Assembly (NCBI RefSeq): GCF_015841355.1
Contig: NZ_CP064908.1
Location: 2,480,001-2,544,000 of the forward strand
Direction: 5' to 3'
Origin: Synechococcus sp. CBW1107
GTDB taxonomy: Bacteria > Cyanobacteriota > Cyanobacteriia > PCC-6307 > Cyanobiaceae
Length of the DNA: 64,000 bases
The translations under genes and the position numbers were made by a program. Below the pieces are notes generated by a model, which was given only the letters and a program-made list of their open reading frames with translations, had not been told where the DNA came from and ran no database searches. Shown here one piece after another: positions 1-64,000 of this stretch; position 1 is the first letter of the stretch; the number at the start of each line of letters is the position of its first letter.

Positions 1-629
1 GGGCGGAGCGGGCCGACCGGCTCTTCGCCGATGGTGTCACCGCCTGGGCCTGCAGCGGCACCCCCTCCGACTGCGTCAAGCTCGCGCTCGGCCGTCTGCT
101 GAGCGCTCCGCCCGACCTGGTGCTCTCCGGCATCAACCACGGCCCCAACCTCGGCAGCGACGTCTTCTATTCCGGCACGGTGTCGGCGGCCATGGAGGGC
201 ACTCTCGAGGGGCTGCCCGCCCTGGCGGTGAGCAGTGCCTGCTTCGACTGGCGCCAGTTCGGTCCGGCGGCCGTGCTCGCCCTCGATGTGGCGGAGGCGG
301 CCCTGGCCGGGGCCTGGCCGGAGGGGCTGCTGCTCAATCTGAATGTGCCGGCCCTGCCGATCGAGCGGATCGGTTCCCTGCGCTGGTGCCGTCCGGCCGT
401 GCGCCGCTACCGCGACCAGTTCGACCAGCGCACCGACCCGCGCGGCCGCACGTACTACTGGCTGGCCGGTGAGGTGGTCGATGACCTGGAATCCGCCACC
501 GCAGGCCCGCGGGAGTGGCCCACGGACGTGGCCCAGATCCATGCCGGCGGCGCCGCCCTCACCCCGCTGCAGCCGGAGCTGTTCTGGCGGGGTGGCCTCG
601 GGGAGCTGCCGGTTCAGCTGGGGCGGTGA
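1..629 (+). CDS. surE: 5'/3'-nucleotidase SurE (5' end outside window)
   Basis: SurE removes phosphate from nucleoside monophosphates in the cytoplasm and is linked to stationary-phase survival. The frame is open from the first base of the window (first whole codon at base 3) to TGA at 627-629, giving 208 visible residues. The signature [19 protein letters not shown], followed by [15 protein letters not shown], is the conserved metal- and phosphate-binding core; the true start, with the N-terminal DDG-type metal ligands, lies upstream. The 3' end overlaps the convergent DUF3611 gene by 16 bases. Family assignment is secure; only the start is missing. Confidence 0.95.
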
Positions 630-1195
630 ACCCGCTGCAGCAACCAGAGGCTGAACCACAGCCCGATCAGGTGGGCGAACAGTACCTGGGTGTTGCTCAG
701 CACCGAGAGCATCTCGATCGACGTGATCGGCAGCCCCATCAGGCCGCCCCGAGTGCCGGGCGGCACCGCCAGCTGGGCCCCGAAGAAGCCGGGCACCTGC
801 ATCGAGGCCTGCACGAACAGGCTGCCGGCCAGGGCCTGGTACCCCACCGCCGCCAGGGTGAGCCCGGCCAGATCGGCCAGGACGCCCCGCTTGATCAGGC
901 GGCTGGTCTCGCCGCGGCTGGGCCGGGCCGGGCTGGCCAGGGCCCTGCCGCAGCGCACCACCAGCCAGCTCTGCCAGAGGCACCAGACCAGGATGAAGAA
1001 GGAGAGGGTGGTTAGTGACAGACCAGGACCGAGTCCGAGGGAGCGGGCGCTGTTGGCCGCCAGGCGTCCGCCGATGTTGTTGAAGGTCAGCACGCCGACC
1101 ACCACCACCCCGAGGGACATCTGGGTCCAGAAGCGGATCCAGCCCACCCGGCGCAGGGCAGCCGAGACCAGCTGAAGATCGAGGCGGTCAACCAT
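614..1195 (-). CDS. DUF3611 membrane protein (Tic21/PIC1-like)
   Basis: A 193-residue integral membrane protein with about four hydrophobic segments (for example [14 protein letters not shown] near residue 30, and others around 65-80, 110-130 and 165-185). Length and pattern fit the cyanobacterial DUF3611 family, whose plant relative Tic21/PIC1 sits in the chloroplast inner envelope and has been implicated in protein import or iron transport. The cyanobacterial function is not settled. The opening residues [23 protein letters not shown] are typical of the family. The gene is divergent from ribF and convergent with surE. Assignment is by sequence pattern from memory. Confidence 0.8.
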
Positions 1196-1313
1196 CGGGG
1201 CGCAGAACCGGTAGGCGGAGCCTCACAAACTTGCCATGGCCACCAGCGGCTGCCGCCATGGGGCCCGAACCCCCATGGAAGGATGGTTTCCAAGCCGGGC
1301 TGCGTCCGATTCC

Positions 1314-2339
1314 TTGATTCCCCTGCGCTCCCCCCAGGAGGCGATGCGGCCCACCGCCGTCGCCCTGGGCAGTTTCGATGGTCTGCACCAGGGGCACCGC
1401 CGGGTGATCGCCGCCATCGCCGCCGCACCGACCCCGGGGTTGATTCCCACGGTGGTCAGTTTCTGGCCCCATCCGCGCGAGCTGCTCTATGGCGAACCGC
1501 GCCTGCGCCTCGATCTCCCCGGCGAGAAGCTGGCGCTGCTGGAGCCCTACGGCATCCGCCAGCTGGTGCTGGTGCCTTTCACCCGCGACCTCTCCCTGCT
1601 CAGCCCGGAGGCCTTCGTGGAGCAGGTGCTGGTGGGGCAGCTCCAGGCCAGGGAGGTGGCCGTGGGCGAGAACTTCCGCTTCGGCCATGACCGGGCCGGC
1701 GACACCGCCTGCCTGCGTGAGATCGGCGAGCGTCATGGCCTGCGGGTGCTGGTCTCCTCGATGCTCTGGGATGGAGCCGAACGGATCAGCAGCAGTCGCA
1801 TCCGCCGCGCCCTGGCCGCCGGTGCCATCGACGAGGCCAACCGCCTGCTGGAGCGGCCCTACCGCTTCAGCGGCCGGGTCGTGCGCGGGCGGGGCCTGGG
1901 CCGGACGATCAGTTGGCCCACGGCGAATCTGCAGGTGGACGGCCGCAAATTTCTGCCCCAGGAGGGGGTCTATGCCGCCTGGGTGCGCAACCTCGAGCCC
2001 GCCGGTGGGGGCGAGGCGCTCCTGCCCACTGGTGACCCCATGGCGGCGGTGATGAACCTGGGTCCCCAGCCCACGGTGGACCCGCTGGCCCCCTCGGCGG
2101 TGGAGGTGCACCTTCTGGACAGGGATCTGGAGCTGGTGGGCCGTGATCTGGAGGTGGAGCCCGTACAGCTGCTCCGCCGCCAGCACCGCTTTGACGGCCT
2201 GAACGAACTCAGCCGCCAGATCGGCGAAGATGCTGCGCTGGCCCGCAGCCTGCTCAACCGAAGCTCAGCCGGGGGCGTAGGCGTTGCCCAGGCCCCAGCC
2301 GATGAAGGCGGCGATCCCCCCGAGCAGCAGAATTCCTGA
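1314..2339 (+). CDS. ribF: bifunctional riboflavin kinase/FAD synthetase RibF
   Basis: RibF phosphorylates riboflavin to FMN and adenylylates FMN to FAD. The N-terminal FAD synthetase domain carries ALGSFDGLHQGHRRVI (the GxFDGxHxGH nucleotidyltransferase motif) and ISSSRIRRAL; the C-terminal flavokinase domain carries GRGLGRTISWPTANL and AVMNLGPQPTVD. The start is uncertain: TTG at 1314 gives an opening like relatives (MIPLRSPQEA), ATG at 1275 is a longer choice, and ATG at 1344 sits just after AGGAGG but would remove residues that look conserved. The last ~25 residues (from RSSAGG) do not resemble the family and lie antisense to a small membrane-protein frame. Confidence 0.93.
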   Translation: MIPLRSPQEAMRPTAVALGSFDGLHQGHRRVIAAIAAAPTPGLIPTVVSFWPHPRELLYGEPRLRLDLPGEKLALLEPYGIRQLVLVPFTRDLSLLSPEAFVEQVLVGQLQAREVAVGENFRFGHDRAGDTACLREIGERHGLRVLVSSMLWDGAERISSSRIRRALAAGAIDEANRLLERPYRFSGRVVRGRGLGRTISWPTANLQVDGRKFLPQEGVYAAWVRNLEPAGGGEALLPTGDPMAAVMNLGPQPTVDPLAPSAVEVHLLDRDLELVGRDLEVEPVQLLRRQHRFDGLNELSRQIGEDAALARSLLNRSSAGGVGVAQAPADEGGDPPEQQNS

Positions 2340-2387
2340 AATCAGCACCAGCATCGGGCTGTCACCGCCGCCGAAATCCATTGCCAT
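2265..2387 (-). CDS. small single-helix membrane protein (40 aa), unrecognised
   Basis: A short frame starts at ATG 2387 (second ATG at 2381) and ends at TGA 2265-2267. It encodes an acidic/Gly-rich start (MAMDFGGGDSPM), one hydrophobic helix of about 20 residues (MLVLISGILLLGGIAAFIGW) and a short tail GLGNAYAPG. This layout is typical of the tiny membrane subunits common in cyanobacteria, but I do not recognise a named family. It is antisense to the unconserved C-terminal tail of RibF and sits divergently next to thiE. An AGGG(CGG) stretch precedes the ATG. It could be a chance frame in GC-rich DNA. Confidence 0.5.
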   Translation of the reverse strand: MAMDFGGGDSPMLVLISGILLLGGIAAFIGWGLGNAYAPG

Positions 2388-2428
2388 CCGCCCTGGAGTC
2401 GGCTTCACCTTACGCAGGTTCCGCTCCC

Positions 2429-3481
2429 GTGAATGCCGCCCTGACGACGCCTGAGCCGGCCGTGCTGCGCCTGCTGGACGCCAACCTCGACCGTGCCCGC
2501 GAGGGCCTGCGTGTGCTGGAGGACTGGTGCCGCTTCGGCCTCGACCGCCAGGATCTCGTGGCCCGGCTCAAGGACCTGCGCCAGCGCCTGGGCCGCTGCC
2601 ACCTCCCCGTCTACAAGGCGGCCCGCCACACCGCCAGCGATGGGGGCGCGGGCCTGACGCATCCCGCCCAGGCCGAGCGGCAGCAGCCCTCTGAGGTGGT
2701 GGCCGCCAACGCCGGCCGCGCCCAGGAGGCTCTGCGGGTGCTGGAGGAGTTCGGCCGCGCCGGGGATCCGCTCCTGGCCGCCGAGGCCGCCGCGATCCGC
2801 TACGCCCTCTACGACCTGGAGGTGGATCTGATGCGGGCCTGTGGCGCTGCCGCGGGCCGCCGTGAGCAGCTGCTGCGCTGTCGTCTGTATCTGATCACCA
2901 GCCATTCGCCCCGCCTGCTCGAGACCGTGGCCGCAGCCCTTGAGGCGGGGGTGCGGCTGGTTCAGCACCGGGCCAAGGAGGCTGACGACCTGGAGCGTTG
3001 GCGGGAGGCCAGCGCGCTGCGCCAGCTCTGCTCCAGCCATGGCGCGCTGTTCATCGTCAACGACCGGGTCGACCTGGCCCTCGCCGTGGAGGCCGATGGA
3101 GTGCACCTCGGCCAGGGGGATCTGCCCCCCGCCGAAGCGCGCCGCCTCCTGGGGCCGGATCGCCTGATCGGCCGCAGCACCCAGCGCATCGAGCAGTTGC
3201 GCCAGGCGGTGGTCGATGGCTGCGACTACGTGGGCGTCGGCCCCGTCAACGCGACCCCCACCAAGCCCGGCCGGGAACCCGTGGGCCTGGCCTACGTGCG
3301 CGAGGCGGCGGCCGAAAGCCCGATTCCGTTCTTTGCCATCGGCGGGCTCGATGCCGGAACGGTCCCGCCGGTCGTGGCGGCCGGTGGCCGCCGGGTGGCG
3401 GTGGTGCGGGCGATCATCGAGGCGAGCGATCCGCACGCGGCTAGCCGCGAGCTGCTCGAGGCCCTGGGGGAGGAAGCATGA
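2429..3481 (+). CDS. thiE: thiamine phosphate synthase ThiE (cyanobacterial long form)
   Basis: ThiE couples HMP pyrophosphate with thiazole phosphate to give thiamine monophosphate. The protein has two parts: an N-terminal domain of about 150 residues typical of the cyanobacterial form (LLDANLDRAREGLRVLEDWC) and a C-terminal TIM-barrel synthase domain with LYLITSHSPR, QHRAKEADD, FIVNDRVDLALAVEADGVHLGQ, GRSTQ and DYVGVGPVNATPTKPG, containing the pyrophosphate- and thiazole-binding residues. GTG at 2429, preceded by GCAGG, is preferred; an upstream TTG at 2381 is possible but overlaps the minus-strand small gene. The stop overlaps the thiS start (ATGA), so the two are probably translationally coupled. 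Confidence 0.93.
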   Translation: MNAALTTPEPAVLRLLDANLDRAREGLRVLEDWCRFGLDRQDLVARLKDLRQRLGRCHLPVYKAARHTASDGGAGLTHPAQAERQQPSEVVAANAGRAQEALRVLEEFGRAGDPLLAAEAAAIRYALYDLEVDLMRACGAAAGRREQLLRCRLYLITSHSPRLLETVAAALEAGVRLVQHRAKEADDLERWREASALRQLCSSHGALFIVNDRVDLALAVEADGVHLGQGDLPPAEARRLLGPDRLIGRSTQRIEQLRQAVVDGCDYVGVGPVNATPTKPGREPVGLAYVREAAAESPIPFFAIGGLDAGTVPPVVAAGGRRVAVVRAIIEASDPHAASRELLEALGEEA

Positions 3482-3711
3482 GCGAGGCGAACGGGGCCGG
3501 AGACAGCCTCACGATCCAGCTGAACGGGGAGGCACGTACCTGCCCGCCTCGCCTGCCTCTGCTGGAGGTGCTGCTCCACTTCGGTTACGAACCACGGCTG
3601 GTGGTGGTGGAATTCAACGGTGAGATTCTGCCCCGCTCGGCCTGGGCCGAGCAGGCCGTTGGTGGGGACGCCGTACTTGAGGTGGTCACCATCGTGGGGG
3701 GTGGTTCCTAG
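3478..3711 (+). CDS. thiS: sulfur carrier protein ThiS
   Basis: A 77-residue ubiquitin-like carrier that delivers sulfur, as a C-terminal thiocarboxylate, to thiazole synthase. The body LTIQLNGEARTCPP...LLEVLLHFG...VVVEFNGEILPRS is characteristic. The end reads VTIVGGGS: the functional Gly-Gly is followed by an extra Gly-Ser rather than ending exactly at GG, so either the tail is trimmed or the carrier works from the internal GG. I recall the same ending in related picocyanobacteria. It overlaps thiE by 4 bases (ATGA). Confidence 0.92.
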   Translation: MSEANGAGDSLTIQLNGEARTCPPRLPLLEVLLHFGYEPRLVVVEFNGEILPRSAWAEQAVGGDAVLEVVTIVGGGS

Positions 3712-3740
3712 ATTCGGCGCACTTGCTTTGGGTGACATCT

Positions 3741-4703
3741 GTGTCCCCTCGTCCCTTCCCGATCGCCTTCGTCAGGTTCCGCCGGCTCTCGCTGCTGGTG
3801 CTGATGCCGCTCCTGGTGAGCGGCCTTCTGCTGCTCTCCTCGCCCTCTCCCAGCTGGGCGGCCCGCGGCGGGCGGATCGGCGGCGGCAGTTTCCGCTCGG
3901 CCCCCTCGATGCCCCGCAGCTACAGCGGCGGTGGTGGCAGTTATGGCGGTGGCGGTTACCGCGGCGGCTATGGCGGCGGGATCGGCTTCCCCTTTCTGAT
4001 CCCCATCTTCGGCTTCGGTGGCGGCGGTCTGTTCGGCTTCCTGATCCTGATGGCGATCGCCGGTGTTCTCGTGAACGCGCTGCGTGGTGCCGGCGGCGGC
4101 ATGACCAGCGGAGGCGGTTCCCTGGCTGCGGCTCCCCGGGCCGATGGGCCTGTGACCATCGCCCAGTTGCAGGTGGGCCTGCTGGCTTCGGCCCGCGAAC
4201 TCCAGGATGATCTGCGCCGCCTGGCCGCCACCGCCGACACCACCGGCAGCACGGGTCTGCAGCGGCTGCTGCAGGAAACCAGCCTCTCCCTGCTGCGTCA
4301 GCCCGATCTCTGGGTCTACGCCAACAGCGAAGTCGGCCAGGTGCCCTTCGCCAGTGCCGAATCCACCTTCAACCGTCTCTCGATGACCGAGCGCAGCAAG
4401 CTGCGCAGCGAGGTCACCTCCAATGTGGGCGGACGACGCTTCCAGGATGAGGTGGCCGCCAGTGGCCCCACCGATGCCGCCAGCGATTTCATCGCCGTGA
4501 CGCTGCTGGTGGCCAGCCGTGGCCGCATCCCGATCAAGACCATCACCAGCGCCGATGATCTGCGCGACGCCCTTGGGGTGATCGGTGCGGTGTCCGCCGG
4601 TGACCTGATCGCCCTCGAGGTGATCTGGCAGCCGGAGGGCAAGGGCGAAGTGCTCAGCACCGAGGAACTGCTGACGGCCTATCCCCAGCTGCAGCACCTC
4701 TGA
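3741..4703 (+). CDS. DUF1517 glycine-rich secreted/membrane protein
   Basis: A protein of about 320 residues with an N-terminal signal/anchor (LSLLVLMPLLVSGLLLLSS ending near PSWAARGG), then a low-complexity Gly/Ser/Tyr stretch (residues ~45-85, GGGGSYGGGGYRGGYGGG), a hydrophobic segment (FGFLILMAIAGVLVNAL) and a soluble C-terminal domain of ~200 residues starting TIAQLQVGLLASARELQDDL. This order is the DUF1517 family shared by cyanobacteria and chloroplasts, probably in the thylakoid or plasma membrane; function unknown. The start could be GTG 3741, GTG 3732 or TTG 3723. The 3' end overlaps larB by 50 bases, tail to tail. Confidence 0.85.
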   Translation: MSPRPFPIAFVRFRRLSLLVLMPLLVSGLLLLSSPSPSWAARGGRIGGGSFRSAPSMPRSYSGGGGSYGGGGYRGGYGGGIGFPFLIPIFGFGGGGLFGFLILMAIAGVLVNALRGAGGGMTSGGGSLAAAPRADGPVTIAQLQVGLLASARELQDDLRRLAATADTTGSTGLQRLLQETSLSLLRQPDLWVYANSEVGQVPFASAESTFNRLSMTERSKLRSEVTSNVGGRRFQDEVAASGPTDAASDFIAVTLLVASRGRIPIKTITSADDLRDALGVIGAVSAGDLIALEVIWQPEGKGEVLSTEELLTAYPQLQHL

Positions 4704-5385
4704 GCGCCAGCAGGATGCGCACGGCCGCCATGGCGGCCCCGTAGCCGTTGTCGATGTTCACCACACTCAGCCCCGGGGCGCAGCTGGCCAGCATTCCGTT
4801 CAGGGCCGCTGCTCCGCCGGCGCTCACGCCGTAACCCACCGACACCGGGACGCCGATCACCGGCTGGGGCAGCAGCCCCGCCAGCACCGTGGGCAGCGCC
4901 CCCTCCATGCCGGCGCAGGCGATGAGCACCCGGGCGCTCCGCAGCCGCGGCAACTGGTCCAGCAGCCTGTGCAGTCCGGCGACACCCACGTCGACCATCA
5001 GCTCGGTGCCCACACCATGGCAGCGCAGGGCCAGCTGGGCCTCAAGAGCCACGGGCAGGTCACTGGTGCCGCCGCAGAGCACCACCACCCGCCCCAGGGC
5101 CGGATCGGCCGCGGGCAGTATGCCGCTGGTGACACAGCGGGCCTGGTGGTGGTGCTCCAGGCTGGCGGCGATCCCGGGCCGCTCGCGGCGCAGCCACGTC
5201 TCGATCGCCGCGGCTTTCCCGGCGGACACCCTGGTCACCAGGGCGAGCTCGCCGGCCTGATGCAGACGCTCGAGGATCGCCGTGATCTGATCGACCTCCT
5301 TGGTCTCACCCCAGACCGCTTCCAGCATCCCCAGCCGCTCCCTCCGTCCCAGATCCAGCCGCGCCAGGGGCTCGTCGGCCGTCAT
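4654..5385 (-). CDS. larB: LarB-family protein (pyridinium-3,5-biscarboxylate synthase type)
   Basis: LarB carboxylates and hydrolyses nicotinate adenine dinucleotide in the first step of nickel-pincer cofactor synthesis, and belongs to the PurE-related carboxylase/mutase superfamily. Visible signatures are VVVLCGGTSDLPVALEAQ, HGVGTELMVDVGVAGLHR, ACAGMEGALPTVLAG and PVIGVPVSVGYG, which match the PurE-like core. ATG at 5385 ([19 protein letters not shown]) gives 243 residues, normal for the family. It starts inside the stop of the upstream gene (ATGA overlap at 5382-5385). larC and larE are not in the window, so whether this strain makes the full cofactor cannot be judged here. Confidence 0.88.
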   Translation of the reverse strand: MTADEPLARLDLGRRERLGMLEAVWGETKEVDQITAILERLHQAGELALVTRVSAGKAAAIETWLRRERPGIAASLEHHHQARCVTSGILPAADPALGRVVVLCGGTSDLPVALEAQLALRCHGVGTELMVDVGVAGLHRLLDQLPRLRSARVLIACAGMEGALPTVLAGLLPQPVIGVPVSVGYGVSAGGAAALNGMLASCAPGLSVVNIDNGYGAAMAAVRILLALRGAAAGDRPSAVPRC

Positions 5386-5813
5386 TGCGGGATCAGCTCG
5401 CCGCTGAAGAGCAGGGGAAAGGGCTGGGGATCGCCACGGCCGGTGCCCTGCCGCGCCAGCTGATCGAAGCGCTCCTGCACCCGCTCCACCTCGGCGGCGG
5501 CGATGTCCTGCCACTGGCGGCGACTGGCCCAGTGGATCAGCAGCACGCCCTCCTCGCTGTCGGCATCCCAGTAGATCCGTCGCTCGAGGAAGCCGCTGCG
5601 CGAGCGCAACCAGGGCTCCCAGCTCTGCCGCTCCGCCTCCAGCCAGGCCTCCCGATCGGCGGCGGGCACCTTCAGGCGCAGAACCTCCACCACCTCCTGA
5701 GGCAGGATCCCGTTCTGCTGGACGACGTCACGGGTGGCCGCGGCGACTGCGGTGGCCGTCCCACCCAGGACCAGGGTCAACAGCAGCAGCGCCAGGGCAC
5801 AGACCCTACCCAT
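5382..5813 (-). CDS. TIGR03792-type small secreted protein
   Basis: 143 residues with a signal peptide ([26 protein letters not shown]) followed by [21 protein letters not shown] and [29 protein letters not shown]. This is a ferredoxin-like alpha+beta barrel of the antibiotic-biosynthesis-monooxygenase type found in the cyanobacterial TIGR03792 family; no catalytic role is established. ATG 5813 is the only start placed before the signal peptide. It overlaps the IspF stop by 8 bases and the larB start by 4, so it belongs to a tightly packed minus-strand operon. Confidence 0.78.
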
Positions 5814-7035
5814 TCCCGTTCTCCCAACGCTCCAGCAGGGCCACGGCGTGGCAGGCGATCCCCTCTTCCCGTCCGGTGGGGCCGAGGGTCTCATTGGTGG
5901 TGGCCTTGATGCCCACCTGGTCTGGATCGAGCCCCATGCGCCGGGCGATGGCGGCGCGCATGGCGCTGATGTGGGGCCGCAGTTTCGGGCGCTCGGCGAT
6001 CACGACCGTATCCACATTCACCACCTGCCAGCCCCGCTCCCGCACCAGGGCCACCACCTGCTCCAGCAGCACCAGGCTGTCGGCACCGCGCCAGCGCTCG
6101 TCGTCCGGGGGAAAGTGCTGGCCGATGTCCCCCAGGCTCAGGGCCCCCAGCAGGGCATCCATCAGCGCGTGCACGAGCACGTCGGCGTCACTGTGGCCAT
6201 CGAGGCCAAGGCCCGCGGGATGCTCCAGGGTCAGGCCGCCCAGGATCAGGGGGCGCCCCGGCACCAGCCGGTGGATGTCGTAGCCGTTGCCGATCCGCAT
6301 CCGCATGGCCCCATCCTGGCGGTTGACGGCCTCCTGTCCGTCCGCCAGCTGCCGCTCCCGCCAGCGCCTGTGCAGATCGGGTCGCCTCCGTTTCGTGCGT
6401 TCCTGCTGCTGCTCCGCCCGCCAGCGGGCGATGGCGCCATGGTCGCCGCTGCGCAGCACCTGGGGAACCGCCAGGCCCCTGAACTCGGCCGGGCGGGTGT
6501 AGTGGGGATGCTCCAGCAACAGGGCGCTGTGGCTTTCCTCCACCAGGGACTCGGCCCGGCCCACCGTGCCGGGCAGCAGCCGCACGACGCCGTTGATCAG
6601 CACCATCGCTGCCAGTTCGCCGCCGGTGAGCACGAAATCCCCCAGTGACACCTCCTCATCGGCGAGGGTGCGGATGCGCTCATCGAAGCCTTCGTAGTGG
6701 CCGCAGAGCAGCACCAGCTGGTCGTGATCCAGGGCCCAGCGCTGCAGGTCGGCCTGGCGCAGCGGCTGACCCTGGGGGCTGAGCAGCAGCACCCGGCGCC
6801 GTTCCAGCACGGGAATCGACTCGAAGGCCGCGAACACCGGCTCCGGCTTGAGCACCATGCCCGCCCCGCCGCCGTAGGGCTGGTCGTCGACCTTGCGGTA
6901 GCGGTCGCTGGCGTGATCGCGGGGATTGTGGGTGTGCAGTTCGGCGATGCCGGCGCTGAACGCCCGCCCGATCACCCCCAGGCTGGCCAGGGGAGCAAAC
7001 GACTCGGGAGCCAGGCTGACCACATCCAGCCGCAT
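5806..7035 (-). CDS. trmD-ispF: TrmD-IspF in one frame: tRNA m1G37 methyltransferase + MEcPP synthase
   Basis: One uninterrupted 409-codon frame joins two enzymes. Residues 1 to ~243 are TrmD ([58 protein letters not shown]: the SPOUT knot), which methylates G37 of tRNAs. Residues 244-409 are IspF ([57 protein letters not shown]), which forms 2-C-methyl-D-erythritol 2,4-cyclodiphosphate in the MEP pathway and keeps its metal ligands. No stop lies between them; the joining stretch reads [19 protein letters not shown]. An AGGATGGGG sequence precedes the internal ATG (6306), so separate translation of IspF is possible. It overlaps the next gene by 8 bases. Confidence 0.9.
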
Positions 7036-7040
7036 CGCGC

Positions 7041-7532
7041 TCAGCTCTCCTCTGGAGCCGGGCGGCTGACGCGGCGGATCTCCGAGCAGAAGCTGGCCTG
7101 CTCCGGCTGGCCATCGGCGCCGTTGACGATGACGCTGCGCAGGCGCAGGTTCGGCTTGGTGAACCAGATCCGTTCGCGCTGCTCCTGGCCAGCGCTGGTG
7201 ATCACCAGCTCCAGGCTGCCGTCGGGCCACAGCTGCCACTGGCCGATGCTGCCCTCGGCGCCCAGCAGGGTGCCGCCGGCCTCGAAGTCGATCTGCCGGG
7301 CCAGGCCATCGGGAGCCGTCACCTCCAGCCCCCCCAGGGAGCGGCCCGGGGCGCCCGGGCGCAGGCTCACCCCCAGGTCGCCGCGGTTGCTGTCATGCCA
7401 GGCGTCGTCGTCGCCGCCGCTGGCGGCCGTCGTCGCCTCCATCCGGCTGCGCAGCACCATCCACTGACCGGCGCAGAGGGCGAGAAAGGCTGGCAGGTCT
7501 TCGGGGGGGAAGGCGGGGCTGGTGCCGTTCAC
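7041..7532 (-). CDS. CpcS/CpeS-type phycobiliprotein lyase
   Basis: Members of this lipocalin-fold family attach bilins to cysteines of phycobiliproteins. The C-terminal signature is clear: [33 protein letters not shown] and [10 protein letters not shown] closely follow the family ERIWFxxPNLRxR...ASFCSEIR pattern. The N-terminal [20 protein letters not shown] fits the family opening. 163 residues is slightly below the usual ~170-200. The exact bilin and target subunit cannot be told from sequence alone. It lies 5 bases upstream of trmD-ispF and 29 bases downstream of era, within the same minus-strand operon. Confidence 0.82.
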
Positions 7533-7561
7533 GGCGAGGTCGACTCTGGCCCTCCATCCTC

Positions 7562-8581
7562 TCAGTCGCCGCGGTAGCCGAGTTCCGCCAGCCGTGCCGG
7601 GTTGCGCCGCCAGTTGGGCACCACTTTCACGAACAGCTCGAGATACACCGGCCCGTCGAACACCTTCTGCATCTGGGCGCGCGCCCCGCTTCCGATCTCC
7701 CTGAGCATCTGACCGCGCTTGCCGATCAGGATCCCCTTCTGGCTGGAGCGCTCCACGAGCACCGTGGCCAGCACGGCGATGCGCTTGCCGTCCTCCACGA
7801 TCCGCTCCACCTGCACGGCCACGGAGTGGGGCACCTCCTCGCGGGTGAGCGAGAGAACCTGCTCTCGGATCAGCTCCGCCAGCAGCAGTTGCTCGGGTTG
7901 ATCGCTGACCGCATCCGGCGGGTAGAGATGGGGCCCGAGGGGCAGCCGCGCCGCCAGGGCCTCCACCAGTTCAGGGCAGCCGGCGCCGGTGGTGGCGCTG
8001 CAGGCCAGCAGGGGCCAGTCGCTGCGGCGCTGACCGGGGTCGGCAGGATCGGCACGCTGATCGGAGAGCACCAGCAGCTCCCGGTAGCTGTCCTCCAGCT
8101 CAAGCGCCCTGGCCGGATCCACCAGATCGCTCTTGTTGAGGGCCACCAGCACCGGCGCCCGGCTGAAGCGCAGCAGCTCAACGATGAAGCCATCGCCGCG
8201 ACCTGCCGGTTCACTGCCATCCACCAGGAGCAGCACCACGTCCACTTCGCCGATCGCGCTGCGGGCGCTCTTCACCAGACGTTCCCCCAGCAGGTGGTGC
8301 GGTTTGTGAATGCCGGGAGTGTCGAGCAGCACCAGCTGGGCGCTGGGGGTGGTGAGGATGGCCCTCAGGCGGTTGCGGGTGGTCTGGGCCACCGGTGAGG
8401 TGATCGCCACCTTTTCACCCACCAGATGGTTGAGCAGGGTCGACTTGCCCACATTGGGGCGACCGATCAGGGCCACGAATCCGGAGCGAAAGCCCTCCGG
8501 GGACTGCTGTGGCAGCGGCCGTGGCAGCCCTGCTCCCTGCGGCTGCTCCGGTTCGGTCTCGATCAGGCCCGGCTTGTCCAT
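7562..8581 (-). CDS. era: GTPase Era
   Basis: Era binds the 3' end of 16S rRNA and acts in 30S assembly. The G motifs are all present: GRPNVGKSTLLN (G1), TTRNR (G2), LLDTPGIHKP (G3), ALNKSDL (G4). The C-terminal KH domain shows SSQKGILIGKRGQMLREIG. ATG 8581 (MDKPGLIETEPEQPQ) gives 339 residues, with a ~35-residue N-terminal extension before the G domain. The frame is open further upstream but that part is antisense to the neighbouring plus-strand gene. It heads the operon leading to the lyase and trmD-ispF. Confidence 0.95.
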   Translation of the reverse strand: MDKPGLIETEPEQPQGAGLPRPLPQQSPEGFRSGFVALIGRPNVGKSTLLNHLVGEKVAITSPVAQTTRNRLRAILTTPSAQLVLLDTPGIHKPHHLLGERLVKSARSAIGEVDVVLLLVDGSEPAGRGDGFIVELLRFSRAPVLVALNKSDLVDPARALELEDSYRELLVLSDQRADPADPGQRRSDWPLLACSATTGAGCPELVEALAARLPLGPHLYPPDAVSDQPEQLLLAELIREQVLSLTREEVPHSVAVQVERIVEDGKRIAVLATVLVERSSQKGILIGKRGQMLREIGSGARAQMQKVFDGPVYLELFVKVVPNWRRNPARLAELGYRGD

Positions 8582-8612
8582 AACCTCAACAGTGCCAGTC
8601 CAACGATCCGAC

Positions 8613-9140
8613 ATGTCGGTGTCCACTCCAGCCACCCCCACCTTTCCCCAGGCCATGGAGATCGCGGCGGCCTGGCTGGGCCACTGGCAGAACGGCGAAC
8701 TGAGCGATGAAGTGCTGGCCGACCGGGTGGGGGAACTGGTGTCCAGCCTCGATGGAGCCCGCGGCTTCTTCGTTGTGGCTCTCACCAGCGACGCCCCGCT
8801 GATGGACCGTTTGCCGGAGTGCCTGGTGCTGAGCCTGCGCCAGGCGGGGGAGGGAGTGGTGGATCTCAGCGCCCGCAATCTGGCCATGAGCACGGCCATG
8901 GCCCTGCATCACCAGAGGGGTGGTGATGAGGGCCAACGGGCCGGGTCCGAGAGGGTGGCTCGTCGTTGCACGGAACTGCTGCGGCTGCTGGAGCCCACGG
9001 CGGTTAAGCAACGGCTGGAGAGGCTCCTGGCCGGCGCTGAGGGATCGGGAGAGGATGTGGCCTTCCTGGATCGCTGGGGCTACGACGAGGCCCAGCGCAC
9101 GGCCATCCGCGAAGCGGTGCTGGGGGTGGCCGACGACTGA
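8613..9140 (+). CDS. conserved hypothetical protein, 175 aa
   Basis: A soluble, mostly helical protein of 175 residues starting at ATG 8613 (MSVSTPATPTFPQAMEIA); ATG 8655 is an alternative. Notable stretches are AAWLGHWQNGELSDEVLADR, GARGFFVVALTSDAPLMDRL and LDRWGYDEAQRTAIREAVLG. No catalytic motif or transmembrane segment is visible. It looks like a conserved picocyanobacterial protein lying divergently from era, but I cannot name a family. It ends 34 bases before the convergent Bax-inhibitor-1 gene. Confidence 0.75.
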   Translation: MSVSTPATPTFPQAMEIAAAWLGHWQNGELSDEVLADRVGELVSSLDGARGFFVVALTSDAPLMDRLPECLVLSLRQAGEGVVDLSARNLAMSTAMALHHQRGGDEGQRAGSERVARRCTELLRLLEPTAVKQRLERLLAGAEGSGEDVAFLDRWGYDEAQRTAIREAVLGVADD

Positions 9141-9174
9141 GCCAGGGCCTGGGTAGCTGTGGCTGGTGGCTGAT

Positions 9175-9909
9175 TCAGTCGCGGCGGCCACCGCCGTTGA
9201 GGGCGATGATCAGGCGCAGGATGAAGATGAAGAGGTTGATGTAGGTGAGGTACATGCCCAGGGCGCCGGCCAGGTACTGGTCGTCGCTGTAGGTGCGGGG
9301 CATGGTGTAGAAGTCGAGGAAGGCGGCTCCCACGAACAGCACGGTGCCGAAGCCGGCGATCAGCAGTTCGAATCCGCTTCCCCCGAAGCCGGGGATGAAG
9401 ATGCCGCCCACGATCTGAATCACCATGGCGATGATCAGGCCGAGGATGCCCAGGCCCACCACACCGGCCAGGGCCTGACCGATGGAGTCGCTCATGCGAC
9501 GTCCCACCACCGAGGCGATCAGGAAGGTGATGCCGGTGGCCAGGGTGGCGGTGCCGATGGCTCCGACGCCGGCAACGCTCAGGGCGTAGGCCACGATCCC
9601 GCTGAGGGTGAAGCCGGTGATCAGGCTGTAGGCCGTGAGGATCGGCAGAGCCGTGCCGTTGTTCTCCTTGGTGGCCGCGTTCTGGGCCACGAAGAAGAGG
9701 ATGAAGTTGCCGATCAGGGCCACCCAGAACAGGGGCATGAACAGCCCCGGGCTGCTGGCCATCAGGGTGAGGCCCCCCATGACGCCGGCGGCGGTGAGCA
9801 CCATGCCGCCACCCACGTAGGGCAGCGCTTTGTTGACGACGTTGGGACCGACCAGCGCGCCCTGCTGGGCCTCGCGGATCGCTTCCTGGAAATTGCTGCT
9901 GGCTGGCAT
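9175..9909 (-). CDS. Bax inhibitor-1 family membrane protein
   Basis: 244 residues with seven predicted hydrophobic helices, for example YVGGGMVLTAAGVMGGLTLM, LFWVALIGNFILFFVAQNAA and LFIFILRLIIALNGG. The order of helices and the C-terminal LDFYTMPRTYSDDQYLAGALGMYLTYINLFIF segment match the BI-1/TMBIM family, calcium-permeable channels in the characterised bacterial members. The role in cyanobacteria is unknown. ATG 9909 begins MPASSNFQEAIREAQQG, which is typical. It is separated from phoH by 82 bases on the same strand. Confidence 0.88.
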   Translation of the reverse strand: MPASSNFQEAIREAQQGALVGPNVVNKALPYVGGGMVLTAAGVMGGLTLMASSPGLFMPLFWVALIGNFILFFVAQNAATKENNGTALPILTAYSLITGFTLSGIVAYALSVAGVGAIGTATLATGITFLIASVVGRRMSDSIGQALAGVVGLGILGLIIAMVIQIVGGIFIPGFGGSGFELLIAGFGTVLFVGAAFLDFYTMPRTYSDDQYLAGALGMYLTYINLFIFILRLIIALNGGGRRD

Positions 9910-9991
9910 GGGACCAGTGAATTCGATTCTCACCATCCTGCCAGTGCCGGCGGGTTGGGAGTGTGCGGTTCTCCCCATCCCCGCTGGGTCC

Positions 9992-10990
9992 TCATCCCCG
10001 CTGGACCGTCCGGGGAAGTCCGGACGAGTCGCGGCGGGCGTAGGCCTGCACCATGCGCTGCACCAGCGGATGGCGCACCACATCGGCGGCGGTGAGATGG
10101 CAGATCGCCACGCCCTCCACATCGGCCAGCACACCAGCGGCCTCCACCAGGCCACTGAGCTGCTCGCGCGGCAGATCCGACTGGGTGGGATCCCCGGTGA
10201 CCACCATGCGTGAGTTCTCCCCAAGCCGGGTGAGCACCATGCGCATCTGGGCGGTGGTGGTGTTCTGCGCCTCGTCGAGGATCACGAAGGCATCGGCCAG
10301 GGTGCGGCCGCGCATGTAGGCCAGCGGCGCCACCTCGATCACCCCTTTCTCCAGCAGGGCCGTGGTGCGCTCCGCCCCCAGAAGCCCATGCAGGGCGTCA
10401 TAGAGGGGGCGCAGGTAGGGGTCGACCTTCTGCTGCAGATCCCCGGGCAGGAAGCCCAGCCGCTCGCCGGCTTCGACCGCGGGCCTGGTGAGGATCAACC
10501 GCTCCACCCGACGTTCCTGGAGCATGCGCACGGCCTGAACGGTGGCCAGGAAGGTCTTGCCGGTGCCGGCAGGACCCAGGGCGAGGGTCAGGTCGTGACG
10601 TTCCATCGCTTCCACGTAGGTCTTCTGACGCACCGTGCGCGGGCGCAGCAGCTTGCCGCTCTGGCTGCGGGCCAGCACCTGCTGGGAGAGTTCGCGATGT
10701 TCGCTGCTGCGGCCGGTGTCGAGGGCGTTGAGGGCGGTCTGGAGATCCACCGCGCCGATGGGCTGGCCCTCGCCCCAGAGAGGCCGCAGCAGCTCCACCA
10801 GAGCCGAGGCCCGCTCCAGCTGCGAGGGCCTGCCCTGGATCACCAGCTGAAGACCCCGCAGCACCAGGGACGCACCTGTGAGGGTCTCAAGGCGATGCAG
10901 GGTGGTTTCGGCCTCGCCGGCAAGGGCAAGGGCGCCTTCCTGGTGGGGGAGGTCGATCGAAAAGAGAGGAAGCGTTTCAGCCCCGGCCAT
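9992..10990 (-). CDS. phoH: PhoH-family ATPase
   Basis: A 332-residue P-loop ATPase of the PhoH/PhoL type. Walker A is [12 protein letters not shown], Walker B is [10 protein letters not shown], and further conserved blocks are [38 protein letters not shown] and [13 protein letters not shown]. An N-terminal KH-like region precedes the ATPase domain. Bacterial members are linked to RNA metabolism and phosphate or stress responses. It lies 11 bases downstream of rpsP on the same strand, a translation-related context. Confidence 0.93.
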
Positions 10991-11001
10991 GGGGCTTCCG
11001 T

Positions 11002-11403
11002 TCAGGCATCGGCGCTGACGACTTCAGCGTCTTCAGGCTCGGCGGCAGCGGCGGCTTCTGCCGCAGCGGCTGCCTCAGCGGCGGCGGCCTTGGCGGCTTC
11101 CTTCACCACGGCCTCGCGGGCGGCAGACTGCCTGGCCTTGCCGACGGTTTCACCGGGACGGATGGTCTTCTCGATCAGGCCACCCTTCTCCAGCAGGGAG
11201 CGGACCGTGTCGGTGGGTTGGGCGCCCTGGCTGAGGCGCACACGGATGGCTTCGGCATCAAGGCGGGTTTCCTTGGTGCGGGGGTTGTAGAAGCCGAGCT
11301 CCTCAAGCGGCAGACCGTCCCTGCGGGACGTGCTGTTGGTGGCCACCAGGCGGAAACTCGCTTCCCGCTTCTTGCCGAACCGCTTCAGGCGGAGCTTGAT
11401 CAT
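11002..11403 (-). CDS. rpsP: 30S ribosomal protein S16 with long Ala/Glu-rich tail
   Basis: S16 is a core 30S assembly protein. The first ~85 residues are canonical ([46 protein letters not shown]). The protein then continues for about 45 more residues in an alanine-rich, acidic run ([18 protein letters not shown] then [13 protein letters not shown]), giving 133 residues against the usual ~80-90. Start is ATG 11403; the open frame upstream is not conserved. It lies between ffh and phoH on the minus strand. Confidence 0.95.
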
Positions 11404-11499
11404 CGTGGCCTTGCCTTGCTGACTGGGGTGTAGGGGTGGGCGGAAATTCCGCCTGGCGGTGAGTTCACGCGCCAAACAAACACCTTAGCCTGCCGCCCA

Positions 11500-12960
11500 T
11501 CAGAGCTGGCCGAATCCCTTGCGCTTCTTGGGGGGACGACCGGCCTTGCGGGAACCGCCTCCCCGTCCAGCGGGCGCCGGCATTCCGGGCATTCCGGGCA
11601 TGCCTGGCATCCCGGGCATGCCACCGCCCATGCCGGGGAGCCCACCGCCCATGCCCGGCATGCCGCCACGGGTCATCTGCTGCATGAAGCCGCGCATCTT
11701 CTGAAAATCGGCCAGCACCTTGTCCACGTCGGCGGGGCTGTGGCCGCTGCCCGCCGCGATCCGCCGCCGCCTTGAGGGCTGGGCCGCCAGCAGCTGGGGC
11801 TGCTCCCGTTCGGCCACCGTCATCGAGCCGATCATCGCCTCGATCTTCCTGAGCTGCTCCTCCCCCTGCTTCAGCATGCCGTCATCGATCTTGTTCATGC
11901 CTGGGATCAGCTTCATCAGGCCCCCCAGGGAGCCCATGCGCTTGATCAGGCGCATCTGCTGCAGGAAATCGGAAAAGTCGAAGGAGGCTTCCTGCAGCTT
12001 CTGCTGCATCCGGGCCACATCGGCCAGCTCCACTTCCTTGGAGGCCTTCTCCACCAGGGTGAGCACATCACCCATGCCCAGGATGCGGCTGGCCATCCGC
12101 TCGGGGTGGAAGGGCTGCAGCGCCTCCACCTTCTCGCCGGTGCCGATGAATTTGATCGGCGCGCCGCTGACCTTGCGGATCGAGAGGGCGGCACCACCGC
12201 GGGAGTCACCGTCGAGCTTGGTGAGCACGGCGCCGGTGATGCCCACCTGCTCGTGGAAGGCGCGGGTGAGCTCGGCGGCCTCCTGGCCGATCATCGAATC
12301 CACCACCAGCAGCACCTCATCGGGTGCCGCGGCCTGACGGATCCGCACCATCTCCTCCATCATCGCGGCGTCGATCTGGAGGCGGCCGGCCGTGTCCACC
12401 AGCACCGTGTCGAAGCCGTCCTCCCTGGCTCTGGCGATGCCGGCGGCGGCGATGTCCTCGGGCCTGGCGTCAGCCCCCAGGCTGAACACCTCCACCCCGA
12501 TCTGTTGTCCCAGCGTCTGCAGCTGGTCGATGGCCGCGGGCCGGTACACATCGGCGGCCACCATCAGCGCCCGTTTCCCCTGCTCCTTGAGGTGCAGGCC
12601 GAGCTTGGCCGTGGCCGTGGTCTTGCCGGCCCCCTGCAGGCCCGCCATCAGAATCACCGTGGGGGCCTGATCCGACAACGCCAGCGGCGCGTTCTCGCCG
12701 CCCATCACCTCCACCAGGGCCTGATGCACCAGCTGGATGAACTGCTGATCGGGGCTGACGCCACGCACCACCTCGGCGCCCACCGCCTTGGTGCGCACCT
12801 CATCGATGAAGCCCTTGACCACCTCCAGGCTCACATCGGCCTCGAGCAGGGCACGGCGCACCTGCTTGAGGGCGCCCTCCACGTTGCTTTCCGTGATCCG
12901 GTCCTGGCCCTTCAGGCTTTTGACCGCATCCTCAAAACGCTGGGAAAGTTCGTCGAACAT
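11500..12960 (-). CDS. ffh: signal recognition particle protein Ffh
   Basis: Ffh is the SRP GTPase that binds signal sequences and 4.5S RNA and delivers nascent membrane proteins to FtsY. N domain: MFDELSQRFEDAVKSLKGQ. G domain: GLQGAGKTTATAKL, DVYRPAAIDQL, VDTAGRLQIDA, LTKLDGDSRGGAAL. The M domain carries the methionine-rich helices, then a long C-terminal GMPG-type repeat (GGMPGMPGMPGMPGMPAPAG) and a basic end (KAGRPPKKRKGFGQL). 486 residues is normal. In this window it precedes rpsP on the same strand, a common pairing. Confidence 0.96.
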   Translation of the reverse strand: MFDELSQRFEDAVKSLKGQDRITESNVEGALKQVRRALLEADVSLEVVKGFIDEVRTKAVGAEVVRGVSPDQQFIQLVHQALVEVMGGENAPLALSDQAPTVILMAGLQGAGKTTATAKLGLHLKEQGKRALMVAADVYRPAAIDQLQTLGQQIGVEVFSLGADARPEDIAAAGIARAREDGFDTVLVDTAGRLQIDAAMMEEMVRIRQAAAPDEVLLVVDSMIGQEAAELTRAFHEQVGITGAVLTKLDGDSRGGAALSIRKVSGAPIKFIGTGEKVEALQPFHPERMASRILGMGDVLTLVEKASKEVELADVARMQQKLQEASFDFSDFLQQMRLIKRMGSLGGLMKLIPGMNKIDDGMLKQGEEQLRKIEAMIGSMTVAEREQPQLLAAQPSRRRRIAAGSGHSPADVDKVLADFQKMRGFMQQMTRGGMPGMGGGLPGMGGGMPGMPGMPGMPGMPAPAGRGGGSRKAGRPPKKRKGFGQL

Positions 12961-13007
12961 GGCGTCGTGGAAGGGGTGACCCCAGGAGGGGTGATCGTCG
13001 ACCCAGA

Positions 13008-13026
13008 CCCTGACACAACGTCAGGG
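13008..13026 (-). terminator. possible terminator hairpin between ftn2 and ffh
   Basis: A 7-bp perfect stem (CCCTGAC / GTCAGGG) with a 5-base loop lies just after the ftn2 stop and before ffh, within the 70-base gap. No U-run follows on the minus strand, so factor-independent termination is not assured; it could equally be a processing or regulatory hairpin. Confidence 0.3.
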
Positions 13027-13030
13027 GACC

Positions 13031-14965
13031 TCAGCGGCGACTGTGGAAATCAGCCAGTTTCCAGGTGCCGCCATCACGGGCGAACACGTAGATGTTGCGC
13101 AGCTGGGCACTCGTTCTGGGTTGGATCACCTTGTCGCCTGAGCGGCGCTCCTCGCTGTAGTCGAGCTGCACATCGGCTTCGATCCGCCTTGGGCTCCGGT
13201 CGGTGAGCTGGAACTGCCGAATCCTGGCCTGGATCTGCTGCTGCTCCCCCCGGGCCTTGAGTCCCCTGGCCTGGGATCGCAGGTCGGCCACCAGGGCCGG
13301 GCGGGCGAGTTGATCGAGGTCGGCCTCGCTGCTGCGTCCCTCCAGAAGGGCCGCCTTGGCCGCCAGCCAGCGTTCCAGGAGGAGCCGCACCTCCTCCTGG
13401 CTGGGGCTGGAGCTGGTGAGGGGTGCCGCCGGGGCGGGGGCCGCCAGCGGCTGCTTCGTGCTGGCGGGAGCCTGGCCACTGGTGGAGGGGGGCGCCAGCG
13501 GGGGTGACGCCGGCCGGGGACGCAGCACCAGCGACAGTCCGGCGAACAGGGCTGCCCCGGCCGCGAGGGCGAGTCCGACCAGGGCCAGCGGCCGCCTGGA
13601 TCGTGGCCGTTGCTCGCCTGCCGCAGCTGGCGTGGACAGCTGCGGGGACGGAGGGTGGAAGCCGTCGCCGTTGCCGTTGCCGTCGCCGCCGCCGGGGGCA
13701 AGAGGCTCCAGCTCAGGCATGGCCCAGTCCGCGGCGGCCATCACGGCTGGGTCCGGAGCGGGTGGCTCCACCGTGTGGCCGCGGGCCACGCGGCGATCCT
13801 GCTGATCCACGAAAGTCTGCACGTCCCGATCGGCGAAGTAGGCCTCGAGATCGGCATCCACCTCGATGTCGCGGTAGCCGGGGAGGACATCCCGGGCGAG
13901 CCAGTCGCGACAGTAGGCACAGAGCTGGGCGAGGGGATCATCAGCCTGCTCCTCGGCCCAGGCCTTGAGCTCAGGCCCTGCTCCGGAGTTGAAAGCCTGC
14001 ATGGCCGGCTCGATCTGACCGAGCAGCAGGTGCAGGCAGGCCAGCAGGGGCTGGATGCCGGGCTGGGCGGAGGCCCGCAGGCGGCTCCTGGCGGCGGCGA
14101 TGCGGTCGGGCTTGCGCTGGGCGAAGCCTGAGGCGGTGAGGGCATAGCAGGCCAGGAACTCCGCCGCCGCTGAGCCGCCTCTGGCCCAGCGGTCGAAGAG
14201 ATCCACCTGTTCCTGGGCGGTAAGGAAAAGCCGGATCTGCTTGATGAAGGCCTGGAAGTCGTCGCGGGGCAGGCTGGGATCGTCTTCGCCCTCCAGCCCT
14301 CCGCGCCGCTTCACCAGACTCTCCAGCAGCTCCAGGCCTTCGGCGCGTTCCCTGGTGGCCGTGAGAGGCCGGCTGACCAGACCCAGAACCCGGAATGGCA
14401 GCAGCGCGTGCAGGTCGTTGGCCAGCTGCAGGCGCTGCTCGGGCAGCTGGCCCATGCGTTGCAGGTGCTGAAGTCCCTGCTGCAGGAGCTGGGCCGCGGC
14501 CTCGTAGTGGCGCTGGCCCTGGAGCTCACTTGCGGCGGCGCGGCAGGCCAGGGCCGTGATCAGGCAGAGGTCGGCTTCGCGGCCGCTGCCGAGGGCAGGG
14601 GCCTGGGGCGGCTGCAGGCAGGCGATGGCGGACTCAAAGGCCTCCAGGGGCATGCCCGCCTCGAGCAGCAGCATCAACCCACCGAGATCCTTCGATGGCG
14701 CCACATCAAGGCCGGCCGCCACCCCCTCTCCCTCACCCACCTGCTCGATCTCCATCAGCTGGGCCTCGTAGGCCTGGCGGCGCTGGGGATCGGAGAGCAC
14801 GTCGGCGCTGGCTTCCAGCAGATCGGCCCTGGCCCGGATGGCCTCCAGGGTGAACCCCTGATCCGGCGCCTTCTCCAGACGATGCTGAAGGGTGCGCAAC
14901 ACGTTCTGGGCATCGGTCGCCGGGCTCACGCCGAGCAGACGGAAGTGGTCGATCGGCAGTTCCAA
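13031..14965 (-). CDS. ftn2: cell division protein Ftn2/ZipN (ARC6 homologue)
   Basis: Ftn2/ZipN anchors FtsZ to the membrane and organises the cyanobacterial divisome; ARC6 is the chloroplast counterpart. The protein has an N-terminal J-like domain (LPIDHFRLLGVSPATDAQ, residues ~1-70, without a visible HPD motif), a long helical cytoplasmic region, one transmembrane helix around residue 460 (LALVGLALAAGAALFAGL) and a C-terminal IMS domain (LERWLAAKAALLEGR, TSAQLRNIYVFARDGGTWKL). No ATG fits the conserved start; TTG 14965 directly after GAAGGGG gives MELPIDHFRLLG, matching family openings. 644 residues. Divergent from pdhA. Confidence 0.9.
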   Translation of the reverse strand: MELPIDHFRLLGVSPATDAQNVLRTLQHRLEKAPDQGFTLEAIRARADLLEASADVLSDPQRRQAYEAQLMEIEQVGEGEGVAAGLDVAPSKDLGGLMLLLEAGMPLEAFESAIACLQPPQAPALGSGREADLCLITALACRAAASELQGQRHYEAAAQLLQQGLQHLQRMGQLPEQRLQLANDLHALLPFRVLGLVSRPLTATRERAEGLELLESLVKRRGGLEGEDDPSLPRDDFQAFIKQIRLFLTAQEQVDLFDRWARGGSAAAEFLACYALTASGFAQRKPDRIAAARSRLRASAQPGIQPLLACLHLLLGQIEPAMQAFNSGAGPELKAWAEEQADDPLAQLCAYCRDWLARDVLPGYRDIEVDADLEAYFADRDVQTFVDQQDRRVARGHTVEPPAPDPAVMAAADWAMPELEPLAPGGGDGNGNGDGFHPPSPQLSTPAAAGEQRPRSRRPLALVGLALAAGAALFAGLSLVLRPRPASPPLAPPSTSGQAPASTKQPLAAPAPAAPLTSSSPSQEEVRLLLERWLAAKAALLEGRSSEADLDQLARPALVADLRSQARGLKARGEQQQIQARIRQFQLTDRSPRRIEADVQLDYSEERRSGDKVIQPRTSAQLRNIYVFARDGGTWKLADFHSRR

Positions 14966-15089
14966 CCCCTTCAGCTCACGGGCCCTTGATCCTGGGCATT
15001 GGGGCGAGTGTAGGCAGTGGCATCGGTTTTGACCTTTCCCGCTCAGTCCTCCCCTTACAGTCGCTACAACAGCTTCGACTCCCCGTGCC

Positions 15090-16187
15090 ATGACTCAGGA
15101 GATCGCCGCCACGCTCCAACCGGCCGCAGATGGGACCGCCGCCGCCGGAGCCGGCAGCCACGCCGAACGCCTGGCGGCGCTCTACCCGGCTGGGCCAGCC
15201 ACGGTGAGCCGTGAGGAGGGTCTGACCCTCTTCCGCGACATGACCCTCGGTCGCCGCTTCGAGGACAAGTGCGCCGAGATGTACTACCGGGGCAAGATGT
15301 TCGGCTTCGTTCACCTCTACAACGGCCAGGAGGCCGTCTCCACCGGGGTGATCAAGGCGATGCGTGCCCAGCACGACTGGTTCTGCAGCACGTACCGCGA
15401 CCACGTCCATGCCCTCAGTGCCGGCGTGCCCGCCCGCGAGGTGATGAGTGAGCTGTTCGGCAAGGCCACCGGCTGCAGCAAGGGCCGTGGGGGTTCCATG
15501 CACCTCTTCTCCAGGGAGCATCACCTGCTCGGTGGCTATGCCTTCATCGGCGAGGGCATTCCGGTGGCCCTCGGGGCCGCCTTCACCAGCCGCTACAAGC
15601 GTGACGCCCTCGGTCAGTCGGACAGTGACGCCGTCACGGCGGCCTTCTTCGGCGATGGCACCTGCAACAACGGCCAGTTCTTCGAGTGCCTGAACATGGC
15701 GGCGCTGTGGAAGCTGCCGATCCTCTTCGTCGTCGAGAACAACAAATGGGCGATCGGCATGGCCCACGACCGCGCCACCAGCGATCCGGAGATCTGGCGT
15801 AAGGCCGCGGCCTTCGGCATGGCGGGTGAGGAGGTCGACGGCATGGATGTGCTGGCGGTGCGGGCCGCTGCCCAGCGGGCTGTGGAGCGTGCCAGGGCCG
15901 GCGAGGGGCCCACCCTGCTGGAGTGCCTCACGTACCGCTTCCGCGGCCATTCCCTGGCCGACCCCGATGAGCTGCGCAGCGAAGCGGAGAAGGAGTTCTG
16001 GGCCAAGCGGGATCCGATCAAGGCCCTGGCCGCCCACCTCACCAGCCACGATCTGGCCAGCTCCGAGGAGCTCAAGGCGATCGAGAAGGAGATCGATGCC
16101 GAAGTGGCCGATGCTGTCGAGTTCGCTGTCGGCGCACCAGAGCCCGATCCCGGCGAGCTCACTCGCTACATCTGGGCCGAGGACTGA
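15090..16187 (+). CDS. pdhA: pyruvate dehydrogenase E1 component, alpha subunit
   Basis: E1-alpha binds thiamine pyrophosphate and, with E1-beta, decarboxylates pyruvate for acetyl-CoA synthesis. 365 residues. The TPP motif is [20 protein letters not shown]...[11 protein letters not shown] (GDG-X-N), and [33 protein letters not shown] and [15 protein letters not shown] are E1-alpha signatures, the last including the phosphorylation-loop region known from eukaryotic homologues. No pdhB follows here, so the subunits are encoded apart. The stop codon lies inside a 13-base tandem duplication. Convergent with the sigma factor gene. Confidence 0.95.
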
Positions 16188-16203
16188 CCCCGAGGACTGA
16201 CCC
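16178..16203. repeat. 13-bp tandem duplication over the pdhA stop codon
   Basis: The unit CGAGGACTGACCC occurs twice in direct succession (16178-16190 and 16191-16203). The first copy contains the final Glu-Asp codons and TGA of pdhA. It looks like a replication-slippage product and does not change the protein. Confidence 0.85.
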
Positions 16204-16211
16204 CTTCCGCC

Positions 16212-17138
16212 TCAGAGCTGGCTGGGCAGCCGGCTCGTGAGGCTGCGGAGCTTGCGCAGGGCCTTGAGCTCCACCTGTCGCACCCTCTCCCGGGACACGT
16301 CGAGCAGACGGCCGATCTCGGCGAGGGTGTGACGCTCGTGCCCATCAAGCCCGAAGCGCAGGTCGAGCACCTGGCGCTCCTGCTCGGTGAGGTAACTGAG
16401 CCAGCGCTCCAGCTGCTCGTGATGCATGCCCCGCTCCACCTGGTCGAGGGGCTCGTCGTGACTGGAGTCGGCGATCAGATCGCCCAGGAAACTGCGTCCA
16501 TCCTCTCCATTCACCGGGGCATCCAGGCTGGAGGTGGTCAACGACTGGCGCAGCAGCCCGTCGAGTTCCTGAATCGGGATCGCCATGGCTTCGGCAATCT
16601 CGCTGCGGCTGGGCATGGCCCCGAGCTTGTGAGTGAGCTCCAGGCTGACGCGACGCACGGCGCTGAGGCGCTCGCTCAGGTGAACCGGCAGCCGGATGGT
16701 GCGGGACTGGCAGGCGATGGCGCGGGTCATGCTCTGGCGGATCCACCAGAAGGCATAAGTGGAGAACTTGTAGCCGCGGGTGGGATCGAACTTCTCCACG
16801 GCCCGCTCCAGGCCCAGGGATCCTTCCTGGATCAGGTCGAGAAGCTCGAGCCCCTTGCCCTGATACTTCTTGGCGACACTGACCACCAGGCGCAGGTTGG
16901 CCTTCATCATGCGCTCCTTGGCGCGGCGGCCCAGGCGCAGCAGTTGCTTATCGCGAACGCTGGGCGGATCCTCCACGCCAGAATCGATCAGCTGCATCAT
17001 CGCCTGCACCTGGTTGCCCAGTTCGATCTCCTCGGCTGGAGTGAGCAGGGGAACCCGTCCGATGGTGCTCAGATACCAGCTGATTGGATCGCTCCCCCGC
17101 CGCCGCTGCTCGCGGGGCTGAAGGGTGGAGGCTGTCAT
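16212..17138 (-). CDS. group 2 RNA polymerase sigma factor
   Basis: A sigma-70 family factor of 308 residues without region 1.1, i.e. a non-essential group 2 type. Region 1.2: DPISWYLSTIGRVPLLTPAEE. Region 2: LRLVVSVAKKYQGKGLELLD, LIQEGSLGLERAVEKFDP, KFSTYAFWWIRQSMTRAIA. Region 3: RTIRLPVHLSERLSAVRR. Region 4: LTEQERQVLDLRFGLDG and HTLAEIGRLLDVSRERVRQ (helix-turn-helix). Cyanobacteria use several such factors for stress, light or circadian responses; which one this is cannot be decided here. Its leader (17139-17235) contains an inverted repeat. Confidence 0.93.
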   Translation of the reverse strand: MTASTLQPREQRRRGSDPISWYLSTIGRVPLLTPAEEIELGNQVQAMMQLIDSGVEDPPSVRDKQLLRLGRRAKERMMKANLRLVVSVAKKYQGKGLELLDLIQEGSLGLERAVEKFDPTRGYKFSTYAFWWIRQSMTRAIACQSRTIRLPVHLSERLSAVRRVSLELTHKLGAMPSRSEIAEAMAIPIQELDGLLRQSLTTSSLDAPVNGEDGRSFLGDLIADSSHDEPLDQVERGMHHEQLERWLSYLTEQERQVLDLRFGLDGHERHTLAEIGRLLDVSRERVRQVELKALRKLRSLTSRLPSQL

Positions 17139-17199
17139 GCGCCCATCTGGAAAGTTGATTCAATCTCTGATGAATCGAACAGGCCATGATGTGATTTCA

Positions 17200-17217
17200 A
17201 CAACCTTTCAAGGTTGT
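17200..17217. promoter_or_regulatory. inverted repeat upstream of the sigma factor gene
   Basis: ACAACCTTTCAAGGTTGT is a perfect 18-base dyad in the 97-base gap between nnr and the sigma gene, about 62 bases upstream of the sigma ATG. It could be an operator for the sigma gene or the stem of a terminator for nnr; no U-run follows it on the minus strand, which favours a regulator site. Confidence 0.35.
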
Positions 17218-17235
17218 GCCAGTAAAACGACACAG

Positions 17236-18813
17236 TCAACTCTCACTAGGGCTTTCCTCTTCTGAGCCCCACCGGCCCAGAGCGGCGGCCAGAGTCTGGG
17301 GCGTCACCTGGCCGGGCCCGAACCGTTCCCGGGCCGTCAGTCCCGCCTGGGCATGGGCCAGGGCGGCAGCGGCCAGGGTGGAGGGCTCACCAGGAGTGAT
17401 CCCCGCTGCCATGGCCAGAGCCCCTTGCCCGGCCGCGAATCCCGCCAGGACATCGCCGGCTCCGGCCCGGGCCGCTTCCGCTGCGGCCTCCAGCAGCTGC
17501 CAGCGCCTGCCATCGGGGGCGGCAATCACGCTCCGGGCGCCCTTGAGCACCAGGGCCGCGCCGCAGCGGGCAGCGGCGACGGCGGCGGCCTCCAGAGGCT
17601 GCTCGCCGGCCAGGTCGGGGAACAGGCGGGCGAATTCACCCCCATGGGGTGTCAACCAGGTGGGACCCTGACGCCCCTGCAGCCAGGCCATCGCCTCGCC
17701 GGCCACCCCCGCGGCCAGTTGGTTGAGGCCATCGGCATCGATCACCACCAGGCCGGCAAAGGACTGCAGGGCCCCCCAGATCGGCGGGCTGTCGGTGCCA
17801 TCCGCCGGGGTGTCTGGCCCCAGGCCCGGGCCAATCAGCACGGCATCGAGGCGGTCGAGGGCGCCCGGCTCCTCCGGCGCTCGAGCCAGGACCACATGGG
17901 GGAGGAGGCTCCAGAGCTCCCTGGCCACGGGCTCCGGCACGGCCGCCCGCAGGCTGCCGCAGCCGCTGGCGCTCGCCCCCAGCAGGCTGAGCAGGGCGGC
18001 ACCGGGATAGGCGGCGCTGCCGCTCACCACCAGCAGGCGCCCGCGGCCGTACTTGGCGGCCTCGGGTGGAGGGTCCAGGGCTGGGGCGCTGGTGCGATCC
18101 GCACCGCTCAGACCCAGGGGCTGATCAGGCGGCAGTTGCTCCAGCAGAACCGGCGCCAGCCCCAGATCCAGCCGCACCAGTTCCCCCACCCAGGCCAGGG
18201 CAGCGTCCTGGACCAGCCCCTGCTTCAGCAGTCCGAGGCAGTAGGTCGTGCGGGCGCGGGCGGCCTGGTGTCCCAGCAGCCTGCCGCTGTCAGCGCACAG
18301 GCCCGTGGGTGTGTCGATCGCCACCAGCTGATCGGGCCTCAGCCGGGCCCGATCGCCCAGGAGGGACTCGATCGCCTCGCCGGGAGGCCGCCGCTGGCCG
18401 ATGCCGAAGAACCCATCGATCCAGAGACAGGCCTCGCCGGGATCAGGGGTGGAGTCCACACGCTCGATCCCTAGCCAGCAGGCATGGCGCCAATGGGACT
18501 CGGTGAGCGGTTTGCGGCGCTCGAAGGGGCTCCAGAGCCGCACCTTCACTCCGGCCAGGTGCAGCTCCCGGGCCACCACCAGGGCGTCCCCCCCGTTGTG
18601 ACCGGGGCCCACCAGCACCAGCACCCCCTGGTGCAGGGATTCGGGCTCGCTCAGCAGCCGCGCACTGATGGCCAGGGCGGCCTTCTCCATCAGCGCTTCC
18701 ACCGGCAGGCCGCTGGCAAACAGCTGCTGCTCCAGCTGCGCCATCTGTCCAGAGCGCACCAGCAGGTGGTCGGCATCCCTGCGGGGCCAGTGAATCGCGT
18801 GGCTGCTGCTCAA
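17236..18813 (-). CDS. nnrD: bifunctional NAD(P)HX epimerase/dehydratase
   Basis: Repairs hydrated NADH and NADPH. The N-terminal YjeF_N epimerase domain shows [39 protein letters not shown] and [13 protein letters not shown]. The C-terminal ADP-dependent dehydratase domain shows [43 protein letters not shown] and [19 protein letters not shown] 18813, with GGAG five bases before it, gives [19 protein letters not shown] and 525 residues; the longer open frame runs into the divergent mnmA. Tail region faces the sigma factor gene on the same strand. Confidence 0.9.
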
Positions 18814-18919
18814 GGGGGCTCCGCTGCGGGGGGGATGCGGGCCCCGCCGGCGGGGCCCCGGTCCCATGATGGGAACTCGGCTTTGTGTCGTTCCTCCCCC
18901 GCCCCGGAGGTTTCCGGTT

Positions 18920-20170
18920 TTGACCACCACTGCCCCAGCCTCCGGTCCAGGTCCCGTCGGACCTGCGCTGTCCCCCCTCACGGCTGCCGGTGGCCCGGTC
19001 ACCGCGGCCGGGGCCGCGGCGATCGAACGCCTGCGCGCCTGGCCCGGTGAGCATCGGGTCGCGGTGGGCCTCTCCGGCGGGGTCGACAGTTCCCTCACCG
19101 CCGCCCTGCTGGTGGCGGCCGGCTGGCAGGTGGACGGTCTCACCCTCTGGCTGATGAGCGGCAAGGGGGCCTGCTGCGCCGAAGGGCTGGTGGATGCAGC
19201 CGGCCTCTGTGACCAGCTGGGAGTGCCGCATCATGTGGTCGACAGCCGCGAGCGCTTCCGCGAGCAGATCGTCGACTTTCTGGTGCAGGGCTACGAGCAG
19301 GGGGTGACACCGCTGCCCTGCTCCCGCTGCAACCGGGAGGTGAAGTTCGCGCCGATGCTGGAGTGGGCCGAGGCCGAACTGGGGATCGGCCGCATCGCCA
19401 CCGGCCACTACGCCAGGGTCCGCCTGGCTGACTCCGCTGGCCCCAGCGCCGCCGCCGGCCGCCACCAGCTGCTGCGGGGTCTCGATGCCCACAAGGACCA
19501 GAGCTACTTCCTCTATGACCTGCCCCAGTCGGTGCTGGCGCGGCTGGTGTTCCCCCTCGGAGAACTCACCAAGCCCGACACCCGGCTGGAGGCCGAGGCT
19601 CTCGGCCTGCGCACCGCCCGGAAACCGGAAAGCCAGGATCTCTGCCTGGCCGACCACCACGGTTCGATGAAGGCCTTCCTCGATGCCTTCCTGCCGCCTC
19701 GCCAGGGTCAGATCGTTCTGGCTGACGGCACGGTGGTGGGCGAGCACGATGGCATCGAGCACTTCACGATCGGCCAGCGCAAGGGGCTGGGTGTGGCCTG
19801 GAGCGAGCCCCTGCATGTGGTGCGCCTCGATGGGGCGATGAACCGGGTGGTGGTGGCTCCACGGGCCGAGGCGGCCCGCAGCGGCTGCGTGGTGGGGGCG
19901 ATCAACTGGATCTCGATGCCCCCCCCGGACGCACCGCTGGAGCTGGAGGTGCAGGTGCGCTATCGCAGCGCGCCGGTGGTGGCCCAGCTCGTTCCCCTCG
20001 AGCCCACGGCCGCTGACGATGCTGCGGGCCGCCCCCACCGTGCTCGGTTGACCTTCCGCGATGACCAGTTTTCGATCACCCCTGGCCAGGCGGCGGTGTT
20101 CTATGCCGGCGAGGTGGTGCTCGGTGGCGGGCTGATCCAGGGACAGCTGCCCGATCCGGCTCACCAGTAG
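18920..20170 (+). CDS. mnmA: tRNA-specific 2-thiouridylase MnmA
   Basis: MnmA puts sulfur on U34 of tRNA-Lys, -Glu and -Gln using ATP. The PP-loop is [10 protein letters not shown], the catalytic cysteines sit in [12 protein letters not shown] and [10 protein letters not shown], and [17 protein letters not shown] and [11 protein letters not shown] are family blocks. TTG 18920 has GGAGG about nine bases upstream and is preferred over ATG 18866. 416 residues is slightly long because of an Ala/Pro-rich N-terminal extension of ~45 residues before the PP-loop. It overlaps the convergent ferredoxin gene by 10 bases. Confidence 0.93.
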
Positions 20171-20412
20171 GGATCGCAGGCCAGTTCCACCCGCAGATCG
20201 CCGCTGCGCGCAGCGGGCACCGTGGCGATGCAGGCCCTCACCACCCGGCCGTTCACCTCGATCTCACAGGCGCCGCAACTGCCCCCCAGGCAGCCGGTGG
20301 GGATCGTCTGGCCGGCCTCGGCCGCCGCCTGCAGCCAGTCGCTGCCTGGGGGCACCCGGGTGCTGCGCCCATTGGGCCAGTGCACGAGGACCGGCGAGGC
20401 GGCGGACTTCAT
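20161..20412 (-). CDS. small 2Fe-2S ferredoxin-like protein
   Basis: 83 residues with a plant-type [2Fe-2S] site: three cysteines in [16 protein letters not shown] (CX4CX2C) and a fourth in VVRACIATV. It is shorter than photosynthetic PetF (~97 aa) and basic rather than strongly acidic, so it is probably a specialised electron carrier. The start ATG 20412 overlaps the cobQ stop by 4 bases, suggesting co-expression with cobalamin synthesis. Confidence 0.88.
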
Positions 20413-21905
20413 TCCCTCTCCAGCAGGGGAGTCAGATTCACGTGGGCTTCGAAGGCCCCGGCGAGGCGATCGAGCAGGGCCTCCCGCTGCTGCCCGTGGT
20501 GCGGTTGCTGCTCACTCAGCGGACTCAGGCCGCGGCGACGGCGCAGCTGGTTCAGCCAGCGCCGTCGCCAGGGTCCCGAGTCGAACACCCCGTGCAGGTA
20601 GGTGCCGGCCACCACGGAGCCGCTCGGCCCGGCTGTCCACCAGCCGAGGCCCGGGCGCATGGCGATGGGCTGGCACTGATCGGGTTCCTGGCACAGGCTC
20701 TGGCCCCGGTGCAGTTCGAATCCCTCCAGCATCAGGCTGCTGCCCGGCGGCCACAGGGCCGGGGCGCACACCTGCTGCGTCGCCTTGCCGTCGCCGTAGT
20801 GGGTGATCAGGGGCAGCAGCCCCAGCCCGGTGTGACCGCCGCTGCCGCCACCGCCTTCGAGAGCGAGGGGATCGAGCAGACGTCGGCCGAGCATCTGCAG
20901 GCCGCCGCAGAGGCCGAAGAGATGGCCGCCGCCCGACACATACCGCCGCAGGTCATCGCCGAGGCCGCTGGCGCGCAGGACCTCCAGATCCCGCAGCGTC
21001 TGCTTGCTTCCGGGAATCACCACGGCATCGGGGCTGCCCAGCGCTTCTCCGGGGCGCAGCCAGCGCACCCGCACGCTGGGTTCGGCCTCGAGCGGATCGA
21101 GATCGGAGAAATTGCTGATCGAGGGCAGGCGCATCACCGCGATCTCCAGGTCCGCATCGGGTTTGCGCGCCTTGCGCTCCAGCAGGTCGAGGGAATCCTC
21201 GGGAGGGAAGAGTTCATCGAGCCAGGGCATCACCCCCAGCACCGGCAGGCCGGTGTGGCGCTCCAGCCAGCTGCGGCCCTCGTCGAAGAGCTCCCGGCGG
21301 CCACGGAAGCGGTTGATCAGGATGCCCCGGATCAAGGGCCGCTCCACCGGTCGCAGCAGCGCCAGGGTGCCCACGATCTGGGCGAAGACTCCCCCCCGTT
21401 CGATGTCGGCCACGAGCAGGCAGCGGGCCCTCAGGAACTGGGCCAGGCGCAGGTTGGTGAGATCCCGGGGCTGCAGATTCACCTCCACGGGACTGCCGGC
21501 CCCCTCCAGCACCAGACGGCCGCCCGGATGGCCGGTCTGCAGATCGCTCAGGCCCTGGCGGATCGCTGCCCAGCCTGGACGAAACCAGTCGCGGTAATAG
21601 TGCTCGGCCCGGCAGACCCCCACGGAACGCCCCAGGTGGATCAGCTCGCTGGTGCTGTCGCCCTGGGGCTTGAGCAGCACCGGATTCATCGCCACCGTCG
21701 GCTCAAGCCCAGCCGCCCAGGCCTGCAGGGCCTGGCTGTAGGCCATCTCGCCGCCGGCGGCATCCACCCAGGCATTGAGACTCATGTTCTGACCCTTGAA
21801 GGGCAGGGGCGTCTCGCCCCGGCGGCGCAGCACCCGGCAGAGGGCGGCGGCCATCAGCGATTTACCGGCGCCACTGCTGGTTCCGAGCACCATCAGGGGC
21901 TTCAC
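20409..21905 (-). CDS. cobQ: cobyric acid synthase CobQ
   Basis: CobQ amidates four carboxyl groups of adenosyl-cobyrinic a,c-diamide using glutamine and ATP. 498 residues. The N-terminal BioD-like domain carries [19 protein letters not shown] (P-loop) and [13 protein letters not shown]; the C-terminal glutamine amidotransferase domain carries [14 protein letters not shown] (nucleophile Cys) and [10 protein letters not shown] (catalytic His). Picocyanobacteria use this route to make pseudocobalamin. It sits between a ferredoxin gene and the 127-aa gene, overlapping both by 4 bases. Confidence 0.95.
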
Positions 21906-22285
21906 AGGCGCGGCCAGCGGCGGCGCAGGCCATGGCGGATCCTCTCCAGCAGAGCGGCCCTGGGAATCTCCCCGTTCCAGCGCTGCAGCAGCTCCCGGCC
22001 CATCGGCGTCAGCCGGACACGCTCCGTGAGGCCCTGTCCATCCACCTCCCGGCGCAGGACCCCGACCCGGATCAGCCAGATGAAGTGCCCTTCAGCCCCG
22101 TCGCTGCTCAGGGGAGTGAAGGTGAACTGCGGCTGGTCGTCACGCCGGTGGAGCTCCTCGCTGCTGATCGCCTCGCCGCTGAGCAGCCCGTAAAAAGCCC
22201 GCCGGAACGGCAGGCAACGCAGAGCGCTGGCCGCCCGCTCCAGTGAGCGGGGATCGTTGAGGGTGCTGGTGAGGGAGCCATGCAT
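21902..22285 (-). CDS. Npun_F0494-type conserved cyanobacterial protein
   Basis: 127 residues beginning [20 protein letters not shown] with ATG 22285. The block [20 protein letters not shown] resembles the opening of the cyanobacteria-restricted Npun_F0494 family, and [20 protein letters not shown] looks like part of a winged-helix fold. Function unknown. The stop overlaps the cobQ start by 4 bases. The longer upstream open frame is antisense to maf and was not used. Confidence 0.75.
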
Positions 22286-22404
22286 GGGCCGATTCTCACG
22301 GATCAGCGTGTGCCCTGGTGGCGGCGAACCGGAAGGGTCTACTGGCAGGGTCCACCGGCGGGGGAGAATCCCTGGGTTCATCCCAGGCCAGGAGGTCAGG
22401 GTCC

Positions 22405-23010
22405 GTGCCGCAAGCCCCACTGGTGCTGGCCTCGGCCTCACCGGCGCGACGCCGGCTGCTGGAGCAGGCGGGGATCTCCCACCGGGTTCGGGTGAGCGGC
22501 GTCGACGAGGAGGCCTGGCGGGATCCGGATCCGCTCCAGCTGGTGCAGGCGCTGGCACGGGCCAAAGCCGAGGCGGTGGGGCGTGCGCTGGTGCTGAGCG
22601 AGGGCGAGAGGGTGGCTGGAGTGCTCGGCTGCGATTCCCTGTTCGTGCTCGACGGGAGCGTGTACGGCAAGCCTCGGGACGCCGAGGAAGCCTCCAGCCG
22701 CTGGCGGCGCATGGCCGGGTCGTGGGGGGAACTGCACACCGGTCACTGCCTCCTGCCGATGGGGGACACCCTCGGGACGCCGGGCTGCTGTCCGCCCGAT
22801 CCCCTGGTGGCCACGGTCACCACCCGCGTCAGGTTCGCGGAACTCAGCGACGCGGAGATCGCCGCTTACGTGGCCACCGGTGAACCCCTCTCCTGTGCCG
22901 GCGGCTTCGCCCTCGAGGGCCGGGCGGGTGCCCTGGTGGAGCGCATCGAGGGCTGCTTCAGCAACGTGATCGGCCTGAGCCTGCCCCTTCTGCGTCGCTG
23001 GCTGGCCTGA
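22405..23010 (+). CDS. maf: Maf-family nucleotide pyrophosphatase
   Basis: Maf proteins hydrolyse non-canonical or modified nucleoside triphosphates and are implicated in division arrest. The signature [18 protein letters not shown] opens the protein; [26 protein letters not shown] and [12 protein letters not shown] follow. GTG 22405 has GGAGG nine bases upstream and gives [16 protein letters not shown], 201 residues, the usual size. The stop touches the convergent YcgJ-like gene. Confidence 0.93.
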
Positions 23011-23829
23011 TCAACGGAAGAGGCTGTTGATCAGATCCTGCAGTAAGCCTGCCGAGGCTCCAGTGTTGTATCCGGGGTTGTATCCAGGCGCGATCAATCG
23101 GGTCTGGCGGGCCACCAGCTGCAGGTCTCCCCAGCGGAACTCGCCTCCGTCTCCATTGCGGTTGTAGGACACGGGCCACGTTCCCGTGCCATCCACCATC
23201 ACCAGCTGTCCCCGGCGGTTGTAGAAGCTGTAGCTCCGTCCATTGCGGAAGTCGACGAGATAGGCGGTGCCATTCGGCGTGTAGCGCTGCTGCAGGTTGC
23301 AGTTGCCGTAGAAGATGCGGCGCCCGCGTTGACTGAGCTCACAGAATCCTGAGTCCTGTGCTGTCGTCTGTCCCCAGCTGGAGTTGCCTGGGTTTCCCCG
23401 CCAGTTGTCGTTCCTCCAGTCGTTGTCGCGCGTCCAGCCGCCGTTGTCACCGAACAGCTGGCGGCTGAGGCGCTTGCTCACATTGGTGCGGCCCCAGCCG
23501 TCATCCCAGCAGATTTCCCGGCGCAGATCGCACACTTCACCGCTGCTGAAGCGAATATCCCTGGAGATGGGGCGGCCTGAAAGCTGTCGCAGCAGGTTCT
23601 GCTCCGAGCGTTGACCGTATTCGCGCCGGGTCAATGACAGCGAGGGACCCTGGCGGTCGTAGCAAATCCTGCTGCCGCGATCACAGACGACTCCGTCGCT
23701 GGGAAAATCGAGGCTGCTGGTGCGGCTCCAGCCGGGCTGGGGCAGGAGGGCGGTGAGCATGAGCCAACTGGCCGCCATCGCCAGAGAGGCTTGGGACGGC
23801 CGGGATGGGCTCTTGATGGTGGTCGTCAT
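23011..23829 (-). CDS. secreted YcgJ-like protein with duplicated Cys motif
   Basis: 272 residues with an N-terminal signal peptide (LAMAASWLMLTALLPQPGWS). The mature part opens with two similar units of ~50 residues: SDGVVCDRGSRICYDRQGPS and, later, SSGEVCDLRREICWDDGWG, each with a VCD-x4-IC-[YW]-D cysteine pair followed by R...LxRQL-type text. This duplicated pattern resembles the YcgJ/Fels-1 family. An Asn/Trp/Gly-rich linker (NDWRNDNWRGNPGNSSWGQ) follows, then a C-terminal domain with two further cysteines (SGFCELSQRGRRIFYGNCN). Probably periplasmic, two or three disulfides. Function unknown. Confidence 0.7.
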   Translation of the reverse strand: MTTTIKSPSRPSQASLAMAASWLMLTALLPQPGWSRTSSLDFPSDGVVCDRGSRICYDRQGPSLSLTRREYGQRSEQNLLRQLSGRPISRDIRFSSGEVCDLRREICWDDGWGRTNVSKRLSRQLFGDNGGWTRDNDWRNDNWRGNPGNSSWGQTTAQDSGFCELSQRGRRIFYGNCNLQQRYTPNGTAYLVDFRNGRSYSFYNRRGQLVMVDGTGTWPVSYNRNGDGGEFRWGDLQLVARQTRLIAPGYNPGYNTGASAGLLQDLINSLFR

Positions 23830-23969
23830 CGGGGCTCCGTTCAGCGGACAGCACGCAACTTATGGGTCCTGAGCGCTGAAGGTGCAACCAGAGTTCATCT
23901 GGGCCCGGGCCAGGGGTGACAAGGTCCATGCGCCCAGTGGTCATGGGCCTGTGATGCGTTCAGGCCATG

Positions 23970-23995
23970 AAAAAACCCCCCGCGATCGCGGGGGG
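23970..23995 (-). terminator. rho-independent terminator of psbD-psbC
   Basis: A perfect 20-base palindrome (CCCCCCGCGATCGCGGGGGG, 23976-23995) lies 38 bases after the psbC stop and, on the minus strand, is followed by six U. It is a textbook intrinsic terminator for the psbDC transcript, and its centre is a GCGATCGC (HIP1) octamer. Confidence 0.9.
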
Positions 23996-24032
23996 TCGAG
24001 CCTTGATGCCGGGGTGAAGCGGCAAAAGGACT

Positions 24033-25421
24033 TCAGTCGAGATCCGGCATCGCCAGGGTGGGCTCGGCCTGACGGTCGATGCCCTTCTCGAACCCGGCGG
24101 CGGCTGCGCGGGCGCGGCCGGCGTGCCAGAGATGACCCACCAGGAAGAAGAAGGCGAGCACGAACTGGGTGGCCGAGAGCCACTGACGCACGTTCACGAA
24201 GTTCACCGAGTTGGGCTCGGTGATGATGCCGCCCACGGAGTTGAGGGAGGCATTGGGAGCGTGGGTCATGTATTCAGCCGCGCGGCGCACCTGCCAGGGC
24301 TGAATGTCGTTCTGGAGCTTGTCGAGGCTGAGGCCGTTCGGGCCACGCAGGGGCTCGAGCCAGGGACCGCGGAAGTCCCAGAAGCGCATGGTCTCACCAC
24401 CGAAGATGATCTCGCCGGTGGGGGAGCGCATCAGGTACTTGCCCAGGCCGGTGGGGCCCATGGCGGAACCGATGTTGGCACCCAGGCGCTGGTCACGCAC
24501 CAGGAAGGTGAAGCTCTGAGCCTGGGAGGATTCGGCGTTGGTGGGGCCGTAGAACTCCGAGGGATAGGCGGTGTTGTTGAACCAGATGAAGGCCGAGGCG
24601 ATGAAGCTCATGAAGCTCAGAGCGCCGAGGCTGTAGCTCAGGTAGGCCTCACCGTTCCAGATGAAGGCGCGGCGCACCCAGCCGAAGGGCTTGGTGATCA
24701 CGTGCCAGATGCCACCGAAGATGCAGATCAGGCCGAGCCAGATGTGGCCGCCGATGATGTCCTCCATCGAGTTGACCCCGATGATCCATCCCTCGCCGCC
24801 GAAGGGGGCGCGGAAGAGGTACCCGAAGATCACACCCGGATCGAGGGTGGGGTTGGTGATCAGGCGAACATCACCGCCACCGGGCGCCCAGGTGTCGTAG
24901 ACACCTCCGAAGAACATCGCCTTGAACACCAGCAGCAGGCAACCCACACCCAGAAGGATGAGGTGGTAGCCGATGATGTTGGTCATCTGGTTCTTGTCAC
25001 GCCAGTCCTGGGAGAAGAACGAGGAGTAGTTCTCCAGGATTTCGGGACCACGGAGGGCGTGGTACAGGCCGCCAAGGCCAAGGACGGCGGAGCTGATCAG
25101 GTGCAACACACCGACCACGAAGAACGGGTAGAGGCTGGTGACCTCTCCGCCGGGGCCGACGCCGTAACCCAGGGTGGCCACGTGCGGGAACAGGATCAGA
25201 CCCTGCTCGTACATGGGCTTGTCGAAGCTGAAGTGGCTCACTTCGAACAGCATCATCGCTCCGGCCCAGAAGACCATCAGACCCGCGTGGGCCACGTGGG
25301 CGCCGAGCAGGCGGCCGGAGAGATTGATGAGGCGGGCGTTACCGGCCCACCAGGCATAACCGGTGGAGTCGAGGTCTTTGCCCCCGACGGCCACCATGGA
25401 CGAATTAAAGGGCGTTTCCAC
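24033..25421 (-). CDS. psbC: photosystem II CP43 chlorophyll protein
   Basis: CP43 is the inner antenna of PSII and supplies a ligand to the Mn4CaO5 cluster. 462 residues from GTG 25421 ([16 protein letters not shown]...). Six transmembrane helices, the large lumenal loop and the Mn-ligand block [21 protein letters not shown] (Glu and Arg of the cluster site) are present. GTG is the usual psbC start in cyanobacteria and plastids; ATG 25397 is an internal alternative. It overlaps the psbD 3' end by 17 bases and ends at the strong terminator at 23970-23995. Confidence 0.98.
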
Positions 25422-26463
25422 GGGGCAGGACCTCTTCAGGGAAGACGAAGTTTTCATGCGGCTGGTCGGCCGGTGCCATCCAGGCACGCAGACCCTCGTT
25501 CAGAAGAATGTTCTTCGTGTAGAAGGTCTCGAATTCAGGGTCCTCAGCAGCGCGGATCTCCTGCGACACGAAGTCGTAGGCACGCAGGTTGAGGGCCAGG
25601 CCGATGATGCCGATGCTGCTGGTCCACAGACCCATCACCGGCACGAACAGCATGAAGAAGTGCAGCCAGCGCTTGTTGGAGAAGGCGATCCCGAAGATCT
25701 GGCTCCAGAAGCGGTTGGCGGTGACCATCGAGTAGGTCTCCTCTTCCTGGGTGGGCTCGAACGCCTTGAAGGTGTTCGCCTGCTCGGAATCCTCGAACAG
25801 GGTGTTCTCCACCGTGGCGCCGTGGATGGCACAGAGCAGAGCACCACCGAGGATGCCGGCCACTCCCATCATGTGGAACGGGTTCAGGGTCCAGTTGTGG
25901 AAGCCCTGCAGGAAGAGCAGGAAGCGGAAGATGGCGGCCACCCCGAAGCTGGGGGCGAAGAACCAGCTGCTCTGGCCCAGCGGGTACATCAGGAAGACAC
26001 TGACGAAGACCGCGATCGGACCGGAGAAGGCGATGGCGTTGTAGGGACGGATGCCCACCAGACGGGCGATCTCGAACTGACGCAGCATGAAGCCGATCAG
26101 AGCGAAGGCGCCGTGCAGGGCGACGAACGGCCAGAGGCCGCCCAGCTGCACCCAGCGCACGAAGTCACCCTGGGCTTCCGGGCCCCAGAGCAGCAGCAGG
26201 CTGTGCCCCATGGCATCAGCCGGGGTGCTCACCGCGGCGGTGAGGAAGTTGCAACCCTCCAGGTAGCTGCTGGCAATGCCGTGGGTGTACCAGGAGGTGG
26301 CGAAGGTGGTGCCGGTCAGCCAGCCGCCCAGGGCCAGGTAGGCCGTGGGGAACAGCAGCAGGCCGGACCAGCCGACAAAAACAAAGCGGTCACGCTTGAG
26401 CCAGTCATCGAGGACGTCGAACCATCCCCGTGCGGCAGGCGCGCGCCCTACAGCGATCGTCAT
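25405..26463 (-). CDS. psbD: photosystem II D2 protein
   Basis: D2 forms the PSII reaction-centre heterodimer with D1 and holds chlorophylls, pheophytin, QA and the non-haem iron. 352 residues from ATG 26463 ([20 protein letters not shown]), the standard length. [40 protein letters not shown] and [17 protein letters not shown] contain the chlorophyll, QA and iron histidines. First gene of the psbDC operon; the 190-base gap to ycf4 must hold its promoter, but I cannot assign -35/-10 elements with confidence. Confidence 0.98.
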
Positions 26464-26653
26464 GGGTAGAAACGGTGCGGAAATCCCGCTTGGCTGTGGG
26501 ATACCGGGCGATGGTAACAATGTTCACGGGCAGCGCGAGCGCGCCCGCAATGGGCTGACATTGCCCGTCTCGGCAGGGTTTCTAGGTATTTCTTCCAATT
26601 GCCCTCGCCCGCCGCCGTCCAAGATGACGGTTCACCGCCTCCCAGCCGACCCC

Positions 26654-27211
26654 ATGGCCAACGGCGCCTCCGCCACCCGCCCTTCCCTGCTCGAGCAGCC
26701 GGTGCAGGGCTCCCGCCGCCTCTCCAACTATCTGGTGGCCTCCGTGGTCACCGCCGGCGGAATCGGCTTCCTGCTCACCAGCCTCTCCAGCCGTCTCGGC
26801 CTCGACCTGCTCCCCCTGGGCCATCCGGCCGAGCTGGAGTGGGTTCCCCAGGGACTGGTGATGGGGGCCTACGGCATCGCCGCTCTTCTGCTGTCCCTCT
26901 ATCTCTGGTCGGTGATCACCCTGGACGTGGGGGCCGGCAGCAACCGATTCGATCAGGAGAGCAGCAAGGCCACCATCACCAGGCGGGGCTTCCGTCAGAA
27001 GATCGAAGTGGACATCCCCCTGCGCGAGATCCTGGCGGTGAAGGTGGATGTGCGCGATGGCCTCAATCCCCGCCGCCGGCTCTCGTTGCGGTTGCAGGGC
27101 CGCCGCGATCTGCCGCTCACCCGGGTGGGGGAACCCCTGCCCCTGGCCGAGCTGGAGCGCAGCGGCGCCGAACTGGCCCGTTTCCTCAAAGTTCCCCTCG
27201 AAGGAGTCTGA
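26654..27211 (+). CDS. ycf4: photosystem I assembly protein Ycf4
   Basis: Ycf4 is a thylakoid protein that scaffolds PSI assembly. 185 residues from ATG 26654, matching the 184-188 of relatives; ATG 26624 would add ten residues. Features: [20 protein letters not shown], two transmembrane helices ([15 protein letters not shown] and [19 protein letters not shown]), [12 protein letters not shown] and a soluble C-terminal domain ([20 protein letters not shown]). Divergent from psbD; followed four bases later by the cyclophilin gene. Confidence 0.93.
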
Positions 27212-27215
27212 GCTG

Positions 27216-27926
27216 ATGACGATCCGCCTCAGCCGCCTGCTGCTCCTGGGAGTGCTCCTGCTCACCCCGTTCGGGCTCGGGGCCTGTGCCGCCGATGCTC
27301 CCAAGAGTCCGCTGGGCTGCGCCGCCGCGGGCACACCCTGCCTGAGTGGTTCCGCCCTGGTGTCGCTCAAGACCAGCCGAGGGGTTGTGGAACTCGAGCT
27401 CGACGGAGATGCCGCCCCCCTCACGGCCGGAAACTTCGTCGACCTGGTGCGCCGTGGCACCTACGACAACACGGTGTTCCACCGGGTGGTCAATGAGCCC
27501 ACCCCCTTCGTGGTGCAGGGAGGAGATCCCCAGAGCGCGGACCCGAAGGTTCCGGCCACCCTCTACGGCACCGGCAGCTTCATCGATCCAGCCACCGACC
27601 AGCCCCGGCTGATCCCCCTCGAGCTTGGTCTCAAGGGTGAACCGGAGCCGCGCTACGGCGTCGAGGTGGTGGATCCCGCCGAGAGCGCCAAGCTCAGCCT
27701 CAAGCACGACCGTGGAGCCCTGGCCATGGCCCGCTCGGCCGATCCCAACTCCGCCAGCGCGCAGTTCTACATCGCCCTCAAGCCCCTCACCGAGCTCGAT
27801 GGCCGCTATGCGGTGTTCGGCCGGGTTGTGAAGGGGATGGACGTGGTCGACCGGATCAAGCAGGGTGACCGGCTTGTCAAGGCCACCCTCCTCAAGGGCG
27901 GCACCCTGGTGAAGGACAAGCCCTGA
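27216..27926 (+). CDS. lipoprotein peptidyl-prolyl isomerase (cyclophilin)
   Basis: A cyclophilin-type PPIase of 236 residues. The N-terminus is a lipoprotein signal peptide with lipobox LGAC (Cys ~24), so it is likely tethered in the periplasm or thylakoid lumen. Cyclophilin blocks: GVVELELDGDAAPLTAGNFV, NTVFHRVV, VVQGGDPQSADP, ARSADPNSASAQFYIAL and LDGRYAVFGRVVKGMDVVD. AAGGAG lies about nine bases before ATG 27216. The close spacing to ycf4 suggests joint transcription. Confidence 0.9.
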   Translation: MTIRLSRLLLLGVLLLTPFGLGACAADAPKSPLGCAAAGTPCLSGSALVSLKTSRGVVELELDGDAAPLTAGNFVDLVRRGTYDNTVFHRVVNEPTPFVVQGGDPQSADPKVPATLYGTGSFIDPATDQPRLIPLELGLKGEPEPRYGVEVVDPAESAKLSLKHDRGALAMARSADPNSASAQFYIALKPLTELDGRYAVFGRVVKGMDVVDRIKQGDRLVKATLLKGGTLVKDKP

Positions 27927-27939
27927 GCCTGGACCCGTG

Positions 27940-28470
27940 TCAGGCGGGAACGCGCTTGTCGGAGGCGGTGACCTTGAGGAAGGCGGTGTTCACGCCCGAG
28001 GCCCGCTCCAGGGCTACCTTGCCGGTGCGGGCGATCTCGAGGATCCCGAAGCTCTCGAGAATCTGCTCGAGGGCCACGAGTTTGCCCGGATCGCCCACCA
28101 CCTCCAGGATCAGGGCATTGTCGGCCACATCCACCACCTTGGCGCGGAAGACCTCCACCAGGTCGAGGATCGCGGCTCGGTTCTCCGGCGGTGCCGCCAC
28201 TTTCAGCAGCATCAGCTCCCGCTCGACCGCGGGGATGCGGGTGAGATCGATCACGTTGAGCACGTTGATCAGCTTGTTCAGCTGCTTGGTCATCTGCTCG
28301 AGGGTGTGATCGTCACCCTCCACCACCATCGTGAGGCGGGAATGGCCGCGCTGCTCGGCTGGACCCACCGCCAGGCTTTCGATGTTGAAGCCGCGGCGGG
28401 CGAACAGCCCGGAGATGCGGCTGAGGGCGCCGGATTCGTCCTGCACCAGCACCGAGAGGGTGTGTTTCAT
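27940..28470 (-). CDS. ilvN: acetolactate synthase small (regulatory) subunit
   Basis: IlvN binds valine and controls the catalytic subunit IlvB in branched-chain amino acid synthesis. 176 residues: an N-terminal ACT domain ([34 protein letters not shown]) and a C-terminal small-subunit domain ([19 protein letters not shown]). The [11 protein letters not shown] and NIESLAVG blocks are diagnostic. ilvB is not adjacent. It is convergent with the PPIase gene, 13 bases away. Confidence 0.95.
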
Positions 28471-28508
28471 GGCCGGGGCGGCGCTCGACGGGGCATCAAG
28501 GCCCCAAA

Positions 28509-29468
28509 TTACGTGCCGGCCGCCTGCGGCTCTGCGTCCAGCCGCTCCAGCCAGCTCAGCAGCAGCGCCTCGAAGGCTTCGGGGGCCTCGTCGTGGGGGC
28601 AGTGGCCGATCCCCTCCAGGCGCTCCAGCTGCAGATCCGGTCTGAGGCGGGCGATCAGCTCCCCCACCTCGATCGGCACCAGCCGGTCGGCCTCACCCCA
28701 GATCAGCAGCAGCGGCTGCACCAGTCGCGCCAGCAGCGCCTCGGCCGTGGCACCCCTGGGGCGCAGGGCCATGCCGATGCTCATGCCCCGCAGGGACCAG
28801 GCGGCGGTGGCCCGACGGGCCGGCCGGGCGAACAGCCGGCGCAGTTCCGCGTCACCGATCACCGGCTGGTTGTAGGCCGACTGCAGCCCCAGGTCCAGCA
28901 GGGGAGTGCGGGCGATCAGGGGCACCAGCAGTTCCAGGGGCAGCAGCCGGCAGAGAACCAGCACCAGCACCCGCTGCAGCCGCCGCCGCCAGGGGGGGCG
29001 CCGCCGCGGCACGGCCATCACCAGGCTGGGATCAGGCAGGGGCACGGCCGCCACCGCCCGCACCCACTCCGGGCTGAAAACCGCCGTGGTCAGAGCCACC
29101 AGACCACCCAGGGAGTGGCCCAGCAGCACGGCGGGCCGCTGCACCACCTGTTGCAGGAACGCCGCGCTCTGGCGGGCCCAGAGCCGGTTGTCGAGGGGCA
29201 GGGCCGGCTGGTCGGAGGCGCCGAAGCCGATCAGGTCCAGTCCGTACACACACCAGCCCGACGCCACCAGTCCGGCGACGTTGTGACGCCAGTGGCCGCT
29301 GCTGGCGGCAAAGCCATGCAGCAGCAGCAGCGGCGGATGGGAGGGGTCGCCGAGCACGCGCCAGTGGCAGGCCAGGCCGCGCCAGTGCCAGGTGCCGTGC
29401 AGACCCCAGTCGATGCCGTCCCTTGCGACAGGCTGGGCTGGAGCTGTCACCACCGGAGTCGGAGCCAC
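28509..29468 (-). CDS. alpha/beta-fold hydrolase
   Basis: A 319-residue alpha/beta hydrolase with nucleophile elbow [12 protein letters not shown] (Ser), oxyanion region [16 protein letters not shown], acid in WGEADRLVP and catalytic His in [27 protein letters not shown] places it with epoxide-hydrolase or esterase-like families common in cyanobacteria; the substrate is unknown. A basic insert around residues 155-175 ([14 protein letters not shown]) is followed by a hydrophobic stretch ([18 protein letters not shown]) that may form a cap. Its 5' end overlaps the start of the divergent methyltransferase gene. Confidence 0.88.
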
Positions 29469-30600
29469 GCCGAACGACCCTCACTATTGCGAAGGCGCGG
29501 CCCGGCTGCGGCTGGGGGAGGGCTTCTTTCGCCGTGACTCGCGCCCGGCCAGGGATCTGGGGGTGCTGCTGGCCCGGCGGCTGGCGGGTGTCGGCCCCCT
29601 GCGGGTGCTGGATCTGATGGCGGGCTGCGGCGTGCGCTCCCTGCGCTATGGCCTCGAGGCCGGGGCCGCCGCCATCTGGGCCAACGATGCCGATCCGGAG
29701 CGGCTGCCGCTGCTGCAGGTCAATCTGCAGCCTCTGGCGGAGCGTCTGGCCTTGCGGCTCAGTGCCCTGACGGCCCAGAAGCTCCTGGCCGATTGCCTGC
29801 TGCGCGATCAGCGCTTCGAGCTGGTGGACCTCGATGCCTTCGGTTCTCCCGCGGCGCTGCTGCCCCTGGCGCTGGAGGCCGTGCGCTTCGGCGGCGTGCT
29901 CTATCTGGCCAGCACCGATGGGCGCTCCCCCACCGGCCACGACCGTGTGGCCGCCCTGCGCTCGCTGGGGGCGGCGGCCCGGGCCCACCCCGCCAGCTGG
30001 GAGCTGGCCCTGCGCCTTCAGCTCGGGGTCGTGGCCCGGGCGGCCTGGTGCCTGGGCCGGGGCATCAGGCCGCTGCTGAGTTTCAGCGACGGCCGCACCT
30101 TCCGCACGGCCGTGCAGGTGCAGCGCAGTCCCGTCGCTCGGGAGGAAGACCAGCTGGGTCTGCTGGCCCACTGCCACGGCTGCGGGGATCAGCAGGTGCA
30201 GAGCCTCAAGCGCCTGCGGGGCTGGCAGAGCTGCGGCTGCAGCGCTGCCCCACCCCTGGCGGTGAGTGGTCCGCTCTGGATCGGTCCGCTCCAGGATGCC
30301 GACTGCCTTGGCGAGCTCTCGGCCCTGGCCGTCTCTGGCTCCATGGCTGAGGAGGGCCGGCGGCTGCTGGCCAACCTGAGTGCCGACGCGGGGGAGGGCG
30401 CGCGGGTCTGGCCGATGGCGGAGATCGCCCGGCGATCGCCCGGCGGCACGGTCCGCCTGCGGCAGCTGCAGGAGCGGTTGCGCCGGGGGGGCTGGAGCGC
30501 GGGCGTCAGTGGCGTGATGCCCGGGCAGCTGCGCACCTCAGCGCCCTGGGCGGTGGTCCTGGAGCTGGCCGCTGCGGGAGATGGGACACTGGGCGGGTAG
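29413..30600 (+). CDS. trm1: Trm1-type tRNA (guanine-N2)-methyltransferase
   Basis: Trm1 makes N2-methyl or N2,N2-dimethylguanosine in tRNA, usually at G26. The AdoMet-binding part shows VLDLMAGCGVRSLRYGLEAG and IWANDADPERLPL, the catalytic motif is LVDLDAFGSPAALL (D-x-FGSP), and the C-terminal domain has a zinc-type set CHGCGDQQ and GWQSCGC. Start: ATG 29413 gives 395 residues; GTG 29392 is longer. Either choice overlaps the 5' end of the divergent hydrolase by at least 50 bases, so one of the two starts may be further in. The family is mainly archaeal/eukaryotic and sporadic in bacteria. Confidence 0.85.
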   Translation: MPSLATGWAGAVTTGVGATPNDPHYCEGAARLRLGEGFFRRDSRPARDLGVLLARRLAGVGPLRVLDLMAGCGVRSLRYGLEAGAAAIWANDADPERLPLLQVNLQPLAERLALRLSALTAQKLLADCLLRDQRFELVDLDAFGSPAALLPLALEAVRFGGVLYLASTDGRSPTGHDRVAALRSLGAAARAHPASWELALRLQLGVVARAAWCLGRGIRPLLSFSDGRTFRTAVQVQRSPVAREEDQLGLLAHCHGCGDQQVQSLKRLRGWQSCGCSAAPPLAVSGPLWIGPLQDADCLGELSALAVSGSMAEEGRRLLANLSADAGEGARVWPMAEIARRSPGGTVRLRQLQERLRRGGWSAGVSGVMPGQLRTSAPWAVVLELAAAGDGTLGG

Positions 30601-30618
30601 CCGTTCTCGCCTGCCCCC

Positions 30619-30717
30619 ATGGCCTCGGAAATCTTCTTCACCGCAGCGGTCTTCTGGGTGCTGATCCCCGTCGGCCTCGTGGGCGGAGCCCTTCTGCTCA
30701 AACTGCAGAAAGATTGA
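30619..30717 (+). CDS. petM: cytochrome b6f complex subunit PetM
   Basis: PetM (subunit VII) is a 32-residue single-helix protein of the cytochrome b6f complex. The frame from ATG 30619 to TGA 30715-30717 encodes [20 protein letters not shown] followed by [12 protein letters not shown], essentially the family consensus. It is followed 100 bases later by ycf39 on the same strand. Confidence 0.95.
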
Positions 30718-30817
30718 GGCCCTGGGGGTGAAGTCCTCGCCCTCGGCCAGGACGTTTACGCCGGCGCGCCGGTGACAGCCGCACCTCTAGGCTCAGCCCC
30801 TCCTGGTCGGGTGCTTC

Positions 30818-31780
30818 ATGCAGGTTCTGGTCGTCGGCGGTACCGGCACCCTTGGTCGCCAGATTGCCCGCCGTGCCCTCGATCAGGGCCACCAGGTGCG
30901 CTGCATGGTGCGCTCACCCCGCAAGGCCGCCTTCCTGCAGGAGTGGGGCTGTGAACTCACCCGCGGTGATCTGCTCGAACCCGAAAGCCTCGCCTACGCC
31001 CTCGAGGGGCAGGATGCGGTGATCGATGCGGCCACCGCCCGTCCCACGGACAGCGCCGGCATCTACACGATCGACTGGGACGGCAAGCTCAACCTGCTGC
31101 GGGCCTGTGAGCAGGCGGGTGTCAAGCGGTTCGTCTTCGTGTCGCTGCTGGGGGCTGAACTCCACCGCGAGGTGCCCCTGATGGACATCAAGTACTGCAC
31201 CGAGCAGCTCTTGATCGGCTCCGATCTCGACTACACGATCCTGCGCTGCGTGGCCTTCATGCAGGGGGTGATCGGTCAGTTCGCCATTCCCGTGCTCGAG
31301 GGCCAGACCGTGTGGGTGAGCGGCACCCCCACTCCGATCGCCTACATGAACACCCAGGACGTGGCCCGCTTCGCGGTGGCGGCTCTGAGCCAGCCCGCCA
31401 CCGTGCGTCAGGCCTTCCCGGTGGTGGGTCCCAAAGCCTGGAACACCGGTGAGGTCACCCAGCTGTGTGAGCGCTACAGCGGCAAGCCGGCCCGGGTGTT
31501 CCGGGTGAGGCCGTTTCTGATCCGTCTGATGCAGGGGCTGGCGTCCTTCTTCGAGCCCGGGGTGAACGTGGCGGAGCGGCTGGCCTTTGCCGAGGTCACC
31601 GGTGGCGGTCAGCCCCTGGATGCCCCGATGGAGGCCAGCTACGAGGCCTTCGCCCTCGATCCTGCTGAGACCACCCGCCTGGAGGATTACCTCAAGGAGT
31701 ACTACGACACGATCCTGCGCCGCCTGCGGGAGCTGGATGCCGACCTCGACAAGGAGGGAAAGAAGAAGCTGCCGTTCTGA
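30818..31780 (+). CDS. ycf39: Ycf39, NAD(P)-binding PSII assembly factor
   Basis: Ycf39 is an atypical short-chain dehydrogenase that, with Hlip proteins, delivers chlorophyll to newly made D1 during PSII repair. 320 residues. The nucleotide-binding motif MQVLVVGGTGTLGRQIARRA opens the protein; VRCMVRSPRKAAFLQEWGCE, VIDAATARP, VKRFVFVSLLGAE and YTILRCVAFMQGVIGQFAIP follow family order. The C-terminus (YLKEYYDTILRRLRELDADL) is charged and helical. Its position next to petM matches other cyanobacteria as I recall them. Confidence 0.92.
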   Translation: MQVLVVGGTGTLGRQIARRALDQGHQVRCMVRSPRKAAFLQEWGCELTRGDLLEPESLAYALEGQDAVIDAATARPTDSAGIYTIDWDGKLNLLRACEQAGVKRFVFVSLLGAELHREVPLMDIKYCTEQLLIGSDLDYTILRCVAFMQGVIGQFAIPVLEGQTVWVSGTPTPIAYMNTQDVARFAVAALSQPATVRQAFPVVGPKAWNTGEVTQLCERYSGKPARVFRVRPFLIRLMQGLASFFEPGVNVAERLAFAEVTGGGQPLDAPMEASYEAFALDPAETTRLEDYLKEYYDTILRRLRELDADLDKEGKKKLPF

Positions 31781-31828
31781 TGGACCAACAGTTCTTTTGT
31801 ACCATCAATCGACACTGCCGGCACGTCC

Positions 31829-32044
31829 ATGTCCATTGCCCAGATCAAGAATCTCCAGCGCCGGCTGGCCAATCTCGAGCAGGAAGCCACCGCCGAGCTC
31901 AACCGGGCCTGCGGCCATGAGCTCTGGATGAGTCTGGGTTTCGATGCCCTTGACAGCCTCGAGGAGGCCGACCGGCGGGCACGCGCGAACTATTACTACG
32001 GCCAGCTCCAGACCGTGCGCGAGCTGCAGCAGGTCATCGGCTGA
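31829..32044 (+). CDS. conserved small helical protein, 71 aa
   Basis: 71 residues with a coiled-coil-like start (MSIAQIKNLQRRLANLEQEA) and a Tyr-rich later part (ANYYYGQLQTVRELQQVIG). Charge pattern and compactness suggest a real small soluble protein shared among picocyanobacteria, but I cannot name it. It lies 48 bases after ycf39 and overlaps the convergent rluE by 11 bases. Confidence 0.65.
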   Translation: MSIAQIKNLQRRLANLEQEATAELNRACGHELWMSLGFDALDSLEEADRRARANYYYGQLQTVRELQQVIG

Positions 32045-32690
32045 ACCGGCCGCCGCGCCTGTCGAGGAGTCGGTTCAGCCGCTCCTGCTCGGCAGCGGTC
32101 ACCGGCCGCCATTCACCGGGCGCCAGACCCTCGAGGCTCAGGGGCGGGCCTCCATCCATCAGGTCGATCGCCACCCGCAGCAGCCGCAGGGTGGGCAGTC
32201 CCACGGCCGCAGTCATCCGCCGCACCTGGCGGTTACGACCTTCCCGCAGCCTCAGGTCCAGCCAGGAGGTGGGGATCGAGCGGCGCTGGCGGATCGGTGG
32301 CACCCGCTCCGCCAGACCCGGATCAGCCAGGGTGATGGCCTGGGCGGCGAGGGTGCGTCGGCCCTGCACGATCACTCCCTCCCGCAGCTGCTCCAGCGCG
32401 GCCTCGCTGGGGGTTCCCTCCACCTGCACCCAGTAGCGGCGCCAGTGGCCCCAGCGGGGATCCGTGAGGCGTTGCTGCAGTCGGCCATCGCTGGTGAGCA
32501 GCAGCAGGCCTTCGCTGTCGGCATCGAGGCGGCCGGCGGCGTAGACCCCAGGCACGGGCACCAGGGGGGCCAGGGTCGACCAGGGGCTGAGCGGCTCGGG
32601 GCTGAACTGGCTGAGCACCCCGTAGGGCTTGTTCAGTACCAGGGTGGTCGGGGCCGGCCCGGCCGCGGAGGCTGATTCAGAAACCGCCAT
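32034..32690 (-). CDS. rluE: rRNA large subunit pseudouridine synthase E
   Basis: RluE-type enzymes of the RsuA family isomerise a uridine in 23S rRNA. 218 residues without an S4 domain. The start is LVLNKPYGVLSQFSPE; the catalytic motif is AAGRLDADSEGLLLLTSDGR (Asp in GRLD); the closing conserved block is LREGRNRQVRRMTAAVGLPT and LRLLRVAIDLM. The start ATG 32690 lies within a small upstream frame on the same strand. Substrate site is inferred from family. Confidence 0.93.
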   Translation of the reverse strand: MAVSESASAAGPAPTTLVLNKPYGVLSQFSPEPLSPWSTLAPLVPVPGVYAAGRLDADSEGLLLLTSDGRLQQRLTDPRWGHWRRYWVQVEGTPSEAALEQLREGVIVQGRRTLAAQAITLADPGLAERVPPIRQRRSIPTSWLDLRLREGRNRQVRRMTAAVGLPTLRLLRVAIDLMDGGPPLSLEGLAPGEWRPVTAAEQERLNRLLDRRGGRFSR

Positions 32691-32775
32691 TCCTCTGGCG
32701 GGCTTTCCAGAGATTCACCACCCCGATTGAAATCAGCAGCAGGCCCAGATCAAGGGTCAGGGGTGGAACGAGCAA
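32677..32775 (-). CDS. possible 32-aa single-helix membrane protein
   Basis: A short frame ending TGA 32677-32679, overlapping the rluE start by 14 bases. From TTG 32775 it reads MLVPPLTLDLGLLLISIGVV then NLWKARQRNGGF: one hydrophobic helix and a basic tail, typical of a mini membrane protein with the tail in the cytoplasm. There is no ATG or GTG and no clear ribosome site (TTG 32790 is another option), so it remains tentative. The rest of the 226-base gap to infA shows nothing else coding. Confidence 0.35.
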   Translation of the reverse strand: MLVPPLTLDLGLLLISIGVVNLWKARQRNGGF

Positions 32776-32916
32776 GGAGCAAGCCGGCAACGTCCCAGAC
32801 CCTAGGGCTCTCGATGCAGGGACGGTGCTGCCCCAAGGGCCGGAGATCGGCCCATGGGTGGCCAGCGGGTCGCCAATTTAAGGTGGAGTGACCTTTGCAT
32901 CGAGCCACGGCAGCGC

Positions 32917-33186
32917 ATGATCGAAACCTCGGGAGTGATCGAGAAGGAACAGGGCAACGGGTTCTACCTGGTCACCCTCGATCAGCCCTCCGGGCACCAG
33001 TGCCTCTGCCGTGCCGCCGGCAAGCTCACCAAGTTCCGCATCAAGCTGCTCGCAGGCGACAAGGTGCTTGTCGAGATCAGCCCCTACGACCTCACCCGCG
33101 GCCGGATCACCTACCGGGAACGCAACGCCGGAGCCACCGGCCCCAGGCCTGGCGGCAACCGCCCCGGTGGTCCGAGGCGGCGCTGA
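32917..33186 (+). CDS. infA: translation initiation factor IF-1
   Basis: IF-1 occupies the ribosomal A site during initiation. 89 residues from ATG 32917: MIETSGVIEKEQGNGFYLVT, HQCLCRAAGKLTKFRIKLLA, GDKVLVEISPYDLTRGRIT and YRER form the OB fold. A Gly/Pro/Arg-rich tail of ~18 residues (GPRPGGNRPGGPRRR) extends beyond the usual end; I recall this from related Synechococcus. The leader shows a TTTAAGG stretch that could be a -10 element. Confidence 0.95.
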   Translation: MIETSGVIEKEQGNGFYLVTLDQPSGHQCLCRAAGKLTKFRIKLLAGDKVLVEISPYDLTRGRITYRERNAGATGPRPGGNRPGGPRRR

Positions 33187-33234
33187 GCGCAGGCCGGCTT
33201 CAGGCTCGGCTCTTGCTCCTGTTCTGGCTTCGGC

Positions 33235-34635
33235 TCAGGCCACCGGCACCGGCAGGAGAGCTTCAATGGCGGTTTTGAATTCGCTGCGCTGCTTCACTCC
33301 GCGCCACTGTTGAGCCAGCTGCTTGGCGTGGAAGAGCTGAACGGTGGGGGTGCCGTTGACACCGGCCTGGGTAGCGATCTCCTGCTCGGCTTCGATGTCT
33401 ATCTCCACGCCCTGGGCGGCACCGCCGAGCTCCTGCAGCACACGCTTGAGCTGAGGCTTGAGCACATGGCAGGGCCCGCAGCTGGGGGAGGTGTAGACCA
33501 CCAGCAGGGGCCTGTCACTGTCGTGGTAGAGCTTGCGCAGGGCATAACCGCCTTTCTGCCAGAGGGCAGCGGGGTCGAAGTTGTCGGCATCGCTCACGGC
33601 GGTGTGGATGGGTTCACCGCTGGGTTCCGGCTCCACGTTGGTGCGATGCACCGTGGAGGCCAAGCCGTGGTGGGTGAGCCAGCGCTCGGCGGCCAGGGCC
33701 GCCTGGCAGCCGCTGCCGGCGGCGGTGACTCCCTGACGCCACTGGGCATCGGCCACATCACCGGCGGCGAACACCCCCTCCAGGCTGGTGTCGGGCTGAC
33801 CCGGTGTGGTGACGAGGTAACCCTTGGCATCCACCGCTAGCTGGTCCCGCACTAGGCGCGTGTTGGGGGTGTGGCCTATGGCATAGAACAGCCCCCGCAC
33901 CGGCAGCTCCTCGGTGCTGCCGTCGTCGGGATTGCGCAGGGTGAGCGCCTCCAGCCAGCCGTTCCCCGACACATCGACCACGTCCCGCTTCCAGTGCACG
34001 GTGATGGCGGGGTTGGCCAGCACCCGGTCGGCCATGGCGCCACTGGCACGCAGGCTCTCGCGGCGGACGATCAGGTGCACGTGGCTGCCGTACTTGGTGA
34101 GATACACCGCTTCCTCGCAGGCCGAATCCCCTCCTCCGACCACCGCCAGCTCCTCATTTCGGAACTGGGGGGTGGCTCCATCGCAGATGGCGCAGGCGCT
34201 GATGCCCTGGCTCCAGAACTGCTGTTCGTGGGGAAGGCCGAGGCGGTTGGCGCTGGCGCCGGTGGCGAGGATCACGGCCTGGGTGCGAATCGTGCGCCCC
34301 TCGGCGCTGATCCTGAACGGGCGCTCGGAGAGGTCGATCGCCTCGGCATCGGCCTCCACCAGTCGGGTGCCCCAGCGCACGGCCTGGGCCTTCATGCGGT
34401 CCATCAGGTCGGGGCCGAGGATGCCATCGGGGAAGCCGGGGAAGTTCTCCACATGGGTGGTGGTCATCAGCTGGCCACCGGGGATGCCCCCGTCCTGGAA
34501 GCCGGTGATCAGCAGGGGATTGAGGTTGGCGCGGGCCGCATAGATGGCTGCGGTGTATCCGGCCGGGCCAGAGCCCACGATCACCAGGTTCTCCACCGCA
34601 GCCTCGTCGCCCCTGGGGCCTGAGGAAACGCTCAT
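33235..34635 (-). CDS. trxB: NADPH-thioredoxin reductase C (NTRC fusion)
   Basis: NTRC carries its own thioredoxin and reduces 2-Cys peroxiredoxins using NADPH. 466 residues. The reductase part (residues ~15-320) has IVGSGPAGYTAAIYAARANL (FAD), the redox pair CAIC in GISACAICDG, VVGGGDSACEEAVYLTKYG (NADPH) and GVFAAGDVADAQWRQ. The thioredoxin domain (~355-466) has TSPSCGPCHVLKPQLKRVL with a CGPC site and GVNGTPTVQLF. This fusion is known from plants and many cyanobacteria. Convergent with infA. Confidence 0.95.
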   Translation of the reverse strand: MSVSSGPRGDEAAVENLVIVGSGPAGYTAAIYAARANLNPLLITGFQDGGIPGGQLMTTTHVENFPGFPDGILGPDLMDRMKAQAVRWGTRLVEADAEAIDLSERPFRISAEGRTIRTQAVILATGASANRLGLPHEQQFWSQGISACAICDGATPQFRNEELAVVGGGDSACEEAVYLTKYGSHVHLIVRRESLRASGAMADRVLANPAITVHWKRDVVDVSGNGWLEALTLRNPDDGSTEELPVRGLFYAIGHTPNTRLVRDQLAVDAKGYLVTTPGQPDTSLEGVFAAGDVADAQWRQGVTAAGSGCQAALAAERWLTHHGLASTVHRTNVEPEPSGEPIHTAVSDADNFDPAALWQKGGYALRKLYHDSDRPLLVVYTSPSCGPCHVLKPQLKRVLQELGGAAQGVEIDIEAEQEIATQAGVNGTPTVQLFHAKQLAQQWRGVKQRSEFKTAIEALLPVPVA

Positions 34636-34815
34636 GGGATCTAATGCGGACTGACTATGAGTTGAGCTTAGATCACAGCGTGCGGACCTGTGGGAAGCGC
34701 TCCGCCGGCCCAGCCCAGGAATCCTGAAGAAATGAGACGAGGGTTGCCGGAGGGTCCTGCTTCTTAAGGATTGCCTTAGATTTGCGCTCAGCTCCCTCGC
34801 CCGCCGTGGCTTCGA

Positions 34816-35028
34816 CTATTCCGCCAGGTCCAGAGTTCCGAGCCCCTGGGGCACGAGCAGCATGGCCAGCCGCTCGGGCTGGTGGTCGATGCCGAGGATC
34901 CAGTCACGGAACTCTTCGGTGAGGGCAAAGCTCTCCTCGTAGTGCTCCAGGCGGTCGAGTTCGGCGATGCGGGCCACGGCCCAGCTCACCAGTGCGGCGA
35001 GATGGCGGTGGGGAGAGGCCTTGGTCAT
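34816..35028 (-). CDS. conserved small hypothetical protein, 70 aa
   Basis: 70 residues from ATG 35028: MTKASPHRHLAALVSWAVARI then LDRLEHYEESFALTEEFRDW and a hydrophobic end (AMLLVPQGLGTLDLAE). Mostly helical, no motif recognised. An ATG at 35049 would add seven residues. The flanking gaps (34636-34815 and 35029-35160) hold no further gene I can support; the first must contain the NTRC promoter. Confidence 0.55.
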   Translation of the reverse strand: MTKASPHRHLAALVSWAVARIAELDRLEHYEESFALTEEFRDWILGIDHQPERLAMLLVPQGLGTLDLAE

Positions 35029-35160
35029 GATCCATCTCCGGGTGAGCACCAGGCTGAATGGTGACTAGACCATTTGTGGTGTTGGTTTGGAGATGTTCGC
35101 ACTCTCTTCGTTTTTGTGCTGTAACCAGCGCCACTGGACCGGGGCGCGCGGCTCAAGCGC

Positions 35161-36627
35161 TCAGGAGCGTCGTCTGTCAAGAAACCCTGGCAATTGGGGG
35201 CCGCGCAGGCGGATCACCTCTCCGGCGCCATCGCGCAGGGCCTCCAGCGGCAGCTGGCTTCCCGCTCCGGCTCCGGCACCTGCCAGCTCGTCCTCCGGCG
35301 GGGTCCTCGGCCGGATCACATAGGCCTCTGCCACGGACCAGCTGCGGGCATAGCCCATCAGCAGTGGATCGGCGGGCGCATACACGTAGGAGGGATGGCG
35401 CGGGATGGGCTCCAGAGCCGCCCGGCCGGGATCGATCCGCACGGCTCTGGTGATCGCCTGAAGGAAACGGCTGCGGGTCACCACGGTGCTCAGGTAGGCC
35501 ACCACCCGCAGGCGTGGAGCATCGAATCCCTCGGCGCACATGTCGATGCTCACCAGCCAGTCGGCGTCGCCGGCCCGGAAGGCCTGGAGATGGGCGGCCG
35601 CCTCGGGATCCTGGGAGTGCACCAGCCGCACGCGGTCCCCCTGCTCCTCCAGCAGGCCGCTCAGACCGCGCGCGTGAGCGATGTCACGGGCAATCACCAG
35701 CCCGCCCGCCTCGGGATGGTCGTCGATGCGGAGTCTGTCGAGGCGCTCTCGGGCATTGAGCAGCACCCGCAGGGCGATGCTGCTCTGGTCGCCGGGACGG
35801 ATGGCGCGGCGCAGGTTGCGGGCCCGCCAGCTTTCGCGGGTTTCCAGCGACAGGGGTGACCGCTCCGCCTCGCCCTCCCGCTCCGCCTCGCCACGGCCGT
35901 GGTCCACCCAGCCGTCCTGGAAGCGAAACTCCAGCGGCCTGACATCACCGGCCACGATCAATTGGCGGGGCTCCACGCTCAGGTCGGGCTCGATCTGTTC
36001 CACAAGCAGTCCCTCCTGGTGCCGGGGCACGCGCCGGGCGGCACAGAAAGCCAGGTTGTCGGCGCGGAAGGGGGTGCCGCTCAGGCCCAGGCGCAGCGCA
36101 TGATCCCGGCTCAGCTCGCTGAAGGCATGGCCCCAGGCCGTGGCTTCCGGTTCCTCCGGATCCAGTCCGAGGTGATGCACCTCATCGGCCACCGTGAGGG
36201 TGGGCCCGGGCAGGAGGCTCAATAGCTCCTGCTGCAGCCGGTGCCTGTGGCGCGCGGCGCTCTGGTAGCTGAGCAGCAGACCCTGGCCGCCCTCGGGGGC
36301 CTGAGCCGGATCCCACTCGCGCAGCTCCAGCCCCAGCTGGCGGGCCGAGTCGCGCCACTGGGCGGCGATCGAACTGCGGTGGCAGAACACCAGCAGATGG
36401 GCGAGACGGCCCTCCCGCAGCAGGGACTGGAAGCCCAGCAGTGCCCCGAAGGTCTTGCCGGCGCCGGGTCCGGCGTGGACCAGGACGTCCTGCCCAAGGC
36501 TGCCGGGCACCTCCAGGCGCCGGCGCAGCAGATTGATCAGCTGCCACTGCCACTGCCGCGGAGCCAGACGCAGGCCAAGGGCGTGACCCAGGTCAAAGGA
36601 CGGCCTGCCGCGGGCGTTGGTGTCCAT
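35161..36627 (-). CDS. DEAD/DEAH-box superfamily 2 helicase
   Basis: A 488-residue SF2 helicase-like protein. Motif I is HAGPGAGKTFGALLGF, Ia FCHRSSIAAQW, II VADEVHHLG (DEVH), III LGLSGTPFRAD, and the second RecA domain shows VIARDIAHARGLSGLL, VSIDMCAEGFDAPRLRVVAY (V) and RSRFLQAITRAVRIDPGR (VI, QAITRAVR). It resembles the helicase half of type III restriction or UvrB/RAD3-like proteins, but no nuclease, methylase or accessory domain is attached, and no partner gene is adjacent. Function is open. Confidence 0.85.
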   Translation of the reverse strand: MDTNARGRPSFDLGHALGLRLAPRQWQWQLINLLRRRLEVPGSLGQDVLVHAGPGAGKTFGALLGFQSLLREGRLAHLLVFCHRSSIAAQWRDSARQLGLELREWDPAQAPEGGQGLLLSYQSAARHRHRLQQELLSLLPGPTLTVADEVHHLGLDPEEPEATAWGHAFSELSRDHALRLGLSGTPFRADNLAFCAARRVPRHQEGLLVEQIEPDLSVEPRQLIVAGDVRPLEFRFQDGWVDHGRGEAEREGEAERSPLSLETRESWRARNLRRAIRPGDQSSIALRVLLNARERLDRLRIDDHPEAGGLVIARDIAHARGLSGLLEEQGDRVRLVHSQDPEAAAHLQAFRAGDADWLVSIDMCAEGFDAPRLRVVAYLSTVVTRSRFLQAITRAVRIDPGRAALEPIPRHPSYVYAPADPLLMGYARSWSVAEAYVIRPRTPPEDELAGAGAGAGSQLPLEALRDGAGEVIRLRGPQLPGFLDRRRS

Positions 36628-36790
36628 GGCAGCGACGCCGGCAGGAGTGGCGTCATTGTGCGTGCTGCGGCCTGGAAATGAGTGTTTGTCACCAGGGCTT
36701 CCGCATGCAGCTTCCCTACCGTCCGGGCATCATCCCGAGCGCTGCCCGGTCAGATCTCTTCGCTCTCCAGTGGCCCCGCCTTCATCACCG

Positions 36791-36967
36791 TTGGACGACC
36801 CCTTTCCCATCAGCCGCTTCCAGCCCGGGTTCCGTGAGCACCTGGAGGTCTGCTACAGCCAGCTGTGCGACATCGATCCGATGATCCTGAGGGTGCGTCA
36901 GTTGCGCCACCAGGGGGACTTCCCCCGGGCCCGCTGCCTAGAACAGGAGTTGATGCCGCTGTTCTGA
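36791..36967 (+). CDS. conserved small hypothetical protein, 58 aa
   Basis: From TTG 36791: MDDPFPISRFQPGFREHLEV then CYSQLCDIDPMILRVRQLRH and DFPRARCLEQELMPLF. The compact acidic/aromatic start and helical rest look like a conserved small protein. No family recognised. Start is inferred from protein character because no ATG or GTG fits. It is followed after 5 bases by the SDR gene, so probably the first gene of a three-gene run with 36973-38684. Confidence 0.5.
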   Translation: MDDPFPISRFQPGFREHLEVCYSQLCDIDPMILRVRQLRHQGDFPRARCLEQELMPLF

Positions 36968-36972
36968 GATCC

Positions 36973-37665
36973 GTGCCTTCCGAGTCCTCATTCACGCTGG
37001 CTGTGAGCGGTGCCTCCGGCAAGACCGGTTGGCGTGTCGTCCAGGAGGCACTGGCCCGGGGCTACCGGGTCAAGGCCCTGTTGCGCCCTGGTTCTCAGGT
37101 CCCCGATGGGCTGACGGGGGCCGAGCTGATCCGTCTGGAGCTGGGTGATCAGGCTGCCCTCGAGCAGGCGCTGGCGGGGGTCCAGGCCCTGGTGATCGCC
37201 ACCGGCGCCCGTCCTTCGGTGGATCTGGCGGGACCCTTGAAGGTGGATGCCCTGGCGATCCGCCGGCAGTGCGCCGCCTGCACGGCGGCGAGGGTGAAGC
37301 GGGTGGTGCTGGTGAGCTCGCTGTGCAGCGGCCGCTGGTTGCACCCCCTCAACCTCTTCGGCCTGATCCTGGTCTGGAAGCGGGTGGGGGAGCGCTGGCT
37401 GGAGGCCAGTGGCCTCGACTGGACCGTGGTGCGCCCCGGTGGCCTCAAGGAGACGGAGGAGAACCTCGACGGCCAGGGCATCCGCTTCAGCGGGCCTGAC
37501 CAGCAGGAGAGCAACAGCATTCCCCGCCGGCTGGTGGCCCGGGTGTGCCTGGACGCCCTGGACTCGCCGGCTTCGATCGGGCGGATCATCGAGGTCACCA
37601 GCGCTGCCGGGGTGGAGCCCGTCTCCCTGGCCCAGTGGCTTGCCGTTCAGCCCCAGCCGGTGTGA
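36973..37665 (+). CDS. atypical SDR / NAD(P)-binding protein
   Basis: 230 residues from GTG 36973. Nucleotide-binding motif: LAVSGASGKTGWRVVQEALA. Then VKALLRPGSQVPD, VQALVIATGARPSVD, VKRVVLVSSLCSGR and LDWTVVRPGGLKETEENLD. This is the NmrA/SDR_a5 pattern of cyanobacterial and chloroplast proteins related to Ycf39 and Tic62; no catalytic YxxxK is evident, so it may be a regulator or sensor. The stop shares GTGA with the next gene's start. Confidence 0.85.
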   Translation: MPSESSFTLAVSGASGKTGWRVVQEALARGYRVKALLRPGSQVPDGLTGAELIRLELGDQAALEQALAGVQALVIATGARPSVDLAGPLKVDALAIRRQCAACTAARVKRVVLVSSLCSGRWLHPLNLFGLILVWKRVGERWLEASGLDWTVVRPGGLKETEENLDGQGIRFSGPDQQESNSIPRRLVARVCLDALDSPASIGRIIEVTSAAGVEPVSLAQWLAVQPQPV

Positions 37666-38684
37666 GCTCCCAGACCCTGCTGGAGCGGTTGGGGCTGGAG
37701 CCCTTCCGGCCCCGGCCGCCCTGGTGGGGACCCGACCTGCAGACCCTGCGCGACACGCTCCGGCCGGATGTGCTGCCGGCGTGTGCCAGCACGCCACTTG
37801 CGCTTCCCCTGGGGCCCTCCCGCCAGGGTCGGGACGGTTCCCTGCTCGCCTGGCTCGATCCGCCGGCTGCGGACGCGCCATCTGGTCGGCCCAGGGCGCT
37901 GGTGCTGCTGTTGCATGGCCTGGGCGGCTCCAGTCAGGCCGAGGGCGTACGGAGGCTGGGCTGGTGCCTGAACCGGGCCGGCTTCGCGGTGCTGCGCCTG
38001 AACATGCGTGGCGCCGGTGACGGGCGGGCCCTGGCCAGCGGCACCTATGCCGCTCGTTGCAGCTCGGATCTGGCGCCGGCCCTGGGGCGGGCCCGGGAGC
38101 TGGCGGCTGATCGGCCCCTGCTGGCGGTGGGGCTCTCCCTGGGGGGGACGGTGCTGCTCAATGCCGTGCTCGACGGGGTCGCGCAGCTGGAGGGACTGGC
38201 GCTGGTGAGCAGTCCCCTCGATCTGGCCCACTGCTCCGCCACCATCTCCCGGCCGCGCAACCTCCTCTACGAGCGATGGCTGCTGGAGCGCCTGCGCCAG
38301 CAGACCCTCAACGACGGTCTAAGGCCTGATGCTGAGCTGGTTGAGCGCCTGCGGCGGGTGGACAGCATCCGCGGCTTTGATGCCCTGATCACGGCACCGC
38401 GCTGGGGTTACCCCAGTGTCGACGCCTATTACCGCCAGGCCAGCCCCCTGCCGCGGCTGCTGGTGCCCGAGCCCGGGCAGCCCCCGCTGCCGCCCACGCT
38501 GATCGTGCAGGCTCTGGATGATCCCTGGGTCCCCGCCGCCGGCGCCCTGGCCCTGGGGCCGCCCCTGGAGGTGGTGATCAGCCCCGGCGGCGGCCACAAC
38601 GGCTTCCATGCGCCAGGAGGCTGCTGGTCGGATCAGCTGGTGCTGCGCTGGCTGGAGCAGCGGCTGGGCAGCAGGGTGTGCTGA
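37662..38684 (+). CDS. YheT-type alpha/beta hydrolase
   Basis: 340 residues from GTG 37662. The N-terminal FRPRPPWWGPDLQTL block is characteristic of the YheT/ABHD1-3 group; LVLLLHGLGGSSQAEGVRRL, LNMRGAGDG, the elbow VGLSLGGTVLLN (Ser), ALDDPWVPA (Asp) and GGGHNGFH (His) complete the triad. Likely an esterase or lipase acting on lipids; substrate unknown. Overlaps the SDR stop (GTGA) and, tail to tail, the ferredoxin gene by 52 bases. Confidence 0.88.
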   Translation: MSSQTLLERLGLEPFRPRPPWWGPDLQTLRDTLRPDVLPACASTPLALPLGPSRQGRDGSLLAWLDPPAADAPSGRPRALVLLLHGLGGSSQAEGVRRLGWCLNRAGFAVLRLNMRGAGDGRALASGTYAARCSSDLAPALGRARELAADRPLLAVGLSLGGTVLLNAVLDGVAQLEGLALVSSPLDLAHCSATISRPRNLLYERWLLERLRQQTLNDGLRPDAELVERLRRVDSIRGFDALITAPRWGYPSVDAYYRQASPLPRLLVPEPGQPPLPPTLIVQALDDPWVPAAGALALGPPLEVVISPGGGHNGFHAPGGCWSDQLVLRWLEQRLGSRVC

Positions 38685-38995
38685 GCCACGATCCAGTCCT
38701 CGATGGGCCGTCCGCCGATCAGGTGGTCCTCCACGATCCGCTCGATCCTCTCCGGGGTGACCCCGCCATAGGCGATCCCCTCCGGCCAGATCAGCAGGAT
38801 GGGTCCGCCGGCGCAAATGCGCAGGCAGTCGGCCTTGGTGCGCAGCACCACCCCCTGGGGGCGGTCGGGCTGCTCCAGGCCACGCTCCCTGATCAGCTGC
38901 TTGAGCCGGCCCCAGCTGGCGGCCCCGGTCTGCGGATCGCCGCAGAGGGCCTTGGTGGGGGTGGCGCAGAGCAGCAGGTGCCTCTCGACCTTCAT
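38633..38995 (-). CDS. thioredoxin-like [2Fe-2S] ferredoxin
   Basis: 120 residues with the four cysteines of the thioredoxin-like ferredoxin fold: [15 protein letters not shown] (two) and [19 protein letters not shown] (two). This (2Fe-2S) family includes Shethna-type ferredoxins and cyanobacterial electron carriers. The ATG overlaps the dxr stop by 4 bases, so it is likely co-expressed with dxr, which is upstream on this strand. The C-terminal ~17 residues, antisense to the hydrolase gene, appear unconserved. Confidence 0.87.
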
Positions 38996-40230
38996 GCCGT
39001 CAGCAGGGCGGGCGAGGCGGCGGCCAGCTCGATGGCAGCCAGACGGGCCCAGGCGTCGATGGCCAGCACGTCGTCGAGGCTGGGGTCCTGACGGAGGTCG
39101 GGGCTGTGGCGTTCGCAGACCCCCTCGATCAGCCGGGGAATGTCGAGGAAGGAGATCCGCTCCTCGAGGAAGAGGGCCACGGCCTGTTCATTGGCGGCGT
39201 TGAGTACCGCGGGCATGGTGCCGCCGGCACGTCCGGAGGCGTAGGCCAGACCCATGCAGGGGTATTTCTGCTCGTCGGGGGCGCGGAAGGTGAGCTGGCC
39301 CACTTCGGTGAGATCCAGGCGCCGCCAGGGGGTCTCCAGCCGCTCGGGCCAGCTGAGGCAGTAGAGCAGCGGCAGGCGCATGTCGGGCCAGCCCAGCTGG
39401 GCCAGCACGGAGCTGTCGGCCAGTTCCACCATCGAGTGGATGATGCTCTGGGGATGGATGACGATCTCGATGTGGTCGTAGTCGAGCCCGAAGAGGTAGT
39501 GAGCTTCGATCACCTCCAGGCCCTTGTTCATCAAGGTGGCTGAATCCACCGTGATCTTGCGGCCCATGCTCCAGTTGGGATGGCTGGTGGCATCGGCCAC
39601 GGTGGCCTTGGCCAGATCGGCGGCGGGCCAGTCGCGGAAGGCACCGCCTGAGGCGGTGAGCTGGATGCGCCGCAGGCCGGGGGTGGGGACGCCGGTGGAG
39701 AGGCGGGCCGTGTCGGCCCAGGGGGTGCCCTGCAGACACTGGAAGAGGGCGGAATGCTCCGAGTCGGCGGGAAGCAGGCGGCTGCCGCTGGCCTTCAGGG
39801 CCGGCAGCACCACAGGCCCGGCGGCGATCAGGGTTTCCTTGTTGGCCAGGGCCAGATCCTTGCCGGCCTCGATCGCCGCGAGGGTGGGAAGCAGGCCCGC
39901 GCAGCCCACGATGCCCGTGACCACCAACTCGGCGCTGGGCCAGGCGGCGGCGGCGCAGAGCCCTTCGCTTCCCCCCACCAGCTCCGGCTGACGCGCCGGT
40001 CGCTGGGAAGGCTCCAGCGCCTCCAGGCGGCGGAGCAGCTCAGGCAGGGCCTCGGAGTCGGCCAGGGCCACGACTTCGGGGGCGTGGCGGCGGATCTGGT
40101 CGATCAGCAGGTCGAGATTGGAGCCCGCCGTGAGCGCCACCACCCGGAAGCGTTCCGGGAACTCCTCCACGATCGCCAGGGTCTGGGTGCCGATCGACCC
40201 TGTGGAGCCGAGCACGCTGATCGCTTTCAC
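38992..40230 (-). CDS. dxr: 1-deoxy-D-xylulose 5-phosphate reductoisomerase
   Basis: Dxr converts DXP to MEP, the committed step of the plastid-type isoprenoid pathway. 412 residues from GTG 40230 ([25 protein letters not shown] motif). [40 protein letters not shown] and [20 protein letters not shown] with [12 protein letters not shown] are the substrate- and metal-binding blocks. The frame upstream of GTG is open but unconserved. ispF of the same pathway lies in this window at 5806. Confidence 0.95.
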
Positions 40231-40323
40231 CAGGCCATCCCTGCGACGGGCGCCAGTCTCCCACCGATCCCAGCGGCTCGTGCACACTGGCTGCACTGGT
40301 GATCTTCACCCCTGGCGGCCGCG

Positions 40324-40593
40324 ATGCTCTGGCTCAAGCGTTGGAATTTCATCGAGCGGGCGCGGCTGGAGCGGGAACTCTGGGATGCGTTCGAGGCGGG
40401 TGACGACATCGAGGCCATGGTGAAGCAGCTGCGCGGCTCCCTGGCGGAGGGCCCACCCGGCACCCCGGCGGCTGCCGACGCTGCCTTCAGGCTCGAGGTG
40501 TGGGAGACCACCCGGGTGCGCATCCGCCGGATCGAAACCCTGATGCGCGGTCAGTCGCCGGCGGCTTCCCCGCCGGCCGAGGACCCTCGCTGA
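40324..40593 (+). CDS. conserved hypothetical protein, 89 aa
   Basis: A basic/helical protein starting MLWLKRWNFIERARLERELW at ATG 40324, with DAFEAGDDIEAMVKQLRGSL and VWETTRVRIRRIETLMRG. No motif or signal peptide recognised. It lies divergently from dxr and converges on cysS with a 2-base gap. Codon usage and composition match neighbours. Confidence 0.65.
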   Translation: MLWLKRWNFIERARLERELWDAFEAGDDIEAMVKQLRGSLAEGPPGTPAAADAAFRLEVWETTRVRIRRIETLMRGQSPAASPPAEDPR

Positions 40594-40595
40594 CT

Positions 40596-42059
40596 TCAGC
40601 GCCGGATCCACTCGGTGCTGCCATCGGGCCGATCGATCAGCTCGATGCCTGCGGAACGCAGCCGGTCGCGGATGGAATCGGCTTCGGAGTAGCGCTTCTC
40701 CTGGCGAGCGGCCAGGCGCTCGCTGATCAGGGCCTGAATTTCGGCCGGCTCCGGACCGGCGCCCGCTTCGGCCTCGCTGCTGGAGGGGGACTCCGGCTTC
40801 AGCCCCAGGACGCCGCTGAGCTCCTGCAGCAGCAGCCAGCGCCCCTGGAGGGCACGATCCTGGCCACTGGGCGACGATCCCCGCTCGAGCCGCCGGGCCA
40901 GGGCCCGCAGGGGACGGGTGAGCTCGAACAGCACCGCCAGCGCGGCGGAGGTGTTCAGGTCGTCGTCGAGGGCATCGATGAAGTCCTGCCGGCTGGTCTC
41001 CAGCCCCGTGTCGTGGCCAGGGGCGGCATCCGCCCAGCCCAGGGGCTCGCTGAAGGCCCGGTTCAGACCGAGCCCCAGGGCTTCGTTGAGCCCATGCCAG
41101 CCGGTGGCGGCGGCCTCGAGGGCTTCACGGGTGAAATCGAGGGGTTTGCGGTAGTGGGCCTGGAGCACGAACAGCCGCAGGGTCATCGCCGACACCCCAC
41201 TGCTCAGCAAGGCACGGATCGTCGTGAAGTTGCCGAGGGATTTCGACATCTTCTCTCCATCGACATTGACCATGCCGTTATGCAGCCAGTAGTGGGCCAG
41301 GGGTACCCCGTTGACCGCCTCCGACTGGGCGATTTCATTCTCGTGGTGGGGAAAGATCAGGTCCGAGCCCCCCAGGTGAATGTCGATGGTGGTGCCCAGT
41401 TCCTGCCGGACCATCGCCGAGCATTCGATGTGCCATCCCGGCCGCCCGGGACCCCATGGCGAGGGGAAGCTGGGTTCTCCGGGTTTGACGCCTTTCCAGA
41501 GGGCGAAATCGAAGGGATGGCGCTTGCGGGACTCTTCGTCACTGTTGAGTCTGCCGCTGGCGCCCTCCAGCTGATCGCTGAGACTGCGTCCGCTCAGTTT
41601 GCCGTAATCAGGCCGGCCCATCACCGCGAAGTAGACATCCCCGTCGGCGGAATAGGCGGCTCCGGAGGCTTCGAGTTCGGCGATCATGGCGCGGATGCCA
41701 TCCAGGCACTTTGTGGCGCGGGGGGTCCTGTCGGGAGGAAGGATGTTCAGGGCATTCATGTCATCACGGAATGCCGTGATGTTGCGTTCACTCACCGCCT
41801 CCATCGAGCTGCCCTCTTCGGCGGCACGCCTGAGGATCTTGTCGTCAATGTCGGTGATGTTCTGAACGAAGGTGACCCGGAACCCACGCCAGATCAGATA
41901 CCGGCGCAGCACATCCCAGACGATGTAACTGCGGGCATGGCCGAGGTGACAGAGGTCGTAGACCGTGACCCCGCAGCAATAGATGGTGACCTCACCGGGC
42001 ACCCGAGGTTCGAAGGGCTCGGTGCGCCTGGTGAGGGTGTTGGTGAGCCGCAGGGTCAA
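40596..42059 (-). CDS. cysS: cysteinyl-tRNA synthetase
   Basis: A class I synthetase of 487 residues. Signature [19 protein letters not shown] (HIGH-type), zinc-type [44 protein letters not shown] and [11 protein letters not shown] are all present. The C-terminal part is shorter than in E. coli but has the DALR-like helices. A hairpin (42091-42110) separates it from the preceding gene of the same strand. Confidence 0.96.
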
Positions 42060-42090
42060 GGCTTGCCGTCAGAAGCTGCAGGCACCGTAA

Positions 42091-42110
42091 GGGGTCAGTG
42101 TTCTGACCCC
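42091..42110 (-). terminator. hairpin between the 76-aa gene and cysS
   Basis: GGGGTCAG and CTGACCCC pair perfectly (8 bp) around a 4-base loop, 13 bases after the stop of the gene at 42123. On the minus strand it is followed by only two U. Position supports termination of polA-hypothetical transcription; the weak U-run leaves doubt. Confidence 0.45.
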
Positions 42111-42122
42111 GGGATCAGCTGA

Positions 42123-42353
42123 TCACCAGAGGCCGCGCACGGGAACTTCCTGAAAAACGGGCCTGGCCACCTGGTAGGTGCAGGCGGGGTCGGAGGTCCT
42201 GAACCCCTGAGCCACCAGGGGATCCTTGATCACGCTGGCCTGGGTGATCGTGGCCGTGACCGCGCTGAGGGTGCGGGGCTTCAGGCAGCTGGGCAGGTCG
42301 GCCAGATCAGCGGCGAAGGCCGGAGCGGCCAGGCTGCGGCGATCGGTGTGCAC
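42123..42353 (-). CDS. small exported-type protein with shortened signal region
   Basis: 76 residues from GTG 42353, seven bases after the polA stop. It begins MHTDRRSLAAPAFAADLADL: the APAFA/AD text looks like a signal-peptidase site, but the hydrophobic core that should precede it is missing, as the upstream bases belong to polA. The rest (LPSCLKPRTLSAVTATITQA, YQVARPVFQEVPVRGLW) with two cysteines reads like a compact periplasmic protein. Either the start region has been lost or the true start is within polA. No family recognised. Confidence 0.5.
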   Translation of the reverse strand: MHTDRRSLAAPAFAADLADLPSCLKPRTLSAVTATITQASVIKDPLVAQGFRTSDPACTYQVARPVFQEVPVRGLW

Positions 42354-42359
42354 CGGCGC

Positions 42360-45338
42360 CTACTTGGCCTCCATCCAGTTGGGTCCCCAGCCGGTGTCCA
42401 CCACCAGGGGCACCCGCAGCTCCATGGCGTTCTCCATCACCCGCTTCACCGTGGCCAGCACGCTCTCGAGGGCTTCGGGAGCCGCTTCCAGCACCAGCTC
42501 GTCGTGCACCTGCAGCAGCAGCCGGGCGGGCAGGCCCGAGGCCCGCAGCTCGTGGTCGAGCTGCACCATCGCCAGCTTGATGATGTCGGCGCTGGAGCCC
42601 TGGATCGGCGCATTGGCCGCCGCCCGCAGCTGCTGGGCCTCCATTCCGGCCCGGCGGGCCACCTCCAGGTCGATCTCCTCTGGCGGCTTGCCCTTCAGCC
42701 GCCCCAGGCCGCCCGGGTCGAAGGTGAACGGACGCCGCCGCCCCAGGATCGTCTCCACGTAGCCGCGGCTGAGCGCCAGCCGCTCCTGCAGTTCCAGGAA
42801 GGCGAACACCTTCGGGTAGCGCTGCTTGTAGCGGCTCAGGAACTCCTTGGCCTGAGCCTGGCTGACGCCGGTCTCGCGGGCGAAGCGCTGGGCGCCCATG
42901 CCGTAGATCACGCCGAAATTGATCGTCTTGCCCAGGCGCCGTTCGTCGGCTGTCACCTCGTCCTTCTCCAGCAGCAGCCGGGCCGTGAGGGCGTGGACAT
43001 CGTCGCCGTTGGCGTAGGCCTCCACCAGCACCTCCTCGCCGGAGAGGTGGGTGAGGATGCGCAGCTCGATCTGGGAGTAGTCGGCGCTGATCAGCTGCCA
43101 GCCCTCCTGGGGCAGGAAGGCCTTGCGGATGCGCCGGGAAAACTCGGTGCGGATGGGGATGTTCTGCAGGTTGGGGTTGCTGCTGGACAGCCGCCCGGTC
43201 GCCGTCACCGCCTGGTTGAAATCGGTGTGGATCCGGCCCGTTTCCGGCTCCACCAGGGCCGGCAGCGCATCCACATAGGTGCTCTTGAGCTTGCTCAGGG
43301 TGCGGTGCTCCAGCACCAGCGGCACCACCGGGTGGTCGTCAGTGAGCTTCTCGAGCACGGCGGCATCGGTGCTCCAGCCGGTCTTGGTCTTGCGCGATTT
43401 CCTGCGCTCAAGTCCGAGCGTCTCGAACAGCAGCTCGCCCAGCTGCTTGGGGGAGGCCAGGTTGAAGTCGACCCCGGCGGCCTGGCGGGCGTCGGCCTCG
43501 AGGCTGGCGAGGGTGCCCGCCAGTTCCTCGCTCAGGATCGCCAGGTAGGGCTTGTCGATGCGGATGCCGGTGGCCTCCATCCGCGCCAGCACGGGCTCCA
43601 GCGGCAGTTCCACCTGATCGAGCAGCCGCGGCAGGGCCTCCCCCAGCTGCTGCAGCTGGCTGCGCAGCAGCGGCGTCAGCCGCCGGGTGACATGCACATC
43701 CATGGCGCAGTAGCGGGCGGCGGCGTCGATCGGCACGGCCGCGAAGGTCTCCCCCTTGGCCACCAGCGCGCTGAAGCTGGTGGGCGTGAAGCCGAAATTG
43801 CGCTCCGCCAGCACCTCCAGCCCGTGTTTGGCGTTGGCATCGCGCAGGTAATCCGCCAGCAGGGTGTCCATCACCACCCCGTCCAGGCCGAGGCCGTGGC
43901 GCAGCAGGATCAGCCGGTCGTACTTGGCGTTCTGCAGGGTCTTGGGGTGCCGGGCACTCTCGAGCCAGGGGGCCAGCGCCGCCATCACCTGATCCAGGGG
44001 CAGCTGCCGCGGTGGCGCCTCTGCCGGCTCCAGCAGATCGGTGGCGTCAGCGGGCTGGTGGGCGATCGGGACGTAGGCCAGCTCGTCGCTGCCTTCACCC
44101 CAGCACAGCCCCACCCCCACCAGTTCCGCCTGGAAGGGGTTCAGCGAGGTGGTCTCGGTGTCGAGGGCGATCGGCTGGACGGGGTCGGTGGCGGCCATCA
44201 GCCGCGCCATCAGGGCTTCGAGCTGCTCTGGGCTCTGGATGATCTCCGGCTCCAGGAGGGGCGGTGCGCCTTCCGGGGCGGAGTCGGGTTGCGGCGAGCC
44301 GGATGGCGCCACTGAGGGCGAAGCCTGAGCACCCGGATCGGCCGGCGCAGACGGTGAGCTGCCCGTGGCTGAGCCCGACAGGTCCTGGTGGGCCTGGTGA
44401 TCGGCCGAGAAGGCCCGCTCGAAGGCCGCCAGTTGCCGCACCAGGCTGTGCAGTTCCAGCTCCTCCAGCCGCTGGGCCAGGGCCGCGGCGTTCACATCAC
44501 CGAGGGTCAGCCGCGGTTCGGCCGGCAGGGGGATGTCCACCAGGATCTCCGCCAGCATCCTCGAGCGGTAGGCGTTCTCCCGGTCGGTTTCCAGCCTGGT
44601 CTTGAGGGCCCCCTTCTGCTGGTCGAGGGCGGCGTAGATGCCATCGAGGTTGGCGTGGGCCTTCAGCAGGGTGATGGCGGTTTTGGGCCCCACCCCTTTG
44701 ACGCCGGGAATGTTGTCGCTGGCATCACCGGTGAGGGCCTTGAGGTCCACCACCTCCTCCGGCGACACCCCCAGCTTGCTGATCACCTCCTCCCGGCGGA
44801 TGGTCGTGGGACCGGAGCTCTTTGCGTAGGGACCCCCTCCCATGTAGAGCACGGCGATGTCGCGATCGTCGTCCACCAGCTGGAAGAGGTCGCGGTCGCC
44901 CGAGAGGATGCGCACCCGCCAGCCCTGGTCCGCCGCCCGGTTGGCCAGCGTGCCGAGGATGTCGTCGGCCTCGTAGCCGGGTGCCGTGCACAGGGGCAGA
45001 TCCATGGGTTCCGAGAGGATCTCCTGCAGGTTGGCCAGATCGCTGAAGAACTGCTCCGGAGCCACGTCCCGGTGGGCCTTGTAACTGGCGTCGGCGTCGT
45101 GGCGGAAGGTGGGCTCGGCCGAGTCGAAGGCGATCACCACCCCCTGGGGGGTCAGTCCCTTCACGTTGTCGAGCAGAGCCTTGAGAAAGCCGTAGGTGAC
45201 GCTGGTGGGAACGCCATCCTTCGTGGCCAGTCCCCCCTCTCCCCCCTTGGCGAAGGCATAGAAGCTGCGGAAGGCCAGGGAGTGACCATCCACCAGCAGC
45301 AGCATCGGTGCTTCGGCCTTCCCCATCCCGTTCCCCAT
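42360..45338 (-). CDS. polA: DNA polymerase I
   Basis: PolA joins Okazaki fragments and repairs DNA. 992 residues. N-terminal 5'-3' exonuclease domain (LLLVDGHSLAFRSFYAF, GYEADDILGTLA, GDRDLFQLV, KALTGDASDNIPGVKGVG). Central 3'-5' exonuclease domain keeps the metal ligands (ALDTETTSLNPFQAELVGVG). Polymerase domain: SADYSQIELRILTHLSGEE (motif A), RRLGKTINFGVIYGMGAQRF (O helix) and LLLQVHDELVLEA (motif C). An acidic Ser/Pro/Ala-rich linker (~310-365) joins the first two domains. ATG 45338 or the internal ATG 45305 may be used. Divergent from the gene at 45377. Confidence 0.96.
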   Translation of the reverse strand: MGNGMGKAEAPMLLLVDGHSLAFRSFYAFAKGGEGGLATKDGVPTSVTYGFLKALLDNVKGLTPQGVVIAFDSAEPTFRHDADASYKAHRDVAPEQFFSDLANLQEILSEPMDLPLCTAPGYEADDILGTLANRAADQGWRVRILSGDRDLFQLVDDDRDIAVLYMGGGPYAKSSGPTTIRREEVISKLGVSPEEVVDLKALTGDASDNIPGVKGVGPKTAITLLKAHANLDGIYAALDQQKGALKTRLETDRENAYRSRMLAEILVDIPLPAEPRLTLGDVNAAALAQRLEELELHSLVRQLAAFERAFSADHQAHQDLSGSATGSSPSAPADPGAQASPSVAPSGSPQPDSAPEGAPPLLEPEIIQSPEQLEALMARLMAATDPVQPIALDTETTSLNPFQAELVGVGLCWGEGSDELAYVPIAHQPADATDLLEPAEAPPRQLPLDQVMAALAPWLESARHPKTLQNAKYDRLILLRHGLGLDGVVMDTLLADYLRDANAKHGLEVLAERNFGFTPTSFSALVAKGETFAAVPIDAAARYCAMDVHVTRRLTPLLRSQLQQLGEALPRLLDQVELPLEPVLARMEATGIRIDKPYLAILSEELAGTLASLEADARQAAGVDFNLASPKQLGELLFETLGLERRKSRKTKTGWSTDAAVLEKLTDDHPVVPLVLEHRTLSKLKSTYVDALPALVEPETGRIHTDFNQAVTATGRLSSSNPNLQNIPIRTEFSRRIRKAFLPQEGWQLISADYSQIELRILTHLSGEEVLVEAYANGDDVHALTARLLLEKDEVTADERRLGKTINFGVIYGMGAQRFARETGVSQAQAKEFLSRYKQRYPKVFAFLELQERLALSRGYVETILGRRRPFTFDPGGLGRLKGKPPEEIDLEVARRAGMEAQQLRAAANAPIQGSSADIIKLAMVQLDHELRASGLPARLLLQVHDELVLEAAPEALESVLATVKRVMENAMELRVPLVVDTGWGPNWMEAK

Positions 45339-45376
45339 TCCGGCTGGGGCATTCTGGGGGCACCGGTCGTGCCGCC

Positions 45377-45619
45377 ATGACGCGCCAACCCCGTCGCTAC
45401 GCCATCCACCTGCTCCTGGCCGGGGGGCACCGGGAGCTGGTGCACTTCGCCACCCTCGAGGCCTTTCAGCAGTGGTACGGCAGCGTGCTCAATGCCGGTC
45501 CGGCCGAAGCCTTCGTCAATGTGCCGATCAACGACCTGGAGGGGGAGTACCTGGTGCTGCGTCCCAGCAGTGTGGTCGGCATCCGCGTCGAGCCCCGGTA
45601 CACCGCCCTCGACGACTGA
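45377..45619 (+). CDS. conserved hypothetical protein, 80 aa
   Basis: 80 residues from ATG 45377: MTRQPRRYAIHLLLAGGHRE, LVHFATLEAFQQWYGSVLN, FVNVPINDLEGEYLVLRPSS, VVGIRVEPRYTALDD. Reads as a small alpha/beta protein conserved in picocyanobacteria, no named family. It lies 38 bases after the divergent polA start and 23 before the antiporter gene on the same strand. Confidence 0.7.
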   Translation: MTRQPRRYAIHLLLAGGHRELVHFATLEAFQQWYGSVLNAGPAEAFVNVPINDLEGEYLVLRPSSVVGIRVEPRYTALDD

Positions 45620-45642
45620 GTCCATGGTGGTTGAATCGAGCC

Positions 45643-46968
45643 ATGACTGATGCCCCCGAGAGGCTGCAGCTGCTCTGGGGGATCACCGTCTTCTCCGGGG
45701 CGCTGGCCCAGCTGACCTCCCTGCTCACCGGGCTGCCGTCGGTGGTGCTGCTGCTGGCCTCGGGGCTGTTGATCGGCCGCTCGGGGCTGGGGCTGGTGGA
45801 TCCGCTCGCCCTGGGCAGTGGCCTGGAAACCATCGTGGGGCTGCTGGTCAGCCTGGTTCTGTTCGACGGGGGCCTGAAGCTGAGCCTTCCGGGCAGTACC
45901 ACCCGCCAGGCGGTGCTGCGGATCGTGGTGGTGCGCCTGCTGGTGGCCCTCCCCGCCGGCCTGCTGGCGGCCCACTGGCTGGCCGGGCTGAGCTGGCAGC
46001 TGGCGGCGGTGTACAGCGCGATCGTGCTCGGCACGGGCCCCACGGTGGTGACCCCCCTGATCCAGCAGATGCGCCTGGCCCCTCCCCTGGGGGATGTGCT
46101 GGAGGGGGAGGGTCTGGTGCTGGAGCCGGTCGGTGCCGTGCTGGCCCTGCTGCTGCTGGAGCTGGTGCTCACCGACCGCTACGACTGGCAGGATCTCGCC
46201 CTGGAATTGCTGCAACGGCTGGGCTTCGGTGTGGCGGTGGGCGCCCTGAGCGGGTTCCTGCTGGCGGTGCTGCTGCGGCGGCTGCCGGTGGACCCGGAGA
46301 GCGGCCTGCGCCTGCAGCTCACCCTGGGGGTGATGTTTCTGATGTTCACCGGCTGCGAGGTGCTGATGCCCGAGTCGGGCCTGCCCGCAGCTGTGATGGC
46401 CGGGGTGCTGGTGGGCCGCTGCGCCGACACCGAGGCCGCCATGCTCGACGACCTGATCCGCCAGCTGGCCCAGCTGGCGATCAGCATTCTCTTCCCGCTG
46501 CTGGCCGCTGATGTGGCCTGGGCCGACCTCAGTCCCCTGGGCTGGGGAGGGGTGGGCTGCGTGCTCACCCTGATGCTGCTGGTGCGGCCCGTGGCGATGC
46601 AGATCGCCACCTTCGGCCTGCCCCTCAGCATGGGCCAGAAGGTGTTGCTGAGCTGGTTGGCTCCGCGCGGGATCGTCACCGCCGCAGTGGCCAGCCTGTT
46701 CGCCCTGCGCCTCTACGAAGCGGGAGTGGAGGGGGCGGGAGCGCTGCAGGGGCTGGTGTTCCTCACGATCCTGATGACCGTGGGCCTGCAGGGATTCACC
46801 GCGGCTCCCCTGGCGGGCCTGCTGGGCCTGCGCCTGAGCGAGCAGGAGCTGGAGGAAGAGGAGCGTCAGCGGGAGGAGGCCAGGGATCAGCAGCTCGCCG
46901 CTGCTGGGGCCATCCCCGCGCCGGCTGCGGCCAGCCAGGCCTTGCCCCCTGAGCAGTCTCAGCCCTGA
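45643..46968 (+). CDS. Na+(K+)/H+ antiporter, CPA1/NhaP-like
   Basis: A 441-residue membrane protein with about 12 helices, e.g. [56 protein letters not shown] (equivalent to the substrate-site crossover) and [20 protein letters not shown]. These are cation:proton antiporter signatures. The cytoplasmic C-terminus is short and Glu/Arg-rich ([15 protein letters not shown]). Ion specificity cannot be told from sequence. The 3' end overlaps gltX tail to tail by 10 bases. Confidence 0.88.
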
Positions 46969-48407
46969 GCCACGGCCAGCATCAGCCGCTTCCGGTCTTC
47001 ACCGCTGGCATGCAGCAGCCTCCAGGTGCTGATCAGATCAGGTCCCTGCAGGCTGCCCAGCAGGCCTGCCCGCAGGCTCTTCATCAGCACACCCTTCTTC
47101 ACCCCCGCCGTGCTGGCGGCCTCGGTCAGCAGGCTCCTGGCCTGCTCCAGGCTCAGGTCCGGGGAGTCAGTGGCCTCAAGCCGCTCGAGCACAGCCCTGA
47201 GGGCCGCGATGGCCCCATCGGTCTCCAGCTGCTGGCGGGCGCCGGCGTCGGGCTCGGGGCGCTCGAAGAACGGCCGGGCCTGCTCGACTCCATCGCGCAG
47301 GGTGGTGAGGGAGGGACCGAGCAGCTCGGCCAGCTCCTGCTCCCAGGTGTCACGGCCGGCATCTGGCGCCCTCCAGCCTTCGGCCTGCCAGAGCGGGACC
47401 AGGGCCTGGCTCAGCTCGGCGGGGTTGAGCTCATGCAGCACCTGAGCGTTGAGCCAGTTGAGCTTGTCCCAGTCGAAGCGGGCCCCGGCCCGGTTGACCC
47501 GATCGAAGTCGAATGCCGTGGCGGCCTGCGTGAGCGTGAAGCGCTCGCCCAGGCCTTCCGGAGGCGACCAGCCCAGCAGGGTCATGTAGTTCACCAGCGC
47601 CTCGGCGGTGTAGCCCATGGCCCGGAACTCACCCACGGAGGTGACCCCATCGCGCTTGGAGAGCTTGCGGCCCTCCTGATTGAGGATCAGGGGCGTGTGG
47701 GCGAAGACCGGCAGGGGCAGGCCGAGGGCTTCGTAGAGCAGCAGCTGCTTGGCGGTGTTGGCGATGTGGTCCTCACCGCGGATCACATGGCTGATGGCCA
47801 TGGCGGCATCGTCGACCACCACCACCAGGTTGTAGAGCGGGTCGCCGATCCGATCGGCCGGAGCCCGCCGGGCGATCACCATGTCGCCGCCCAGATCGCT
47901 GCCGCTCCAGCGCATCTCCCCGCGCACCAGGTCGCTCCAGGCGATCGTGGCCCCGTCGTCGATGCGGAAGCGCACCACCGCTTCGCGCCCTTCGGCGAGG
48001 TAGGCCTGCTCCTGAGCGGGTGTCAGATGGCGGTGCCGGTTGTCGTAGCGGGGGGCGGAGCCGCTGGCCTTCTGCTGCTCGCGCATCTGCTCCAGTTCGG
48101 CCTCCGAGGCGTAGCAGCGGTAGGCCAGACCCGCCTCCAGCAGCTGGCCGATGGCGTTGCGGTGGGCCTCGATCCGCTCGCTCTGGATCACGGGCTCCGC
48201 ATCCCAGCTCAGGCCGAGCCAGGAGAGGCCATCAAGGATGTCGGCCGTGAACTCGGGCCGGGAGCGCTCCCGGTCGGTGTCCTCGATCCGCAGCAGGAAC
48301 TGCCCACCGTGGTGGCGGGCAAACAGCCAGTTGAAGACCGCCGTGCGGGCGGTGCCGATGTGCAGGGTTCCCGTGGGGCTGGGAGCCAGACGAACCCGAA
48401 CGGTCAC
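46959..48407 (-). CDS. gltX: glutamyl-tRNA synthetase
   Basis: Charges tRNA-Glu, which in cyanobacteria also feeds tetrapyrrole synthesis and, if non-discriminating, Gln-tRNA. 482 residues. HIGH motif in [40 protein letters not shown] and KMSKS-type [13 protein letters not shown]. Start GTG 48407: the longer frame to 48458 runs into tRNA-Asp and is excluded. Whether the enzyme is discriminating cannot be read here. Confidence 0.95.
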
Positions 48408-48431
48408 CGGCGGACGCTCATGAGAGTGAAA

Positions 48432-48505
48432 CGGGACTGACGGGATTCGAACCCGCAACTTCCGCCGTGACAGGGCGGTGCTCTAACCGGTTGAACTACA
48501 GTCCC
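48432..48505 (-). tRNA. trnD: tRNA-Asp (GTC)
   Basis: Minus-strand cloverleaf with acceptor stem GGGACTG/CAGTCCC, discriminator G, D arm with TTCAACCGGTTAGA, anticodon loop CCTGTCACGG (anticodon GTC) and T arm GCGGGTTCGAATCCCGT. 74 bases, no encoded CCA seen. It lies 24 bases upstream of gltX on the same strand. Confidence 0.95.
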
Positions 48506-48580
48506 AGATGAAGGTTGAGAAGGGTGAAAACCCTTGCCCGACCTGGCTTCTGGTGTCGTGTTGACGACAAGCAAAGTATC

Positions 48581-48625
48581 CACTGCCGCTGGCCCCGCCG
48601 TCAACCGGCGGGGCCAGCGGCAGTG
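48581..48625 (-). terminator. perfect 20-bp hairpin after the 62-aa gene
   Basis: Arms 48581-48600 and 48606-48625 are exactly complementary over 20 bp with a 5-base loop (TCAAC). It starts three bases after the stop of the gene at 48628 and is the strongest stem in the window. On the minus strand the sequence after it is GGATACTTTGC, without a real U-run, so it may act as a terminator, a 3'-end stabiliser or both, closing the rplS-trnW-62-aa unit before tRNA-Asp. Confidence 0.7.
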
Positions 48626-48627
48626 CT

Positions 48628-48816
48628 CTAGGGGCGGAAACCGGCGGGTTCGATCAGGCGCACCTGATTGCCTCTCGCTGTGAATTCACGGCCCTGGTCG
48701 CTCTGGACGACCACACGACCGCCGGACTTGACCCGGATGACCCGCGCCCGCACCCAGCCAAGGGCAGCGGACTCGAGCACCTTGACCACATCACCGGGTT
48801 GTAAATCCAACTCCAT
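48628..48816 (-). CDS. small SH3/KOW-like hypothetical protein, 62 aa
   Basis: From ATG 48816: [60 protein letters not shown]. The alternating hydrophobic strands with QPGDVVKV and VKSGGRVVV suggest a small five-strand barrel of the SH3/KOW kind, as in nucleic-acid- or complex-binding proteins. No family name recognised. It lies 35 bases after tRNA-Trp and ends at the strong hairpin. Confidence 0.7.
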
Positions 48817-48851
48817 GTCTGGAACCAGGAAAGAGCAGGAAGGGGCATCGA

Positions 48852-48924
48852 CGCGCCGTGGAGGACTTGAACCCCCGACATCAGGTTTTGGAGACCTGCG
48901 TTCTACCAACTGAACTAACGGCGC
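48852..48924 (-). tRNA. trnW: tRNA-Trp (CCA)
   Basis: Minus-strand cloverleaf: acceptor GCGCCGT/ACGGCGC, discriminator G, D arm with TTCAGTTGGTAGA, anticodon stem-loop CAGGTCTCCAAAACCTG (anticodon CCA), T arm GGGGGTTCAAGTCCTCC. 73 bases. It follows rplS by 64 bases on the same strand. Confidence 0.95.
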
Positions 48925-48988
48925 ATGGCGATGCCCCTTCAACCGGTGCGCAAGACGGCACCGGCATGGGCAATTGAGCGATGAAGCT

Positions 48989-49504
48989 TCAGCGATCGAA
49001 GCGTTGCTTCACGCGGGTGGCTTTCCCCACACGATCGCGCAGGTAGAAGAGCTTTGCACGTCTCACTTTACCGCGACGCTCCACCTTGACGGTGGCCACC
49101 TGGGGGCTGTGCAGCAGAAAGACCCGCTCGACCCCGACACCCTGGAAAATCCGGCGCACGGTGATGGTTTCGTTCAGCCCGCCATGGCGCTTGGCGATCA
49201 CCACACCCTCATAGGGCTGGATCCGTTCCTTGTTGCCCTCGCTGATGCGCACGCCCACGCGCACCGTGTCGCCCACGTAGATCTCGGGCAGATCGCTCTT
49301 GAGCTGCTCGGCTTCGAAGGCCCTGATCAGGTCCTGGGCGCTGAGCCTGCCGGTGCGAGCCGGGGATACGGCGGGCTTGTCAGCCACGGCCGTCGGGGCC
49401 GCGGTCTCGGCAGTGCCGGTCTCATCCACGCTCGTCTGATCCATGTTGATGTCGTCCTTCAGTTCCGCCATCAGTTCGGCGCTGGCTTTCTTGTCCGCGG
49501 CCAT
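48989..49504 (-). CDS. rplS: 50S ribosomal protein L19 with N-terminal extension
   Basis: L19 sits at the subunit interface. The canonical core (~115 residues) starts at [20 protein letters not shown] and includes [45 protein letters not shown] and [23 protein letters not shown] 49504 gives 171 residues; the first ~52 ([20 protein letters not shown]..., Thr/Ala/Asp-rich) form a non-canonical extension. ATG 49444 or others within it could be the real start. trnW follows downstream. Confidence 0.93.
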
Positions 49505-49546
49505 CCCAGAGGTGCGATCGCCCGGCCAAACAACCACTGTAACGGC

Positions 49547-49882
49547 TCATGTTCCCCCCTCCTCCGCCCGCTCCTCACGTTCCGTCCGTCCCCGCCGCCG
49601 GTTCCACCCCTGCAGCGCCAGGCCCGCGCCGGTGATCAGCATCCACAGCAGCCCCAGTCCGTTGAGGGCCACGTACCAGCTCTTGCCGACGGGCCCGAGC
49701 CATTCGCCCTCGTGCAGCACCATCAGCCCATGCACCTGGTCGCGGCTGAGACCGCCCCAGTCGCGCAGAAGGCGATAGCCCATGCCGCTGCTGACCGTGA
49801 TCAGCAGCGGCAGCACCACCACCGGCGCGATCAGGGCATGCCAGCGGCGCAGCCGGGCCAGGACCTGCATGGTCGACAGCAT
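49547..49882 (-). CDS. PepSY-type membrane protein, short form
   Basis: 111 residues (106 if ATG 49870 is used). Two transmembrane helices (RWHALIAPVVVLPLLITVSSG and SWYVALNGLGLLWMLITGAGLAL) flank a soluble loop (WGGLSRDQVHGLMVLHEGEW). This matches the minimal PepSY-associated membrane domain, often in redox or iron-uptake proteins; here it stands alone. Basic C-terminal tail RRRGRTEREERAEEGGT. Divergent from map. Confidence 0.72.
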   Translation of the reverse strand: MLSTMQVLARLRRWHALIAPVVVLPLLITVSSGMGYRLLRDWGGLSRDQVHGLMVLHEGEWLGPVGKSWYVALNGLGLLWMLITGAGLALQGWNRRRGRTEREERAEEGGT

Positions 49883-49931
49883 CGATCAGGAAAGTTGATA
49901 GCTTGAACGCTGGATTGCCCGGGCTCCATCA

Positions 49932-50792
49932 ATGAATCTTTTTGCTGACCTGCTGGCGGCCACCCCGAACGCCGCCGGCAGGGCTGCCGCGGCCACCACC
50001 AGCACCGGCCCGCGCATCCAGAAGGGACGGCGGGGGGTGGAGATCAAATCAGCCCGCGAGATTCAGGTGATGCGCCAGGCCAGCCGCATCGTGGCCACGG
50101 TGCTGCGCGAGATCATGGAGATGGCCGCTCCGGGCATGACCACGGCCGATCTCGACCGCCACGCCGAGGAACGCATCCGCGCCATGGGAGCCACCCCCAG
50201 TTTCAAGGGCTACCACGGCTTCCCCGCCAGCATCTGCGCCAGCATCAACAATCAGGTGGTTCACGGCATCCCCAGCTCCAGGCAGGTGATCCAGGCGGGT
50301 GATCTGGTCAAGATCGACACCGGTGCCTACTACGAGGGCTACCACGGCGACAGTTGCGTGAGCATCTGCGTCGGCGAGTGCTCCGAGGACGCCACCCGTC
50401 TCAGCCGCGTGGCCCAGGAATCGCTCATGCGTGGCCTCGGCAGGATCAAGGCGGGCAACACCCTGCTCGACATCGCCGGCGCCGTTCAGGACCACGTCGA
50501 GGCCCATGGCTACAGCGTCGTGGAGGACTACACCGGCCATGGCGTGGGCCGCAACCTGCACGAGGAGCCTTCGGTGTTCAACTTCCGCACCAACGACCTC
50601 CCCAATCTCAAGCTGCGCGCCGGCATGACCCTGGCTGTGGAGCCGATCCTCAATGCCGGCGGCAAGGAATGCCGCACCCTGCGCGACCGCTGGACCGTGG
50701 TGACGGTGGATGGATCGCTCTCGGCCCAGTGGGAGCACACGATCGTGGTCACCTCCGACGGCTGCGAGATCCTCACCGACCGTGACTTCTGA
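49932..50792 (+). CDS. map: methionine aminopeptidase, type I
   Basis: Removes the N-terminal methionine from new proteins. 286 residues. The five metal ligands are in [16 protein letters not shown] (two Asp), [14 protein letters not shown] (His), [11 protein letters not shown] (Glu) and [11 protein letters not shown] (Glu); [13 protein letters not shown] holds the substrate His. An N-terminal extension of ~35 residues ([16 protein letters not shown]...) precedes the domain and lacks a clear zinc finger. SDR gene is convergent 9 bases away. Confidence 0.95.
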
Positions 50793-50801
50793 TCCCGCAA
50801 C

Positions 50802-51578
50802 TCAGGCGCCGGCCCGGCTGAACAGCAGGCCGTAGAGGCGCCTCAGCGCCATCTGCAGGGGCACCAGGACCACCGTGACGGGATTGGGCGTGACGATGAT
50901 CAGGCCCAATCCCCTGCGGGCCTGGGCGATCACCTGGCCGGCCACGAAGTCCGCGCCCATCACGCCGTAGGGATTGAGGGCGGAGCGGAACGGTCCCAGC
51001 ACCAACCGCCGGATCCGGCAGGGATTCTCGCCTTGCCGGTCCAGGGTCCGCAGGCTCAGCAGCTGGCCGAGCAGCCGCTTGCTGATCTCGTAGAGCGGGC
51101 TCAGGGCCGGCAGCAGCTCCGCTTCCGAGGTGTTCACCCACACTTCCCGGCAGGGGGTGCCGGCGGGCCTCTCCTCCAGGCTCAGGAACAGCTCCAGCAG
51201 GCGCCAGGCACTGAGGGCGTTCACCTCCAGGCTGCGCGCGACCGCCGCGGCGCTGCGGTCGCCGTAGACGTTCACCCCGTGGTTGATCACCAGGATGTCG
51301 ACGTCGCGCAGGCTGGCCTCCAGCTTCTGCTCCTCGCCGCAGCACCAGACCACCTGGCGCAGGGGGATCGTCCTGCCCTCCCCGTCCTGCAGCGCCACCG
51401 GTGCGGAGGCGGTGGTGAGGGCGATCAGCTCAGCCCCTTGGCCATGGAGGGCGCGCAGCAGGGCGGTGCCCAGGGCCCCGCTGGCCCCGGTCACAGCCAC
51501 CGTTCTCCCCCTCAGGGGCAGAAGTGCAGGCGGGGCGTAGGGCGCCCCTTCTGGGGCAGAAGGGTCTTGGCCTGGCAC
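50802..51578 (-). CDS. short-chain dehydrogenase/reductase family protein
   Basis: 258 residues with a Rossmann start LRGRTVAVTGASGALGTALL, then VDILVINHGVNVYG (NNAG position), VNTSEAELLPALSPLYEISKR with a YxxxK active-site pair (Tyr-Glu-Ile-Ser-Lys), and a C-terminal hydrophobic, basic end (VTVVLVPLQMALRRLYGLLF) that may attach to a membrane. The last part resembles the SDR half of the cyanobacterial sterol desaturase/SDR fusion. Substrate unknown. Confidence 0.82.
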   Translation of the reverse strand: MPGQDPSAPEGAPYAPPALLPLRGRTVAVTGASGALGTALLRALHGQGAELIALTTASAPVALQDGEGRTIPLRQVVWCCGEEQKLEASLRDVDILVINHGVNVYGDRSAAAVARSLEVNALSAWRLLELFLSLEERPAGTPCREVWVNTSEAELLPALSPLYEISKRLLGQLLSLRTLDRQGENPCRIRRLVLGPFRSALNPYGVMGADFVAGQVIAQARRGLGLIIVTPNPVTVVLVPLQMALRRLYGLLFSRAGA

Positions 51579-51699
51579 GGCGGGATCGGGGATGGGGCAT
51601 TCTTTCCATGGGAATCATCCGCGAACGGCGATCGGGCTGGCCGCCAGGCCAGGTTCGAGCTGCTCACGGTGGCCTCCAGTCTCTTGTTCTCGGCGTTCC

Positions 51700-52128
51700 G
51701 TGCCGCCACTGTCCTTGGGCCGTTTCTCGATCTTCGGCGCCACACCCAGTCATGACCCGGGGCAGGTTGCTCTCTACGCCCCCTACTGCGACGGCGTGCA
51801 GCGGGAACCCTGGCTGATCCAGGCCCTCGACCTGCTGGCCATCGGCGAGATCCAGGGGGTGCGTCGCTTGCGCCCGGACGGGGAGCATCCCTTCCTGCTG
51901 CGCTGGCGAGCGGGGCTCGCGCCGCAGGAAACCAGCCACTGTGAGCTCAGCTTCCCGGCATCACCGGTGCACAGTTACTCCTTTGATCTGCCCACCCATC
52001 AGTTGGTGCGCTGGTTGATGGATCTGCTCGAGTCGCCGGGACCCCAGGCCTTCGGCGATCCCCAGCGCGATCTGCCCGAGGCCTTCTGGCGCTGGCTGCT
52101 GCTGGGGGACCCTCCCACCGCCGCATAG
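51700..52128 (+). CDS. conserved hypothetical protein (~142 aa)
   Basis: From GTG 51700 (alternatively TTG 51715, MGRFSIFGATPSHDPGQVAL). Conserved-looking stretches: ALYAPYCDGVQREPWLIQAL, IGEIQGVRRLRPDGEHPF, LRWRAGLAPQETSHCELSFP, PTHQLVRWLMDLLESPG. Soluble and acidic, no known motif; typical of a cyanobacteria-specific family. It lies 35 bases before the phosphotransacetylase-like gene on the same strand. Open frame upstream of 51700 is antisense to the SDR start and unconserved. Confidence 0.65.
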   Translation: MPPLSLGRFSIFGATPSHDPGQVALYAPYCDGVQREPWLIQALDLLAIGEIQGVRRLRPDGEHPFLLRWRAGLAPQETSHCELSFPASPVHSYSFDLPTHQLVRWLMDLLESPGPQAFGDPQRDLPEAFWRWLLLGDPPTAA

Positions 52129-52163
52129 ATTGACGGCCCAGAGCCCAGCCCAGAGGTCATTTC

Positions 52164-53261
52164 ATGAGCAGCACCCTGCTGATCGGATCCTGTGATCCCT
52201 TCAGCGGCAAGTCAGCCCTGGTGCTCGGCCTGACCCGGACCCTGGCGAAACAGGGACTCCCCGTCCGCTACGGCAAGCCTTTGGCCACCAGTGTGCGCCC
52301 ACCACGGCAGGGGGAGACCCCCTCCCTGGGCTGCCTCGATGATGACGTGCGTTTCGTCGGCAGCATCCTCGGCCTGCCGGAGGAGCACCTGTTGCCCTCC
52401 CTGCATCTCCTGGAGGCTGCCACGGCCCAGGAACGGCTGCTGCGCGGCGATCTGGAGCCCGGTGAGGGCTTCGCCCGCCTGCGGCAGCAGCTCGCGGCCT
52501 TCCGCGATGGCCTCACCCTGCTGGAGGGCACCGGCACCCTCAGCGAGGGCCTGCTCTACGGCCTCAGCCTGCCCCAGCTGGCCAGGGGGCTGGAGGCCCC
52601 CGTGGTGCTCGTCCACCTCTGGGAGGACAGCCGCAGTGTCGATCCCCTGCTGGCGGCCCGCGACCTGCTGCAGGACCGCCTGGCCGGCGTGGTGCTCAAC
52701 GCCGTCGATCCTGAGGCGGTGGAGCGCCTGCGTGCCGAGGTGGTGCCCGCCCTGGAGCAGCTGGGCCTGCCGGTGTTCGGGGTCATGCCCCGCAGTCCGT
52801 TGCTGCGGAGCGTCACCGTCGAGGAGCTGGTGGACCGCCTGGGAGCGCGGGTGCTCTGCTGCCTCGAGCGTCTCGATCTGCTGGTGGAGACCCTCTCGAT
52901 CGGAGCGATGAACGTCAACTCCGCCATGGAGTTCTTCCGCCGCCGCCGCAACATGGCCGTGGTCACCGGTGCCGACCGCACCGACATCCAGCTGGCCGCC
53001 CTGGAGGCCTCCACCCAGTGCCTGATCCTCACAGGGGCAGGAGAACCCCTGCCCCAGCTGATCAGCCGCGCCGAGGAGCTGGAGGTGCCGATCCTGAAGG
53101 TGGAGCAGGACACCCTGACCACGGTGGAGGTGATCGAGCGTGCCTTCGGCCACGTGCGTCTTCACGAGACGGTCAAGGCCAGTTACGCCATTCGTCTGGT
53201 GGAGGAGCACTGCCGTTTCGAGCGCCTGTTCGAGCGTCTCGGACTGGTGGTGAAGGCCTGA
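52164..53261 (+). CDS. BioD-like/DRTGG protein of the phosphotransacetylase family
   Basis: 365 residues in two domains: an N-terminal P-loop domain like dethiobiotin synthetase (LLIGSCDPFSGKSALVLGLT, FRDGLTLLEGTGTLSEG, LAGVVLNAVDPEAVE) and a C-terminal DRTGG domain (MNVNSAMEFFRRRRNMAVVT, GADRTDIQLAALEASTQCLI). This is the N-terminal pair found on long Pta enzymes, but the acetyl/phosphate transferase domain is absent, so it should be regulatory or a different ligase. Followed by a SLOG-type gene on the same strand. Confidence 0.85.
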   Translation: MSSTLLIGSCDPFSGKSALVLGLTRTLAKQGLPVRYGKPLATSVRPPRQGETPSLGCLDDDVRFVGSILGLPEEHLLPSLHLLEAATAQERLLRGDLEPGEGFARLRQQLAAFRDGLTLLEGTGTLSEGLLYGLSLPQLARGLEAPVVLVHLWEDSRSVDPLLAARDLLQDRLAGVVLNAVDPEAVERLRAEVVPALEQLGLPVFGVMPRSPLLRSVTVEELVDRLGARVLCCLERLDLLVETLSIGAMNVNSAMEFFRRRRNMAVVTGADRTDIQLAALEASTQCLILTGAGEPLPQLISRAEELEVPILKVEQDTLTTVEVIERAFGHVRLHETVKASYAIRLVEEHCRFERLFERLGLVVKA

Positions 53262-53316
53262 AGCGTGGGCCCCGCAAGGGCGCTGCTAGTTTCGGCCGAT
53301 CGGATGCATTCATGAG

Positions 53317-53829
53317 GTGACCCGGTCCCTTGATCTGCCGGCCCTCGACCGGATCGACACGCTGGCCCAGGAGCTGGCCCTGCTCCAGGATCGCGGCAAG
53401 CGCCGCATCGCCATCCTCGGCAGCCGCCACGTTCCGGCCGTCTCGATCCACCTGGTGGAACTGGTGTCCCGCTCGCTGGCCCAGGAGGGTCACAACCTGA
53501 TCACCTCCGGATCCCAGGGGGTCAACGCGGCGGTGATTCGCGGTGTGCTCAGCGTCGATCCGGCACGGCTCACGGTTCTGCTGCCGCAGAGCCTCGAGCG
53601 CCAGCCCAGCGAATCCCGCGAGCAGATGGAGCGGGTGCTCCATCTCGTGGAGAAGCCCGAACACGACGAGCTTCCCCTGCCCATGGCCAGCAGCCTCTGC
53701 AATCAGGAGATCATCGGTCGCTGTGACCAGCTCATCTGTTATGCCTTCCACGACAGCGAAACCCTGCTCTCCAGCTGTCGCACCGCCGAAGACATGAACA
53801 AGGTGGTCAGCCTGATGTTCTTCGACTGA
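53317..53829 (+). CDS. SLOG/DprA-like Rossmann protein
   Basis: 170 residues from GTG 53317. RIAILGSRHVPAVSIHLVEL, GHNLITSGSQGVNAAVIRGV and ARLTVLLPQSLERQPSE match the SLOG/DprA-type nucleotide-binding fold (compare GSR...TSGxxGGID in DprA); SSLCNQEIIGRCDQLICYAF continues it. It lacks the rest of DprA. In cyanobacteria this protein is often labelled DNA recombination-mediator protein A; function not shown. Overlaps nfeD-like gene by 23 bases tail to tail. Confidence 0.75.
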   Translation: MTRSLDLPALDRIDTLAQELALLQDRGKRRIAILGSRHVPAVSIHLVELVSRSLAQEGHNLITSGSQGVNAAVIRGVLSVDPARLTVLLPQSLERQPSESREQMERVLHLVEKPEHDELPLPMASSLCNQEIIGRCDQLICYAFHDSETLLSSCRTAEDMNKVVSLMFFD

Positions 53830-54256
53830 GCGCAGAGAGCACCTGCAGGCGTGTTCCCTCCCGCCGCAGCACGGTCACCTCCTCCCCCGCTCTGGGGCCC
53901 GGCCCACCATCCGTCTCGAGCAGTTCGGCCGCCCAGCTCTGGCCCTGCCAGCGCACCCTCCCTCGGCCCCGCGCGTCGAAGGTCTGGATCACCTCGGCCC
54001 ACTCGCTGCCGGGCTCGCTGAGGGCATCGGGTGTGGGGCGCCCCCGCAGCGACCAGCGCCTCAGCCCGCCGTAGCCCCCCAGAAAGAGCAGGCTGAACAG
54101 GGCCAGCTGGAGGGCTGCGCCCAGGGGCAGCAGGGCCGCGACGGCTGAGAGCAGCAGCGCCGCCACCCCGCCGATCAGGAACCCATCCACGCTGGGGAAG
54201 ATCAGCTCCAGCAGCAGCAGCACCCCGCCACCGGCCAGCCAGATCAGGGGATGCAT
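53807..54256 (-). CDS. NfeD-family membrane protein
   Basis: 149 residues: four short hydrophobic helices (LIWLAGGGVLLLLELIFPSV, DGFLIGGVAALLLSAVAALL, LALFSLLFLGGYGGL) and a C-terminal OB-fold domain (RGRVRWQGQSWAAELLETDG, VTVLRREGTRLQVLSA). NfeD proteins partner with stomatin/SPFH proteins, and the divergent gene 107 bases away encodes one, which supports the assignment. Confidence 0.88.
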   Translation of the reverse strand: MHPLIWLAGGGVLLLLELIFPSVDGFLIGGVAALLLSAVAALLPLGAALQLALFSLLFLGGYGGLRRWSLRGRPTPDALSEPGSEWAEVIQTFDARGRGRVRWQGQSWAAELLETDGGPGPRAGEEVTVLRREGTRLQVLSALSRRTSG

Positions 54257-54362
54257 CACGAGAGTCCGGGGGCCTCCAGTCTGCGGCGGAGGCCTTCCTA
54301 GGGTGAGCCCGGCTCTGCCTGGGCCGCTGTCCCCCCTCCTGCGCTCTGCGGCGCTTCCTGTC

Positions 54363-55271
54363 ATGGAAGGTCTGTTCTCCATCCCTGCCCTGGTGCTGCT
54401 GGCCGTGCTCGGCGCCAGCGGGGTGAAGGTCACCAGCGGTGGCCGCTCCCTGCTTGTCGAGCGGCTGGGCCGCTACGACCGCGAGCTGCAGCCGGGACTC
54501 TCCTTCGTGCTCCCGGGCCTGGAGCGGGTGGTCAGCAACCAGTCGATGAAGGAGAGGGTGCTCGACATCCCCCCCCAGCAGTGCATCACCCGCGACAACG
54601 TCTCGATCACCGTGGACGCGGTGGTGTACTGGCAGCTGCTGGAGCACGCCAAGGCCCATTACTCCGTGGATGACCTGCAGGCGGCGATGGTGAATCTGGT
54701 GCTCACCCAGATCCGCGCCGAGATGGGCAAGCTCGATCTCGACCAGACCTTCACCACCCGCCAGGACGTCAATGAGATGCTGCTGCGGGAGCTCGACCAG
54801 GCCACCGATCCCTGGGGCGTGAAGGTGACCCGCGTCGAGTTGCGCGACATCATGCCCTCCCAAGGCGTCCAGCAGGCGATGGAGCAGCAGATGACGGCCG
54901 AGCGGGAGAAGCGGGCGGCGGTGCTGCGCTCGGAAGGGCAGCGGGAATCGGAGGTGAATGCGGCCAAGGGCCGTGCCGAGGCCCTGGTGCTTGATGCCAA
55001 GGCCCAGCAGGAGGCGCTGCTGCTCGATGCTGAAGCCCAGGCCAAGCAGCAGGAGATGCTGGCCGTGGCTCGGGGCCGGGCGGCAGCTGAACTGGCCCGA
55101 CTGATCGATTCCAGCCCGTCGGGTTCGGAGGCCCTGCGCCTCCTGCTCGCCCAGGACTGGATGGCCATGGGCGAGGAGCTGGGCAAGGCCCCCGGCGGCA
55201 GCGTGCTGATGGTGGATCCCCAGAGCCCGGCGGCCCTGCTGGCGGCCCTGCGGGGGCTGCAGAAGGGTTAA
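54363..55271 (+). CDS. SPFH/Band 7 (stomatin-like) protein
   Basis: 302 residues: an N-terminal membrane hairpin (LFSIPALVLLAVLGASG), the SPFH domain (VERLGRYDRELQPGLSFVLP, QCITRDNVSITVDAVVYWQL, IRAEMGKLDLDQTFTTRQDV, WGVKVTRVELRDIMPSQGVQ) and a long Glu/Ala-rich coiled coil (EKRAAVLRSEGQRESEVNAA). It forms membrane microdomain oligomers and, with NfeD, may handle membrane stress or proteolysis. ATG 54363; open frame upstream is unconserved. Confidence 0.93.
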   Translation: MEGLFSIPALVLLAVLGASGVKVTSGGRSLLVERLGRYDRELQPGLSFVLPGLERVVSNQSMKERVLDIPPQQCITRDNVSITVDAVVYWQLLEHAKAHYSVDDLQAAMVNLVLTQIRAEMGKLDLDQTFTTRQDVNEMLLRELDQATDPWGVKVTRVELRDIMPSQGVQQAMEQQMTAEREKRAAVLRSEGQRESEVNAAKGRAEALVLDAKAQQEALLLDAEAQAKQQEMLAVARGRAAAELARLIDSSPSGSEALRLLLAQDWMAMGEELGKAPGGSVLMVDPQSPAALLAALRGLQKG

Positions 55272-55699
55272 CCCGCCAGCACGGCCCGGAGGCCTTCCAC
55301 GTAGAGAGCGGCCGTGCAGAGCAGGGCCCCGGCCCAGCAGAGGCTGCGCAGCAGGGGCTGGTCGGCCACATAGGCCGCGATGTAGAGCAGCCGCAGGGCC
55401 GGCTGCAGCCAGGCTGCCACCAGCGCCACGGAGCCGGCGGCCCCGGCCTGCAGGCAGAGCAGACAGGCGGGGGCGTGCAGGGTGAAGGCTTCGAAGCTGT
55501 TCTGATGCGCCCAGCTGGCCCGCTGGCCCCAGGCCGGCAGCCGGTCGAACATCGCCCGGGGCGCGGCGAGATCGGCCGGGGTGAAGTCGGCGCTGGCTCG
55601 CCCGGCGCCCAGGGGCACCAGGCTGAGGATCACCACGGCGCCCGACAGCAGCAGGGACCAGGCCAGGGCAGGGGCCGCGGCGGTCAGGACAGAGGGCAT
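55268..55699 (-). CDS. MAPEG-family membrane protein
   Basis: 143 residues, four transmembrane helices (LAWSLLLSGAVVILSLVPLG, FTLHAPACLLCLQAGAAGSV, LRLLYIAAYVADQPLLRSLC). The block RASWAHQNSFEAFTLHAPA is the MAPEG signature (compare RaxxaxxNxxE). The eukaryotic members are glutathione- or eicosanoid-related enzymes; the bacterial role is unknown. It ends 4 bases within the SPFH gene, tail to tail. Confidence 0.87.
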   Translation of the reverse strand: MPSVLTAAAPALAWSLLLSGAVVILSLVPLGAGRASADFTPADLAAPRAMFDRLPAWGQRASWAHQNSFEAFTLHAPACLLCLQAGAAGSVALVAAWLQPALRLLYIAAYVADQPLLRSLCWAGALLCTAALYVEGLRAVLAG

Positions 55700-55762
55700 C
55701 GTCGAGGGGGCGCGGAACCCCTTTTCTAGGATTCGCTGAACCTCCACCGCCCGGCGCCGCCC

Positions 55763-56254
55763 ATGGCCGATACCTACTCCTTCGATGTGGTCTCCGATTT
55801 CGACCGTCAGGAGCTGGTGAATGCCCTGGACCAGGTCCGGCGCGAGGTGGGTCAGCGCTACGACCTCAAGGACTCGAAGACCGAGATCGAGCTGGATGAC
55901 GAGAGCATCACCATCACCACCGCCAGCGACATGACCCTGGAGGCGGTGGCTGATGTGCTGCGCCAGAAGGCCACCAAGCGGGAGCTCTCCCTGAAGATCT
56001 TTGATTTCCAGACCGCCGAGCCCGTGGGTGGCAACCGCATTCAGCAGGTGGTGAAGCTGCGCAAGGGGCTGAGCCAGGAGCTGGCCAAGAAGCTCAGCAA
56101 GACCGTGCGCGACCAGGTGAAGAAGGTCACCGTGGCGATCCAGGGGGAGAGCCTGCGCGTCACCGGCAAGAACAAGGACGATCTCCAGCAGGTGATCCAG
56201 CTGCTGCGGGCCGAAGACCTGGACGTGCCGATTCAGTTCGAGAACTACCGCTGA
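55763..56254 (+). CDS. YajQ-family nucleotide-binding protein
   Basis: 163 residues. MADTYSFDVVSDFDRQELVN, ALDQVRREVGQRYDLKDSKT and VVKLRKGLSQELAKKLSKTV with VRVTGKNKDDLQQVIQLLRA-type ending are canonical for YajQ (PF04461), ferredoxin-like two-domain proteins that bind RNA/nucleotides and, in Xanthomonas, cyclic di-GMP. The TGA stop forms TGATG with the start of a 46-codon frame of unclear status. Confidence 0.95.
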   Translation: MADTYSFDVVSDFDRQELVNALDQVRREVGQRYDLKDSKTEIELDDESITITTASDMTLEAVADVLRQKATKRELSLKIFDFQTAEPVGGNRIQQVVKLRKGLSQELAKKLSKTVRDQVKKVTVAIQGESLRVTGKNKDDLQQVIQLLRAEDLDVPIQFENYR

Positions 56255-56446
56255 TGATGATTCCCATTCTCTACTTGTCCTGGTTCTGTGGAGCCGCGGT
56301 GAAGAGTGTTTTCGGGGTCAGGGCATGGGCGGCCAGCGGATCGGCGGAAGCTACGCTTGAGTTGTCAGACGGTTGGGTTCTGCTGATCAGGTGATGCCAG
56401 ATCAGAGCGTCATTCTTGAGATGGGATTGATGTGATCAGGCCTCAC

Positions 56447-56450
56447 TTCA
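56447..56450. repeat. target-site duplication, left (TTCA)
   Basis: TTCA immediately before the left terminal repeat at 56451; an identical TTCA follows the right end at 57699-57702. Four bases fits the IS5 family. Confidence 0.75.
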
Positions 56451-56477
56451 GGGCACCTCGAAAAATCGTAAGACCGC

Positions 56478-56505
56478 TTGATAACGTCCGGATTTAGATT
56501 ATACT
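56478..56505 (+). promoter_or_regulatory. sigma-70 promoter of the transposase
   Basis: TTGATA (56478-56483), 16-base spacer, TATACT (56500-56505). The start ATG lies 25 bases after the -10 box, so the leader is very short; no Shine-Dalgarno sequence is visible. Located inside the element, as expected for autonomous expression. Confidence 0.65.
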
Positions 56506-56530
56506 AGGCCATACCGATTACATACTTTCT

Positions 56531-57565
56531 ATGGGCCAGCGAGGTTTCTGGGACGAACAACAAAGAGTTGCAAAGCTCCAAGAGAAGAAGCCGGTTCTGA
56601 TCCGTCTCGCAGAATCGATTCCCTGGGAATCTTTCCGCCCTTTGCTTGACAAGGGCTATAGCCAGGAGCGCAAAAGCAATGCTGGACGCAAGAGAATCGA
56701 CCCACTGATTCTTTTCAAGATGCTGGTGCTCCAGCAGCTATTTAATTTAAGTGATGAAGAGATCGAATTCCAAGTAAATGACCGTCGCTCCTTCGAGGGG
56801 TTTGTTGGTCTTGGGGTGATGAATGACATACCAGATGCCACCACAGTCGCCTTCTTCAGAGAGCGACTGCGCAAGGCGGGAGTTATCGAGGAACTCTTTG
56901 AGATGTTTGAGGAATACCTGCGCTCTCAGGGTCTCCAAGCCCGGGGTGGTCAGATCATTGACGCGACTCTCGTCCCTGTTCCCAAGCAACGCAATACCCG
57001 CGAGGAGAACAAGGAAATCAAAGCCGGAAGGCTGCCAGAGGGCTGGGATGAAAACCTAGACCGCTTGCAGCAAAAGGATTTAGACGCTCGCTGGACACAA
57101 AAGAACGGCCTCAGTTACTACGGTTACAAGAACAGTATTTGCATCGATGTCGACCATGGATTCATACGCCGATATGCTGTCACTCCTGCCAATATCCACG
57201 ACAGCCAGATGCTTCCACTTCTGCTTGATCCAGAAAACGAGCATGACTATGTCTGGGCAGACTCAGCATATTCCGGCGAATGCTTTGATGCTCTTCTGAG
57301 TCTCGGTGGCTTCGAAAGCCTGATCCACGAAAAAGGCGCTCGCAATCATCCGCTTAGCGACGCAGCCAAGGAATTAAATCGTCTTAAGTCGTCGATCAGA
57401 GCTTGTGTCGAGCATGTCTTTGGCTGCATGACCATGTCCATGGGTGGAAAGCTGACAAGAAAGATTGGGCTAGAAAGGAACGAGGCTTGGTGGGGTCTCA
57501 AGAACCTAACATTTAATTTACTGCGCTATCTCCAGCGCTCTGCCCACGTAGTAGTGGTTGCATGA
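56531..57565 (+). CDS. IS5-family transposase
   Basis: 344 residues. N-terminal DUF772-type domain (NAGRKRIDPLILFKMLVLQQ, FNLSDEEIEFQVNDRRSFEG); DDE domain with first Asp in GGQIIDATLVPVPKQRNTRE, second in DYVWADSAYSGECFDAL and the E in RLKSSIRACVEHVFGCM-type YxxR/E region. YYGYKNSICIDVDHGFIRRY and VTPANIHDSQM are IS5/IS1031-like. Full length, no frameshift, so the element is likely active. Its codon usage is AT-richer than neighbours, a sign of transfer. Confidence 0.95.
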   Translation: MGQRGFWDEQQRVAKLQEKKPVLIRLAESIPWESFRPLLDKGYSQERKSNAGRKRIDPLILFKMLVLQQLFNLSDEEIEFQVNDRRSFEGFVGLGVMNDIPDATTVAFFRERLRKAGVIEELFEMFEEYLRSQGLQARGGQIIDATLVPVPKQRNTREENKEIKAGRLPEGWDENLDRLQQKDLDARWTQKNGLSYYGYKNSICIDVDHGFIRRYAVTPANIHDSQMLPLLLDPENEHDYVWADSAYSGECFDALLSLGGFESLIHEKGARNHPLSDAAKELNRLKSSIRACVEHVFGCMTMSMGGKLTRKIGLERNEAWWGLKNLTFNLLRYLQRSAHVVVVA

Positions 57566-57631
57566 GTCACTCATAGAAGTGATACGGTTCAGTGAAACTC
57601 GTCAATAGTTGATATAATGCTTTCTTGCGTA

Positions 57632-57655
57632 GCCGCCTCCATGGCGGCATTTTTA
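57632..57655 (+). terminator. intrinsic terminator of the transposase
   Basis: GCCGCC and GGCGGC pair around TCCAT and are followed by ATTTTTA, 67 bases after the transposase stop and still within the element. It would shield downstream DNA from transposase transcription. A TATAAT stands just upstream (57613-57618), so a weak outward promoter before it would be blocked. Confidence 0.65.
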
Positions 57656-57698
57656 TGTCCGCAAGATTTCCTATTTGTGCTGATTATTCGAGGTGCCC

Positions 57699-57702
57699 TT
57701 CA
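57699..57702. repeat. target-site duplication, right (TTCA)
   Basis: Matches 56447-56450 and directly follows the right terminal repeat. Confidence 0.75.
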
Positions 57703-57747
57703 GTGGACCTAGCTTCTTGGCACCTTCGCCTTATCGGATGAACAGCC

Positions 57748-57960
57748 ATGAAATTCTTCGAACTGATTTCCTTTTCTGATGAGGAAAGCATCACTGGCGG
57801 AAACCCGAACTTGACTAACAACCCGTCGGAAGTCTAACTGCCAAGATCTGGCGGTACGAACTATGGCCAGGCCACAAAGAACGGAGGTGGTGGTCTCGGC
57901 AATCCCTCCGTTCGTTATGAAGGAACGAATTATGGTCAGTACAAAAGAGAGAACAGTTAG
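57748..57960 (+). pseudogene. double-glycine leader peptide, core interrupted by a stop
   Basis: ATG 57748 opens MKFFELISFSDEESITGG, an 18-residue leader matching the double-glycine consensus (hydrophobic -12, Ser -11, acidic -8, Ile -4, Gly-Gly -2/-1), then NPNLTNNPSEV and TAA at 57835. The same frame continues for 40 more codons to TAG at 57958 with two related units: NPSEV-stop-LPRSGGTNYGQATKN and NPSVRYEGTNYGQYKREN, sharing GTNYGQ. Either the 29-aa product is real with an 11-aa core, or a longer secreted repeat peptide lost its reading by a nonsense change. No ribosome site is visible and no exporter is nearby. DNA is AT-rich. Remaining DNA 57961-58108 holds only a CTGAGAC/GTCTCAG inverted repeat. 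Confidence 0.5.
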
Positions 57961-58108
57961 ATCGCTGTCTGAGACACGTTGATTCCTGCTGGGTCTCAGC
58001 CTGTGCTGGATCCTCTCCATCCCATGTCCCCTGCCTGCGCGGGGGTCGCGTTGTGTTCCGCGTCGCCGCTCGCGGTTCCTTCTGCATATCGATCGAATAG
58101 CGTCGGGC

Positions 58109-61100
58109 TTGCGTTGGGCAGAAGGTCCTCTGGAGCGCGATAGGCCAGCTGTCGCAGAACCCGGCAACCGGAAGTCCGCCCGTCCGTCCTCCGGCTGGCA
58201 TTTCTGGATCGACCGAGGCGGCACGTTCACCGACCTTGTGGGGCGTAGCCCCGTTGGTGAACTGGTGGTGCGCAAGGTGCTCTCGGAGCAGCAGGGGCTG
58301 CTGGGCGATCCGGCCGTGGCCGCCATCCGTGAGTTGCTGGGTGTCTCCCCGGGCGAGCCCCTGCCGCCGGGGGCCGTCAGCGAGGTCCGTCTCGGCACCA
58401 CCGTGGCCACCAACGCCCTGCTGGAGGATCGCGGCTCCCCCACCCTGCTGCTGATCACCCGGGGCTTCGCCGATGCCCTCTGGATCGGCGATCAGCATCG
58501 CCCCGACATCTTCGCTCTGGACATCCAGCGTCCGGCCCCGCTCTACCGGCGTGTGCTGGAGGTGGAGGGGCGGCTGGCGGCCGACGGCATCGAACTTCTT
58601 CCTCTGCGGCTCGATGCCCAGCTGGAGACCGCCCTGAGAACGGCCCGTGCCGAGGGCCTCAGCAGCTGCGCGGTGGCCCTGCTCCATGGCACACGGCACC
58701 CCCGCCACGAACAGCAGCTGGGCGACTGGCTGCGGCCCTTCGGTTTCGATCCCGTGGTGCTCTCCCATCGGGTGGGCCTGCGGCCCCGTCTGGTGTCACG
58801 AGCCCAGACCACCGTGGTGGAGGCCTGCGTCTCACCGGTGCTGGAGGCCTATCTCGACCGGTTGCGAGACGACCTCGGTCCTCACTGCCGCCTGCGCGTG
58901 ATGCAGTCGAGTGGGGGGCTGATCGCCCCGGAGCTGCTCCGTGCCAAGGACACGATCCTCTCCGGTCCGGCCGGCGGGATGGTGGCCGCGGTCAGGCTCG
59001 CCGGCGGAGTCGCACCGATTGTCGGTTTCGACATGGGCGGCACCTCCACCGATGTCTTTCACGCACGGCCCGACGCCTCCGAGGGCGTCTGGGAGCGCCG
59101 CGAGGACACCGAGATCGCCGGCCTCACCCTGCAGGCGGAGATGCTGCCGATTCACACCGTGGCCGCCGGAGGTGGGTCGGTGCTCCATTTCGATGGGCAG
59201 CGTCTGCAGGTGGGGCCGGCCTCCGCCGGGGCGGATCCGGGGCCGGCCTGCTATCGCCGCGGCGGACCGCTGACGATCACCGACGCCAACCTGCTGCTGG
59301 GCCGCCTGCAGCCGGCCGCCTTTCCGGCGGTCTTCGGTCCGTCCGGGGATCAGGGACCCGATCCGGAGCGGGTTGGGCGGATGTTCCGCGAACTGGCCGA
59401 GCGCGTCAGCCGGGCGACGGGTCGCTCCAACACACCCGAATCGCTGGCGGAGGGCGCCGTGGCGATCGCGAACGATCGGATGGCCGAAGCGATCCGGCGG
59501 ATCTCGATCGAGCGTGGACATGATCTTCGCGGTGCCACGCTGGTCTGCTACGGCGGGGCCGGAGGACAGCACGCCTGCGCTCTCGCCGATCGGCTGGGCA
59601 TCCGCCGGCTGCTGCTCCATCCTCTGGCCGGGGTGCTTTCGGCCTATGGCATCGGCCTGGCCGACCAGAGGCTGCTGCGGGAGGAGGTGGTGCGCGAACC
59701 ACTCGACGAGGCGTTGGTGGCTCGGCTGCGGCGGCGGGCTGCCGAGCTGGTCGAGGACGGCTCCCGTGCCTGGAGCGGGCTCCCCGCCGACGACGCACCT
59801 GCGCTTCGGGCCTTGTTCCGCGTCGGGGTGAGGCTCGCCGCCAGTGAGCTGACCCTGGCGCTTCCGCTGTCCGAGGTGCCGAGCCTGCGCAGCGGATTCG
59901 AGCAGGCCCATCGCCAGCGCTTCGGACACGCGCCGGAGGACGCCGCGCTGGTGGTGGAGTGGTTGCTGGTGGAGCTGGTGGCCCCTGGACCCGATCCGGA
60001 CGCCTCTGCTCCACCTCCTGCGCCAGAGTCGCCCAGCCGTCTTCCGGCCACGGCCGGGCAGGGTGCGGACCACCTCATCCCCCTTTACTGGGGCGGCCGA
60101 TGGCACCCTGTTCCCCTGCACAGGCGCGAGGCACTGCGCAGGGGAGCGGTGCTCGTCGGCCCCGCGCTGGTGGTGGAGCCCACCGGCACCCTCGTGCTCG
60201 CACCCGGTTGGTCGGCAGCCCTGCAGGCCGATGGCCTCCTGCTGGTGACCCGCGCCGCGCCGGCTGTGCCGGCAACTGCCGAACCGTCCAGCGCGGGGGA
60301 GATCGACCCGGTCAGCCTCGAGCTGTTCAACCATCGCTTCTCGGCTGTGGCCGAGCAGATGGGGGTGCTGCTGCAGCAGAGCGCCCGTTCGGTGAACATC
60401 CGCGAGCGCCTCGATTTCTCCTGCGCCGTCTTTGACGCCGCTGGGGAGCTCGTGGCCAATGCGCCTCACATTCCGGTGCATCTGGGCTCGATGGGGGCCA
60501 GCGTCGCCGACCTGCTGGACGCAGTCCGGCGGCAGGAGCATCCCCCCCTGCGACCGGGTGATGCGATCGTCTCGAACCACCCCGCCCATGGCGGGACCCA
60601 CCTGCCTGATCTCACGGTGATCACTCCGGTGTTCCTGCCGGGGTGCGACTCCGCCCCTGAGTTCTTCGTGGCGTCCCGTGGCCATCACGCCGATGTGGGC
60701 GGGATCACACCGGGATCGATGCCCCCCTTCAGCCGGCGGCTCGAGCAGGAGGGGCTCCTGCTCGACAACGTGCCGCTGCTGCGCGGGGGCACGCTGCTGG
60801 AGGCCGACTGGCGGCGGCGGCTGGCGGCGGGGCGCTGGCCCGTGCGCAACCCGGATCAGCTGCTGGCCGACCTGCAGGCTCAGGTGGCCGCGAACCAGCT
60901 CGGGGCCCGCCTGCTGGTGGGGCTGGCCGACCGGGAGGGAGCGGGGGTGGTGCGGGCCTTCATGGCCCATGTGCAGGACAACGGTGCCGAGGCGGTTCGG
61001 CGGGTGATCGATCGGCTCGAGCCGGGTCACGTCCGTCTGCCCCTCGACGGTGGCCTGGTGATCAACGTGACGGTGCGCATCGATCGCCCGGGCCGCCGCG

Positions 61101-61861
61101 CCGTGATCGACTTCAGCGGCACCTCCCCCCAGGACCCGGGAAACCGCAATGCCCCGCTGGCGATCACCCGGGCGGTGGTGCTCTACGTGTTCCGCTGCCT
61201 GGTGGGGGAGGACGTGCCCCTCAATGCCGGCTGCTTCCGACCACTGGAGCTGATCGTGCCTCCGGGGTCCCTGTTGCATCCGGGGCCTGATGCTGCCGTG
61301 GTCGCCGGCAACGTGGAAACATCCCAGGCGATCGCCAATGCCCTGTTCGCGGCCCTGGGGGTGATGGCCGCGGCCCAGGGCACCATGAACAACCTCAGCT
61401 TCGGGAACGAGCGCCATCAGTACTACGAGACGATCTGCGGTGGATGCGGTGCCGGACGCGGTCTCGATGGCCTGGGTTTTGCGGGCGCTTCGGCGGTGCA
61501 GAGCCACATGACCAACTCCCGCCTCACCGATCCCGAAATCCTCGAGGAGCGCTTTCCCGTGCGCCTGGACTCCTTCAGCCTGCGCCGGGGCAGTGGTGGG
61601 GCCGGCCGCTGGCCGGGCGGCGACGGGGTGGTGCGGCGCCTGCGCTTTCTGGAGCCGATGACTGCCGCGATTCTCTCGAGCTCTCGCCAGGTGCCCCCCT
61701 TCGGACTCGGCGGCGGCGGGGCCGGGGCGCTGGGCCGAAACCGGCTGATCCGCTCCGATGGCAGCGAACTGGAGCTGGACGGATCCGTGCAACTGGCGGT
61801 GGAGGCTGGTGATGCCCTGGTGATCGAGACCCCCGGAGGTGGCGGGTATGGCAGTCTCTGA
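58109..61861 (+). CDS. oplAH: ATP-dependent 5-oxoprolinase (HyuA-HyuB type fusion)
   Basis: Hydrolyses 5-oxoproline to glutamate with ATP. About 1250 residues. Residues ~30-690 are the HyuA-like actin-fold part (FWIDRGGTFTDLVGRSP, LGTTVATNALLEDRG, ILSGPAGGMVAAVRLAGG, VGFDMGGTSTDVFHA); ~730-1250 the HyuB-like part (DPVSLELFNHRFSAVAEQMG, ANAPHIPVHLGSMGASVADL, FVASRGHHADVGGITPGSMP, GNVETSQAIANALFAALG). Fusion of both is normal for 5-oxoprolinases. The start is uncertain: TTG 58109 is the only start codon before the domain I could place; no ATG/GTG is near. Its 3' end overlaps the GGT gene by 14 bases. Confidence 0.92.
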   Translation: MRWAEGPLERDRPAVAEPGNRKSARPSSGWHFWIDRGGTFTDLVGRSPVGELVVRKVLSEQQGLLGDPAVAAIRELLGVSPGEPLPPGAVSEVRLGTTVATNALLEDRGSPTLLLITRGFADALWIGDQHRPDIFALDIQRPAPLYRRVLEVEGRLAADGIELLPLRLDAQLETALRTARAEGLSSCAVALLHGTRHPRHEQQLGDWLRPFGFDPVVLSHRVGLRPRLVSRAQTTVVEACVSPVLEAYLDRLRDDLGPHCRLRVMQSSGGLIAPELLRAKDTILSGPAGGMVAAVRLAGGVAPIVGFDMGGTSTDVFHARPDASEGVWERREDTEIAGLTLQAEMLPIHTVAAGGGSVLHFDGQRLQVGPASAGADPGPACYRRGGPLTITDANLLLGRLQPAAFPAVFGPSGDQGPDPERVGRMFRELAERVSRATGRSNTPESLAEGAVAIANDRMAEAIRRISIERGHDLRGATLVCYGGAGGQHACALADRLGIRRLLLHPLAGVLSAYGIGLADQRLLREEVVREPLDEALVARLRRRAAELVEDGSRAWSGLPADDAPALRALFRVGVRLAASELTLALPLSEVPSLRSGFEQAHRQRFGHAPEDAALVVEWLLVELVAPGPDPDASAPPPAPESPSRLPATAGQGADHLIPLYWGGRWHPVPLHRREALRRGAVLVGPALVVEPTGTLVLAPGWSAALQADGLLLVTRAAPAVPATAEPSSAGEIDPVSLELFNHRFSAVAEQMGVLLQQSARSVNIRERLDFSCAVFDAAGELVANAPHIPVHLGSMGASVADLLDAVRRQEHPPLRPGDAIVSNHPAHGGTHLPDLTVITPVFLPGCDSAPEFFVASRGHHADVGGITPGSMPPFSRRLEQEGLLLDNVPLLRGGTLLEADWRRRLAAGRWPVRNPDQLLADLQAQVAANQLGARLLVGLADREGAGVVRAFMAHVQDNGAEAVRRVIDRLEPGHVRLPLDGGLVINVTVRIDRPGRRAVIDFSGTSPQDPGNRNAPLAITRAVVLYVFRCLVGEDVPLNAGCFRPLELIVPPGSLLHPGPDAAVVAGNVETSQAIANALFAALGVMAAAQGTMNNLSFGNERHQYYETICGGCGAGRGLDGLGFAGASAVQSHMTNSRLTDPEILEERFPVRLDSFSLRRGSGGAGRWPGGDGVVRRLRFLEPMTAAILSSSRQVPPFGLGGGGAGALGRNRLIRSDGSELELDGSVQLAVEAGDALVIETPGGGGYGSL

Positions 61862-63638
61862 GCTCCGCCTCCGTCCCCTGGGGCTGCTGACGGCGGCCGG
61901 CCTGGCCCTGCTGCCGCTGGTGGCGGTGGCCGATGTGCTCCAGGAGGCCAGCCAGCGCTTTCAGCCGATCTGGTCGGCCGGGGGCATGGTGGCCAGCCAG
62001 GAGGCGGAGGCCTCCCGGGTGGGGCGTGACGTGCTCCGGGCGGGGGGTAATGCCGTCGACGCGGCGGTGGCCACCTCCTTCGCCCTGGCGGTCACCCATC
62101 CCCAGGCGGGGAATCTGGGTGGCGGCGGTTTCCTCGTCCTCTGGCGGCCGGAGCGGCTCAGCCGGGGGCGGCCGGCGCAGCCTCAGGAGGTGGTGGTGGG
62201 CAAGGGCCGGGCGGTGACGATCAACTTCCGCGAGAGCGCTCCCCAGGCAGCCGGTCCCGATCTGCTGCTCGATGCCTCCGGTGCGGTGGATCGCCTCAAG
62301 GCCACCCGCAGCCTGCTCAGCACCGGGGTGCCCGGCACGGTGGCGGGGCTTCTGCTTGCTCACCGCCACTACGGCCGCCTGCCCCTGGCGCGACTGATCA
62401 CCCCCGCGATCCGTCTGGCGGAGGAGGGGGTGGTGGTGAGCAAGGCCCTGGCCGATTCCCTGGAGACCTCGGCTCCCCTGTTGCGGGCCGATCCCGAATC
62501 GGCTCGGCTCTTCTTCCGGCCGGAGGGGAAGCCTTACCGCCCGGGCGAGCGGCTGCGCCAGCCTCAGCTGGGCGCCACCCTGCGGCGCATCGCCGCCGAG
62601 GGGGAGAGGGGCTTTTACGGCGGGCCTGTGGCTCGGGAGCTGGTGGCGCTGATGCGCCGCCGGGGAGGTCTGGTCAGTGCGGAGGATCTCAGTTCCTACC
62701 GGGCCCGCCTTCAGCCCCCTCTGGTGGGTGATTGGCGGGGCCATCCCGTGATCGCCATGCCCCCGCCCAGTTCCGGTGGGGTCACCCTGATCCAGCTCCT
62801 CAACATCCTGGAGGGCTTCGATCTGGCTGGCCTGGGGCACAACAGCGCCGCCAGCCTGCATCCGATGGCGGAGGCGATGAACCTGGCCTACCGCGACCGC
62901 AACCGCTGGCTGGGCGACCCCCGCTTCGTGGCGATGCCCCTGGAGCGGTTGCTGAGCCAGAGCTATGCCGATGACCTGCGCCGCACCATCCAGGGCCGGC
63001 GCCACCGTCCGGCGGGCGAGCTCGATCCGCCGGCCGCTGGTCGCGCCCCTGAAAGTCCGAACACCACCCACCTCTCGGTGATCGACCGTGACGGCTCGAT
63101 GGTGGCCACCACCACCACCCTCAACTTTCCCTACGGCAACGGGGTGAGCGTGCCGGGAGCCGGCTTCCTGCTCAACAACGAGATGGATGATTTCACGGCC
63201 CGCCCCGGGGCTGCCAATGCCTTCGGCCTGGTGCAGGGAGCGGCCAACGCGATCGCGCCGCGCAAGCAACCGCTGAGCTCGATGGCGCCCACCCTGGTGC
63301 TCACCCCCGGCGGTGGCCCCCTGCTGGCCACCGGCAGCCCGGGCGGCAGCCGCATCATCACCACGGTGCTGCAGGTGCTGCTCAACCGCCTGGAGCATGG
63401 GCTGAACCTCGCCTCCGCAGTGGCTGCCAGCCGGATCCACAGTCAGCACCGCCCCGATGAGCTGGCCGTGGAGGAGGGCTTCAGCCCCGACACTCTCCGG
63501 CTGCTGGAGTCGATGGGTCACCGCTGGCGGATGGCCCCGGCGATGGGGGCGGCCCACTCGCTGGAGGCCCTGCCCGGTGGTGGAACGCTGGGGGCGGTCG
63601 ATCAGCGCCGCTCCGAAGCGGCTCTGGCAGGGGAGTGA
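61848..63638 (+). CDS. ggt: gamma-glutamyltransferase
   Basis: GGT cleaves the gamma-glutamyl bond of glutathione and related peptides outside the cytoplasm. 596 residues with a signal peptide (LGLLTAAGLALLPLVAVA). The proenzyme self-cleaves at the conserved Thr in ESPNTTHLSVIDRDGSMVAT; GGNAVDAAVATSFALAV, HPQAGNLGGGGFLVLW and GSPGGSRIITTVLQVLLN are family motifs. ATG 61848 has GGAGG nine bases upstream within the oxoprolinase 3' end, indicating translational coupling. Product 5-oxoproline (after cyclisation) fits the upstream enzyme. Confidence 0.95.
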   Translation: MAVSELRLRPLGLLTAAGLALLPLVAVADVLQEASQRFQPIWSAGGMVASQEAEASRVGRDVLRAGGNAVDAAVATSFALAVTHPQAGNLGGGGFLVLWRPERLSRGRPAQPQEVVVGKGRAVTINFRESAPQAAGPDLLLDASGAVDRLKATRSLLSTGVPGTVAGLLLAHRHYGRLPLARLITPAIRLAEEGVVVSKALADSLETSAPLLRADPESARLFFRPEGKPYRPGERLRQPQLGATLRRIAAEGERGFYGGPVARELVALMRRRGGLVSAEDLSSYRARLQPPLVGDWRGHPVIAMPPPSSGGVTLIQLLNILEGFDLAGLGHNSAASLHPMAEAMNLAYRDRNRWLGDPRFVAMPLERLLSQSYADDLRRTIQGRRHRPAGELDPPAAGRAPESPNTTHLSVIDRDGSMVATTTTLNFPYGNGVSVPGAGFLLNNEMDDFTARPGAANAFGLVQGAANAIAPRKQPLSSMAPTLVLTPGGGPLLATGSPGGSRIITTVLQVLLNRLEHGLNLASAVAASRIHSQHRPDELAVEEGFSPDTLRLLESMGHRWRMAPAMGAAHSLEALPGGGTLGAVDQRRSEAALAGE

Positions 63639-63841
63639 AACTGGGACGTTCCCGAAGCCGCCGGTCTGTGTCCTCTGTCCTTGCTGTTGCCGGCGTCGTT
63701 GGCGCTCCCGTTGCCGGTTCCGTGCCTCCGCTGGCCACCTTCACCTTCCAGGAATGGATGTGGAGCGGCGGTCTGATCGAGATCAGTCTGGTGCTGGCGG
63801 CCCTGATGGGGGCCGTCTGGCTGGTCAGTCGCCGGAGTTGA
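63635..63841 (+). CDS. small membrane protein downstream of ggt, 68 aa
   Basis: GTG 63635 overlaps the ggt stop (GTGA). 68 residues: basic start (MKLGRSRSRRS), a hydrophobic segment SSVLAVAGVVGAPVAGSV ending near a possible signal-cleavage site, and a helix GGLIEISLVLAALMGAVWLV with basic end SRRS. Two short helices or a signal plus one anchor. No family recognised. Coupling suggests a role with GGT, but a chance frame cannot be excluded. Tail overlaps the convergent gene by 17 bases. Confidence 0.55.
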   Translation: MKLGRSRSRRSVSSVLAVAGVVGAPVAGSVPPLATFTFQEWMWSGGLIEISLVLAALMGAVWLVSRRS

Positions 63842-64000
63842 GCGGGGTCATCAGCAGATTGAACGCGGAGAAGCCCAGCGCGATGCCCAGCAGGGTGCCG
63901 ATGGCCCAGAGACTGTCGCTCGGCCATTCGGCGATCAGCAGGACGCCCAGGCCCGCGGTCACGAGTCCATCGGCAAGCACCAGTCCTCTGGCGGGGGTGT
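63825..64000 (-). CDS. HdeD/DUF308-like membrane protein (5' end outside window)
   Basis: The C-terminal 57 residues are visible: TPARGLVLADGLVTAGLGVL, LIAEWPSDSLWAIGTLLGIA, LGFSAFNLLMTPLNSGD, ending at TGA 63825-63827. The repeated pattern of ~20-residue helices with a WPxxSLWxIGxLLGI linker is the DUF308 repeat of HdeD-like acid-resistance membrane proteins. Frame stays open to the window edge; start not seen. Confidence 0.75.
   Translation of the reverse strand, partial: TPARGLVLADGLVTAGLGVLLIAEWPSDSLWAIGTLLGIALGFSAFNLLMTPLNSGD

Follow-up and report, generated by a model that had tools for sequence, protein, structure and literature searches.

The peptide locus

The window, by which we mean the whole stretch of 64,000 nucleotides analysed here, contains a small frame that encodes an 18-residue leader and a repeat core, is interrupted by an in-frame TAA and ends with a TAG at 57958-57960 (Table 1). 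Two imperfect copies of the NPS..GTNYGQ type make up the repeats, the first of which holds the TAA. The frame stays open for 40 further codons downstream of it, as is expected of a young nonsense mutation; the TAA may also be a read-level sequence error. Translation confirms two points of the preliminary description, the 18-residue double-glycine (GG) leader and the pair of imperfect core copies with a stop in the first, and the AT-rich DNA that it reported is right relative to the genome: the peptide gene has 47.4% GC and the whole window 68.6%. C39 transporters cut the leader after the GG during export, and here the cut would be expected behind the second glycine.

Table 1. Coordinates of the features at the peptide locus (window positions)
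Feature	Position	Strand	Basis or remark
Double-glycine precursor peptide (pseudo)gene	57748..57960	+	Translation, leave-one-out profile, shuffles
Leader MKFFELISFSDEESITGG	57748..57801	+	Translation; GG columns invariant in 5 aligned rows
Core repeat copy 1, NPSEV(stop)LPRSGGTNYGQATKN	57820..57882	+	Translation
Core repeat copy 2, NPSVRYEGTNYGQYKREN	57901..57954	+	Translation
In-frame TAA	57835..57837	+	Column is Tyr in all four relatives (alignment)
IS5-family insertion sequence	56451..57698	+	Ends read from sequence; 4-base duplication TTCA at 56447-56450 and 57699-57702
IS5-family transposase	56531-57565	+	271.9 bits (cut-off 140)
Left border gene, DUF520 family	55763..56254	+	Domain match
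Right border gene, fused hydantoinase A/B	58109..61861	+	Congener similarity begins about 58193
Host-only insert between border genes	56255..58192		1938 bases; 1 of 9 genomes of the genus

An insertion sequence (IS) of the IS5 family lies upstream of the peptide gene. The ends read for it agree with those of a copy elsewhere in the genome, at about 1917187-1918436, which matches it without a difference over 1250 bases and carries a 4-base duplication of its own; three other genomic matches show identities of 100% over 1153 bases, 100% over 626 bases, and 84% over 1176 bases. Since an identical copy exists elsewhere in the genome, the IS is a recent arrival. The preliminary description had called it fresh, which stands, and had put it 46 bases away, which does not: the ATG is 49 bases from the IS end and 45 from the duplication. 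A scan of 57550 to 58150 found no sigma-70-like site but two terminator-like sites (shuffle mean 0.7), one of them within the right end of the IS. As a check for a shared promoter, the upstream regions of the window gene and of its four relatives were compared and have no common stretch of more than 9 bases.

The IS and the peptide gene stand between a DUF520 gene, which we take to be YajQ, and a fused hydantoinase gene. In all eight congeners, these two genes are neighbours in that order, and their matched parts are 12 to 54 bases apart. The insert seen in the host consists of the IS with one duplication (1252 bases) and 686 bases that carry the peptide gene. A search of 197 genomes with the 490 bases 3' of the IS (the 196 bases before it lay outside this search) gave, besides their own place, matches of 20-30 bases in eight genomes; nothing longer turned up in the 196 genomes other than the host. 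The simplest reading would be an insertion into the host site; without an outgroup, the alternative may be a loss in the congeners.

Relatives of the peptide

With the frame as query, an X standing at the stop, a search of 400 family genomes gave one lead, in genome G217 (E=0.0026). At E up to 1, the same search matched 73 of the 400 genomes, five of which are counted as members; the other 68 are taken as chance, with four of these (L010, L013, L016, and L018) inspected. The G217 match is a small gene without interruption that has its GG at the corresponding position and carries two NYG repeats. With its peptide as query, six of the 400 genomes matched (L045 was inspected, L042 and L044 were not), which led to G135 at E=0.0037, a metagenome-assembled genome ('Cyanobacteria bacterium K_DeepCast_35m_m2_155', VGQS01000054.1). 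The G314 member was recovered by inspecting the weaker matches of the first search. A four-row profile matched 12 of the 400 genomes, seven of them weakly (L058, L061, L062, L063, L064, and L066 were inspected, L059 and L060 were not), and in five the member is matched over most of the profile: G000, G008, G135, G217, and G314. G000 is the window genome and G008 belongs to the same genus, hence relatives occur in four other genomes of the 400; G008 is the only peptide carrier among the eight congeners. A class-wide draw of 291 genomes, searched at E up to 0.02, returned the own genome and no other; the draw evidently does not include the four known relatives and therefore says little on rarity.

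All four relatives are uninterrupted, and the GG at residues 17-18 is invariant in the five aligned rows. Their cores are 33-55 residues long, follow an NPSxxY + N(Y/W)GQ pattern that occurs once or twice, and contain no cysteine. Two weaker candidates of the profile search, L066 (G222) and L063 (G161), are GG-leader peptides whose leaders are similar but whose cores are quite unlike, and they were left out of the member count. A leader-only query (first 29 residues, 60 relatives) found its own copy and otherwise one match at E=0.8 (L007), which was inspected and rejected. Viral contigs gave no confirmed relative with either of the alignments searched.

Exporter genes beside the relatives

In three of the four relatives (G008, G217, and G314), a full-length C39-peptidase ABC transporter gene and an HlyD gene adjoin the peptide gene. 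The row in G217 runs C39-ABC, HlyD, LuxR-type regulator, peptide; in G314, the C39-ABC and HlyD genes are closely followed by the peptide on the opposite strand, and the order in G008 is the same. The catalytic D/E-C-G is kept in all three transporters. With 0 to 3 C39 loci per genome among nine genomes of the genus, it would be very unlikely for three of four relatives to lie beside one by chance. The contig of the fourth relative (G135, 9.8 kb) has a LuxR-type gene about 4.7 kb from the peptide and, by eye, no C39 gene among its listed ORFs. No LanM-like gene and no other tailoring gene stood out among the listed ORFs of G217 and G314.

Several neighbouring genes deserve mention. A second possible GG precursor, MANEIFEALSPSEEEHLSGG..., lies on the minus strand at about 9250-9540 of L038, before the C39 gene of G217. 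After the G008 cluster comes an 898 aa glycosyltransferase-sulfotransferase fusion (L067 6957-9653), which the 893 aa gene behind the G314 cluster (L053 10323-13004) resembles by eye. The C39 gene of G008 is preceded, at a distance of about 1.3 kb, by a radical-SAM gene of 539 aa (L067 311-1930; Pfam match), and a close likeness of the latter, judged by eye, occurs in the host (L051 12005-13624) near a C39 cluster at 1088 kb; such genes thus stand near both clusters, though the G008 and the host 1088 kb peptides differ in core. NfeD/SPFH genes lie close to the peptide gene in G217 as well as in the window, which we leave as a possible coincidence.

C39 loci and other remnants in the host genome

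Three C39 loci were found in the host genome, none of which is both intact and canonical; of 14 control genomes put through the same search, 8 gave C39 matches. In the locus at 1836905, the catalytic motif has Ser and TGA where its Cys and Gly should stand, the match covers only residues 4-415 of the 728-residue G008 protein, and an HlyD scrap follows about 7 kb on. The locus at 1088546-1090549 is broken by a Mutator-family transposase gene, an identical second one lies beyond the fragment, and within the 20 kb examined nothing matched past residue 253; this cluster retains an HlyD of normal length. Adjoining the broken C39 gene are two uninterrupted GG-leader peptides (L051; genome 1091097-1091300, plus strand, and 1091592-1091780, minus strand) with Asn/Asp/Ser-rich cores, 54% alike, the first of which, searched against 121 family genomes at E up to 0.01, gave no match in the 120 besides its own. 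The third locus (2801440) is part of a gene with cNMP-binding, C39, membrane, and ATPase domains (L052 4629-7859, genome about 2799600-2802900) and adjoins an HlyD-like and a rotamase-type gene; in our alignment, its C39 domain has no catalytic Cys.

Long frames with weak C39 scores, like that at 2801440, occur in five of the eight congeners (G001, G004, G005, G007, and G008). Among the nine genomes of the genus, G008 alone outside the host has a strong and full C39 match. G007 and G004 carry 62 and 36 residues, 92% and 89% identical, respectively, to the start of the G008 C39 protein; we read these as remnants because they stop short while the contigs continue, that of G007 for 324 bases without more of the gene and that of G004 being long. 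The host also has a further match to the peptide profile near 1847380 (E=0.0094 to 0.014, the latter value from the profile that excludes the window frame) with no readable in-frame leader, probably a second remnant of the peptide family.

Interpretation

We consider that 57748-57960 is very probably a recently silenced precursor gene of a small exported-peptide family, the intact members of which would rely on C39/HlyD export. Within the libraries and literature searched, this fits the preliminary description, which had proposed a silenced member of an undescribed picocyanobacterial peptide family; its suggestion of C39-ABC export is in keeping with the C39-ABC and HlyD genes that adjoin three of the four relatives. 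It had pointed to uninterrupted relatives with a conserved leader, to other copies in the genome, and to a C39-type transporter as places to look, and these have yielded, respectively, four relatives with NPS/NYGQ-type cores, the one probable remnant near 1847380, and the transporters beside the relatives together with the three host loci.

In the intact members, the C39 domain of a dedicated ABC transporter would recognise the 18-residue GG leader and cleave it, and the transporter, together with HlyD and presumably an outer-membrane channel, would release a mature peptide of 33-55 residues bearing one or two NPSxxY..G(T/S)NYGQ(Y/F)-like repeats. As the cores have no Cys and no tailoring gene was noticed in G217 and G314, the peptide probably acts extracellularly and in a largely unmodified form. 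The radical-SAM gene near the G008 C39 gene, with its likeness (by eye) at the host 1088 kb cluster, argues against 'unmodified'. In the host, a gene with no exporter of its own between the DUF520 and hydantoinase genes would have gained a nonsense codon in its first repeat, and the IS5-family element would have landed 49 bases 5' of the peptide start; the loss of expression and the order of insertion, stop, and IS are what we infer. The stop in the Tyr column, the recent IS so close upstream, and the lack of an intact canonical C39 locus make the host gene look dead or dying. The HlyD and the two intact GG peptides at 1088 kb may mean that export was lost only recently or that an unrecognised exporter is used. 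That the precursor and all the C39 loci found are damaged or non-canonical together suggests that making these peptides has a cost, or pays off only under certain conditions.

The evidence has to be weighed against two other accounts of the frame. It could be a chance open frame that happens to resemble a GG leader: it is short, it has no meaningful Pfam or NCBIfam family, and caution is called for in that the relatives were reached through a search chain starting from the window sequence itself, the first link of which is weak (one of 400 genomes). A return search with the G217 peptide alone does not recover the window frame among matches at E up to 0.1, and in the own genome its sole match is the remnant at 1847374 (E=0.036). 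Opposed to chance is the leave-one-out profile, built from the four relatives with the window frame excluded: searched against the whole own genome, it gives the frame E=1.6e-11, and against the window in six frames E=4e-13 (49.4 bits), the next unrelated stretch there reaching E=6. None of the 1994 full shuffles scored (best 14.2) and none of 2000 core-only shuffles (best 20.6) reached 49.4 bits, and the relatives adjoin C39 and HlyD genes. Chance therefore seems to us extremely improbable, and in our view the leave-one-out profile already refutes it. The stop could instead be functional, leaving an 11-residue mature part, NPNLTNNPSEV, to be exported by a transporter in trans. The leader and its GG are intact, and the leader is alike at 6 of 15 positions to that of the host GG peptide at 1091097-1091300 (8 of 20,000 shuffles were as good). 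The cores of all four relatives, however, have 33-55 residues and the N(Y/W)GQ motif, the stop affects a conserved Tyr column, an intact canonical C39 exporter was not found in the host, and the IS sits just upstream. Little supports a working shortened core, and we regard it as highly unlikely.

What the intact members do is a separate matter and either answer is compatible with a silenced host gene. We give an EbfG-like matrix or signal peptide roughly even odds and think a bacteriocin or pore-former less likely, given a polar core built of repeats and the lack of a recognisable immunity gene. It is possible, if rather doubtful, that the intact members are CTB-type cyanobacterial bacteriocins and the host gene a dead bacteriocin. 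CTB (NF038167), a family of small cyanobacterial peptides, is the nearest named family and the only match of two relatives (E=0.0023 and 0.024), and a similar gene set appears in the portions consulted of PMC3140520; the scores of 18.1 bits (G008) and 14.8 bits (G314) are nonetheless under the cut-off of 32, the window frame, G135, and G217 have no match to it, and no immunity gene was recognised in scans not aimed at one. A broader and, we think, unlikely scenario is that GG precursor genes spread from one picocyanobacterial genome to another as small orphan cassettes, separately from the exporter genes, with one leader type joined to many unrelated cores. If so, the window would hold a caught cassette of less than 700 bases, absent from all eight congeners and decaying as no exporter came or survived.

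Comparison with known systems

The best reading is that the core family is new within a known kind, the cyanobacterial GG peptides with C39 export, to which it would add cores with a recognisable repeat. To our knowledge, few cyanobacterial GG peptides have a tested function, and the intact members beside exporters offer testable systems. The libraries and the literature searched, including the accessible text of PMC9846622 and PMC10783134 (subscription papers and supplements lay outside the scope), showed no description of the peptide family. Nif11-type/NHLP leader families gave no Pfam or NCBIfam match with the window frame (E up to 10) or the four relatives (E up to 1), in library searches where the program dropped most matches above about E 0.1.

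In Synechococcus elongatus, the EbfG1-4/PteB system comprises small GG proteins that enable biofilm formation and the efficient secretion of which requires the conserved C39 cysteine; as far as the sections consulted go, mature EbfG1-4 have no homology to proteins of other cyanobacteria (PMC4997328). The likeness to our family, compared by description only, is that of small GG-motif proteins with a C39 transporter. A closer parallel is group III of Wang, Fewer and Sivonen 2011 (PMC3140520), which in the parts of that paper available to us combines a short-type C39 ABC transporter, HlyD, and GG precursors. A short transporter (C39, membrane, and ATPase domains), HlyD, and a small GG precursor likewise occur together in G008, G217, and G314; the domains fit, and among the listed ORFs, of which some neighbours were scanned, no peptidase-less ABC, LanM, or S8 peptidase was noticed. 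A member of the family may already be listed among the precursors in the supplement of that paper. The same parts describe truncations and insertions as frequent and as stemming partly from transposases. Unlike the group III loci as described there, the host copy is orphaned, with all the C39 genes found a long way off.
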